A DNA stretch of 64,000 nucleotides from Ptychodera flava (taxonomy: Eukaryota; Hemichordata; Enteropneusta; Ptychoderidae). The stretch spans positions 25,988,115 through 26,052,114 of the forward strand of contig NC_091947.1 of the NCBI RefSeq assembly GCF_041260155.1. Reading direction: 5' to 3'. A program made the position numbers and the translations under genes. The notes beneath the pieces were generated by a model. It was not told the origin of the DNA, did not search any database, and worked only from the letters and a program-made list of their open reading frames with translations. Shown here piece by piece: positions 1 through 64,000 of this stretch (position 1 is its first letter; the number at the start of each line of letters is the position of its first letter).

Positions 1-3000
1 CATAACTTTCTAAGCCAATAGCGATGAAGTGAGGTTGAGCTGGACTCTGCTCCGTGGTGACAGATCGACTTCATTCAAGTTGGCAGTTGCGCGAGTAGAC
101 ACGGTCCCTCCATCACGGACTGTAGTATAGACAAGATTCTGCTTTACGTAGGAGCACAGTCCGCCTGGACTGGTGGACCACATCCTTGTAGACAGCTGTA
201 GTAGACAGCGGATTAGTTCCAGATATAACCACGTAGAAGTATCTCGATCAAACTTATAACAAATATAGGTTATCTCCTGCAAAATGTCATCATCAACCTG
301 TATGTGCGCGCGGGATAGCGACGACCATCAATGAAAAAACGTACGTACCCGACGACGACGTACAACCATCAGCGTGGCAATAACATATTAGGATGCCCCC
401 TTTCCAGTTGAATAAATGCTGGGGAAGTGAATTAAACTGTCTCAAATATTAAGGAAACTTTAGAATACTTATTGGTGATTGATAACATGACCACTACAAG
501 GGCCCAACGAATGCAACATTGATTTCCCTTACACGTGGGTTTCTGTTCATTTGAAAGTGACTTTCGACAAAGACATATCATTCGAATCCTCACAAGCAGA
601 TTTATGTGTAAGCAGGGACTGTTGTAATAAACATTATTCCCGGCGTTCGACTTCAAACCAGGGCCACTTGGCTTATATGTTTACTACCATACACATTTAG
701 TATTGATTACGCTTGTCCATGTTGACGATGGTTAACAACGAAGAGAACGTCAAAGAATGTAAACATCTATACGCTTGGTAAATTGTTGCTCATTCATTCA
801 AATCGATTCCATAATGGCCTATGGGTTTCTAGAGAGAAGAGGGTCACCGTGATCGTCAATATTATTTGAGAGAACAGTCTGTATACCTGGAATGTACTCC
901 ATTTGCACAGAGATATTTAAATTCCGTGTGATCGGCTCTGAACAAGAGCCGAAACGATGCCGAGGGCGGTTCGGTCATACCTGAATGACGTGCTATCTGA
1001 GACAGAGTGACGTGTTGTGAAATACTGAGTTCCTCGCAATAATTGGTAAATTGTTAACGTTATTACATGTCGCCCTTGTAAAATTCCCATAATCACACTT
1101 CTGTGCAGCTTTTACCGATTGTAAATGTTACCATGAATATTCACTTTCAAATTTTATAGTGAAATTCTTCTCAGATGTTGTGAACACTCTATGCACATAC
1201 CTGTGGACCATTTATATTTCGTTCAGGGTGACGAATGTTTACAAATTTGCTTGTTCTCCTTATGTAGTATTTTTCGGACCAAACCTTTAGTTAATAAACT
1301 TTACAGTGTCTCCACTATTTAAAAAACCATCAGAAATGTTTTAGTTAAACATTGTGGTCAAATTCTTGTCTTGGACTTATGTACATGGTAAAAGTTGATT
1401 TGCAGCGTAGCCCTGTCCGCCTCCTGCCGCGATGGAAAACGGATTCTTTCCCACCAAATGTTTCGTATCGTGACGGCCCGTGGCCCCACGTCTGTCGTTT
1501 CCCAAACAACACAATCAACGTTAACAAGTCTCGACACGCGGCTGCCAGACAAATTCCTGTTTCTCCTCGGTGATAGACACGAATAAAGAACCTTTCACAT
1601 TCTGACTGGTTTCGAAAAGGCAATCAACTAAAACACTTACTAATTCTGAAAGAATCTGGGAGTCGGACAATTGAATTTCCTGAGGTTTTCACTCGCCTAG
1701 TCGTAGATTGACTCATCATTTACTCAAATTGGAAACTTTTTAAACAGTAATCTGTTTTGGAGAATGATGCCGAAACATCTCACTTTTGAATATTCTCTTT
1801 TATGGGATCGATCAAATAGCAACATAATTTGCTATGTAATAGTAACACGAGTGGAACTAATTTGGGATAATTTGATTTTCATATTTTTCAAATTTCTCAA
1901 AAGTGTTAGGTTCCGTATAGCTGAATGTTGCAATATTGCAAATTACTCATAAAAGTGTGTAACGTATAAGAAATGCAGATTAGATTACATTTGTAGATGA
2001 AATCGGCATTACTTCACCATCCAATTATCCCAAATTAGTTCCAATCGTGTTTAGTAAGAGCTTTGTTGCTTTTACCAAAAGAACTGACAACAAGATATGA
2101 AACATAGAATTCTGTGGAAACTTGCGATACTTTAAATGTTTATTGCGGGGTCTACATTGCCCGAAGCAAGTCATGACCGATCGGGTGAAGCACTGACCTG
2201 CTTTTCTTCTCTTGGACACTTCCCAATACGTCTGCCGTCTAGCAACGTTCGAGGTGTCTGGTTGTCCCTTTCGAGTCGCTGTATTTCATTTAAAAGTAAA
2301 AGATTAACGATTGTGAGTCTTTGGTTTGTTGGACTCATAAAAAAAACATTCAACTCATAAATCAGAAGGTACTGCCACCTGAAAACGTATTACAAATGCA
2401 ACCCCGATGCGAAAACCCCTCTGACGTTTGACTCGATTCCATTGACTAAATAGGGTCAAATAAAAAATGTAATTTGTTTTCAGTAGCGTGCCTCCAAAAC
2501 AGGGTATGTAGGTCGGGGAAATCGGGTTTTTTCATTTCACTTTGGCTGAGTCCCATAAAATTTGAAAATTTCACAAAAATGTCTAGAGTCGGTTTGGTTA
2601 TTTTTAGAGTCGGTCGGGTTACCGGAAACAAACATATTTTTTCTTCGGCCTAAATGAAAAAGCTTACATTAAGTGACAAAATTCCAAACAATGTAACGGA
2701 ACACCGATGAGTAAAGCGATGACGGCCATAATCCTCCCATGTTCACCTGCCCACAGTTTTATGAATTGCTTTATACAAGTAATCTGGTAAATAGATTATC
2801 AGTCGCCAAAAGTCTTCAAATGTCTTTCTGTACTTATTTCTGCGCCCCCCCCCCCCAATGCGTATCTCAGGCATTTCAACGTATTTGCACCTGTCACGTG
2901 TTTTCTAAACATTATCTGCAAATTCAATTTCATGTCTTGTACCTCATTCTGGCGGTAACTATTTTTATAAGTGTATGGCAGCAACGCAACTATCCAATGT

Positions 3001-3655
3001 ATGTGCTGGGGCTTGCCATATTGACATTATGCTTCTTCATATATTGTTAAGCACCAATTGTAATGATCTATTATATGAACACAAATTTCGTCGTAGGCAT
3101 AGACCATAAATGTACTTTGAGGTCAGGTTGCGTCTGTTCATGACAATAGAAAGCTTAAGTAACAGGGAGTTATTGTAGGTATTTTGTCTAGAAATAAAAA
3201 AAAATGTTTAATGTATTTTTTCTTTCTTGTCAGTTTTTCATTTATTTTGGGGATTTCAGCTTTCTCAGATTGGGAGGCAAAAGAATAATCCAGACAAAAA
3301 CCGCGCAAATTATATTTCGCTAGAAAATGAAAATGCCTTAGTTTGCCTACTCACGTGAAGACGGTGACGACGTGTCATCCGGAACAACATTCCGTTCATT
3401 AATAAAAGTTCTCCGTCCATGACTAAGTTGAATATCTTTAGGGGGAACTAGTCATACCGACAAACGTGAACTCCCAGGTGACGTACGCTCCTTCTGTAAA
3501 TGTCTTTGTAACGTTCACGGGCAATTTTCGTGCTCACGAGAAGCCAGTGGAAGTCGGACATGCGGGGTCGAAAATAAAGACAAGATCGTCCTTCCCACTC
3601 ACGAAAAGGATCTTTCCTGGGTGTCGTAAGTCTCGACAAATAGATGCAAGGAGGG
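1..3655. other. Intergenic stretch without a recognised gene
   Basis: I see no open frame with a recognisable domain and no set of phase-matched exons here. The stretch holds one small inverted-repeat element (1844-2051, listed separately) and a run of 14 C near 2841. The last few hundred bases are upstream of the cytokine-like gene and presumably include its regulatory sequence. Confidence 0.5.
1844..2051. mobile_element. Non-autonomous inverted-repeat element (MITE), copy 1
   Basis: About 29 bases at 1844-1872 recur in inverted orientation at 2023-2051 with a single mismatch; both ends start AACACGA. The element is flanked on both sides by TAGT (1840-1843 and 2052-2055), a clean 4-base target duplication. 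The interior is AT-rich and noncoding. A second, more diverged copy lies at 29679-29874. The superfamily is not identified. Confidence 0.8.
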
Positions 3656-3662
3656 TATAAAT
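3656..3662 (+). promoter_or_regulatory. TATA box of the cytokine-like gene
   Basis: TATAAAT lies 107 bases upstream of the proposed start codon at 3769. A start site about 30 bases downstream would give a 5' leader of roughly 80 bases. A TATA box fits a tightly inducible gene such as a cytokine. No transcript evidence is available here. Confidence 0.45.
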
Positions 3663-3768
3663 TGAACGTCGAAATGGCTGGTGACATTAATTCAAGCAAT
3701 TTGTCTAACAGACGATAGCTCACGTTAGAATATACAAATTCTGAAAACTCTTTGTAGCTGTTGCAAAG

Positions 3769-6566
3769 ATGGAAATATTTACAAGTAAGTGAACGCGTCT
3801 CGTGTAAAACAATCACTTGTGCTATTCATAAGACTCAGAAGTTCATGGCCATCGGTTTGAAGTTATGTTTTATTACTCCATTTGCCCATTTTTACCGATA
3901 AGTGTATCTGCAGGTAAAGTATACAAAACAGTTTTTTTTTCTATTTCATATAATAGCTTTCAAAGTCACTTGGCTAATGTGCATCCTGTCCATCATGGTC
4001 CTGACATCAAAGGCAACGCCGTTGCCGGCGACTGGCTCAAGCTGCACGGACACGTGCGAAGGCTATAACCTGCTCGCCGCCGAGGGAAGTGTTGTTCGGG
4101 ACGATGTGTCGAATAAACTTGATAAATATGTAAGTTACATTGAAATTTGATCAAGGTAGATATGTTACCATGTATGGGGATAACCTGTCATTTCCAACGA
4201 TTCAGACAGATATCAGAACAGGTACTGGGTCAGTGCATTTGTAGGTTATAAGTGTCAGAATATCTATCGAAAAGAATGGTCAGTGCATGTGTACGGCGGT
4301 AGTTAGATTTTATTTCATTCGTGTTTTGGTGCACCGCAACATGTAAGTCGATACATGCAGGCCACGGATCGTCGGAACACGTTCGGTTATTTTGTCTGAC
4401 AATAGCTCATATTTACGCTTTGTAGTTTTATGATATATGAGATTTGCATCTAGATGGCAGCGAAAGCCAATAACAATACACTGATAACGTAAAAACGTCC
4501 AAGTTATCTTTTGCGTCTTGTCAGTTCTCCCCCCAAATCTAAAGCGTTCACTCTTTTGTATAGTACAGGCAGATGCTCGTGAAGGAAGAAGCTTCTCAAT
4601 CATACCCTTAACCTTGATCTTTATCCCTCTACGCCCCGCATCACATTCTTCTTCATTTTTGTTGTTGTTCATTTCGAAACAAACTTTCACAAAGGCTAAT
4701 GGTTTCTAGGCCGTGCTTAGCTTGAGAAGAGTTTGATGTGGTTTCAGAAGTCAGTTGTAGATTGCTTTTTGACACTCCTCAATACTCACTGAGAATCAAT
4801 CTTCAGAAAGGCAGTACCGATACTGCAATTTACACAAGTCTTTTTGTATTTTTAAGAGAATGCTGACGTACCAGCAGTGTACGCACATGTTTGTGCTGTA
4901 GGAGGTCACATTGTATGGATGGAGTATAACCTAGGCAATAACCAATGCGTTGCCAAGCACCGACCAAAACCTTTACGTTCGTCACTAATTGCACTCATGC
5001 ATTAAACGCTATATCATACTCGGTTCGTGTGTTAATCAAATTCATATCGGATGTCAAGCCTCAAACGCCAGGGCTTCTTCACTTAACGAGTGATAACAAA
5101 TTACAATCACAGGATATAGAGCAGTTGGTAACTATTCACTTAACGAGTGATAACAAATTACCTTCACAGGATACAGAGAGACCAGTTGGTAACTATAATC
5201 TTGAAGTGCCCTCTCTACCACCCATGAAACCTACATTTCAGAGAAGGAGAATGTCGGTAGGTATGAGAGCCTGACACTCATTATGCATGGCTTATTCGTT
5301 AGTGCTCATTCTTGGAAACCAGCGAGTCTCATTTCTCTATTCAAAATATTCGTACTCCTTCCTACTTGTAGTTTTTCTGCTTCTTAGTGTTCTACAATGG
5401 AGCTTCCTCACTTATCTTATATTATTGGCTAGTAAAGTCACCCATTCACTTTAGCCGTTTAATTTTCGTTTGTTCGTTCTTTATTGATCTGTCAAGTCCG
5501 TGTGTGATTCCGTTACGGATACATTCAAAATGACATCATCCGACTGACGCATAACGGACGATTTACGTGTTTGGTAAAATGCGTTCTGAGAGTATTATTG
5601 TGACGTCATATAAGAGTAACTCTCTAATATGGATGGTGTCATAAAAATCCTGTATAAATAGTGTAATAGTTAGGAGTTATATATGTTTCGAGAAAATTTT
5701 TACTTAATTTTGTTCTACTGCTTTCCTAAATCTGGCCAACAGATGTCCCGTAGTTTTCCTTACAAACTCTGAAAAAATACCATTTCTTCTGCAAAGTTGA
5801 CCGGCAAATGTGTTGTAGCCCTACGGAATAGCTACATAATCACGATAAAATCAAAATATGATCACAACTCACTCCTTTCTTTTCATGAGCAGGAAGTTGA
5901 CATCTTGCTTTATCACAAATCGAGTCTGCTCAGCTACAAGGAACACCTGGCGCAGATGATGGCAGAAGAAGATGACTTTGCAGAAATACCCTCTTTCGGA
6001 GCTGACTTCCAAAGCTTAATGTGGAGTTGTGATCGTGCCATCACCAAGGTAGATTCCATGGTAAGTCCTTTGCGTGGGCATTTAACAATTGTATAATGAG
6101 CATGTACGTCTTATTAGTTTCATCTGCCATGAAGTTTCCGTTCTCTCTTGTTATTTGGTGCATTCTTTTCGGAAACGAAACAGCCTAAGGGTGCAATACA
6201 AGTACTATCCCCTTACGGATCTACGTTGATGGCAGAATTAGGCAATGAAGAAGAAAACCCCATTAGGCTTATGTGCCCTTCTTGATCAGTAACAATCATA
6301 TATGAAGTGTTAACACAAAACCCGACATTCTTGTATGGTTCAAATATTCTGTTTTAAAGGCGTTTTACATTTCCTTTTCGTAGTTATGTGGAAAGGAATA
6401 CGACGATGTGATTCCTGACGAAGTAGAGCTCGACACGATCTCGGAAGCAAGCATCAGGCACTTTAGACAGAGGAAGATCTTACAGCAGTTCTATGACTAC
6501 GCCGTTACCATATTCCATGATGCCGAGTGGCTTCGTTTCAATGTCCACGGTTGCCCCTTCTCCTAG
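3769..6566 (+). CDS. Putative secreted long-chain helical cytokine, CNTF/CLCF1/cardiotrophin-like
   Basis: Proposed exons are 3769-3784, 3957-4129, 5170-5256, 5893-6060 and 6384-6566, giving about 208 residues. All sites are GT-AG; donors are GTAAGT in three of four introns, and phases are 1,0,0,0. The start has a strong context (AAAGATGG). Residues 1-25 form a signal peptide with hydrophobic core VTWLMCILSIMVLT. Helix A is about 39-63 (CEGYNLL...LDKY). The A-B loop is proline-rich (NLEVPSLPP), like CLCF1 FNEPDFNPP. Helices B and C are about 93-150. Helix D is about 172-200; KILQQFYDYAVTIFHDAEW resembles CNTF KVLQELSQWTVRSIHDLRF. FRQR before helix D recalls the FXXK receptor motif of LIF/CNTF ligands. 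Family ligands run about 200-225 residues. A tiny phase-1 first exon followed by phase-0 introns is, as I recall, usual for long-chain cytokines. The 87-base third exon is the least certain; without it the protein is 179 residues. It could instead be another helical hormone or an unrelated secreted protein. Confidence 0.6.
5078..5195 (+). repeat. 57-base tandem duplication carrying a duplicated splice acceptor
   Basis: Units at 5078-5134 and 5135-5195 share TTCACTTAACGAGTGATAAC and then a CACAG|GATA acceptor. The two acceptors (exon starts 5113 and 5170) are 57 bases apart and in the same frame. Either could open the A-B loop exon of the cytokine-like gene; the upstream one adds 19 residues. 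The copies differ by a few changes and a 4-base length difference near the end. Confidence 0.7.
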
Positions 6567-7370
6567 ACCGAAGAGTGTATCAACAATGGCAAATATCAGG
6601 TTTCAGATTTCTGACAGAGCGTAAAAAGGATTTACACATCAACATATTAAATGTTTTTAATCGATGTTAATATTATAGAATCGATGCTTTGCATATATTG
6701 TCAATTTTTACAGCGAGTTTTTGTTAGTTGTTATGGGATGCATCGTTTCAAAAAGTTAGCATTACATATGAAGACGATCTATAGTTAAGACTTGAAGTAT
6801 TGTTTAAGTATTGTCAACATTTAAAATATTGTATAATTTAAAGTATTATTCATTATTATTTTTTCCTTCACTAAGTTCTATATCTTCTTCATTGTTAATA
6901 TACGACCGTATCTTGTTTTCATTATGCAAATAATTCAAGCAGTTAAGCTTGACAGAATTATGATCAGCATATGTTTAGCGCCATCTAAATGACATATTAC
7001 AGTAGAATTGTGATAACCACCGTAAGATGGCGCTAACAGTGATTGTCAACAGTCCCATTTGGACACATTGACGCGTTGGTCGATAGTATGACAAAATTTG
7101 TCAAAACACTCTGCGAAAGTACTGTTATTATGTGATAACATGCGTTGCTTCTATGAAGTGTTTATTCAAAATACACAATGTGAAATAGCTCGTGATGAAT
7201 TCAAGGAAAGTTAGCATTAGATTTATACGAAATTATTTCTGTCAGGATATATGTGTATACTTCAATAGCAAATAAAAAAGTTGTATCGCAAGATGAGGTT
7301 CATATTCTCGTCTATTGTGTAACCATTGAAATTGCAATTTGCACGTGCTCATATCCATTTATACATAGAC
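6567..7370 (+). other. Probable 3' untranslated region of the cytokine-like gene and AT-rich spacer
   Basis: Very AT-rich sequence follows the TAG stop. ATTAAA at 6646-6651 and AATAAA near 7271 are candidate polyadenylation signals. A short inverted repeat (TAGCGCCATCT near 6977 against AGATGGCGCTA near 7025) suggests a tiny foldback insertion. No gene is seen. Confidence 0.4.
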
Positions 7371-7557
7371 ACATCTATGTATGCATGCATGCATGCATGT
7401 GTGTATGTATGTATGTATGTATGTATGTATGTATGTATTAGGTACCTACCCAACTTGTATGTCTGTCTGTCTGTCTTACAGTCTGTCAGTCTCTCCGTCT
7501 GTCTAGCCATCCACCCACCCATCTATCCTTATCTCTATCTATATGTATGTATGTAAA
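7371..7557 (+). repeat. Composite microsatellite
   Basis: Runs of ATGC and then GTAT tetramers are followed by GTCT tetramers, CCAT/CCAC-rich sequence and TATC units. Short open frames across this stretch are made of the repeat and are not genes. Confidence 0.9.
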
Positions 7558-7759
7558 AATTCGAAGAGTTGATGTCATAGATAAACGAGATCAAGAATGT
7601 CATTTGTATCTGGTGCTCGATATTTGGCAAATATGGTGCAGTGATTCCTTTTCCTTTCCATATGGACGCTTCTTACTACACTTCCTCGTACCTTTTGTAC
7701 CACAACTACTTTTGATTAGTCGCATGATTGTAAACTAAACTCTCTCTCCACCAAAGAAG

Positions 7760-8999
7760 TTTTTTTTTCTTTGAATTTTTTTTTTATTTATTTATTTATA
7801 TAAACATAAAACAATTGACAAAAACACGGTTCACAAAACAGAAGAAGAGAAAAGATACAACAAACGAAAGAAGGAGAACAAAGCAACAAAGGGGGTAAAA
7901 GGTGGAAAAGATTGGCATAAATTATTCATTTAGCAAATGTTTCAAGATATCCCACTTCCGGTGAAAACCCGAGAGTTGGTTTTTACGTTCACATATTTTT
8001 GCCTCTAACTTCATGACATAATTTAAAGTTTCAATAAACATTGCAAATGATGGTCTAATGTTACAGAATCGTATCGAATACAAATGATACTTTGCGATCA
8101 GAATGGCGTGGTTTAAAGCAAGAGATTTTTTCACTGGGTGAACACCAAAGATCACACTAAAATCATCCAGAGACACATAATCTCTGGAAGAGTGTTGCCA
8201 TAGCTTGTTAAACTCCTCCCAAAACCCTCTTACGTACGGACCTGAGCAGAACAAATGTTCTAAAGTCTCAGTATCACCACAATGTATACACGAATCATCA
8301 TCCACAACCTTCCATTTCTTTAAAAGGCTCTGACAGGCAATAATTCTATGTAAAACTTTAAAAACTTTAAATTGGAAACTTCTCAGTGTTTCCTCCATGG
8401 TAGTTTCAAAGGGAAGATTCCAGATATCTTTCCACGAAAAGATGCTGTTTGGATGGAGTTTTTCGTGCGCACATTGTGATGTTAGTGTTTCTACCTTATT
8501 TTGAACAAATGCTTTATAAAACAGTTGTGTACTGACATTTTCAAGGGAAAGTGTCTGTTCACTAACTGAAAAAAAATGGTTTCATCAAAACTAATTGTTT
8601 CTTCATGATTGTAATGTCTAAGTTTGTTTTTCCAAAGTGTAGGAATGGCATCAATAATTCCACAGTATGTCACGAAGTCCGTTTTAACATTATACTTCAC
8701 TTTGAAATCATGGAAAGACAGTGGAGTCCCATTTGGATTAAATAGGTCTCCTACAAAAGTAACATTTTTTCTAAACCAGTCCTGATAAAAGACAGATGAG
8801 ACTGCAACTAAAATATGTTGATTATTCCAAATGATTTGCCTTGCTACTTCTTGTCCATTCAAACTACAAATATTTTTTTTGAAAGGCGAAATATCTGACC
8901 ATGCTTGTAAGATAGTTTTATAAAAAGGTGGAAGTGTACATTTCAGTTTATCAACATTGTAATTACATTTAAGTACTAGCTTGAGACCTCCAAACTTAT
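7760..8999 (-). mobile_element. 5'-truncated non-LTR retrotransposon (LINE), 3' end of ORF2
   Basis: On the minus strand the frame reads the C-terminal part of a LINE reverse transcriptase protein. It begins with KFGGLKLVLKCNYN near 8995 and ends with a zinc-knuckle region (CIHC...EHLF) at about 8270-8210, stopping near 7922. The 3' end has a TAAA-rich tail and a run of A (T run on the plus strand near 7780-7760). One frameshift lies at a run of eight A near 8570: upstream and downstream parts align in different frames. The 5' end is cut off near 9000. The knuckle and spacing are L1/Tx1-like. Confidence 0.8.
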
Positions 9000-11538
9000 T
9001 AAAATAAAATGAGGGGATTATACCAATTTTGCGTTGTGAATATAAAAGAAGTTAACAAGGACATGATGTAGAGTCTTGATTCAATGAGGTCGATGTCAAG
9101 AAACACTTGTGTAACTTTCTTCCCGTGTGTTCTGTTATGTTGTATTGTGTTGTTTGTTGTGTTGCGGTTTATTTTTTGTGTTGTGTTCGAAGCTAAGTGA
9201 TTAAACAAAAATCGGTCACCGAGTGGTGTCGAAGTATGTGGTTGATTTTCTCAATTCTGATTTAAGTTCTATGCATTCCAATTCACACATCAATCTTAGA
9301 TTACATATTTTGTAATGGAAATCGTGACTAGCGTGGACTCACAGAAATAAAACTACAAAAGTTTGGTTTTGCCTAGCCGTACCATTAGTGAAATATCAAC
9401 GTCACATTATTTTAGCGTGTTTACAAGTGTAAAAGGAAAATTTAACCGCTAAATAATTCAAAACACGGTGTTCTTGCTTGTGTATGTGCGCGTTGCAGGG
9501 GAAAAATAACGAAGTTATTATCAGTACTGGTTTTTTGTGATGCCATTTCAGCGTCACCTTTTCCCCGTTTGAGCAAATTATTTCTTAGATATATTGTGGC
9601 AAGTTTTTGACACTCTGACTTTCCATGAACAGTTAAGGTTGAAGATTTAAAGTTACTTGTTACCACAACAAATATTCATATACTATCAGAAAGGGCAACA
9701 TTCGTACCGGCAGACCATAAACAGCAATGGCAAAGAATGAATTACAGGAGGGAAAACAATATTGATTATGTAAAATACGTTTTAAACTTCATAAAAGCCA
9801 CTTAGTTTGTAAAACTATAAGGTTATCGAACGAAAATCAGTCTACTTTAATCAATAACTGGATTTACAGAACATAAAACAAGTCTTGGAGACTTGTAACG
9901 AGCGGCAAATAAGACGTGTCAAAGAGTGATACATACAACCAATCCAAGTACTGTACACACTTAAATTTGCATTGCTTATTTTGTTTGGATCTTCAGTTCA
10001 GGCAATAAATCTCTGACAAACATCTTTGAATGAAAATAAAGTACCTTTATTTCGAACAATATATTAACTTTTCATATAACATCTGTTCTAAACAAATAAA
10101 TGCTGTTACACGTGATTCATCAGGTTTCTTTTCCTGAGAACTTACGGACATGACGTCACTTTACAACTGATAAATAACAGACTTGTTCTGTCTCTGAGGT
10201 TTGTGGCACTTCTCATGACACTGTTTGATTCATGCAATGCAAAACACCACATTAGCAGACAAACTGTAGTATGGATGCCTACATATATTTAAATGTTACC
10301 ATTTGGTTATGTATGGTTAACTGAATACAAAGCCAAAACTCGTATGGTGTTCAACATATTCCATGACAAACCTCTTACTTCTGCAAGTCATAGACTATTG
10401 GTAAATAAATGTCAATGGTCTCTAAAAGTGATATCAGAATCTAATGTCTTGATCAATAAATGTAATAGCACATCTTCGTATTACTGCAGTCATACATGAA
10501 CATGATGTGAGTACAAAAACCAATAGCTTCACATGCGTGACACTGGTAACCTGTGCATAAAAATGTTAATAGACTACTACAAGTGGTTTGGAAGGTTGTT
10601 TCAAAAGATTCAAAGAAATTGTGCGTATAAAACTAATGATAAGAAACTGGTAGGCGTACATGCGCTCTTGGGGAATCATGGAGCATTGTGTCGTACTTAA
10701 ACTGACAGTTTCTCTGAATAAGAGAACGCTTGCCACACTGCATATTCCATGGATATTGACAATGTACCATCAAGTATGGGAGCAGAACAGCCCATTCTAC
10801 AAAGACAATCACCAGGAGCAGACTCATGACTTTGGTAAAATTCACGACAATGGAAACATTTCTGGTGTACATCTTTGCCACCATGAAGATATAAGCTATT
10901 ACTCCCATTGGCATTGTTGTCTATTTCAAATATTAAAGTGTATTTACTAAGAAATAAAACCTTTGCATGACTGAGTATCTATGGAAACCCAGCTACTTAA
11001 CATTTCATGACAACTTTCAAAACCAACTGCAGTAATCTAACAATATTTGCAAAAATATTTCCATTTCTCCTTGTGGTAAAACTTATGTAAATGTAAACAT
11101 ACAAAACTGTACTCATAAATCTCCAGTGTGATTTAGGAACTTTCAAAATCTTTATCAAAAATTAAATATAAACTGAACTTAATATATATGGCATCTGCCA
11201 AGATGCAACTTTCAAAACACTTTAATGAACATTAACTCACTCTCTTGAATATGTTAATGACAGAGTCAAATGTCTATACTGACAAACACAAACACTTGTT
11301 AGCACGTTCGCATGAAAACTTGAAGTCTGGTGACTGAGCAATCCCTGAAGAAGAACACAATATGGTAATGTTGTAGGACTTGACACATCTAACTGCAGCT
11401 GACTGCTATCAAAATGTCAGTCAATATAAGCCGTTATAGGCTGCTGAAATTATCCACAATGGATATGTCTATTTTCATTTATTACTAATTTTGGACAGGG
11501 TGAATATGTTCTTTAGTTACCGGAAAGTTGTGCTAAAA

Positions 11539-11690
11539 ACCTAGACTTGAGATATGGAATATCAAAGCCTAGCTCACTATAAAGTAAGAACAATTGCATT
11601 GCTATGCAACTTAACTTACTTATGGTGTGCTGTAGACCTAGACTTAAGATACGAACGTCATCCCCTAGCTCTTTATCAAGTATACGTAAC
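11539..11690. repeat. Diverged tandem duplication
   Basis: Two imperfect copies of a segment starting CCTAGACTT and including CCTAGCTC recur about 97 bases apart (near 11540 and 11637). The copies differ by many substitutions, so the duplication is old. Confidence 0.5.
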
Positions 11691-12498
11691 ACATCAACTG
11701 CTTTGCAGTTTAAGTTTCTGTTACTCACAGTAAGAACTGATGAAAAATCCTTAACAATATCACAACAGTTAATCAGCTTGAAACTCATCAAAAGTTAATA
11801 AAGTTACATAAGAATTTCAAAAGCAAAAACCATGAAACAATTAAGGTCTATAATGAAGTAAACAATATCTCCATCCTCTGTATGTCTGACTCTTGGCAAA
11901 TAACAAACAACGTGTGTCCTCCTTTACAACTGCAACTAAATGACTATAGTGTGTTTTCACAATGCCAATACATCTATCCACGTTGTTGCAATGATCATAA
12001 GGAATTACTTTGATCCATCTGTGACATGTATCATTACTGTGGTCATAACAGATAACACTCTGATGACATAGTTACTTTTCTTTTCTGATAACTGCAAATT
12101 GCTAGTTCTCACATGGTTTCAGGTGTACTGCTAAACAAAAATTGTCTTGTTTGGAAAATAATGTGTTCTGTATCTGCTGACCTATGATGCAAAAGGCTTT
12201 TCCTGCTCTTTCTTGTAAAAATAAATTTGTACCATTCGGCATTCTTACTAAGTTTTTTCTTTATACTGATTGCTGGATAACTGAAATTACAGTAGTTTGT
12301 GTGGCATGATTATGAACAGAATGTATGGTATACTCAGCTCTAGCAAAATCTGTTGTGATTATCATCAGTAAGAAAGTTAGAATGAAATGTCAAGAAATCA
12401 TTAATGTGCCTAACTGAAAACTGTCTCTGTGATGGGTTTGATGTGAAACATTTGGCAGTGGTACAAGCTTCTAGAATGACTGTTGTTGGTTACAGCTG

Positions 12499-12594
12499 GG
12501 TAATCTCGTAGATTTCCATTTGCCAAATCTTCTAAAATCTGAGCCTGAGTAATCTCATAGATCTCCATCTGTCAGATCCTCTACAATCTGAACT
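12499..12594. repeat. Short tandem duplication, period about 49 bases
   Basis: TAATCTCGTAGATTTCCAT near 12501 recurs as TAATCTCATAGATCTCCAT near 12550, each followed by a related CAGATC/CAAATC TTCTA segment. It is a small diverged duplication with no coding capacity. Confidence 0.55.
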
Positions 12595-13756
12595 TCTTAA
12601 CACAATGTCCAAGGAAGCTGACAACCATGAGATGCCGGTCCTTCGTGAGTAGGATGTCTGAGGGCCTTTTCACTCCACCTTGACAAGTGACGTAGCCAAT
12701 GAAATCACCACTTAGTCTGAAGGCCTAGGGGAAGTCAACAATTCAGATTTCATTGCCAGCCTTGACCATATGGAGCGCATTACTGATTAGTGTGCACATG
12801 TAATTATCAGAATCTTTTTTGCAGAGTTCCATTAATCATTGCCTAGTTTTGATTGTTGCAAATTAAACTATTGCCATGCTTTTGCCAATTACAAGACAAG
12901 ACAACAATGAACACAAAATCAACATGTTTAACACTGCTGGTAAAGGGTGGGAATAAATAAACACACAAACACAGAACAAATTAATAAACTATCTAAGAAA
13001 TACATAACACAATGTTAGAATATTTTCTTCAAATGGCATATGCAGAGCTGATCATAACCATTTTCTTCTGCTACAATGCCAAAAATTGAGAAATACTGCA
13101 GCATATCTTACAGGGACAATAGCTGTAACTTTTGACAATTTTTCATATCTAAACACCCACTATCTAGTTTGTAAGCATAGCATTTATACTTGTTAATGCA
13201 TTGTAGTTATTTTGTTTACATTTTAATTCTGATCCAGACCAGAATTCACCTGTCTACAATAACAACACAGTTTACGCTGGTGCAGGTCAATTTGACAAGC
13301 TGAATACTATGTATCTTAATATGCTTTAGCCAAAATGTACTTCTGCTACTTTACATGCAGAATCAACCATCAGTTCCAAAACTACTCCAATATAATAGCT
13401 AGCTTTAAACAAATAATCTTTCACAGATATTAAAACCTTACCCTTGGCAGTTAAAATGGAGTAAGTACATTCTAACTTTGATGTGTTATTTTGGAACTTA
13501 ATTAAATACAAAACAGTGACAACATCAAGAGCACAAAAAATCACACAACTCTGACAATACGAGTCTTTGGTATAAGGGAGTTGAGCTGAAGAAAGATCTT
13601 GAATGAAATAGATATCAATTTGAGTGAAGTCATTATGTTTGGGAATTAAATGTAACGAATATCAGTGGGTAATTTCAATAGGGTCTGAGATACAGCTTGA
13701 AAATTAAATTGTTGTGACTTTATTATGCTGTCCCTTAACATTTCTGAAGTTTACTA

Positions 13757-16700
13757 CTATTCAAGCAAATTCAAAAGTTCATGAATTACCTGAATTCGAT
13801 CATTCTTGCTGTCTGCCACCAGTATGTTCCCTTTGCTGTCTACTGTGACACCAGATGGTTCATTGAACTGTCCTGGTCCCATTCCTTTCTGACCAAACTT
13901 GCGAAGCAGTTTTCCTTCCAAGGTAGTTATGTAGACAGCATTATTTCCAAGGTCGCTGACAATGACTCGGTCTTCATAGACATCAAGGAAGCGACATTTA
14001 TGGAAGCTTAAATCCATCACTGGCTCAAATGGTTTGCAACTTCGGACACTGCCTTTCAGGTCAAACACAAATATGCGGCATGAATTCATGCTGATATCAA
14101 GGGTGACGATTTGACCTTGACCATCAATTGCCAGACCATAGGGGGATTTCAACATACTCCCGAAGCTCCTCAGGAACACTCCATCTGAACTGAACATGTG
14201 CAGCTTAATACGATCCTTTACCACTATATCACCCAATTTGGTGACAAGGACTGCAGATGGTCTGGAAAACTGACCAAACTTTCCAAGACTATACTTGAAA
14301 GCACCGCCGGGACTAAACACTTCTACTCGGTCGTTTGCATTATCCGTTACAATGTGATCTCCAGTCAGTGTTACACAAATACCCAGAGGGAAGCGCAGAC
14401 AGCCATGCTCCTTTCCAAAAGAACCAAACTTCTGGACTAAGGCTGCAGATACATCACATTTATCTCCTATCATGTTATCTAGATCAAGATCATCATCTGG
14501 CACCATGGGAACTGTATCTTCTTCCTTGGTACTGTCATTTTCTTTTACTGTTAAATGATAAATATCACCACTATCATCTTTCTCAATGGATTGTTTCAGA
14601 CAAGCAGCTGATGGTTTTCTTAATGGCCCACTATTTGGTGGTTTCTTCACCAACCATCTCTCTCTCCTACTTGACCCACTCGACATTGTTGATACACTTG
14701 AACATGGGGATGCAGACAAATTTACTGACTGCCTTTTTGATGGTGTTCCTGATGAACCACTCTTTTCATTTTCATATAATGAATTTTCACATGATTTACC
14801 TTCTCCATACTGGTGAGTCAGATCTTCTTTTCTCTCGATCAACTCAGCATGGTCGCCCTCGATTTCTTGGGATGTACATCTTCTTTTATCTAACAAACAT
14901 GCCCAGTCAGTGTCGTTAGTTTGACTTGATTCCAAACAATTGCTCCTTGATAAGTCAATGCCACTGGCATCCCATTCATTCTCAACTCTCTCATTTCTTT
15001 GAACGGATACACTACTATCACACTGAAGATAATTTTCATTCAGATCATATTTTCTTGTTTTAGTTGCCAACTTCTCCTCAGATTTAAGAGGGATGTAGGC
15101 AGAACTATTGTCACTGTCCCAATTCTCAGAGCACATCAATTGTACTGAAGACTGTATTGCATTTTCATTTGAATCACAAGTTTCTCTGCAGAACCTGCCG
15201 GAGTGAAGTAAAGGACCCTCATGATTCTCAGTGATTGTAGGAAAAGGCTCAGAATCTTTCACAGGAACCAGAGCAGAAACAGCATCGTCACGATTCTCAA
15301 CTTTTGAAGCAGTTGAGTTCCATTCAGCAGTTTTTGCAGCAACTGGGGAAGAAATGGAATTAAGACCCACAGTTCCTCCTCTAGGAAGTTCATCAAATGT
15401 ATCAACAGGCACATTTCTGTGGCCAGGACTAACATTAGAACTTGAACACTGGTCAGACTGAATCCAATCTCTAATCTTCAACAGGTATGATTTATCAACC
15501 CTTCCCCTCTGAGCCATCTGTTTACGCTCTTTTCCAAATGTCTTTGAGGCTTGAGACTTTTCTCGTCTACCACTGTCATCTTCAGCATCACTTTCCTCAC
15601 TGCATGATTTGCGATGGACTTGGATACAAAATGGGCTTCCTCTTATATGCTTTTTAAATAATGTGATGTACAGCTTGTACTTGCCAGCTATTTGAGGGCA
15701 GAGCACTAGCTTGTATGTACCATTCTTCTCAACATCATCAAGTAATTCCACTGGTTCTTCTCTTCTCATGTGGTTCTCTAGATGAACAGAGAAGTTGTTG
15801 ATGAGGCCACTGATATACTCACACCTTGTCTTGATAACGACTGTTTCCTGTTGTCCAACCACAGAAGAATATAACCCATCTCCATCAGCATAGACATCTG
15901 CTGAGGAGACCAAACTTTGTTGGATATCGCCAAAGCTCTCTCTAATTTGGCTCAAATCAGAAGATGTCATGTTAGTTTTGAAGAACAGTGCAGTTTCATC
16001 CCTTAGGTTACAGCTTGGATTACTGAATTCCTTTCTGTTGACTTCTGTAAGTCTAGCTACCAGTGTGTCTTTCATTGCTAGTAGTTCTGTATTATTGGCA
16101 TACTTAAGGATTTCCTCAGCTGCAGTCCAAGTATTCTGAAGTTGGTGACTGTTTTCACGAAGTCGCTTCTCTTCTTTGTCCAGACATTCCATCTTATTTG
16201 CACAGATACCCTCTAATTCACAGAGTGTCTCTTCCTCTTTCTCTTTTATCAAATTAATCTGGCATTCTGTCATTTCTTGGACTTCCATTTGTGCACGTTC
16301 AAGCCGTTGCTTCAGAAGTAGTTTAGCCATTGACGTTTCATGAATGGCTTTTGGCAAGGATTCCTTTGCAAGCTTCTTTGCATTTTCCACCAATTTACCG
16401 ACAACAGTTGGAAGTTTTGGTACTGCCATGGTCAAAGGAAGAGTATGATGACCACTGTAGCCATGGAGGTTGTCTTGACATGTCATACAGAAGGCTTCAT
16501 CACATTCATTACAATACAGCTCAAGAAGCTCTGTCTTATGTCTATTACAGTAGACCCCCCGTTCTTTTGAACACTGACACATGAGGAATTCATTGAGTTC
16601 CATGACTTTGTGCTCATTGAAGACTGCCATATGCATGTGCGCTGCAACACAATTAAAGCACAGATATTTGCTGCAAATGAGGCAATACTTCTTGGCTGGT

Positions 16701-17041
16701 AATCTGTTGTCACAGCTGGTACATGGAATATCTTCACCAACACTATTCCTGGTAGGTGCTTTACCGATGCAATTTAAGACATTTGCAGCCAAGACATTGT
16801 CTGTGAGGCCATGTACACCACTGCAAGGTAAGACAGACTTGGTTTTGCACAATCTACATATCACAGTAAACTCTGCCTGGTCTCGTTGTAAGCAGGATAG
16901 ACACGCTGTGTGCAAACACGGAAGGATTTTGGGAACACTGGAAGTCTCTCCACAGAGAAAACATTTTGGCAGGCTAGGATATATTTTTGTAATTTCAGCT
17001 GGATTGCTGCTAATTTCATGAGTCATAGTTAACTCCCACAT
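13757..17041 (-). CDS. TRIM-NHL protein: RING, two B-boxes, coiled coil, filamin domain, NHL repeats
   Basis: A single exon encodes about 1094 residues from the first ATG (17041); a second ATG is five codons on. Predicted parts in order: C3HC4 RING at 27-65 (CFLC...CLHTACLSC...CRLC); B-box 1 at 107-145; B-box 2 at 165-199; coiled coil about 220-330; filamin-type Ig domain about 365-480, with the family's KHIRGSPFCIQV ending; a serine- and acid-rich linker of about 390 residues; and five or six NHL repeats from about 870 to the end. RING and B-boxes make it a likely ubiquitin ligase; NHL propellers bind RNA or protein. Two B-boxes plus filamin plus NHL is the TRIM71/LIN-41 layout; TRIM2/3 have one B-box. 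The long linker is unusual. A good acceptor at 17070 (TTTATTAG) implies an upstream untranslated exon. I do not assign orthology. Confidence 0.9.
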   Translation of the reverse strand: MWELTMTHEISSNPAEITKIYPSLPKCFLCGETSSVPKILPCLHTACLSCLQRDQAEFTVICRLCKTKSVLPCSGVHGLTDNVLAANVLNCIGKAPTRNSVGEDIPCTSCDNRLPAKKYCLICSKYLCFNCVAAHMHMAVFNEHKVMELNEFLMCQCSKERGVYCNRHKTELLELYCNECDEAFCMTCQDNLHGYSGHHTLPLTMAVPKLPTVVGKLVENAKKLAKESLPKAIHETSMAKLLLKQRLERAQMEVQEMTECQINLIKEKEEETLCELEGICANKMECLDKEEKRLRENSHQLQNTWTAAEEILKYANNTELLAMKDTLVARLTEVNRKEFSNPSCNLRDETALFFKTNMTSSDLSQIRESFGDIQQSLVSSADVYADGDGLYSSVVGQQETVVIKTRCEYISGLINNFSVHLENHMRREEPVELLDDVEKNGTYKLVLCPQIAGKYKLYITLFKKHIRGSPFCIQVHRKSCSEESDAEDDSGRREKSQASKTFGKERKQMAQRGRVDKSYLLKIRDWIQSDQCSSSNVSPGHRNVPVDTFDELPRGGTVGLNSISSPVAAKTAEWNSTASKVENRDDAVSALVPVKDSEPFPTITENHEGPLLHSGRFCRETCDSNENAIQSSVQLMCSENWDSDNSSAYIPLKSEEKLATKTRKYDLNENYLQCDSSVSVQRNERVENEWDASGIDLSRSNCLESSQTNDTDWACLLDKRRCTSQEIEGDHAELIERKEDLTHQYGEGKSCENSLYENEKSGSSGTPSKRQSVNLSASPCSSVSTMSSGSSRRERWLVKKPPNSGPLRKPSAACLKQSIEKDDSGDIYHLTVKENDSTKEEDTVPMVPDDDLDLDNMIGDKCDVSAALVQKFGSFGKEHGCLRFPLGICVTLTGDHIVTDNANDRVEVFSPGGAFKYSLGKFGQFSRPSAVLVTKLGDIVVKDRIKLHMFSSDGVFLRSFGSMLKSPYGLAIDGQGQIVTLDISMNSCRIFVFDLKGSVRSCKPFEPVMDLSFHKCRFLDVYEDRVIVSDLGNNAVYITTLEGKLLRKFGQKGMGPGQFNEPSGVTVDSKGNILVADSKNDRIQVIHELLNLLE

Positions 17042-17456
17042 TCCACACGTGCTAGCCAACAACACAAAGCTAATAAAAGAAACATAAAAAAAATGAGAAA
17101 TTCATGATATGACAAAGGAAAGATAAACCACATTACAAAGATTCCAATGCTTCAAACTATCTAAAAGTTAAACGACACTGGAATGAATCTCTCAGAGATT
17201 TGAACAAATTAGTTCTGTACAAAATTAAATTCAGCTTCAGCATTTATCCAGTTAGGTCTGTCATGACAAAGTATGATAATTTACAAATTTACAAGAAAAT
17301 CTAGAGTATATTTAAGGCTAAGTTAGGATTGCGCCTTTTAACTGTCATTCTGCTCATGCTTGGTAAATGTATAACAATATTTACAGGAAAATCTAGACTA
17401 GGGTTCTTTGAGGCTATGAAAAAACTTTGCATTATATAAAGAAATTTACTCATTAA

Positions 17457-17726
17457 CCCTGCACCTGCCAGACAGTATCACTTCCCCATCTGCAAAGTCA
17501 GTAAAAAGTGGTATTGAGCCAAAACCATACGTATTTTTACCCACTTGGCTGGTATACATGTACTATAGAAGCCTTAGTCTTTAAAATCACGTTTACAGTA
17601 TCTCTCTCTTCAGGGACCTTAAAATCTTCAAATCTTTGTGAAAATGCACCACATGGGACACGTTTTGCTTCACTAGTTTTAACCAACTTGACCTGATGGT
17701 GAAATATGAACTTGGCAGGTAAAGGG
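17457..17726. mobile_element. piggyBac-like MITE with TTAA target duplication
   Basis: Ends are CCCTGCACCTGCCAGA and, inverted, CCCTTTACCTGCCAAGT. TTAA lies immediately outside at 17453-17456 and 17727-17730. The 270-base interior is noncoding. TTAA targets and CCC-starting inverted ends are the mark of the piggyBac superfamily. The ends resemble those of the larger element at 30460-32129. Confidence 0.8.
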
Positions 17727-18229
17727 TTAAAGTATTGTACAGAAATTCACATATGAACTCTTTCAGCACCAACCACGTTATATGCTCCCTTATATGCAGA
17801 AAAATTCAACCGCCATAGGAATAACTTAATGTGATGATAGGTATCTTGATGTCACTGATAATGGGAATCTGTAAACTGAAAGTGAAATGAACTGTGTGTG
17901 AAAGTAGCATTTTATGAAAAATGTTGTGTTTTGACTGATAAATGAAACATAGTAAGACTACGGTGGACACTGTGCCAAAGGGAATGCATCAGAAACAGGA
18001 GCAAAACACACCCTAAAAGGTCGAGCATGACAATCTGAATATGATAACATGCCTTTGAAGTACAATCAAATTCATTACATTCGGCTTGTGACACCTGGCC
18101 AAATTAAAGAAAGTTGTTACGTATGCAAATGTACAATTCATGATATGTAAAATTTTTGTACAATTTTTGTACAATTTATGATATGTCAAATTTCAGTCAA
18201 ATTTTTGTGTGACCCCCTTAGTCATACTC

Positions 18230-18870
18230 CTACTTCCAGCGTGTCTGAATCAGAGTGCAACCTAGTTACATAAGCAGTCTGACCATTTTCAGAGCATTCA
18301 GTATTGATATACAGCTTGATTACAGAAATTGATTAGTATGCAAATAAGCTAATAATCAGAATGTTGTACTCCTTAGACTTTGAGCATAACAAACCTAATA
18401 ATGATCAATGAATATGTGCAAATACTTTGCGTGACATGCCAATCAAACATTGAGCATAGCTAAACCACAGTATGAACACCATACCAGGTCCAGTCAAAAT
18501 CTGTACACTCAGTATTGATATATATCCTAATTACAGAAAGTCATTAATATTAAAATGAGCAAATAATCAGCATGTCTTTCTTATCAACTTTTCAGCACAG
18601 CTATCATTTTCAGCAGATACCTCAGAGGTCTGATGAAATTGAATGCAATGAATGTAGATGTATACAATTGAATACTTCCTCATATATGCAAATGAGCTAA
18701 TAATCAAAATACCACACACAATTTTTACTTCAGTAATAAAATTTGAGTTCCTGCATGGTTACAATCAAATTCAGTGCATTCTGATTATGACATATGGCCT
18801 AATCAAAGAAAGTTGTTACATAAGAAAATGAGCAATTTATGATATGTCATATGATTCTCATGAAATAGCC
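18230..18870. repeat. Field of diverged tandem repeats, set 1
   Basis: Units of very roughly 200 bases recur, each with a version of ATTACAGAAA, then ATGCAAAT(A/G)AGC, then TAATAATCA. Copies are strongly diverged. The flanks to 19200 contain related GACAGACTGACAT-type runs. No coding potential is seen. Confidence 0.55.
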
Positions 18871-19689
18871 AAGTGCACACAAATTCATTAATTATGCAAA
18901 TAACTTTTAATTTTGAAAGACAAACATATTGAAATCTAATCCCATAATTATGCTATGCACCAAACATCAATACATTCTGACATGCACTTTGTAAGTTATG
19001 ACACGAACAAAATCTGTCTACGAATGGACAGACTGACATATACACACGGTCACATTTGGTGTAGCAATTTTTGAGTTATGAGCTCAACAAAGTTGGTCAA
19101 CCCACAGAAACACATCTACTGATTTACACACATACTGACATAATAACAGTCACTGACACATACAGACCAACAGAGTGATAACACTGGCCTCAAGTGTGCC
19201 TTCTACACATGAGGGTCAAAAACGAAATATAACAAGTCATTGAAAATGACAGTGTCTGTTTGTCATTGGGAATTTGACAGTGGAAAAGCTAAATTGAAGT
19301 CAATATGATCAACATCAAAATAAGAAATTAGGGACTACCAAAGACCTGGCATGACGGATGTCCATATTTGGTTGTATTGTAAACAAATTGACATGAATGG
19401 CATGTCGTTTTACCAAGTTTGACAGAGGTGATACATCATGCACTCGTGCTTGAAATGTCAAAATTCAACTAATCTGCAAGAAACTGGTCAAGGTACCGGG
19501 TATGTCTGAGTAATGGCTCTTGTCTTGAAAAAATCAGAACTCCAGATATGAATGAACTTGTGTCCAGTACAGAAGAGACTGAACTATAGATTGCTAACTA
19601 CGAACATTCTATGTCAGTGTAGAGGTCCAACTTCGTTAAAAAACCCCAAAACAATCGGGGTCTGTCTAAACCATGGTGGTGAAAAAGTA

Positions 19690-20630
19690 ACGCCAATCTG
19701 GCCTAGCTGCCACCCTAATTACAAAAGGTCATTAAATATGTCAATTAGTAATTAGTTGACTGGATGTTGCTTAATGTTTTTGCATGCTATCATGACACTA
19801 TAAGATAATCATCTCTCCAAAGTTTCATAAATTTGATGACATATTTCTTGACATATCACCCTAATTACAAAATTAATTAAAATATGCAAATTAGCAATTA
19901 AGTGACACTTTGGAACTTAATATTATTGCATGCTATCACAACATTTTGAGATCAACATCTGTACCACATTTCATCAAATATGATGCAATATTTCTGGACA
20001 TATCTCCAAATTACAAAAATTTAAGCAGTTGACATGACACTGCTATGCTATGGTGCTAAATGTGTTTACATGCTATTGCAACACTTTAAGATCAACATCT
20101 ATATCAAGTTTCATCAAATTTGCTGCAGTATTTCTAGACATATCACACTAATTATGAAAGTTTATTAAAATATGCACATTAGCAATTAAAGGACAGAATA
20201 CAACTAAATGTCTTTGCACGCTATTACAGTACTAAGAAATCAATATCTGTGTCATCAACTTTGATGCAGTATTTCTGGACATGGCAAACTAACTAGGACA
20301 GTTTATTAAATATGCAAATTAGCAATGAATTGACATTATACGTCTAAACATCTTTGTACACCTTTTTAGGACTCTGACCTTAACAACTGTACCAAGTTCC
20401 ATTAAAGTTGATACAGTATTTCTTGACATATCATCTGAATTATGAAAATTAAAATGCAAATAAGCAATAAATTGACACAATACTACCATGTCTTTTTGTA
20501 CTATTAGAGGTCTGTGTGACAAATATCTATACAGTCTCATCAAATTTCGCAAAGTCTTTTTGGAAACAACTCTTTTAAAAAAATCTCCAATTATGCAAAT
20601 TGGCACTAATTGTGCATACCACACCTAAAA
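19690..20630. repeat. Diverged tandem array, about six units of roughly 150 bases
   Basis: Each unit carries an ordered set of words: TTTGCATGCTAT, then CATCTGTACCA-like, then TTTCATCAAATTTGATGCA-like, TATTTCTGGACATAT, then CTAATTACAAAA and TATGCAAATTAGCAATTAA. Units are far from identical, so the array is old. It ends near 20800 in CCCCCAGACTTTGTCTG, a foldback-like word. Confidence 0.75.
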
Positions 20631-21212
20631 GAATGATGCATGATGATGTATGCCACAGTGTATTATCCTTGTACAAACTTTGAAAGGAATTGGCTCAGAC
20701 ATGTCTGACATACATGCATGGACTGATGGGTAGACTGACAAACCAATAGACAGATGCAAAGGGCTTAATCCATACCTCCCCCAGACTTTGTCTGCGGGGA
20801 CTAAAAAGAGACATCAGAAGTTTTAAAGCAACTGTGCTATTTTTACATATTACAGATATTACAGATATTTCAAAAACAGCTGGTGATCATATCAAATAAG
20901 AATACAATTGTGCAGTGTGAAATCATTTGCAGGCTGTCGAGTTTTGTCAGAAGAGATATAAAACTGCAATACACAAGTGCCTGTCAGTACTTACTATATT
21001 CTAAATGTTGACAACCGAAATTCAAAAACGCAAAATATGCATTTGGTGGCCCAAACAGACCATAATTTTGCTTTGAATTGTGGTATAATATATAAATTTA
21101 CATGCACTTTGTACAGAAAAATTGCTATTACAATCAAAGTAGACTCCATGTGGCGTCCAAACATTTTAATCATAGCTTGTCATGTGAAGTTCAAAGTGTG
21201 ATCCATAGATGT

Positions 21213-21326
21213 TATTGCCTAGAACCTATTCGTCGCTTTCGGCCTTCGTTCCCACTCTGAGGAGTGGGGTTAGGTTAACGGTTGGAGGCACGGAGGCCGT
21301 AAGCGACGTATAGGATCTAGGCAATA
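21213..21326. mobile_element. Foldback element, 114 bases, with 5-base target duplication
   Basis: The first about 32 bases (TATTGCCTAGAACCTATTCG...) pair with the last 32 with few mismatches, so the element can form a long hairpin. GATGT flanks both sides (21208-21212 and 21327-21331), showing insertion by transposition. It is more GC-rich than its surroundings. Confidence 0.8.
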
Positions 21327-21338
21327 GATGTAGCCGTA

Positions 21339-21368
21339 CCCCCCCCCCCCCCCCCCCCCAAAAAAAAA
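21339..21368 (+). repeat. C21 run followed by A9
   Basis: Twenty-one C at 21339-21359 are followed by nine A. Similar long C or G runs occur at 2841, 59015-59040 and 60257-60291. Lengths may be unreliable because of sequencing slippage. Confidence 0.9.
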
Positions 21369-22900
21369 CTCCCTTGGTTGAGTAGTGTACAATCAGCCAG
21401 GGTAGTTAAAGGCTTCCCAGAAAGCGAAGGTCTGGCGTAATCTTCATATATCGCTGTCATCCAAACATAATTGAATCGAAATCGAGCAGCGGTCATGCAT
21501 AAATTGCAAAGACACATATTCACAACGGATTATAGATTTCCTTGGCTTTGTCTTTGGTCAAATTGGTGGATAGGATGATGATTCGTCCGCACGACATGTG
21601 TTTCAGAACAGAAAAACTCGCTCTAGTATTTTCGCTTCACGTCGTGAACTAGTACGTCATGAAATTGCGTCGTTCTGCATTCATATTAGGCATAGAACGT
21701 GACCGAGAAAGCATCTTGGAACAAGAAACTTTTTAAAAGAACCCCTTGTTTACCTATTTATGCTCGATTCCTCCTTCTGTAAAGTGAAATGGCGCAGGAA
21801 GGGCGCATGCGCTTGCGCATTCGTTCAAAAAGTGTTTATTCAATCACATGATCTAGCTAAGCCAACCACAAAACTTTGAAGGTCGGGCAAAAAGGGTCGA
21901 CCAATTTATTGTCGTCTGCTGCATACTGCTCTGATGAAACTGTACTTAAAACTGAGGAAGAGCCCAGATCTGGTACGGGAGACTTCTACAGCATTATATC
22001 GTATGTGAGTATCATAAGATTCATGGCTTATTCCTTGCCTCAGATGTCAGGTTCGCTGACTGCCAACATCGAACTAACTGCGCGGCGCTGCTCTTGGCCG
22101 GGGCGGGCTCTTGGCACTCACGGTCGGATGGATTTTACTTTCTACAAATTACTATTCGAGTACCTACTTCATACTTCAGCAGACCCATAGGTTCTTGAAA
22201 AGTTGCTTAGGTAAGCTACTGGTATCCGAGGCAAGGCCTAGCATTTAGTACGTATCGGCACTTAAAGGCTATCTCATATAGAAATAATCCATACCTTTGA
22301 TTTTGCAGTACACTTATGCATATTTTTTGACAAATTGTGTAGCCTTTGATACACTGCTATTTCAAACATGCTACTCCTAAAACTCTAAAACATTCCTTTA
22401 CAAATGAGGTTTAGGTTGTGTGAAGAAAACTGTGAGTTGCTAAACTGCGCAAAGCAACTACAAAATACATATGTGAAAAGCGCTAAGAAAAACTGCGTCA
22501 GCGATTTTACAGGTTCTTTTAATAGTACCGGTAACTCTCGGTAGGGCCCTACCGAGAAAAATCGATAAAAATGGGCGGAGCAAAACATAACTAATATGGT
22601 ATCTTTGTGAACAAAAAGTAGCAAATTAAAACAGCTGGTTGAACACCTCCAAAAATAGAACGTGCACGCCACATAATGTAAACATTGACTGCACGGTGAC
22701 TTTACGTATACTATTTTCACCCAATTTTACGGTTTACTTTCCATACGATACATCCACTCATTTCCCCCATAGGTTTGTCTTGAACATAGACTTTTTCGAA
22801 GTCTTACTGGAGCAGAGGTTCGGCGCGGCGTCGCCTCGGATTTGCACAAACCGTGATGACGTTGCCAGGCGATCGATCGACACTCCTTAGATCTCATGCG
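21369..22900. other. Spacer with rising CpG content, no gene assigned
   Basis: CG dinucleotides become frequent from about 21570. The sequence includes a perfect 20-base palindrome at 22537-22556 (half site CTCGGTAGGG). An open frame at 21876-22190 has no recognisable domain. The stretch may hold a promoter or untranslated first exon of a neighbouring gene, but I cannot show it. Confidence 0.3.
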
Positions 22901-23642
22901 TCATGGTATACGTTTCTCGTCCGAAAACGAAGCGTTTGTCATTGTATTCTGCGCGTTTTTGAATGATTCAACATAATGCATATCATGGCAGTGGCAATAG
23001 CTATCCGCATCTTTGTATACGGGTAAACGATGCAGAAATCCAACGAGTAGTTTTTCTGCCACGGGATCTATTATCGGAGTTTTCCTCGGCTCTGAGTCAG
23101 TCATAGTGTACATCACTCTTGCAGGGAGTCTTGATTGCAGTCGTATTTGCCTTGATAATGAAGCACCGTTTTGTCCAAACATCGTCCTAGAAATACCGCA
23201 TTTCAGGAAAGAACGGGAAAAATCAAAACAGTTCTGAAAGACAGCAAATTCGCCTACTAGATGTCCAAATTTATCGAGTGTGGTTATTTCAATGGACGAC
23301 GTTGGGCATTTACCACAATGCTCGACGGCCAAGTCTACCAAATTTTGTAGAGCTTTTGTCTTACAAACAATCCTTTCCTCATTCTACCTTAGTTTAGCGA
23401 GGCAGGGCTGTGTCTCCATTATAAAACGTAGTTTTCCACAGTTCTTGGATGGTAGTTGTAGTTTCCTTTTCAAAATTTCGTTGTCTCATGAACTCGGCGC
23501 TGTCGCGGATGGGAGGGTACCGACGACTATTCCCCCGGCTTCGATTACAAGTTTTATGGTGACCGAAATGAAATGTGGTGTCGATTTGTTGTCTTATGAT
23601 TATTTCAAAAAGCTTCTGAAAAATACTTATTTTAGAAATCAA
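22901..23642 (-). pseudogene. Decayed coding relic, possibly transposase-like
   Basis: Two minus-strand frames (23642-23394 and 23341-22901) read like real protein with repeated Cys/His. The second ends with DPVAEKLLVGFLHRLPVYKD, then YCHCHDMHYVESF and DEKRI. The word pattern DPVAEKLL...YVESFxNA...KRI recalls multi-copy, transposon-like proteins of corals and echinoderms that I cannot name with certainty. The frames lie close together and may be one broken copy. The function is not assigned. Confidence 0.3.
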
Positions 23643-25467
23643 ACCTGTTAATATTTAATCACCTAAAATAAAATCAGAATAAAGTGATCGCATGATCTCT
23701 CGGAGTATTTATTTCAATGTTCATCCCTCCTTATAAAATGGTGAGTTCTAGTATTTCGCTACTTTGAACGATCCCGCCAAAATCGAGTGCACTTGCACTT
23801 CTACACTCTCACGCAGTCGCGATACTAGTTCATTACAAACGCGTGGTAGTCAGAGTCAGACTAATCACACTATGTCAACTGGCTTTATGAAGATAGCGGT
23901 CACTGATGAGCACTAGAGGTAGCCTCGGGAATTTTCTTTGCCAGGAATGAATTGGAGCTAGCTGTGATGGGGATCGAGCGCGGACATTTGAGTGCAACTT
24001 ATGGGACTGATTGATACGGTGACCACAGCTGCCGCCGGCGACGTTTGTCAACTCGAAGTCTGATCAGCATAAGTGACCCAGCAGTGACGACCGAATATGC
24101 CGAAGGCGATAGCAGGCCTCAAAAAACCCCCAGGTTTTGTCAGCACATTGGATTCTGGAGGCTACTTGTTTTGTGTTACATAGGCATGCACGGCTTTAGA
24201 TCGGGAAAGAAAATGTATATCACTTTTGGAAACAGCTAAGCGTAAGCGATAGTTACGCATATCGCATTGCGATGATTGCGCTTTCAACAGTACGTTGACT
24301 CGAGGGTAAAACTTGAAATTTGAAAAGAAGACAGAAGATATACAGACAGTGTAGCTGTGTAGACAAAGTGAGAGATCATGCCAGAATTTGTGCTGGTACT
24401 TGTCCGTGGTCTCAACCCGAACATACCAGGCGTTCTTTATGTCGGGCATAAATGACAGTATAGGCCTTCCTGTCTGTAAAATGTACGGCTCAGGTAGGCC
24501 AACATAAATGAAAACGGTCCTTTTCAGGACCAACAAATTTTCCAAAAAGAGAACTACCGAATCAAATGTGTTTGCATGTATTTATTATACACAGTGTGTG
24601 TGCGTTTGTATCTTTCGGTACTCTCCGAGTATTTGGTGTTTTTTTTCCCGCGTTGAACAATCAACGCTACGTACGTAAAAAGTAAACAACGTATCGCTCT
24701 GACTCATTTGCAATTTGCATATCATGTCAATCATGCAGATTCAAACTGAACATCGAACGTTATACCGGCGATATTACGGCAAATATTTTATCCTTTTCCT
24801 GGTTCCAGACGTCATTTCAAACTTAACTTCATCAAAAACCAAGTATATTGTGCCCAAATACTAAAATATACACATATCCCTCAATTTCAAAGAAAAAAAA
24901 TTAATCGGTAGATTTCTAAATTAACGGTTTTTATTGACGACGTCCAGAGCGTACCGAGTACGTTTGAATATCCCACCATTATGACCACTCTCGTAGGTTC
25001 TCGCGCTTTTATACGGGAGTTTACAGGTTCTTTTAATAGTACCAGTAACAGTAACTTACTAACTAACACAATGGAATAATCTTGCTATTCATCTTGAAAT
25101 CTAGCAAATGAACACCACCGTTTCAATGTATTTTTCAACAAAATGATTTCTTATTCCATGTCTTTTGTGAATGTTTTAAGAAAGTGACAATTATTATAAG
25201 GGACGTTTTCGTGCATTTCAACATGCAAACCAATGAAATTGGCCGATGCTGTATACTAATGGGTAGTCCCCTGCTGTAATGTCATCTGGCATTGTAATCA
25301 TGTATCAATGACACAAATCATAACAACTACGTACAGAAGTCACACTGTTTGATCAAATCCAATTTCTACTCGTATCTGTCAAATTGGCAAACATTTGAGA
25401 TAAATTTCCCCACCATTTAAGATGAGCATCTGCACCATCCACCCACAGGTTGAACCGTTAAATAGTT
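23643..25467. other. CpG-richer upstream region of the coiled-coil gene
   Basis: CG-dense sequence at about 23760-24130 contrasts with the AT-rich remainder. The coiled-coil gene's first coding exon is preceded by a splice acceptor (CCACCCACAG), so an untranslated first exon is expected upstream, perhaps here. No other gene is seen. A 28-base word at about 22508 recurs near 25021. Confidence 0.3.
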
Positions 25468-27504
25468 ATGGAACAAGCAAACATGCAGCATACAAGGTAA
25501 GAATCAGAGCCATTCTTATAGTCAATAAAATACTGCTTAGACTTTCTCAGTCTCTCGTGATAAAGCATTGGCATAGTCATTGGTCGATACAGTGATGTAT
25601 CATCACATGAAAAACTGAACATATCTATGTCTCATTACCTACATATAATGTACTTATGACTTATTCTAGCCCTGTTGAGTTATTCTAGCCTAGTTTTTAT
25701 TTTTTCTCCCCGTGAACAATAATACATCCAGCTCCTGAAACAGTAAGTTACAAGAGGACTATCTTACCCACCACCTCCTTACTATTGCTATTCAAAAATT
25801 ACAAGGTTGAATTATTTCATTTCTATGAAAATCTTCCCTCAACTTTACAGGCGTTCTGATATGCAAGAGGATGATTTTGGCAGGGAAAACATCCACAGAC
25901 AGGTACACCACATATACTAGCGCTGCTTAATTGATGAGCCAGAATACAAATTAGGAAAGCTCAGATGAAATCAAATGATCTTAACAAGAATGGTTTTGAT
26001 GCCAGACTAAGGCTAGAGAATTCACTGGCCTAAGCATTTTGTAAAAATGATTAATATTTCTGATAAAAGAATTCACATTCTACAGGTGAGGAACAAATTG
26101 TTATGACAAGAGAGGTTTTCAGAGACAAAAAAATGGTGTTCATACAAGTTGGGGTTTAAAATAGAGACGTTGTGCAAGTTACAATCCCAAATGTGAATGC
26201 AGTAGATTTTAGTCAATATTCAGTGAAACAATATTGAGCCATAATTTGGCCAAAATAAGAAGGTGATTTGAGAGATCAGATATTTCCACTCTGATTCCAC
26301 TTCACGCCATACCTTGTTGCAGTTCTGTTTTGCCTGTAGTTCTAAGTGGTTAAAGGGAGGGTGTTATGGGAACTGCGTGTGTGCAACTTTCTTATTTACA
26401 AACCATGTATTTTATGCGTCACGTCAACATAGCTGCAACATTTAAATTTTAGGATATTCATCTTGAACAAACATGTTTCAACTTTCATCAATCGCCAATG
26501 TAACCTAGATACATTGTTTACATCGGTTGTGGGGGTCCTCGGCAACCTTTGAGCAGAGTTCCAACGACACCCTCCCTTTAAGCTGGGCCTGATGGACTTG
26601 GATGTTGAGAAGCCTTTCTTAAAAAGTCGGTACATGTATATCTTGCATGCAAGGCAAGTACCGTATGTTTTGACTGATATTGGTAGTTTTTAAGTCCCAT
26701 TTTCATACTTTTAAATCACTGAAAACAATATTTGCAGATTGTGAACCATGGTTCGCATAGCCATAGAGGCTCAGACATTGACTTTGACCACCACAAGGAA
26801 AAGAGTAATCTTGATGTCCTCCAAAAGGAGCTAGCAGAGATGAGAGAAAAAATGACAAAAGCAAGCGGTAAGCACAGATAAATATAATTTGTAATGGTAT
26901 CGCTATCCATATTTGTTCATAACACTGGCATTCCATGTTCACTCTTGAAATATCATCAGCACTACATTGTTGGTGGCAAACATTTTTTTTGCATAACAAT
27001 CCCCATCTCCTAATGAAAGTTAGTGCTTGGCTACTGTAATAGATAACAGACTTCCTTCAGTATGTTACATCTATGACACACACACAAATCTAGCATCACA
27101 AATTTAAAGTCATTTTAGTCACAGCACTCAGACCTAGACCTCATGAGGCTCACACAACCTAGGGCTAATAGAATTATGAATAATTGTCCACATTCCCATA
27201 CTTATCGGGAAGTGTCCTCTGCACTGGTAACATAATACTTTGCCTAATTTAACGCTGGTGACATACCTGAATTACCCCTGCATGTAGGGCTTCAGGCCTG
27301 AGAGGATTGATGTAATAGTAGTGTCATATATTGACTGCACAGCTCTGTTAGAAGTTTTCTCTTTGAATTGCAGTAAAGTGCCATTTGTTGCATGTGGACC
27401 TTGCAACTCAATTCAACCCATTTTTGGTCGACACCATTCGCAGCACTGAGGAACAATGTCAGAAATGCATAGCAGCTGTAGAAAGCACTAGCAATGAACA
27501 GTAG
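25468..27504 (+). CDS. Small coiled-coil protein of unknown function, four exons
   Basis: Proposed exons are 25468-25496, 25851-25902, 26738-26867 and 27374-27504, with intron phases 2, 0 and 1 all matching and GT-AG borders throughout (donors GTAAGA, GTACAC and GTAAGC). The product is 113 residues. The N-terminal half is polar and rich in His, Asp and Arg (HGSHSHRGSD). Residues about 46-70 form a heptad-like helix (LDVLQKELAEMREKM), followed by a second helical stretch with Cys (HLLHVDLATQFNPFLV...EQCQKC). There is no signal peptide or membrane segment. A splice acceptor just before the first coding exon implies a 5' untranslated exon. AATAAA at 27821-27826 is a plausible polyadenylation signal. 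I do not recognise the family. Confidence 0.6.
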
Positions 27505-28908
27505 TATATACTGTATTCCATGACATTCAAACAGAAATTTCTTAAAACTACAGAATCATTGGGCTGCAAATACATGTAACATGCGGAACACAATCTACGG
27601 ACCAATATTTTGTATGATTATTACAATGAGATAAATTATACAATGTACAAAATATTTAATTATTTAAAACAATCTTTATTTTTTTTTATTTTGAAGATGT
27701 ATGGAGACATGAAAAATATAATCTGTACACTTCTTTTGTCATGCCTGTAACAGCATTCCTTTAAATATTACAATAGTTTTTGAATATTTCATGTAAGATT
27801 TCCTTTGTGGTTTCATGGTAAATAAATTACTGTAAACTATTGTTTATAAAGGATCATTTCTCTGTCTGCTGATTAAGTTTTACATTTTGCTAATAAGTAT
27901 TAAGAATGGCTATCTTTGTATCTCTTCATAAGAAGAGATACGCTCTTCAAAGTAGTGAATATATTCTCATCAAAACCTTGAAATTGGCAGTACATTAAAT
28001 ATGTGATATTAAAGCTGTCAAATTTACCCTTCCAGGAATGTCTGCTTCTATTTTGGTTTGTTTGGTCTCGCATAAAGCTCTCAGAATGTAAGTTTCTCTT
28101 TTTAATTTTAATATCCCTGTATGCAAGTCACATAAAGAATATTATTAATGATTGACTGTAATAAAAGGAGACAAGGTGGCTATCCAAACATTTACCTCAA
28201 CATACAGACTGCTCTTTATAAAATCTTCTGTGATGTGGAAGCAAATGAAACTTAAATCTTCAGAAGCTGACATGATATTTTGTACAGTTTGGAGCAATAG
28301 GACTCAAAAGGTCAGCTTCAATGACACTTTTTTCTAATTATAGAAATTGAAATCTGGTGAGCACAGTATTTCAGACCTGCAATATGAAGTTTAAAAACCA
28401 CACACAGGCTTGCCTGTTAACTTGTTAAAACTATACGGGAAAACCATAAAAGTACTGAAATATACAGCAAATAATGTCTGTTCGTCTTAATGATGAACAT
28501 GTAGTGATGATTTGGAACTGACCATAAAAAGTGAGGAAATGAACAACAATAGGAAGAATATTTTGTCCAGTTTGGATATTCACAAGCTGCCCATGGTTTA
28601 TAGAACATCAGATTTGATTGCCATGCTTCTGAATGTAATTCTTGCTCCTTACAAGAAAAGGTATAAAGAAATAGCACAAAATGGTTGGCCAACATCATCT
28701 GTTATTGCTGTTACCAGTATTGTTTACTTTGGATCACAAATAACATTGCAATCTTACAGTTCAGTAATGTCAAGAAAAAAGGGTAACAATCTCACACTTC
28801 ACTGGAGTTTGCTGTTGTTCCCTGTTCAATGCACCTAGGCTGTAACATTTTCAACCCTTTTTTTTGAGAAACCTTCCCAAATAGGGCATATACCGGTAAA
28901 GTTTGATT
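27505..28908. other. Convergent 3' ends of the coiled-coil gene and PERK
   Basis: Both genes point into this AT-rich stretch. AATAAA at 27821-27826 (plus) and TTTATT at 27675-27680 (AATAAA on the minus strand) are candidate ends, which would make the two transcripts overlap. An open frame at 28512-28838 shows no domain and is probably PERK 3' UTR read backwards. Confidence 0.45.
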
Positions 28909-31900
28909 TTAGTCAGCACAACTTGAGGCATTTCTTCTCCTAGGAGTCGGAGGTGGCTTAAAATCCCTATACACATCATGATACCAGTTACTTTCTACTA
29001 ATTCATCTGCATTCGGTCTCTCCCTTGGAGTGGATGATAGCAGCCATTCAGCAAACCTTGCCTGTCAGAAATGAGCAAAGTAGAGAGAACTAGAAATTTA
29101 TGGTCTGTGCTATGCAGTAAATATGTATATAGAATACAAAGGGATGCATTGTCATTATGTAGAGATACCATGCGTCTGTTTACCTTGTGCATATTCTACC
29201 CAAAAGCAAAGTTTGCTATACAAACCTTAATTTAACCCAGATTAGAGGGATTAGTAACTACTACATATATCCGAGGGAACCAAGTGTTTCATGCAAATGA
29301 CCTTGAATCTGTTAATGTTGGCACTGAGGTCAAGAGGAGCCCATTGCTTATTGTCCCAGGCTTCATCATGAAAACATATAAAGTACAGTATCTCTGGTAC
29401 AAGTATCTCTGGTACAAATGTGTACAAAAGTCTAGCACCTGATATTCTCCAAGACATTGGCACATAGTGAAAAGGTGACAGAGTGATACTGTCCAAGGTA
29501 CCAGGACCTGGACATTTCTACTTAACAGAATCTCAGGGCAAAACATTCTACTTCATGAGTTTTAATAGGAGGGGAACACAATGTGGTGGCATTTTGGGGC
29601 AGGATTGTCGTATTGTTACAAATTGTCTTCCCAATCAGAAAGGATTGAATACTCTTTTGACTGAAGTTGCTCCTGTGTAACACGATTGGAACTAATTTGG
29701 GAGAATAGGTTTTATCAAAAGTGTAAGTTGCCCTTTGGTTGGAAGTTGCAATATTACAAATTACCCATAAAGATAAGTGAATTGCAAAACAGAAAACGTA
29801 CATGTAGATGAGCTTCAATTTACTGATTAAACCAACATTACTGCAAATTCTTCCACATAAGTTCCAATCATGTTGTATGTGTAATTGTCATGGTCATAGA
29901 TATCACATGGTAAATTGACAAGACTCCTAAAAATTCACTTGAAGCTCAGTGAAAAGCCAGTAAACAGTCTTGGATGGATATGGGACTATCTCAGATTGTT
30001 GCATAAGTTGAAAAAGCGAAATTCATTCGTTTACAGCAGGAGGGGGTTTGACCTCCATTAAATTAGTGAACTTCACTTTCGCACTTTTATTTTGTGATTA
30101 AAAATTGAGCTCTAACTATTACCAACTTGTTAGTATCATGCTGGTGGTTCGTTCTCAAATATGATTTATAACTTGGTGATGTAATGTGGTCAGGGAAACA
30201 TATTCTTCAGTAACTATAGCAAAATGCTACATTGTACTTTTAGACAGACATCAACATTTTGCACCTTTGAACTTGCGTTAAGGGGAGGAGGTTTTAATGT
30301 AAGGAATTTCATTTCTTGAACTTATGTGACAATCTGAGACTGTCCCTAAGCTAGTTGACACCTATTGAAAGTCATACAAAATCACATATCATATTCCATG
30401 ATATTTGAGTCCCTTTTGCATGATTCAATCTTGCACACTGTGAGAGAATATGACAATTAACCCTTTTCCTGCCAAGTCGGTGAAAATCCGCTTGAAATTC
30501 GTGTAGCCAGAATCTAAGCACTGGTGACCGTTATTCTCCCAACCCGGTGGAAATCGGGCCTTTTTGGGTACCCCCTTTCCTGCCAAGTCGACGGCACTAC
30601 GTTTTGCTATCCCCTGTGCGTTTAGGGGTCATCCGAGGAGAGGTTTTCTGACAAGGAACGCCTTTTCCCCTCGAAATGGGTTCGCACGGAGTCGATAGAC
30701 AGGGAAAGGTGCAGAAACCTGTCCGCCAGTCCCCCACACCCGAGGGGGCTGGTTTTTTTTTACCGCTTTTTAGCGGACTTGGCAGGATAGCATGGTGACG
30801 TTTTCTGGCGGAGTTGGACGTACTTGGCTGCCTGGCACTATAGAGATTGCTGCCGAACTTGACCAACTCGGCAATGCTAATCTAGAAGGCTACCTCTTGC
30901 AAACGACTTGGCAGATATGCCGATGGTGCGAGACAAAAGTCACTTATTCAGTTGTGCGTGACTGAAAATGAGAACGTATTTTTGACGGGACGGCTCGACT
31001 TGTTCCTCCGATGGAACGGATATGAACGACTCGGAAATACCATTACAAACTGGTGTCCGACGTACTAAGCTGGGCTTCAGCTCTGCAAGTTCAAGCCAGG
31101 CAACGTCCTTCACCGCCTTGGCCGTGCCATTCAATGGATGTAGCTTTGGATTTTTTATTTATTCCATCGTCCGAAGTATTGGCTCTGGTTTGCAGGCAAA
31201 CGTATCCTCTTGCCGACACATTGGTAACTACGTACGCTGTTTGCGTACAGAGAATTCAAAAGGGCACATAAGGTCAATGCGTAGTGACTGCTACGGGGAT
31301 ACCGCCTGCATTTAGCAGGGACTGCTTTTGTTATGCAAACCAGCTAGCAGTACAATATGGCTGCCAGGCATGTGGACACGTCGATGGCTAGAACAATGGA
31401 AGCATATTGCGTTGCACCCGTGCATCGCAAAAGTGAACTGAAGACTTGGGTGTAGTGACTGGTTATCACTGGTTAGCTGCAGCCCAAGCCATGTCGGTAC
31501 AAACCCGTACCTGACTGAGGACCACTCGATTAAGTCAGTAATGAATGGTAACACTCGTAAACCAACTCCCAACTGAGCTGGCTAAACTACGTGGAGCTGT
31601 GCTTCAATGGCTCAGCCATGTCGTTAATACAACGGCAAAAACGTAGTTTTTGTGCTACACTGCCAAGTCGTTGAAGGTACGTATTCAATTGACCCTACCC
31701 TGGGGAAACAGGACAGGTTTGCCGGTGCTGCTGCACCCCCTAGCACGACCCTCAGGGTCTCTGACTAACAGACGAGTGAGGTGATGTTTGTGCCTAGCGG
31801 ACGTGCGTAATACTGAAGGAGTTTATTTCCGAAAAAATAAACATGAAACGGCAATAAAATGACGCACTCCCAGGGGCAAACAAAGCCGGTGACCTCAATT

Positions 31901-34900
31901 TTTTTCTGCAGTAACCCTTTAGCTCCTTCCCCTGTCTACGGGCATGTAGAAATTATCGAAGTCTAACACGTATAAGTACGGCTAAAACTACCCTGAAAAT
32001 GGGCGATTTCTGCCAAAATGCCTGGCAGGATAACATGCAGGAGAGCCAATCTTTTGCAGGCACATATTATGGGGCGGTTTTCTACTGACTTGGCAGGATA
32101 ACGGACAAGGGCGCTCGGCAGGAAAAGGGTTAAAGCACACCAATAAAACAGCTAGCCAAGCACTGATCACCTTGCTCATCATGTTTATGATGGATTATTA
32201 ACAGCCTGTAACTTGCACCGCTTCAAACAAAATTCTGCTCTCTCTGTCTCTCCTCACTCCATGTTAGTGGAAATAAATAGAATTGATGCACTTTTAATGA
32301 AGAGAAAAAGTATTTTCTATCCAAAACCGATCAAATTATTCTTACGTTGAGCTTTCAACACCTAAAAGGCAAAATTCCACAGAAAAATGAGTCTTACCTG
32401 TACAGGGTTGGTTTTGACAAAGTTTTGTGGGAATTCTTGTCTTTTGGCATTCATCATAACCTGTAGGCATTTGCAGAAATTACAACAATTATTATCTTCC
32501 TATATCATGGCCATGGTCCAATTTTACCTGCTTTGGAGCAATTGCAACAAATACATCATTTGAACTCCACTATGTCAGTAATGAACTTGTGTTTTATGCA
32601 ACCAATGTAACATTAGTGCTGACTTAAAAACTCAAAGTTGGTGGTAAATCAAGTAACTTGATCATGTCTCACTTTTATTCTATCATTAACCCGATGATTT
32701 ACAAGGACAAACCTGGTCTGATTGTCTTACTTTTATATTCAAAAGAGGGAGCAATAGGTATCACTATGTATATATGGGTTTCACTCTTGCAACCTTTCTT
32801 TTTGTTAAAGCATGATAATCAATAATCAGTGGTCACATTGGTAATGACCTGTGGCGCATTACTACTTGAGTTGTGATGATGCTTTTCCTATTGCACTGCA
32901 AAGCATTTACGACATGTTCATAGATGGACTGGAAAAACATGGTCCATCTATAGCCAGTTGTGAACTTGTTTCTCTGTTCTGTAAAGTAATACCCCCCTTG
33001 AGCATTTTGTATTGTAATTCGTGCAAAAAGATGCAGACAAACTGCCCATGCATGGCAATACTTCAGTGCTCACCTGAATTCTCTCAGATTGTGTTGCAAA
33101 TGGATACATCATTTCAAAGAAGATAAGTCCCAAGGTAAATATGTCAACTTTGTGACCATACTCTTTCCCAGCAATCTGAAGTGAAGAAGACGTTGTAAAA
33201 CGATAACAGCATTATGACCCGTGATAGATACTGTACACTTTATACCTCTAGCCTCATTAATGTTGTTAGGAAGTGGCTCATTCATTTTGTGCTTGGTCAT
33301 TTCTCCCATAACTACTTTATAGTTTTACAACCAATTTAGTTGGTAAAGTCAAGATGAAACAATACTGCCTTAACCCTTTCACCACCGTGGTTTGGACCAA
33401 TCCTACTGTTTGTCTATGGTAAAGTTACTTCTTCTATAGAAGGAAATCGGAGCAAAAGACTACTCAGATTACTGCATTTGAAGGTGGGGTCATTCTCTTC
33501 GGTAAGCTCATGGCCTACAATCAAAATTAACATCAGAAAGCAGTCTTCCACTCCACTGTTAATGATCGGGCAAAAGACTACTCAGATTACTGCATTTGAA
33601 GGTGGGGTCATTCTCTTCGGTAAGCTCATGGCCTACAATCAAAATTAACATCAGAAAGCAGTCTTCCACTCCACTGTTAATGATTAAGGATAAGGATATA
33701 TTATGTGGTGTGTATGAATAATGACTAGGGTGAAGTTCAGTCCCATAGCACATTGTTTCTGCGTGGACGTAAGTTGTGCAGAATATTTTCATAAATACTT
33801 CTGGTAAAATTTGTCCCATTCATAGAATTGGAAGTTCTCTAACATTACAATATTTATTAAACAAAGTTCATGATTGCATACATATGTACCTGTTCTGGGC
33901 TCATGTAAAGCTGTGTTCCAACTTGATCAGTGTGCTTCCTCTCAGGCGCATCTTCAACAGTTCGACCAGTTGCTGGCTGGATGTCCACCGCAGTCACTAG
34001 GCCAAAGTCCCCAACTTTCACTAACCCATCCATAGAAAAGAATATGTTTGATGGCTGGTGTAAAGGAAAACTGGGAAGCTCAGAATAGCAACAACAATAA
34101 AATGTCAAGGATAAGCATGACGTAACTAAAACATATTAATGCTTTAACCTCATTTCATATCAGGCTTTGGTAAAGATTTTAACCTCTTACTTATAAGAAC
34201 CTCAAACTATAATGACAAAAGTACACAAAGTTATTGTTAGTCATGACACTTGTCACAGGTGAAACTAACCTTCATATTAAAATTCTGCGGTATGACTTGA
34301 AAGATGACATACCTTTAAATCCCTGTGAATCATGCCAAGCTCATGAACATAATGTACAGCACTAACGATCTGCTGGAAGATATGTAAAACTTGCTGATTA
34401 TCTCTATTTACAGTGTGCTCAAGCAACCAGTCTTTCAGGGTCTCCTTCTTACACAGTTGCATTTGTATGTAAAGGTATGCCCTTTGTATGGGGGTTTTCA
34501 CATTCCTCTCAGCTGCGCAGAGTTTATTTTGAGGAGTCCTGTCGCCTTTTGAGCTCTGCACTTGTGCCTTGTCCACTGTGACACCTGCCAGTGAACTACT
34601 GTTCGTAGTCTCCTGTTTGTTGGCAGTGGTATTTGAGTCTGATTCTGTGGCACTTGCACTGAGCTTGTCACCACAGCCGGAGTCTTCAAACACAACACTG
34701 TAAGAGTCACTTTTCTCTGTCTTAGAATAATTACGAAATGGTACATTGTTCAGAGTGTCCCCACTTGAGGAATCAGAACTTTCATGATCATCTTTAAAAT
34801 CTATCCCAAAGGAACTCCCAGTCACTTCATCATGTAAGTTGTTGCCGTGGTAATCAACACTCCAGGAGCCGCTTTCATCTTCATCATCTTCAAGATCCAT

Positions 34901-37900
34901 GGGCACAAATCCACCACTTGCTCCAGTGATAACACCACTGTTCTGCCATTCTGAATCATTATCACTGCCACCAAATGGCTTAGTCTGGGCTTCAATGACC
35001 TCACTAGAGGTTTTTCCTTTCAGTCTGGGTGATTCTCGAATGAGTGACACATCCTTTGTGTACTCTGTGTAAGTGTTGAACGGTGTTGTTGAGTCACTGT
35101 CATTCAACAGATAAAATTTTAATATCACATACTGAAATTTTGTAGATGAGTGAAAGCAAAACTGATCAGATGAGCTTGGAACGCACTGCATGGTAAACAC
35201 TGAGAAATGTGAGTGAGTGACCTATTAGAAGTTCTTGGTGTTTATGAGCATTTGAATCAATCACTTGCAGTTGTAATCATTCTTCCTGCAGCCACCATCA
35301 GTAAACATCACAAAATTACGTACAGTGATAGTCTCATACATGTACTTGAAGAGCCTCCTCTGTCACATTTAATAATTGAAGTATTACACGTTAGTATCAT
35401 AACGAGTTAAATACTCTGCAAATCCAAAGATGACTTAATACCAATACATGTACATGTACCAGTGCCTTACATTGTGCAGTGTATATGACGATGGCTAAAC
35501 AAACAATATAAGCACTACATGAGAGAACTTTAAGTGAACATTTACAGTCACAAAAGTTCCACATAACCTCAGCTTTAGTAAAATACATGGAGATTTTCTT
35601 TTCCTGTGCAATTTCATGGCACAAATACCTCACTTACCCATTTCCAAGTGATTTGTCCTTTTCTTCTTGCCAGCCAACTGGTGGTGTTTCCAACCATGTG
35701 GCATAATATCTGACAATATTATTGTGTTGTAATTTAGCGAGGGCTTTAACCTCTCTCAACACTTTCTCCCTGGCCTTTTCCCTTCAAAATGTAAAGACAC
35801 CAAAGTAGATGAAATTGATGCTAGGAAAGAAAAAACCTGTGGATATTGTGAAGATCTTTAGTATGAAGAATTTTATAGACTACACATGAACAACTGAGTG
35901 ATTTGTCTTATAAACAATAAAATACACACTAAAATATTTTGTTTCATGGGCATTGGTTGTTAATATGCAGCAAATTAATGGGAGTCTCATACAGCAGTCT
36001 GCATACTTCAGAGTCAACAGCAGTTTTTCATCGAACAAAATTGAGGTAAGGTGAAATATTCATGTATACATTTTCTTGTTTTCAATGCAAATGAGAGCTT
36101 TATCATCATTTTGGATGAAAATAATGACATTTGTCAGAAAGAAAGCACTCTCCATGCATGCATCTCATCTCTCTGTTTTCCGACACCAACTCCTTATAGC
36201 TGCAGAGGATGGTTCATCCTGCATATTCATTGAAAGAAAGCAGGGTACCATTGGTATTACTATGGTCAAAACTTTCCATTAAACTGACTGTGAATAGAAA
36301 TAGCAGATTGCCAGAGGGTAAGATGATTGATTATACATGAAAAAGTTGGGACTTGTGCTATTGAAAACCTATGCCATAAGTGAGACATTTTTCAAACTCA
36401 GAAACAGCTTCCACTTTGGTGGTGTTTGTGAATTGGTTTGGACACATTCATCCTTCTTTCTAGGCTGGTCTATCAATCATAAGTCTAAATGCTAACTTTG
36501 ACCAAGTCTGGAGTTGAAATAGTTGAATATGCAGCTGACATCAGTTTTTGTGATTACCTGTCAGGAAGAGTAATTCTTTTAACAGCATACTCGCTATCAT
36601 CTAACTTGTTCTTGGCCTGAAACACAATTCCAAAACCACCTTTTCCTAGGCATAACTGCTGCTCAAAGTCTTCAACGTATCTGCAAAGAGACACAAGAGT
36701 AGCAATATGTCACACACCATTATTTCGCAACTCATGTCAAGCACAGTGCCCAGAAAAGAGCTAACTTGACTGTGTGCATTTCTTGATGTGTACTCTTGCC
36801 CTGTGGCAATTAATGTTGTTGACCTTACATATCCTGTGTTGTCTAGCACCTCTTTTGGTACATATATATATACGGTACGATTCTGCAAAGTCTAGCATCA
36901 ATCAATCAATCAATCAAACATAATTTATATAGTTCCAGAATCCAAGAAAAAAATATCTGTTCATTCTGCACAGTAAGCTAGTTTGAAAAGATGTGTCTTA
37001 AATTTGTTTTCGAACGTTTCCAGACTTAATGATTGACGAATTGCTTGCGGTAAGTCATGCCATAGTTTTGGAGCTCAGTTAAAGAAAGCACGACTGCCAT
37101 ATGTCTTGCATTGCTTTTCTGTCAAAGCCATGAATCTGCCTATTTGACTGTGAAGGACTCTAGCCAAGCAAAATTATGTCACTGGTGACTTTTGAAGTAC
37201 CGTAAATCACAAAATTTGTCGCTCTAGTAATTAATTGGCAATGAATGCCATAGGAGTTATTTAATTCTTATATACTATGCCCACTTATGGCACACAGCTT
37301 AGTTTCCTGGATACTGGTCATGTACGTGACGTAGGTCAGCCTGAACATGAGGATGCAAGTTACGTAATTTTGCTAGACTGGAGCTTAGTCTTTGTGAAAT
37401 ATTAGTTAGCAATTTTTAGGGCTTTGAAAATGCAATGCACAACGCTAGGTGTACTGGTAAGTTGTGAGTAGAATCATACTAAAACTGTGGAGAAGTTGAA
37501 ACAATATCTATGTGCAACATTCTCCATAAGAACTCCATTAATTAATATTGACAAATTGCACGACTATGGGTTGAACCATCATGACAGTTTCATGTACGAG
37601 TATTTCAAAATTAAGGGCATACACATATCAACTGTAACAATAAAGACTGAATGCTGTGTAGTGTCACTGAAGACAACATTAAAATTCACAGAAAGCCCAC
37701 CTACACTGATTATACCAGCAATGGATTGCTGCATATGCTAAGGAGAGGAAATTATACATATTAGTCCATTATTTACTTGACTGTTTCAACACTAGACAGT
37801 AACTTCGCACAACTTCATGTTAGAGAAATAACGAAGGTGTTAACTATGATTCCCGGCAAAGTTTCTTTTAAAGTGGCTAAAGATGATGTTTGTACCTGGA

Positions 37901-40900
37901 CTTGTATTCTACAGAATCACTGGTTGTGTTGGTTGGTGTGTTGGCTGGTTGGTTATCTGCAGGACTCTGTGATGGCATCGGTGTTATCTCATCATTGTTT
38001 CGGGTGTTTTGAATCTCAGCATTTTGTTTCAGCTTCCTTGAAATAATATCAGCCAACATAGAAAGCAGGATGCTGACCTGTAGAACCTCTTTCCTGTGAT
38101 TTTTGAAGAGCAGAAAATGTCTCAAGATTATACATTATAATATTTTTTTTCATTAAAAATAACGTCAGCAAACCCTTCCAAACAATGTGATCACAGTAAA
38201 AATTTCAATATGGTGGTTATCATGCAAAACTTGTTTGTTTAAGCACGCTTCAAGTATACATTATATGTATACACAGTGCAGCAAGTCTTTGAAGTCCATA
38301 TCGTTGTTTTTATGACATAACAAAAGCCCTGCTAGCAAATGTGTTATCAGTATCACAGCAACTTTTCAATTATTACGCTGTTTAAGTGAGCCCTATTTCT
38401 GTAATGGTCAATTAGTTGCTAGTAATTTTTGCCATAATTGCACAATATAACTCTGCCTTTCATACTGTAAATGAAGTTATTTTTCCAAAGAAAGGAAGAA
38501 AGACTTACCACCATTCCCATATTGATACAGTCAACAATATATCCCAGTGGTTATCACTAGCACCAATGGATTCATTCCCTTCAAAATTCTGTTTATCTTT
38601 CTTGCGATGATTGTCCTTAACTAACTGAACAGGTGTCTGGTCAGTGAATAAGTAATAACCACTGTCTGTTGGCCAAAGAAATGAATAATTACTATGCGTA
38701 GTTAAAGCCTTTTCATATAAATGTGAATTATTCTCAGAATTTTGTCATTCCTCGTTATGGTCTTGCTTGAAGTTAGTGCTTAACACTGCTTTTTATTTGT
38801 TACTTCTGTATTTATAAAATTGCTTTGCCTGTTTCTTTGGTATTTCTTTGACGGGATGTACACCCATACCCAATATTTACTATTTCCATAAATTCTGAAC
38901 TTTGTCATGGTCAGCACGTCTACTTTTGAGGCACTGGTGATTTTACATGTATAAAAGATACCTGCCCATGATTTTCATCAATCAAGTTCTTTAATCTGTA
39001 GCCAGTGTGCCAAGTCTATGTCGAAATTGATAACATGAAATTGACAATGAAAATGTTTTTGAACATCTATGAAATTTACTTGATGAACAAACATCTCCAC
39101 TTTATGCAAGAAGTGATTTTAGACAATACTACCATACAAGCCAGGGAAAACTCACCGAAAGGATACTGATTCATACAGGATTTTGTCTTGCAACCTTTAT
39201 CCTCATCATCAACCACATGAGTGATCAATGCAGGGGTTCTAGATGGTGCTGTTGCTATATATGGCCGCCACATTACTTTTGGTCCAGCGATTAATTTCTG
39301 TCCATTTTTATTCTCATCAGCTGCACCAACAGCTTCACGTACTTCTTGCTTCATTTTGGTGGATCCTTGTATGTACATCTGTTTCTTATACATGCCTACC
39401 AAGAAAATTTTTTAAGTACTTCATAACTTATGAAAACTGGCTGCTTTGTGCCCTCTTTGCTATGTATTTATTAGCCAAGGGCATATGAAAACAGCTGTAC
39501 TCAATGTTGAATATAGCCGTATCACCAAAATTATGTCACTGAGTGTAATAACAATCAGTTGGTTTCGGAAATACAACATCATGAGCACATCTCAGGCGTA
39601 TCTGTATTCAACTCTACTGCAAGGTCTTAGAATTTTCTTATCTCTTTAAATACTTACCCATGTAAAGCATAGGTTTCATGTAGTCTCCAACTTCACTGTT
39701 GGTTTGCTCCTTCTCATCCATAGACAAAGCGGGTACATTGTTTGCTTCAAACAAATTGACATTTTCCACTTCTCCATCTTTCAGAGTCCAGGCTGATGCT
39801 ATGGAACTGGGAAGCTGCAAAAACAAATGTCACAGTCAAATGTTGTGAAAGCTACATGTATTTAACTCTTGCATGGACCATTCGTGTACAACAACAATCT
39901 GCTTCAATAATAATAATAATGTGGTACCTTGGGTTGTTTTAAAGACTTTGATTCTTATTCAATGTTTTATGTTCTCATAGTCATACACACTATTAATCAA
40001 AATTTTAGTGCAACTAAGCTGAAGAGGAGTCAAATGTATCCAGTGCCATTATGCATCATTACAGAAAGGAATCATATTCTTTAATCTGTGTACCGATAGA
40101 TAATGCTCATAAGATCTTCCAGATGCCAACATTCTGATAAATTGTAAATTAGGTTTTATAGTGTGAAGGGTCAGGCAACTGGACTAATATCATGTTAAAG
40201 GTATACAGTCACCTAAAATCTAAATAGGCCCATATATGGTCAAAGGGGTATTCCCTGGTATTTAAAATGCCCATGTGAGAGTGCTGTTTTTAAAAAGCAG
40301 CTACTCACTTAAAATCTGTGATTGGTTAGATTTTCTCTTTCCATGGTAACTGTGGCAAAATGGTTCTACTCCGGAATAAAAAGGACGCGATGCGTACGCC
40401 GTTCTACATATCCAGTACGCCCAAATAATCACGTGATGCCGGTACAAACAAACCCACATGTGTACTGAACGCGTATGGAAATACACGTCGTCTGTGCGCG
40501 TTTGCGCACATGGCTTTGTTTTGTACCGTGTCGATTCGAATTCCGGGTTTGGCAAATTGGAACAGGTGACTGTTTAATACATCTGTAGTCAATGGAAACA
40601 AGCACTTGTGTGAGAACCAACAATTGTGTACTGCCACTTTGAGCGATAACATCATTGCACATGTATACCCATGGCCAAAAAGCTGCTCAAAGTGGAGCAC
40701 TACTCAAGAAACTACAAGTACTACATAAAAGGCACCTAACTCTGAAATCTAAAACTTTGCACTAACCTTTTTCTGCCACACCAGCTTGCCTGGATTCTGT
40801 CTGCTGAATGCCAGAATGATGCCTTCTGATACCACAAACTTCAAATTAGGATCAACACGGTAATCCTCATCATCATCAAAATAGAAATCGTATTCATCAT

Positions 40901-43900
40901 AATCGCTGACTTCACATCCATCTTCATCATCGCATGTATGGGAGTACTTTGAATTAGTGCTGTCTTGACGAGCCTTGAGATATCTCACATTATGCTGACC
41001 TACACTGAAGTTCCATCTGTCAAGATTTGAAAAATTTCAATGTGAGTGAATTGATATTCAATACAGTCAGAAAGCTGTTGATCAAATCATAGATCCTCGA
41101 GAAAAACGGGATTTCTCGAGGGTCTATGATCAAATATACTCAGCATGGTCAAACAATACATCTCACTGGAAAATATATGTTAATACAAAATACAGATCCA
41201 TTCAATTTTTGCATCAAAATGTTTTGAAGTTATAAACCTTTCTCTGAGATGAAAAAGTTGATTGGTTTTGGGAAAGAATATATTTTAGTATTAGAATGGT
41301 AAAAATGCAAGCTTGTTGCAAACTCAAAACTAGCCAGTGTTGAGTTTGAAATATGGGCTAGATGCTAGACTGCTTTACTCGAATGGTTCATACACAGGAC
41401 CTACTTTTCTCCTCCTGTTCTTGGCTCAACCGCCCTGACAGTCTGATGGTCTCTCACTACCATTATAATATCTTCATTCTTTTGCTCTTCTCCAAAAGTG
41501 TGGCAACCACCAGCCGAACATATGTAGCGAAGCTGGAAAGAGAATGCTTCAAATTTGACCTCAGTGTTATTTAAAACAGAGTACAAATTTTCTCAGTACA
41601 TCTCTTCATTTCAGAATTATCATATTCCATAACCCTTTACAAGGTACTAATTAAATAGGCTCTCACATGATGGAAAACAGAACATACAGCAACTTCCTCA
41701 ATAGCTCCTGGAGTATCATTTTGCAACACATGGCATACTGAGGTAAAGTTAAGCAACACTGACATGTTCAGTTGCATACAGAAATTTGAAAAAAAATCAG
41801 TTACACACAAATGTTTGTCACTACATGAAGAAGATAGTGTGTGACAATAGAATGTACTGGTAAATACATCAAATACACATTTGTGTAGCTACCTTTTGTT
41901 TTGAATTAATGTCACACAAGGTATTAAGGTGGTTGGAAAGGCTATTTTTGCACCAATTCTTTTTCAGAGTTAATGTCAAGTTTCAAGTGTTAGAATCAAG
42001 ATATTTAGTTCAAATTTTCAGGATAACTCCCTCAGTTAATATTTTCTCCAAAGAATATAAAAATTGTATATTTGCAGCCGTGATTTTGAAATATGAAGCA
42101 GTAAATATTAAAATTTAATTTTTCATATTTTTTTTACATATTTGAATTTCATAATAATTGGATAGTATTAATATTACCAAATTAGTTATAAATATGTTGA
42201 CACTATTTATTGTAAGATTTGTACGGCAGGATTTGTAAATAAAATTTGTTTTTATGATTTTACATGGGTTTATATATCAAAAAATTATTAAAATTCTTTC
42301 AAATTTCAAAATGTTATTTTTCAAAAAGTACTTCAAATACAGGAAAATTGTGCCGTACAAATCTTATCTGTAACCTTGTTAATAGGCTGTAAAATTCCAT
42401 GTCCATATCTCATTTCAAAGTTGGATTAAATTGGTATACAATTATGTAGGAAAACTGTTATTCTGTCAAAATGTTGAAAACAAGCCATATTTGCACCCCT
42501 CTTTTGAAGTCATAGAGCAGTTTTTTTTGGTTAATCTCACTTTTGACACCTCTTTGACACTCAAAGAATCTAAAAATGCATTTACAATAGCAGTCACTCA
42601 CTCTGAATGCCAGCACCACCTTGTCAAACTTTCCTGAAAAACAGCAAATAATGACTTTCCCTTTTCAAACATTTTATTAAAAGCTAGGGGACCTCTACCA
42701 TAGTTAATACACTAAAGACTCCCCAACTTCTTCTTATTTGGTCAGTTTTTCAGAAGTTTTAACAGGCTATAACTCTGCAATGCCTTTGTGCCCAAATGTG
42801 TCGTTTTTTTTATTCCACATAGAATGTTGACTACTTTTATATTTTAATAGTTTTGTTGAAATTTATAACTGACGCTCTAGCCTTTCCAACCACCTTACTG
42901 ACAATAATACCTTCGTTAATAGCAACAAAATTGTAAATCCAGCTGTGAACATAATAAAGGATAAAGTGAATAAATGGTACTGTATACACCAGTACAAACA
43001 TATTTTGCTTACCTGGCCTGTTCTGGCACTTATAGCATAGGTCTTGGTTTCTTTACCGCCAACAATCATGGAATCATCACTTAATTTGAAGGACGACTTC
43101 AGCAGGGATTCAGCTGTAAATGGCAGGGCTTCAACACTGTCTCCATCCCAGCTGTAAAGACCACCATCTAGGGAAGGCACCAGTCTTAAATGACGACCAT
43201 TCTCATTCACAATCTGTACATGTATACAAACATATTCAGGTCAAGGACACTGAGAGACCAGTCACATAATTTTGATCAATGTGTATACTGACCTTTGTTT
43301 GAGCTATACTTTGAGATACATAAAGTCATACTGCCATCTATGTTGATTTTTGTTTGCCAATGTCAAAGTAACAACACCATACTCACAGATGTCCAGCTCT
43401 TTATTATAAGGGTAGGGATATAGCCAAGCGGTTTTGACTGATGATGCCTTGCTAGGTGAATCAGTGCCATACCTTGTGTGTTCAAATCTGTAGGCAATTA
43501 CTGAATTTTTGCCTTTAGCAATTCAAACTAAGTTTTCTGAAATTTCTGATTATCAACATAATTACATACCATCAGTTTGTCAATGCTTGATGACAGCAAT
43601 GGTCCAGTTCTGCATCCAGACTCCATAATACTTCACCATCTTGGTTCAAGTCCAATGCTGAAATCTTTCCATCCAATGTACTTACCAATATAAAATCCCT
43701 AGGAAATGTGTTAATATAAATCACAGTCTTAACAAATTTGGCATAGAGTGAATCTTATTAGATCATAATTCTATGCACGGTCCCTCCACATAGTGGAGCG
43801 AATGTGTTCTACAGTGTATGCCCTGGACTTTGATGATAATTCTTCCCTTGCACTTGTCCGTCTTGTTACTGGCATTTGATATATGCAAGGCGGTAAAGGA

Positions 43901-45265
43901 TTATGATCTGAACATGCTTGTCCTAGAATTTCCAAAGCTATTTTAGCTTAGTTTTTCTTCATTTCAGGGCCCTGCTTCATTGTGCAGTATGATGTACATT
44001 GTATCTGCTACTGTGACCATTAAGTGGTATCACCGCCAGAGCTCAATGACAATAAATGTGACATACAGTTCTGAAATGGCCAACTACCAGGATAAAGCAA
44101 CAATACACTCTAATTCAACAAGCAAAACAAAATCTTCCTAGGTAGATCTCTCCATACCCAACGATGACAACACCACAGACTATGTTTACTACCATAACGC
44201 ATGAATGCCATTTACTATTCTCTTCTAAGGATCATTGTTTCAACTTGTCCCTCACTTTGTTTCGATATGCAAATCAGTTTCTTCACTAAACACCACCACA
44301 AATGCATATATGTAACCCTGCAGGCCTGGAGGATAATTCCGATGATTAGAAAGTGGCATCAAGTGGCAATAAATTTCAAGCTGATAATTTTTAGGTGTAT
44401 TCCATACAATAAGCGTTTACTGATTTAGTTGCTTTATTTATTTGTTATTCATAGCTCAAATTTATTTTCATTCATTCATTAATGACTCCAAACTCATCCT
44501 TTCAACTTTGCCGAGGGTACTCCCGGCTTATCAATGCATTAACATCTACCGATACTATATATATTTCCAATAAGTATGCAAGAAGACTGATGGGCGTTGG
44601 TAACAGTATTACTGTGAAAATCACTTTATGAAAAGCTTGCGTATTCTATCATGAAAATTGTTTGTTGTCATTGTAGCATAATGTTAGTTATCATAATAAG
44701 ACCCGGTTTCAGTCTTGAAACTAAAAATAAAGGAGTTTCCTACACTACTAAGGCATGCGAACGTAAAATACTGCCGTGACTTAGAAGGGAAAATACTTGA
44801 CTTGACCCTAACCATGGAGCTACCAAAAAGCTCCATGCCCCAACAAAATGTGTACCGACAGCAAAAGCAAAGCAAACCAACGCAGTGCTCGGGCTTCGAA
44901 GCTTCCAAAGGACATGCCAATCCAACAACATCTGGAATCTGCATGTTGGCCGTTTGTGTTTACATAGAAAGTCGAACTTCTGAACTTTGTCATCATTGGT
45001 TGAGTAAAAATAAAGCTGAGACTAAAATTAAAAAGCATCTGTTTATACCTTTATGAAGATTGTCATACTTGCTATGGGCGAACTGTTCCTCGTTGCAACC
45101 TGTTTCACCACCGTCGTTAGAGCTTGTGCTATCGTGGGCCTGTGCATCGGCGATGTCAACATTGCTCCCGTCGGCACTTGCTGGTCCCGTTAGCGCCAAA
45201 ACGGCGATAGACGTGAAAAAAGAACACCATTTTAAAGCCCATGCTCTTTTCCTACGTTTCCCCAT
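28909..45265 (-). CDS. EIF2AK3: PERK, eukaryotic translation initiation factor 2-alpha kinase 3
   Basis: PERK is the ER-membrane sensor that phosphorylates eIF2-alpha when unfolded proteins build up. Sixteen exons, in transcript order: 45265-45069, 43698-43570, 43213-43013, 41532-41405, 41016-40767, 39814-39658, 39395-39156, 38665-38509, 38093-37896, 36680-36558, 35781-35638, 35096-34313, 34054-33890, 33175-33074, 32460-32398, 29061-28909. All borders are GT-AG and phases match. The product is about 1063 residues (human 1116). Homology covers the beta-propeller lumenal domain, membrane segment and split kinase. Exon 2 needs one extra base near 43612 to stay in frame: LWSLDA before and TGPLLSSS after are both clearly PERK but in different frames. 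Exon 1's donor was chosen at 45068 because it restores phase; one at 45048 does not. Introns hold several transposons. Confidence 0.95.
29679..29874. mobile_element. MITE copy 2 (same family as 1844-2051), in the last PERK intron
   Basis: The left end AACACGATTGGAACTAATTT matches the left end of the copy at 1844, and the right end (GTTCCAATCATGTT) is the inverted partner. Interior words such as TTGCAATATTACAAATTACCCATAAA are shared with copy 1. The flanks GTGT and GTAT are a probable 4-base target duplication with one change. Confidence 0.75.
30460..32129. mobile_element. piggyBac-like non-autonomous element, 1.67 kb, in the last PERK intron
   Basis: TTAA flanks both ends (30456-30459 and 32130-32133). 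The ends CCCTTTTCCTGCCAAG and, inverted, CCCTTTTCCTGCCGAG form the terminal repeats. The interior is much richer in GC and CpG than the surrounding intron and has no transposase-like frame. The 9-mer TGCCAAGTC, in either orientation, occurs six times (30469, 30581, 30776, 30905, 31661, 32087), suggesting repeated binding sites. It is related by its ends to the small MITE at 17457-17726. Confidence 0.85.
33453..33684. repeat. Exact tandem duplication of about 114 bases, period 118
   Basis: 33453-33566 and 33571-33684 appear identical by eye. The pair lies in the PERK intron between exons 13 and 14. Identity suggests a very recent duplication or an assembly artefact. Confidence 0.9.
36893..37480 (-). 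mobile_element. 3' tail of an old LINE or SINE, with ATTG-type tail
   Basis: On the minus strand the segment ends in four ATTG units (CAAT units on the plus strand at 36899-36915), the kind of simple-repeat tail left by RTE, CR1 or L2-type insertions. The body has a coherent sequence unlike flanking intron (for example TTCGAACGTTTCCAGACT). I recall similar segments as abundant repeats in marine invertebrates but cannot name the family. Confidence 0.4.
41086..41130. repeat. Short near-perfect hairpin
   Basis: ATCATAGATCCTCGAGAAA at 41086-41104 pairs with TTTCTCGAGGGTCTATGAT at 41112-41130, one mismatch, with a loop of seven bases. It lies in the PERK intron between exons 4 and 5. It may be a miniature insertion or foldback scar. 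Confidence 0.7.
41927..42895. mobile_element. Non-autonomous TIR element, 0.97 kb, TA target
   Basis: AGGTGGTTGGAAAGGCTA at 41927-41944 is the exact inverse of the last 18 bases ending at 42895. TA lies just outside on both sides, as in Tc1/mariner-type insertions. The interior is AT-rich, with an internal inverted pair (TTTGTACGGCA near 42220 and TGCCGTACAAA near 42351). No transposase is encoded. It sits in the PERK intron between exons 3 and 4. Confidence 0.75.
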
Positions 45266-45796
45266 CCTCGGGCGTTCAAAGACTGGAGAGAATTCCAGAA
45301 ACTTCGGCTCATGTTAGCAGCACATCATGCGATGTCGTCACCTTGTTTTGGGGAGTCCCAGCGAATGTGACAACTTCCGGCTGTGCGAATAAGCTTTCTA
45401 AGGTCAGCTGACGACATTGTGAGTGTCTGATTGGCTTATGTGATGTGGCCACATAACTAAGGCCACGTACGCTAATGATGTCATTTTGTGGGTGCAAACT
45501 GCGATCTGGCAGTCCCTGGAAATCGTACATCGTACATTTTACTAAAAAATGCACTTTTAGCACATTGAGATGCCTCCAGGGCAACAGGAAAGAGTAATAT
45601 CGCGTAAACAACATGAACAAACATCCACATGTGCCAATGTAGCACTGAGTGACGCATGCAACAGCTGACTTCGGACTTTCCGGTTTCCCCACTCGGATAC
45701 ATGTATCAGCAGTCATTGTACTTGTACGATTACGAATTTTCGAGGCGCCGCACGTGAGGCTCGACACTGGTAACACGCTCTGCAAGTAGACTAAAG
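45266..45796. promoter_or_regulatory. Shared divergent promoter between PERK and TMEM129
   Basis: The two start codons face away from each other across 531 bases, which must hold both 5' leaders and promoters. Candidate sites by eye: an inverted CCAAT box (ATTGG, 45430-45434), CCACG (45463-45467), a CRE-like TGATGTCA (45476-45483), TGACGCA near 45650 and an E-box-like CACGTG near 45750. No complete ERSE (CCAAT-N9-CCACG) is present, and no TATA box is obvious. CG content is higher than in flanking introns. Confidence 0.6.
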
Positions 45797-48700
45797 ATGT
45801 CGAACACGTCAACCGAGTTTATTTTCACGTTAGGGTATTGGTTAGTGGCACTGTGCCTGGCTGTACCACCTCAAGAGTTCCAGTCCGCCGGATTGACAAT
45901 TCAGAACCTTCTATCACACTGGCTTGGCAGCGAAGAGTTACACTTCGTGTATTATCACATGAAGAGGACCACAGCAACTGTCGTCTTTCATTCGCTTATA
46001 CCAATAGGTGAGAGCTTGTTCATCTCGGCTACAATTACGACAAGTTTTGCAATTCAAGCTGGAAATTAGATGGTGAAAAATGACACGATACCAGATCCTT
46101 ATAAAAGACCATAAACTTTTAAAACGAACTAAAAGTCTCAAAGTGTCATACCTGTATACTGTTTGTTGGTAGTGTATTTTGACAACTTTTCTATTTTTTA
46201 CTATTTTTTGAGAAATGGTGACATATCATGAGCAAGACAGGCAAAGTCAGTGGTGTAACAAGCAAACCCTTAATTCAGTCACAAATAATGAGATATCTAA
46301 AAATTTAAAATAAAAAAATAAACTTTTCACAAATTAAATACGGTGACACATCAGAATTTGTAAAATATTTAAAACACCTGATATTAAACAGCATTGTTGC
46401 AGTGTGAAACACAAAAAATAATTTCTATTTAGCCAAGAACATGTATTAAACATTTGTGTGTATAATGAGATATGTAAAATTCTAAATTTCTCAGAGTCGC
46501 TTACTGATACAAATTATGGTGCAACAACAGAACTTTGTAAATATTCTGTACGCATCTGATACAAAATCAAATTGTTGCTGTGTAAAACACAGCGAATAGT
46601 TTCTATTGTAGCAGTATAATTATATATGTATAATTGGCATTTAACAACGTTTATTTGTTACTCTCATTTAAAGTACCAGTAACAGATAGTAATCTAAGGG
46701 AGGAGTTAAGATGATCTGCAATCTTTGCATGTAAATGCAAATTACTTGTCAATTGATGTTCAATGTATTGGCCATCATAAAGCATTTATTTGTTTTCTTA
46801 TTACAGGATACTATATTGGCCTGGCCATCGCAGTGCCAGACTTAGATCTTTGGAATATCTCACAGGTCCGTCTACTCTGGAAGGTCTACTTGATATGTTC
46901 TGTCATATTCTGCATCGTAAGCTGCTCCCTTGCATTTTACTGGTCAAGGAAGAAATGGAACAATCACCCAATCGCCATCAAACTTGGTTACCTTGGAGAC
47001 GCCTGGAGAGCAGTGGCATCCTCTGTCAACATTGAATTCCGCAGAATTGACAAATTTGCCTCTGGTCCGATAGGGCGGAGGGTGATCGTTACAGACTCCT
47101 GGGTGATCAAGACAACAACTTACTCAATAGACATTGCACATCAGGGAGATGTACACCTTACCTTGGAAGAAAGCCAGACACATGATATCCACTATGAAAG
47201 CAACACAACCGTGCAGTTTCTGAACATCCGAGTGGACAGTGTCAATCCTCACACAAAATCCTTCAAAGTTAGGTTGGTAATGGAAAACTGAATGCAGGGA
47301 GGGGTTACGTGTTAAGTGATGACCAACTGCAAGCATGTGTAAAGTTTCTTGGATCCTGTTATAATTGTAAAATAATACTCAAATGGTATAAAAATTGTCA
47401 TCAGTGATGCCTTTTGAACTCTTTTGAATCTTCATACACACAGGGGATATAAAAATTGATGTACAATGCAATTTTGTGATTTTCCTGCAATACTCACTGA
47501 ACATGAAGGGTAATAGATGTACAAATCATTGTTTAATACTGTCATGCATTTCCTGTATGTCTAAACATCTTGATCAAATAAGAGTGCACATTTAATTAGC
47601 AGAAGTTAGAGTATTAGGAAGTGTAATATTTCTCCGCTCTTCTCTCATTAATTGACTTATTGCCGAAGTATGCTACATTATATCAATTTTGATGTCATCT
47701 ATGGTATTTGTTTGAACTTACACAAGTGAAACAAGTATTTCCCACAACATGCCATTCTGAATCTATTGCTTGTCGCTCAGGCAGCTTTATACAAAGTGTA
47801 CAGCACAATGTCACTTTTGTACATAAAAGGGATACAGTCATTGGAACGGTCGTATGGGATGCATATGACCAATGTAAACACTGTATCCAAGGTATATAAT
47901 GGTGATTGATGAAAGTTAAAACATGTCTGTCATAATCTACATTGTATAATTTAAATGTTGCAGCTATGATGATGAGGTGCATCTAGATATCATGCACAAA
48001 ATACATTGTTTGTAAACAAGAAACTTGCTCAGGCACAGTTCCAACGACTGTTTCCCTTTAATCAAGGTTGACGTAAAAATGCAACAAAGTGTTATTTCAT
48101 ATAAATTGTTGTTATTTAAATAATTTTTTCATCTCAGTGTGCTCTGATATATTCTTGTCTTTTTGTCAGATTGAATTCCATCGAGTACAATGACTTAAAG
48201 GATAAGTTATCTGCACCAATCAGAAATGTTAGAAACATTCTTATTCACCAATCACTGACAGATAAATTTCTTGAAACTTTCCGGGACCAGGTTCAACTGA
48301 ATCCAGTGTATCATCTCCCAAGTAATGCAGTTGTAAGTGTTTCTTTTAAGTAACACATTATTTCTTAGATTTTCCAGAATACATGTAAAGCTCACTGATT
48401 ACATGTAAGAAGAAGTGAATTTATTCCTACTACAACATACAGCACTGCTGACACAAATCTCAGCAATTATCATTCTACTGTTCATAAACTATAGTATGCA
48501 GTATAAATTAAGGTTACTCACAATGCTCCTTGATTCGTCCACTCGGACATTGTTTACTGAAGGCTCATTTAATTCTATTCATGTTTGAACAGTTTAAAAT
48601 CTAATGTCAAGATTATTTGTGAAAAGTATGCTCCTAAATAATCGATTGTGAGTTACAGATTCAAGAGTAAAGTGTATTAAAAGCCAGTGTTTGTAGGTGC

Positions 48701-49981
48701 TATGAGTTATAAACTTTTTAAGGTATCAGAAACTTAGATGGTCTCATCATACCACCTGTTTAGCATGTAAATTTCCTTTGTCATAGACATTATCGATGTC
48801 TCTTCTTTTGCAAACAGAAGTGCAGCTTATTCCTTTAGTTATTACACAGTGCAGTGTATGGCTGTCCAAATTGTCTGTTTACAAAATTACAAAATCGCCA
48901 TCTACTCAAAAGTACTGGATCTTCTGAGTAGTCTTTTCTGGGAAATTATAGAGACGTCATCAAAACAATGCTGTCAGAATATGGAAATATGGCCCAAGCT
49001 GTTTTGTCTATAGAAGAATGTTTTTCAGTTCACTGAGCAATTTCAGTGTGTACAAATCAAGGAGAATTGTGGTAACATCATTTACTGTACAGTATTTCCA
49101 AGAAGAAAGGTATAACTTCATTACCTGTATCTTATGGTAACAATTCTGCTGTAAATACTAGCTTTTAATTTTCAAGAGATATTTCATGATACAGAAAAAC
49201 AACAATAACATACAATTCTTCATTAAGTTAAACATTATGGTACGGTATAATTTTACAAGATGGGGAATCCTTAATTGGCTCCAGATCTACTGAACAAAAT
49301 TAGTCCATACAAGCTTTACTAGTAGACCAAAATGGAATGCAATACTTTAAGTGCTAAAAATCTGTCTGCCAGGTGCATTCCACCTTTAATATTATGTCTA
49401 TTTCTAGAATCTTTTGCATATTCTGTGTATGAAAGACCAGTATACCTGTCTGTATGCAATCATACTGTAAAGTTACAGAAGAATAGCCTTTAGGTTTAAT
49501 AAAATGATTAGCAGCTTCACACCGTAAGGTCTTCCAATGATAGCATGTCATACAACTAGACCACAAGGATAAACACTTCAATTACACTTTCTCATTCCCT
49601 ACTCTGATTTGCCCCTATCTTACATTGCATCTGCAGCAGAATCTTGAGTGTGAGTGAAAGCATGACAACAGATGTTATCTGCATTTTGCATGACTCTGAC
49701 CCTTCCAATCTCGTTTTCACATCACACAGGACTTGGACCCATGCATAGGATGCATGCAGAGCACAGCCAACATCAAACTCCAGAAGCTTTGCGACAACCC
49801 TGACAGAGGTGACTGTGTGCAGTGCTACTGTAGACCAATGTGGTGTCTGGAATGCATGAGCAAGTGGTTTGCAAGTCGACAGAATCAGAATGAACCCCAG
49901 ACCTGGCTATCCAGTAAATCACCTTGTCCGACCTGCAGGGCAAAGTTCTGTATACTTGATGTGTGTCGAGTGCAAAGATGA
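45797..49981 (+). CDS. TMEM129: TMEM129, ER-membrane RING-type E3 ubiquitin ligase
   Basis: Four exons (45797-46007, 46807-47272, 48170-48332, 49730-49981) with phases 1, 2 and 0 give 363 residues, against about 362 in human. TMEM129 ubiquitinates ER proteins for retrotranslocation and proteasomal decay (ERAD). Three N-terminal membrane segments are visible, at about 9-27, 56-78 and 95-117. Then follow the conserved ASSVNIEFRRIDKFASG and VIVTDSWVIKTTTY. The C terminus is the family's all-cysteine RING: CIGC, QCYC, CLEC, then KWFASRQ and CPTCRAKFCILDVC. The start ATG follows AAAG and aligns with the human start. The gene is intact. It is head to head with PERK, so the two may be induced together. 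Confidence 0.96.
46275..46610. repeat. Diverged tandem duplication in TMEM129 intron 1, period about 185 bases
   Basis: ATAATGAGATATCTAAAA near 46287 recurs as ATAATGAGATATGTAAAA near 46463. Both copies continue with a version of CAGAATTTGTAAAATATT and TTGTTGCAGTGTGAAACAC. The copies differ by many substitutions and small gaps. Confidence 0.65.
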
Positions 49982-52900
49982 CAGTACGGAATATTTCAAG
50001 TTTGACATTTCTTTGTATCTCTGCTCTTGAGAACTTCACAGTCAGCTTCGTGCAAAAGGAAGGGTCTCCCATGAATTGTTTTGAGGTCAGCATTTGCCAC
50101 ACTATGAGTCTTGTCCTCATAGTTTCCAAAATGACACAAAATTTCATTTATTATTTATATGTGCTATGCATTCTGTGTCATAGCCATGGTCTGATCAATA
50201 CATTGTGTTTACTATGGTAAGTTAATGGCCATCTGTGACGTGACCATGGTTCACACTATTTCATACCAAACAGCGCATATGGATTTGTCAGATCTGTCTT
50301 TCAACTCATATGATACTTACAATTATTATACATCTACCACCAAGAACAATAGAATTTTATGTACACTAAAAAAGCTCTACAGAACACCTGTTCTGTAACA
50401 TGAACCATTTCCAGGAATTTCCCACACCCATATACACTGCATTCAGTGGCTATAACTGCACATTCACTGTGAATGGTTTCAAGGGACCCATTTGATTATT
50501 GCCAGAATGTGTCTTGCACTCTACAGTGTATTCACAGGCTATCCAGAAGCATGATCAAGATAAGTGTTCCACACTTGCTATAAATTGGAAGACAAATTGT
50601 TCACATTGCATGAAAGTGTTCCATACTCGGCCAATTGGACACCTCACTCAAGAATGTAGAATGTATAATTATAAGGTCATTATGAAAATACCGCCAAGGA
50701 TGCACAGACATTGGTGCTGCACATCCCCTTCCACTTTGAGTTGGGCAACACCCTGTGCCAATGTCCTCCTGCATCCTTTGTAGTATTTTCATAATAAGCT
50801 AATTGTATTATCTTTACTTAATATATTGTGCAAGATTATTCTTCAATACATGAATTAGGCACAGTGCCTGTGTGCATTTTATGCATGATACCAAAAACAG
50901 CAGTGCCCTCTAATTGCAATATCAGATCATATCTATAATAAGGCTGAATAGATGAAATTGCTTATATGATGCTTTTTTATTTTTATGAAAATGCGATACA
51001 CCGGTAAAGTGCAACATTTAGAAATGCAATCTCTTAGCCAACATGTAACTAATTGGCACAGAATAAATTAAGTGATTTCTGCCAATCTGTAAAGTATTGA
51101 GTTTCTCAAAACTTCTAAGGCTTTGCAATGCAAGTGTCTTTTAAAGAGCAGACAGTGTCACAAACCTTCAGTCACGATTTTCTTTCGAAAAATCATGATT
51201 GAAGTTTTATAGAGTGGTGGTGCTACTCAGTTGAGACAAAGATTTCAAAGGAATTATTTCAGTTCGTGGAGTTAAAAAGCTAATCATAAGGTATAGGATT
51301 GTTCAGACTAGGTTCAAGTCAGTGAATTGTTAAAGAATAAAATTATTTGCTCACAGCAGTTTCTGTTGTGTCTCTTCTGCTTCATACAAACCTATACGAA
51401 ATTTGCCAGCCCAGGTCAGGTTTTTAAAGCGATCAAATGTGTCACCTTTGACTCTGCGCAGTAGTGAGTTAGTTTCTGCTGGATGTGATTTTGAATGAAA
51501 CTTCCCTGTATTGCGTTTACTCAACTAACACTTTTCATATGAAAACAGAACACAAATCATCAAGTTCAAGCCACTCACAAACTTCCAAATCACAGACTTT
51601 TTTTGGTGAAACGCCCCTATATCGCATTCACCCACTCACGTTTCATATGAAAACAGAGTACAAATCATCATGTTCACCCTATTCTAATAATCAAAAATCA
51701 CAGACTTGAACCAAGTCTAAGGATTCTCTGATGCAACAACTTTCCTCTATGTGGACAATGTGTCTTTGAATCTAACTTAAAGGCCTGAGCTGGCGCCATA
51801 TTGTCTCATCAGATAATTTACTTACTGATTACAATTCCAAGTACAATAAAGGCTATCACACCTCCATAATCCTTTACAGACTAGAACAAAGGCAATCCCA
51901 GGGATCGCCAAAAGGGCCTTTAACACATACAGGTGATTTCAAATCTCTCAGCTGTCACCAGTAGTTTGTCTCGCTCACGTTAAAGTTTTAAGTCAAAAGC
52001 TATAACAATATGAGTAACGCTCATTTGAATACTGCATCATAGAAAAGCATGTTATGGCATTTGGCGTGCAACATTTATACACTACCGTCCCTTTAGTTAT
52101 CGTGCTGTCAGTGTTTCATGGAAAATTTTGATCAAGTATTTAAAGGGGCAGGTCATTATCAGTTTTATTTAAAAGCAAATTGATTAACTTGATAAATATT
52201 TCAATGGAAAACAAAGGGCTTACACCATATAAGTACTCAATGTCAACAAGAACTAATGCGAAAACAAGGGATTAAGAACTGCCCCTTTTTAATGCCTTCA
52301 CCATTCATTAGTACCTATTCCTTGTTCCTGTGTTTCTGGTAAGTAAATACGGATGCTAACTTTTATCAGTACTCGCTTGTGTTTTTTGTAATGTACATAC
52401 ATGTACACTGATGGGAAACTTTTGTGTAAGTAAGATGTGTGTGAAATGGGACATTAAATTTGTGTGCCTACCAGTAGTCCTAACATCCACGATTAATAAC
52501 TTTAAAAACACACGTCTAACTTAGATATTGTGTAAAATTTTTGCATCTTTCATAGTGCCTTCCTCAGTTTCCAGTTGCATGTACCTGTGATTTTAGCATT
52601 CAGTTTTGATCTTTTCAATCAGAGGGCACAGGAAAATGCAAAATTCTTATAATATCTGCAAATTATATAGCCAGTTCTGATTGTATGCAGTCTGGGGTAA
52701 CCTACTTTAGGTGTAATTTAAATTCCGTTGCTTAAATCTGTAAGGAGCCATACACGCACAATTGACAGCATAGGGAAATTAGTAAAAGAGGAGTAGTAAA
52801 ACACTGCTGGTTGCACACATGGACCAGATACAATTTGCCAGGCTGATGAATTTTACAATCCCTTAGCTGACAAAAATAATTTGCAATTTTCGGTTTGTTG

Positions 52901-55887
52901 AGATTAGAAGCAAGGTATACTTAGTGTACTTTACAGAAGAGGTAATCATCAGGGGTTGGGGTGCAGGGTGGTGGTACTATTTTTTGGGGGCTCCACAGTT
53001 TGAAACAGAATTTCAAATTTACTTCCACTAGTGTTAGGTCATTTTCACAGAAATCGGACACTGGCGACGGGATGGAAAAAGACCAGAAATGTAAACCAAC
53101 ACATCTTGAAGGTTGTCCATCACACACATAGTTTATTTCAGATAGTTGTCACATGTCAGTGTCTTCACACACCAAAAATATATTGTCAGTTATTGCATTC
53201 TAAAACACAGACTTGTTACGTATAAACAGGATTAATGCTCCTAACACAATGATCTTCAAGCACTAATGGGATGTATCAATTTTTACAGCCATATTCAGAG
53301 TGTATGGTATTATTCGGCAGCACACGCATGTGTTATATGTGCAAGGGATATTTATTACTGTTTGACTTACACCAGGTCTCTTTAAAGGTATACTGTCACC
53401 TGTTCCAGTTTTTGCGTTAAATAGCTTTGCAAAACATTACAGCCTTTCAAGTCCTTTTCAGATCTGTATGACTGCTTTACATTTTTGAACATGCAAACAG
53501 GTCCAGACATCAAGAGTGTTTTGCAAACAAAATTAGGATGTAGCAAAGGTTTACGGAGAAGGCTTTCATGTTGCTTTGGTAGGATTTTGAGTTTGGTGTG
53601 TGTCTACAACACTGCAGCAGTCTTTTCCGATGAAAAATTCAGCGAAAAAGTCTTTGTACTTTTCTCAACAATTAGCAGTTTGAGAAATGCTATTTCCGCT
53701 ATACTGCTTTGTACCTAAAACACAAGTATCTGTTATTTGGTAATTGATAAAGGACAGTTACAGCACACAATTTTGCATATAGAATGGTTAAATAATGTTT
53801 GGTAGCCATATCACAATTTCTCCCCTTCAGAGTGTGCAACTTTCATACGACTGTATATCTGAAATTGAATACTCAAAAATGATGCTCATTATCTTTTGAT
53901 CTCTGATATTATGCTAGAAACACTGAGATTACACATAGCACCATTTGCTGATTTGGAAATGCTGCAATTTGATCTGTGAATCAACGCTGGATCTCGGACC
54001 AGGTATCAGAATTGCAGAGTCAAGGTCAGCAATACAGAAAGTAACTTTGCGTGATCTCCCAGTCCTAGATTTGCCACTTGTTCATTGCATAGAAGTATCG
54101 GTTTCAAATATAACACACTGTATGGTAACTCAGCAAGTCGAGACTGTGCATACGATGTACCGGTATGCTTCAAAGTAAAATTGACCTCTCTCCTATAGAC
54201 CCCTCATTGTTTTAAAAAATTTAACTCTCTGTGTCAATCCAGATATCAAGTAAGTGTCATATGTAAATTCATCTCTCTCGAGTTTTGGCATGTTAAATTG
54301 GCTCAGGAGTCAACCAATTTCAATATTACAACCACATTGTATACATGTCGTCCTTATCTTCACAAGACAACTCTCTCTTCAAAATTTACTCAGACAGTGG
54401 GCAGTGTACTGATGACTGGTGATAAATAATATTTGGAAAACATTGTTTAGTTTAGTTTGTGCTGTACACACTTCAAACAAAATCAAATATGGAGGACTGT
54501 CACATTAATGCTGTACTGATATATTCTTCGAAATGACTCAGTTGTACAGTTGCAACAGGACTTTGTAAATATTCTTGGACAGTTGGTATTTTGTGCGTTG
54601 ATAACCACTTTTGAGAAGCATCAATGCCAGATTTCATCTTCTGCTACTTCCTCAAATCATACGAGATTATACAGTCACAGTGGTAGAAATGCAATTTGTA
54701 GCATACGAAAGTATGAAGCATGGAAGACTACAATACTGGGATGACAAAAAGCATTTTATAATTCATAATTATCCTAGGGGTATATTTCTATTCATTTATT
54801 GCAAAAAACACCCTAAGACTGGCACAAGCATATCACGATTGGGCTTGCTTTTCTACACATGCACATTAGAGATAAAACACACATTTTACACAGATGGACA
54901 ATGGTTGAGTTATCTGAACACTTCTTAGCTCGTTGAGGGTATAAAGCTCACTGAGACTGAGACTACAACAATTCACCATCGCAACACCCCATCACTGCTA
55001 TCCCACCTCAAGGACCTACTGTCGTTGCAGTGAAATGCAGCCATAAAGATATGAAAAGATGCCCTCTATGGCAGAAGTACTGGTTTCTTTTTGTAACAGC
55101 AAACTCCGTATGGGGTATGTGTGGCTAAGCAGTACTGTAAATGCCATACCAGAATTTCCAAGACTTCAGGGCAGACTGCACTTTAACACAGTGACGCTAG
55201 ATCAACAAATACACTGGGATGTCACAAAGGTGTCAACGCCACAGCTGGCAATATTCTTACCTAATATGGTGTATGAGTATTCTAAGTATCAAAGTTCAAA
55301 GTTCAAAGTAAGTATGCAAAAATACAGCACAACAAAGCAGAATAACATTCAACCATGGTCCCTCTACAACCATGATTCAGAATACCAAATATCATGTACC
55401 GGGCTATGTTCAAGGCCAAGATAACATGATGTTGGAAGGAGCTTGCAAAAACTTCATCCCTATACCGGTACTTTCTGAAAATTTATTTCACACAGTTTGG
55501 TGTGTAAATAAAACATAATCACTGCAGTGCTACACCATGAAGTCACTTGAAACTGACATTTCTGGGTTTTCAGTTTGGCAAGATGCCAAACTGTTGACAC
55601 AATTTCAATGAAGGGATTTCTTTAAATCATGAGTTTTTCACAATATCTGGAAATGTTTTCATCACATTCTCGCCCTGATAAAAACCATGAAAATTTATCC
55701 TTTTCTAAAATTACGCTGAGCACAACACTCATGGTTAGTAATGGGAACTAAAAAGCCACATACACCATTAATAGTTACACCGTGTTGCGCATTAAAAATT
55801 ATATTTGTGAACTTTTTTCTATGCCTTCTTCACATTAAAAATTATAATTTTGAACTTTTTCTTCACTTTTGTCAGTCATTGCCAACT
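49982..55887. other. Convergent intergenic stretch between TMEM129 and sideroflexin
   Basis: This should contain the TMEM129 3' UTR (AATAAA candidates near 51062 and 51336) and the sideroflexin 3' UTR (TTTATT at 55482-55487, read on the minus strand). Plus-strand frames at 54611-54928 and 55059-55424 show no recognisable domain and no splice support. No other gene is seen. Confidence 0.4.
51490..51715. repeat. Two diverged tandem units of about 108 bases
   Basis: Each unit carries TTTCATATGAAAACAGA, ACAAATCATCA and a closing AATCACAGACTT. The reading frame happens to stay open across both (FHMKTEHKSS then FHMKTEYKSS). With no neighbouring splice sites or domain I treat it as a repeat rather than a gene. 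Confidence 0.6.
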
Positions 55888-58800
55888 TCAGAGTCCTTTG
55901 TTGAAATATACTGTTGTTACATCGGGGTTTGTTTTCTTAATGCTCTCTTGTAGTGCTGGTTCCAGTTTACTAACTGCCATTGAACTGTAGACGAATAAAA
56001 GAGTTTGGCATAAATGAATCGAACATTTGACAATTTGTGTGATTGAGAATCAGTTCGTATACATTTTTGAAGTGTATATGTCTGTGGTAGCTGATGCAAT
56101 GATGCTGATGTTGACGACTTTTTTAATATTGATAACTAATCAATGAGCTGTAAAAGTGGTCGAAAACAGGAAATATTCATCACAATTGCACAGTCTATCA
56201 CAAAGGTGCAGAGAGGTGGTACATATGGAAACTCATTAGCAATGATAGGTTGAAGGAGCATAAATGTTCATTTCCAACATCATACAGACATAAATTACCC
56301 AACAAATTGATGACAGTCCTCATGTCTTTTTCGTTTGTTTTGACAATGTTATATGCTTACATTGACACCAATCTGGACTTCAAATGGACCGTTATCATAA
56401 AAGGCTACTACCATAAGCACGGAGTGGAATGAGAACTGGCTTGTCTCGCGTATACAAGTAAGTATAAGTCAGTGAGTCACAGGTAGTGGTACTGACCCTG
56501 CATTGAAACAGCAAGGTTACTCTGATTGACTGTGTGTAAACACATTAAAAGCTAGTCTCACCTCTTTTGTGGGAAGATTGCACAGCACATTGGAGTTGCA
56601 AACACAAGACTGAAAAGAAAGAAAGAGGCAAGTCAGCATATTTTTGAATTCTACAATCCCTCACAGCAGCTTTCTCTTCATTAAACTACTGCAAAAGTGA
56701 AATCCATGTTGGTGTCTGGAGAGTCAAAAGTGAACACAGATGGAAAACATTTTGGAAAGACAAAAACCACTGTTCCATCGGAACAAACTCAGTAAATGGA
56801 CTCTGTAACAGTTTGCTCTTCATGACAATGAGGCTGGAAAGCCAGGAAATACGTGGGGCAGAACAATCTTGAGATACTTGTTGAATTGCTGATGAAATAA
56901 TAAAGAATAGGATATTGCAAATGAGCTTCTCTTCCGCTCAACTGCAATGATCTACAAAAAGATGCACTCTTACATAAATGCAACACAACGAAAGAAGTGT
57001 AAACGTTTTCAATTTTAATATCAAGACATATGCGTCAAATCTATTCTTTCTTACACATTTACTACTGCACAAACAAATCACACCTCTGAAAATCTAGCTC
57101 TTAACATTTTCTTCCAGGAAATGGCTGAACACTGAATTTTCTTGTACAGGGTCATAAAAGGTCAAAAACGCAAAACTTTTGTAATCACATGGACAAATTC
57201 CTCAGAAGACAAATATTAAACTCTTTCATCACCATAGTTTGACCAAATCCCATCGTTATCTATGGTGAGTGTGGACCTGTTCACTGGCAATTGGGGTGAA
57301 CAGGTTAAAAAAGTTGCTGGACTTACCATAAACCTACAAGTCCTACTTGTATCGGGGCATTGAGATAGGGAAACCTTTTCAAGAATGATTTCTTCTCAAG
57401 GACATTCATAATAAGTGGAGGAATCACTGGCAAAGAGGCAAGAGAATAAGATTAAATGATTGAAAGTACACACAGTAAGATTAGAAGCAAAGAATCTCTT
57501 GAATTATATCTCCTATTTAGTAACACAACATATTCTTCCATTGGAGGACATAAAATGTATAGCCTGTGTGAAATCATAAAAATATAAAGACATCTTGGCT
57601 CATACATGTACATGACTCAAAGAGTGGTACACTATCCCATTATTAGCCAGAAATTTTCCTGAATACAGGTTAAAACTGAAACCATTACCATCACTACATG
57701 TACATTTTTAATATTAGAATGCAATTTCCATGGCGAGTGCAAAATAATAAAGATAATGGGTAAAATATGTTCAACTTACTCATGCCTGGCGCAGCCATGC
57801 TAACTCTAGATAGAACCACCATTGAAATAGCTTTCTTAGCTGCCTTCTGCGATTCTCCCAGTTTGTTTCCATTTTCATCGACCACAGTGATTCCCGATTC
57901 CAGTTCCCTCATCCTCATCATGGGTATATTGACACAGTTGGCAGCTGCCACAGCAGCGAAGGGAACATATCGACCAATCAGAGGAGGAGCTTTCTGGATG
58001 GGGAGAGGTATAAACAATGTTAGAAAGCAATGACAGTTACTGTACTGAAATAAATATCAGCCACCATACATATACTTTTCCAAAAGTGATTGCAGAGTTT
58101 TGAATTTTGTTAGAGAATTGAAGTGTCTCTATGAAATAACTTAAGAGTTAAATCATTTTCACATATCTTTAATGAATACAACATAAAAGTTGTTTAATAC
58201 AGTACTCACAGGTACAATATTATGTATCGGAAATGGAGATTTTCCATTGTTATCACACAAATCCTACCGAATCAGAATGAGTTTGAAAAAACAAATCCAA
58301 TGCCTCTGTCAAGATGAGGCACTAACAAAATGAATTTGATAACATACCGGTACGGTACATAAAACATCCTACCAAGGATGCCATCGTGTACCAGTATTTG
58401 CTTACCCCAAGATTAATTACTAAAACTACAGAAAGAAAATAGTGCTCAATCAAAGTGAGCCCATAAATTCTTCAGTTACACGTTCTCAACCGACATAAAT
58501 TGCTTATGGCCACATATACTGGTTTATTACAATCAACATGGATATTATGTGGAACATCAGAAAATACTCTGGCAGGAACTGTAAACCCAGTGAAACGCAT
58601 GTTTGTCAAACTGTACACCAGTACTTACAGATACTAAGCTGTTCAGTCCTAATGCTGTTACAAGAGCACCACCAGTAGCTAGGATGTATGATTTCACCAG
58701 CTGACTGAAAGATTACGATAACATTTTACAGATAATGTTATAAATTGTACATGTATTATTTATGTTGAAACAATCACAGAGGTACAAGATTTCAGAGCAT

Positions 58801-59563
58801 TAGAAATGAAATACTTTGAGAATCTTTTTGATAACTCATACATGAATGCATCAAAAGCCATCATTACGTATGTGCTGTCCTAGGTTGAGCAGAACTGACG
58901 TATAGTATAACTCAATTTAACATATGTAAAACATATTTTTTCACCAAGACCTTGTAACCTGACAAAGTGATCAATTACCTTTGGTATTCCACTAGTAATA
59001 AGTTAAAAGGAAATGGGGGGGGGAGGGGGGGGGGGGGGGGCATAAATTGAATACCATGATGTAATCCCTTAAATCTTAATAAATTTTGATTTACACACTT
59101 TACCTCTTGACTACCATTACAATATAAAATTGCTGTACCAAAATACTGTGAATACATGTATGAATAGGATCTGAGAAAATTCTGGCACTAAAAGTGTGTA
59201 CCTGTAGTAATTCATTATGGCACTGGAACTTTCCAGCATTCAAGGGAGTCAAGGGTTTCATTTTAAAATGTCCCAAAAAAAATCTTGACCAGAGAATGGG
59301 ACAAGCTTTGTAAAGACAGGATCCATAACACTATGTCATCCATAAAGATTTCAAAAAGAAGCATGTCTGGTGAAACATGATTGGCAGTTAATGCAGGACA
59401 CTAATTCTTGATTGGCCAAGTGGAATCCTAGGGTCTAATTAATTGACAAAAGCACATCACACACCTGACGGGTATTGGACTCTCTCCACTCCTGTTGGAG
59501 TAATTGACGATAGCATTGAAAGACTGGTTGATCCACTGCCAGAATATAACTGTTGGTGTTGTT
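55888..59563 (-). CDS. Sideroflexin (SFXN1/3 type), last six exons
   Basis: Sideroflexins are mitochondrial inner-membrane carriers; SFXN1/3 bring serine into mitochondria for one-carbon metabolism. Exons in transcript order: 59563-59465, 58704-58629, 57993-57780, 57426-57327, 56609-56562, 55984-55888. Phases match at every join and all sites are GT-AG. Landmarks shared with human SFXN1: TTP...[104 protein letters not shown] and the C-terminal VYFNKGL. About 211 residues are visible. The N-terminal exons (about 110 residues) are not found before the right edge, so they lie beyond a retroelement-bearing intron outside the window. SFXN1 cannot be told from SFXN3 here. Confidence 0.93.
57220..57304. 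repeat. Small TTAA-flanked repeat
   Basis: TTAA at 57216-57219 and 57305-57308 brackets 85 bases beginning ACTCTTTCATCACCATAG and ending in a short hairpin (CCTGTTCAC...GTGAACAGG). The left part resembles 33371-33425 (TTAACCCTTTCACCACCGTG...CTATGG), where only one end is seen. Both may be remnants of one piggyBac-like MITE family. Confidence 0.45.
59015..59040 (+). repeat. G-run in a sideroflexin intron
   Basis: Nine G, one A, then sixteen G. It could form a G-quadruplex on the plus strand; the sideroflexin transcript carries it as C. The length may vary or be mis-sequenced. Confidence 0.85.
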
Positions 59564-60723
59564 CTGTAAACAAAACAAGCCAGGGTAAAATAACTAAATG
59601 TTGAGTGAGCTTTAACACTGGCAAAATGAGCTTATCGAAAGATCATGAGAAAAATCTTGTTGAAATTTGAAAATCAGCAGAAGTATTTTTTTGAAACAAG
59701 ATGCTTCGCAGAACCCTGCTGAATGAAATAGTTCCTGATTATATTGTTTATGAGCTTTATGCGCTACCAAAATGATTGAGAAGTGGATATGTTAGAGCAC
59801 ACCCACCCCACCGCAAGGCACTTCTATTGAAGTATTCACATCAGATTCAGCAATTTTCACGTTTTCCTGTTTTTGTCGGCTTGATCTTTGACCCACATTA
59901 ACATTGCAAGCGGTTGCCTCGACTACAAAGTTGCATATTCACAAAAAAATCATATAGGGAAAAATGTTTTACAGAATTTGATTAGAGACAATGACATGAT
60001 AAGCTTTTTCTTACAGTTATTTTGTTTTTGATATACAGCAAAAGTTGGGGATTTCAAAATGATCTCAATCCCTTCTATGGTGATCTTTAATTATTTAATT
60101 GTCCGAAAAATACAAAACAGGGTGTTAGATGTTCGTTGTCTGCTCGCTAAGTGATTCTTTTTGGAGTGCGGCGACAAAACGTTATGGGACGCCACACTGT
60201 TTGATTGACAATCTTGTGAGACGAAAGTTGCAATTTGTGACTTGTTTTGATGAACTCCCCCCCCCCCCCCCGCCCCCCCCCCCCCCCCCCCACGTGGTAT
60301 AAAATTGATGACAATATTAAAGGGCCAATCATGGCGCAGTTTTAGAGAAGACAATCAACCCGAGGGATATGGGAGGGCTTTACTTTTAAAATATCATCCA
60401 ATAATAGTTTGGATTTATTTTATAGACATCCTGAAGGAAAGTCATTCATTGATGCCAAGTCGCAACTTTGAACAAAGCGAGAGCCGGGGATGTTTGAGTA
60501 CGATCACCCGGCCTCCAGCCTAGCCTCACACTCTCAGCCGTCGATCGACTTTTAGCAGGCAACACGGCGCTGCGAGCACCTCTGACGACTATGGGCCAGT
60601 GGTCTATGCTGACTTCCTTCACCTCCAGTGGGGACAAACAAACATGGCCATGGTACAATGTAATGCTTTATGATACAGCACAGTGTGTGAACAAAATCAG
60701 GAAGCAAGTTTGATAGATTGTAT
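59564..60723. other. Sideroflexin intron sequence with a long C-run
   Basis: This is intron upstream of the first visible sideroflexin exon. It holds C15-G-C19 at 60257-60291. I searched the minus strand for the expected upstream exon (ending ...TFYR with a GT donor) and did not find it. Open frames here are artefacts of the C/G run or have no domain. Confidence 0.5.
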
Positions 60724-61293
60724 TGTTACGGCAGAGAAAACGAACAAAAGGGTGAACTCAGCAGTTTACGTTTAAACAAAATTATTACGAAAACAAAACT
60801 AATTGCTAAGTCAGGGACAGAGTACAAGCTTTAAAAGTGTACAGACTACTTATCTCAGCTGGGACGGCAAAGCTCCAGTCTCAGAGTTGTAACAGTCAGT
60901 CGGATGAATGAACAGTCCTTTGGCTTGCAGGCTTGAAGCTGCACAAAGTCCACAGTATAAATCCAGCGTTGACAGTGAAGGTCTTGAAAAGTCTTGAGAA
61001 TGACTACTGCTGGAGTTTAGTAACACACAAGAGACACGATCCCAAAAGTCTGACTGGAAGCTGTGCACGTCCCTTTTATAAAGCATATAAGAACAATCTA
61101 GAACTTTTATTGACATGCTAATTACTGTTCTAAAATTATCTCCCTTACACAACTAATCAACTTTCCAGAACATTCCAAACATGACTAATTGAATTCAAGG
61201 TTGTGAGGTCATCAGGGCAGTGACCTTGAGAATGTTCTAGACTAATTGAACTCAGGTCATGATGAGTGTGGGGGAAATGACCTACATAACACA
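60724..61293 (-). repeat. 3' LTR of the Gmr1-like element
   Basis: It begins TGTGTTATG directly after the polypurine tract and ends CTGCCGTAACA, so it has TG...CA ends and is about 570 bases long. The outer border is inferred from the ending alone because the partner LTR is not in the window. Confidence 0.7.
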
Positions 61294-61517
61294 CCCCCTC
61301 TTCAAAAAAAGAAATTTTTCAAAGAAAAATCTTTCTTTTACAAATGTAATCTTGAAAAGGATTTAAGTACTCAAATTTTGTTTTACTCTAAAGTAAAATT
61401 TCTTGAAAGTGAACAACAATAAACTCTAAATACGAGAGAGACAGTCTGCAATTAAATTGTCTCTGCCTTTGATATGTCTAATGTCAAGATTAAACTCCTG
61501 TAACATTAAACTCCATC

Positions 61518-62889
61518 TTAGCAATCTCTGATTTTTGCCTTTAAATTTCTGCAGAAAACAAGAGGGTTGTGATCAATATAAACCACTATTGGCTGATTTG
61601 AAGAAGTAACATAAACTTCAAAATGCTGTAAAGCTAATATCAAAGATAAACACTCTTTTTCAATTGTAGAGTAGTTTCTCTGGGATTTGTTAAATTTGCG
61701 TGAAAAATAGCAAACAGGATGATCTATACCATGACTATCCTCTTGCAATAAAACAGCACCAGCAGCCGTATCACTAGCATCTACAGCTAATTTGAATGGC
61801 AAAGTGAAATCTGGTGCAGACAACACTGGGGCACTTTGCAGTATGGCTTTAAGTGTATCAAATGCCTGTTGCATTGCTCTGACCAAACAAACTTTACTTT
61901 CTTTTTAAGTAAGTTAGTCAAAGGCTCAGTAATTGTGGAGAAATTTGGACAGAATTTTCTGTAGTAACCAGCCATACCGAGAAAGCGCATCAGTTGTCGT
62001 TTGCAGTTTGGTATGGGAAAACTTGAAATGGCACTGATTTTGGCATCAACAGGTTTTACCTCACCCTGTCCTACAGTATGTCCGAGGTAAGTCACCCTCG
62101 CCCAACCAAACTCAGATTTGGCAAGGTTGACAGTCAACATTGCTTTACTCAGTCTCTCAAAGAACTTCCGCATGAGCTTGATGTGTTCCTCCCAGGTGTC
62201 ACTATACAGGACGACGTCGTCAACGTAAGCTGCACACCGTCTAGCCCGGATATGACGTCGTTGATCATCCGTTGGAACGTTGCCGGAGAGTTCTTCATTC
62301 CGAATGGCATCACCTTGTACTGGAACAATCCGTCTGGTGTAACAAAGGCGGATATTTCACGAGCACGATCCGTCAGAGGGACTTGCCAAAATCCCTTCAG
62401 TAGGTCAAATTTCGTCACATACTTGGCTTTTCCCACTCGGTCGATGCAGTCATCAATCCTCGGGATTGGGAAAGTGTCTGTCTTTGTTAAAGTGTTGACC
62501 TTCCTAAAGTCCGTGCACATACGATAACTGTGATCTGATTTGGGAACAAGTATACACGGCGAACTCCAGTTACTTTTACTGGGTTCAATAAAGTCATTGT
62601 CCAGCAGGTATTTGACTTCTTCCTGGAGATATTTTGCTTTTGTTGGATTCAGTCTGTATGGATGTTGTTTTACAGGCTTACTGTCCCCAACATCAACGTC
62701 GTGATAGATGACGTTTGTCCTCGTTGGAACATCTTGAAACAGGTGTTTATATTCGTGGAGCAGTTCTTTCACCTGTTGTTGTTGTTCTGGCTGGAGGTGT
62801 GCCAACTTTGTAGACTCCAGCTTCTCCAGGATTTCTGAGTTCTGAAGCTTGACCGAGCCCAGCTTTGAGTTTAGAGTATTTTCACTCAA
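61518..62889 (-). other. Reverse transcriptase and RNase H region of the Gmr1-like element
   Basis: Landmarks of the Ty3/gypsy reverse transcriptase are visible (SPCILVPKSD, FRKVN, FDLLKGFWQVPL, MPFGMKNSPATFQ), followed by RNase H (LAVDASDTAAGAVL, CYFSRKF, YIDHNPL). This is a fossil region of the larger broken element. Confidence 0.9.
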
Positions 62890-62968
62890 GTCAGTTTCAG
62901 TATCACTATCTTCATAATGGTTTGAACTGACTGCACTGACAGGCTGAGTTATAGTAGGATTATCCCTA

Positions 62969-64000
62969 TCACAAATATGGCTTAAGCATATTTATGTGAC
63001 ATAGCTGTTTTTGTTTTCGCCTGTCAGGTGTTATTATGATGTAATTTAAATCACTCAATTTCTTATCAATTAGGTATGGCCCAAAGTAACGAGCATGGAG
63101 TGGTTTGCCAGGAATTGGAAGTAGAACAAGAACTTTTTGACCTGGTTCAAACTTCCGTTTTGAGGTGTTTTTATCGTATTTGGTTTTCATTGACTGCTGA
63201 GATGACTCAAGATTTTCTCTGGCTAATTCACATGCTTTAGAGAGTTTTGTACGAAAATCTGACACATATTGCAAATATTCAGACAATCATCATCGTCTGA
63301 TAGGAATTTCTCTTTAACGAGCTTAAGTGGGCCACGGACTGTATGTCCAAATACAAGCTCAAATGGGCTAAAACCAAGAGACTCTTGAATTGACTCTCTA
63401 ACAGCAAAGAGCAGAAAATGAATTCCTTCATCCCACTGCTTCTCTGTGTCAAAACAGTAGGTCCTAATCATGTTTTTCAAAGTTTGATGAAATCGCTCAA
63501 GAGCACCCTGACTTTCTGGATGATAGGCGGATGACCTATACTGTTTAATGCCTAGCTGATCCATTACTTGTTGAAAAATACCAGACATAAAGTTGGAGCC
63601 TTGATCGGACTGGACACATTTAGGGAGGCCAAATAAAGTGAAAAATTTGACTAAAGCTCTCACTATAGTCTTTGTCTTTATGTTTCTCAGTGGTATGGCT
63701 TCTGGGAACCGGTTGATGTACACATAATTGTCACATGTACTCATTTCCTGATCTTGTTTTTGGTAGGGGCCCAAACACAGTCTATTAGTATCCTACTAAA
63801 TGGTTCTTGAAATGCAGGAATTGGCTGTAAAGGGGCCTTTGGAATGGTCTGATTCGGCTTTCCTACCATTTGACATGTGTGACAAGTTTTACAGAAATGT
63901 GCTACATCCTGCCTGAGATTAGGCCAATAAAAGTGACTGAGAATTTTATGATAAGTTTTCCTGACTCCTAAGTGACCAGCCCAGGCGTTTCATGGGCCAG
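62969..64000 (-). other. Integrase region of the Gmr1-like element
   Basis: The zinc-binding segment (HLGVRKTYHK..., CKTCHTC) starts at the right edge. The core follows with VQSDQGSNF, YHPESQGALERFHQTLK and a C-terminal part with FEPGQKVLVLLP and FGPYLI. It lies upstream of the reverse transcriptase in the element's reading direction. Confidence 0.88.

Follow-up and report, generated by a model that had tools for sequence, protein, structure and literature searches.

A candidate secreted class-I four-helix cytokine gene, with CNTF as the nearest compared sequence

Introduction

Across 18 metazoan phyla or subphyla, a 2026 survey recovered IL-6-family cytokines from vertebrates only; it followed IL6R-like receptors back to molluscs and listed them for Ciona, Saccoglossus and sea urchin, with BLAST cut-offs of E ≤ 1e-5 and 30% identity (PMC13203501). 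These thresholds would probably miss a gene like the one described here, because human CNTF, LIF and CLCF1 do not find one another in phmmer searches of the PDB, even at E ≤ 10. G-CSF weakly detects IL-6 in such a search (E 0.42). Among the open-access matches listed, no report of a CNTF/LIF-like invertebrate gene was found, which is no proof of absence. Amphioxus is reported to have the GH-like hormone GHl, a type-I helical cytokine of 208 aa, together with 'several genes related to type-I helical cytokines'; in the same work, acorn worms and sea squirts yielded none (PMC9010856).

The LIFR-binding group carries an FXXK motif at the start of helix D, and CNTF residues F152 and K155 contact LIFR. 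The site-1 tryptophan is W64 in CNTF and W94 in CLCF1, and the LIF disulfides are C34–C156 and C40–C153 (PMC10022904).

The IL-6 and G-CSF genes are described as having five exons and four introns. The IL6, G-CSF and GH genes share the intron phases 1-0-0-0 and distribute their coding sequence as a tiny exon 1, helix A, the A–B loop, helices B and C together, and helix D. In LIF the second intron, and in CNTF the sole intron of the coding sequence, lies in phase 0 after the tyrosine that ends helix A.

Structure of the candidate gene

The window is the whole 64-kb stretch of DNA that was analysed, and the candidate lies on its forward (+) strand. A preliminary description of this DNA had placed five exons here, and that placement was confirmed: all introns are GT–AG, and the joined frame is open over a 627-nt coding sequence, stop codon included, giving a product of 208 residues. 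The five-exon gene model is real.

The coding part of exon 1 (3769–3784; 16 nt) encodes MEIFT and the first base of the T6 codon, ending in phase 1 at a donor that outscores 99.65% of forward-strand GTs. The ATG is preceded by a purine at −3 and followed by G at +4. Exon 2 (3957–4129) supplies the remainder of the putative signal peptide, C35, C39 and predicted helix A, and ends in phase 0 with the residues NKLDKY. Exon 3 (5170–5256; 29 codons) corresponds to a proline-rich A–B loop, and exon 4 (5893–6060) to predicted helices B and C, a short B–C loop and C138; both are phase 0-0 exons. Exon 5 (6384–6566) contains C150, the C–D loop, predicted helix D, C205 and the stop codon. The intron phases are 1-0-0-0. 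Measured against the predicted helices, introns lie behind helix A, ahead of helix B and close to where helix C ends. Five coding exons with these phases were found, as in long-chain class-I cytokine genes.

By consensus only, a possible TATA box (TATAAA, 3656–3661, +) lies 113 bases 5′ of the ATG, and possible poly(A) signals lie at 6646–6651 (ATTAAA, +) and 7271–7276 (AATAAA, +). The presumed 3′ UTR (6567–7290, +; 69% A+T) contains four ATTTA pentamers, at 6630, 6819, 6836 and 7221.

Gene model versus chance

The rarity of this arrangement was assessed with a template comprising an ATG, a hydrophobic start, phases 1-0-0-0 and a stop codon, with exon sizes varied around the model. The splice thresholds were chosen post hoc to equal the weakest sites of the five-exon model. 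Exactly one start (3769) then satisfied the template in the 64-kb window; the reverse strand of the window gave none, nor did 20 Markov-simulated sequences of 64 kb. Twelve models pass from this start, and the one proposed in the preliminary description has the highest splice score among them.

The GC fraction is 0.47 across the exons and 0.34–0.40 in the introns. Overall GC is 37.8%. Codon usage adds no clear support to the gene model. The scores of exons 2, 4 and 5 were equalled or exceeded in fractions of 0.22, 0.06 and 0.15, respectively, of the open background windows, so that only exon 4 is near significance, and exons 2 and 3 score better in another frame. For the entire coding sequence, the value was 0.034 in frame versus 0.036 in the third frame.

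Predicted fold of the product

The N-terminus resembles a signal peptide, and it is hydrophobic enough for a simple hydropathy filter. Cleavage near S23-K24-A25, a pattern recognised by eye, would leave 183–184 residues; the mature length first proposed was about 180. Other features of that proposal were also located: the residues of the helix A spacing (Y-N-L at 42–44 and L-D-K-Y at 60–63) are both in exon 2, the proline-rich A–B loop is exon 3 (P68, P77, P80, P81 and P84), and the last-helix sequence KILQQFYDYAVTIFHDAEW is in exon 5.

The remaining prolines of the mature part comprise two in the N-terminal arm and single residues at 125 (in the presumed B–C loop), 159 (C–D loop) and 206. Together with those of exon 3, they leave four proline-free runs of 38, 40, 33 and 46 residues, a pattern with p = 0.00035 against random placement. 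When the same test was applied to known cytokines, LIF gave p = 0.00025 and 5 of 11 passed at p < 0.05. Smoothed helix propensity resolves exactly four segments, at residues 41–62, 90–119, 131–153 and 165–200. Four such segments arose in 111 of 5000 shuffles, and among 19 proteins the pattern was seen in three: the candidate, CNTF and EPO. In mature numbering, helices B and C span 66–95 and 107–129, versus 63–94 and 106–129 in CNTF. The predicted C–D gap is 11 residues versus 22 in CNTF, and would be 21 if helix D started at F175. A helical moment was seen in helix C only. A signal peptide and four helices are supported as predictions from the sequence.

Comparison with CNTF, LIF and CLCF1

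Of the 12 cytokines compared pairwise with the product, CNTF gave the best alignment, with a score beyond those of shuffles and decoys, and no other scored high. On this comparison, the resemblance to CLCF1 and cardiotrophins that had initially been proposed was rejected. The family-profile search that had been called for was likewise negative: Pfam returned no families for the product, and hhalign against the CNTF/LIF group remained at decoy level. A PDB sequence search with the product gave nothing usable.

The F-R-Q-R sequence, described at first as FXXK-like and as preceding helix D, is present at residues 175–178 in exon 5 (codons 6462–6473, +), where it forms part of the predicted segment for helix D (165–200) and does not precede it. 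In an unconstrained alignment, it is matched with F152-E-K-K155 of CNTF. No FXXK motif was found at the start of helix D, since F-R-Q-R keeps a basic residue without the lysine. A site-1 tryptophan is absent from exon 3, and the position of CNTF W64 is occupied by arginine. With arginine in place of lysine and this tryptophan missing, use of LIFR or CNTFR-alpha cannot be assumed. The gene is not filed in the CNTF/LIF group because three tested features (profile, FXXK and tryptophan) were not found. The interpretation first proposed is partly supported.

Other searches were made. A pattern search of genome contigs matched 24 stretches, none of which encodes a relative. One locus from a viral scan was 28% identical over residues 76–147, with the exact string PPMKPTFQ; the E-value was calculated against just two candidate stretches, and the match was taken as chance. 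A scan of the window for bacterial promoters and terminators returned nothing and is irrelevant for this gene.

Interpretation and alternatives

The analysis establishes the five-exon gene model, how rarely such an arrangement arises by chance, the phases of the introns and a pairwise similarity to CNTF. On balance, the evidence somewhat favours a gene that encodes a divergent, secreted, long-chain class-I four-helix cytokine, an IL-6-type relative with CNTF as the nearest compared sequence. Such a product would be secreted and fold as an up-up-down-down bundle, in which a disulfide between C35 or C39 and C150 may tie the N-terminal arm to the end of helix C, as in LIF. The ligand would then join two receptor chains of the gp130/Domeless type, making contacts through helices A and C and through the A–B loop together with F175 and R178, where helix D begins, and this joining would lead to JAK and STAT activation.

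The narrower proposal is tentative and rather doubtful: that the gene encodes a non-vertebrate IL-6-type cytokine of the CNTF/LIF kind, the missing partner of the IL6R-like receptors reported from invertebrate deuterostomes. If it were true, the ligand–receptor pair would predate vertebrates, and the five-exon gene with phases 1-0-0-0 would be ancestral. A candidate ligand would make the age of IL-6-type ligands a matter for direct experiment, and the exon-phase template provides a way to look for more such ligands.

An unlikely alternative is a class-I helical cytokine of another branch, GHl-like or unassigned and ancestral, acting on a GHR-like receptor. The phases 1-0-0-0 are common to GH as well. 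Related genes are reported for amphioxus, and since GHl and the candidate product both have 208 residues, identity with GHl was a serious possibility (PMC9010856). Against this, human GH1 gave Z scores of −1.5 to 0.1 against the product across five schemes. The Branchiostoma japonicum ghl primers P19 and P20 (PMC5376476) matched the coding sequence as poorly as their shuffled versions (12/25 and 9/23 mismatches versus shuffled means of 11.1 and 10.0), and identity with the published ghl was rejected, with the proviso that the species may differ. The phases 1-0-0-0 also differ from the pattern of class-II cytokines (interferon/IL-10), fish type I interferon genes having four phase-0 introns (PMC4929537).

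About equally improbable is an unrelated small, secreted and mostly helical protein, whose similarity to CNTF and exon pattern would be coincidental and helped by the choice of a CNTF-like candidate. This would account for the negative profile and family searches, for the single high scorer among the cytokines compared and for the weak result of an exon-matched test. Against it stand a CNTF score higher than shuffles and decoys reach, the phases 1-0-0-0 and the layout of prolines and helices.

Exon 3 and a tandem duplication

Exon 3 is the sole open phase 0-0 exon of 30–330 nt within 4160–5870 with both splice scores at least 0, and relaxed splice thresholds yield 11 candidates. Two copies of a 44-nt unit (5078–5121 and 5135–5178, +), 57 bp apart and 93% identical, span its acceptor. 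Forms of 227 or 179 aa are possible because of this duplication, whose in-frame spacing creates two possible acceptors and perhaps an A–B loop of variable length. From the second acceptor, a 5′ extension of exon 3 (5113–5169, +) would add 19 codons to give the 227-aa product, with a lower acceptor score (−1.9) and a lower CNTF Z than the 208-aa form. That exon 3 is mis-assigned in a real gene, or that the locus is a decayed copy, is very improbable: the duplication lies across the acceptor and the splice sites of exon 3 are the weakest in the model, but the 208-aa form has both the best CNTF alignment and the top splice score, and the joined frame is open.

Neighbouring genes

A Pfam scan covered exons 2, 4 and 5 and 17 other ORFs of the window (from 253 stop-to-stop ORFs of at least 60 aa); the three exons gave no usable match. 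Directly 3′ of the candidate gene is a zf-RVT (reverse-transcriptase-associated) ORF (7925–8581, −). A long uninterrupted TRIM-type ORF (13760–17101, −) has B-box, filamin and NHL domains above Pfam cut-offs and a weak RING below them. Further along are a PERK/EIF2AK3 kinase exon (34280–35221, −), a TMEM129 exon (46710–47288, +; Pfam Tmpp129, E 2e-45) and a sideroflexin exon (57697–58056, −; E 1.4e-31). By hand count, the PERK exon agrees with PDB chain 4g31_A at 32 of 61 aligned residues, a level that would suit an invertebrate without proving one. Retroelement pieces (reverse transcriptase, RNase H and integrase) lie near the window end (61521–63792, −).

Comparison with known systems

The candidate resembles CNTF in its B and C helix segments, in the prolines of the B–C and C–D loops, which occupy similar positions, and in the alignment of F175 and R178 with CNTF F152 and K155. 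It differs in the arginines found at the positions of K155 and W64. It also differs in its gene and would differ in its precursor, as CNTF lacks a signal peptide and its coding sequence is interrupted by one intron only. The phase-0 intron after Y63 is placed like those of LIF and CNTF that follow helix A. The predicted mature start (T-P-L-P here versus S-P-L-P in LIF) is a further likeness to LIF; the product also has, like LIF and OSM, a pair of cysteines at the N-terminus and another close to where helix C ends.

With amphioxus GHl, compared through published primers, the product shares its length and would share the nature of an invertebrate type-I helical cytokine. With the insect Unpaired ligands it would share a proposed role, that of a secreted JAK-STAT ligand outside vertebrates. 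In gene structure, the candidate resembles IL-6 and G-CSF, with five exons and four introns in each case and exon sizes of the same order of magnitude.
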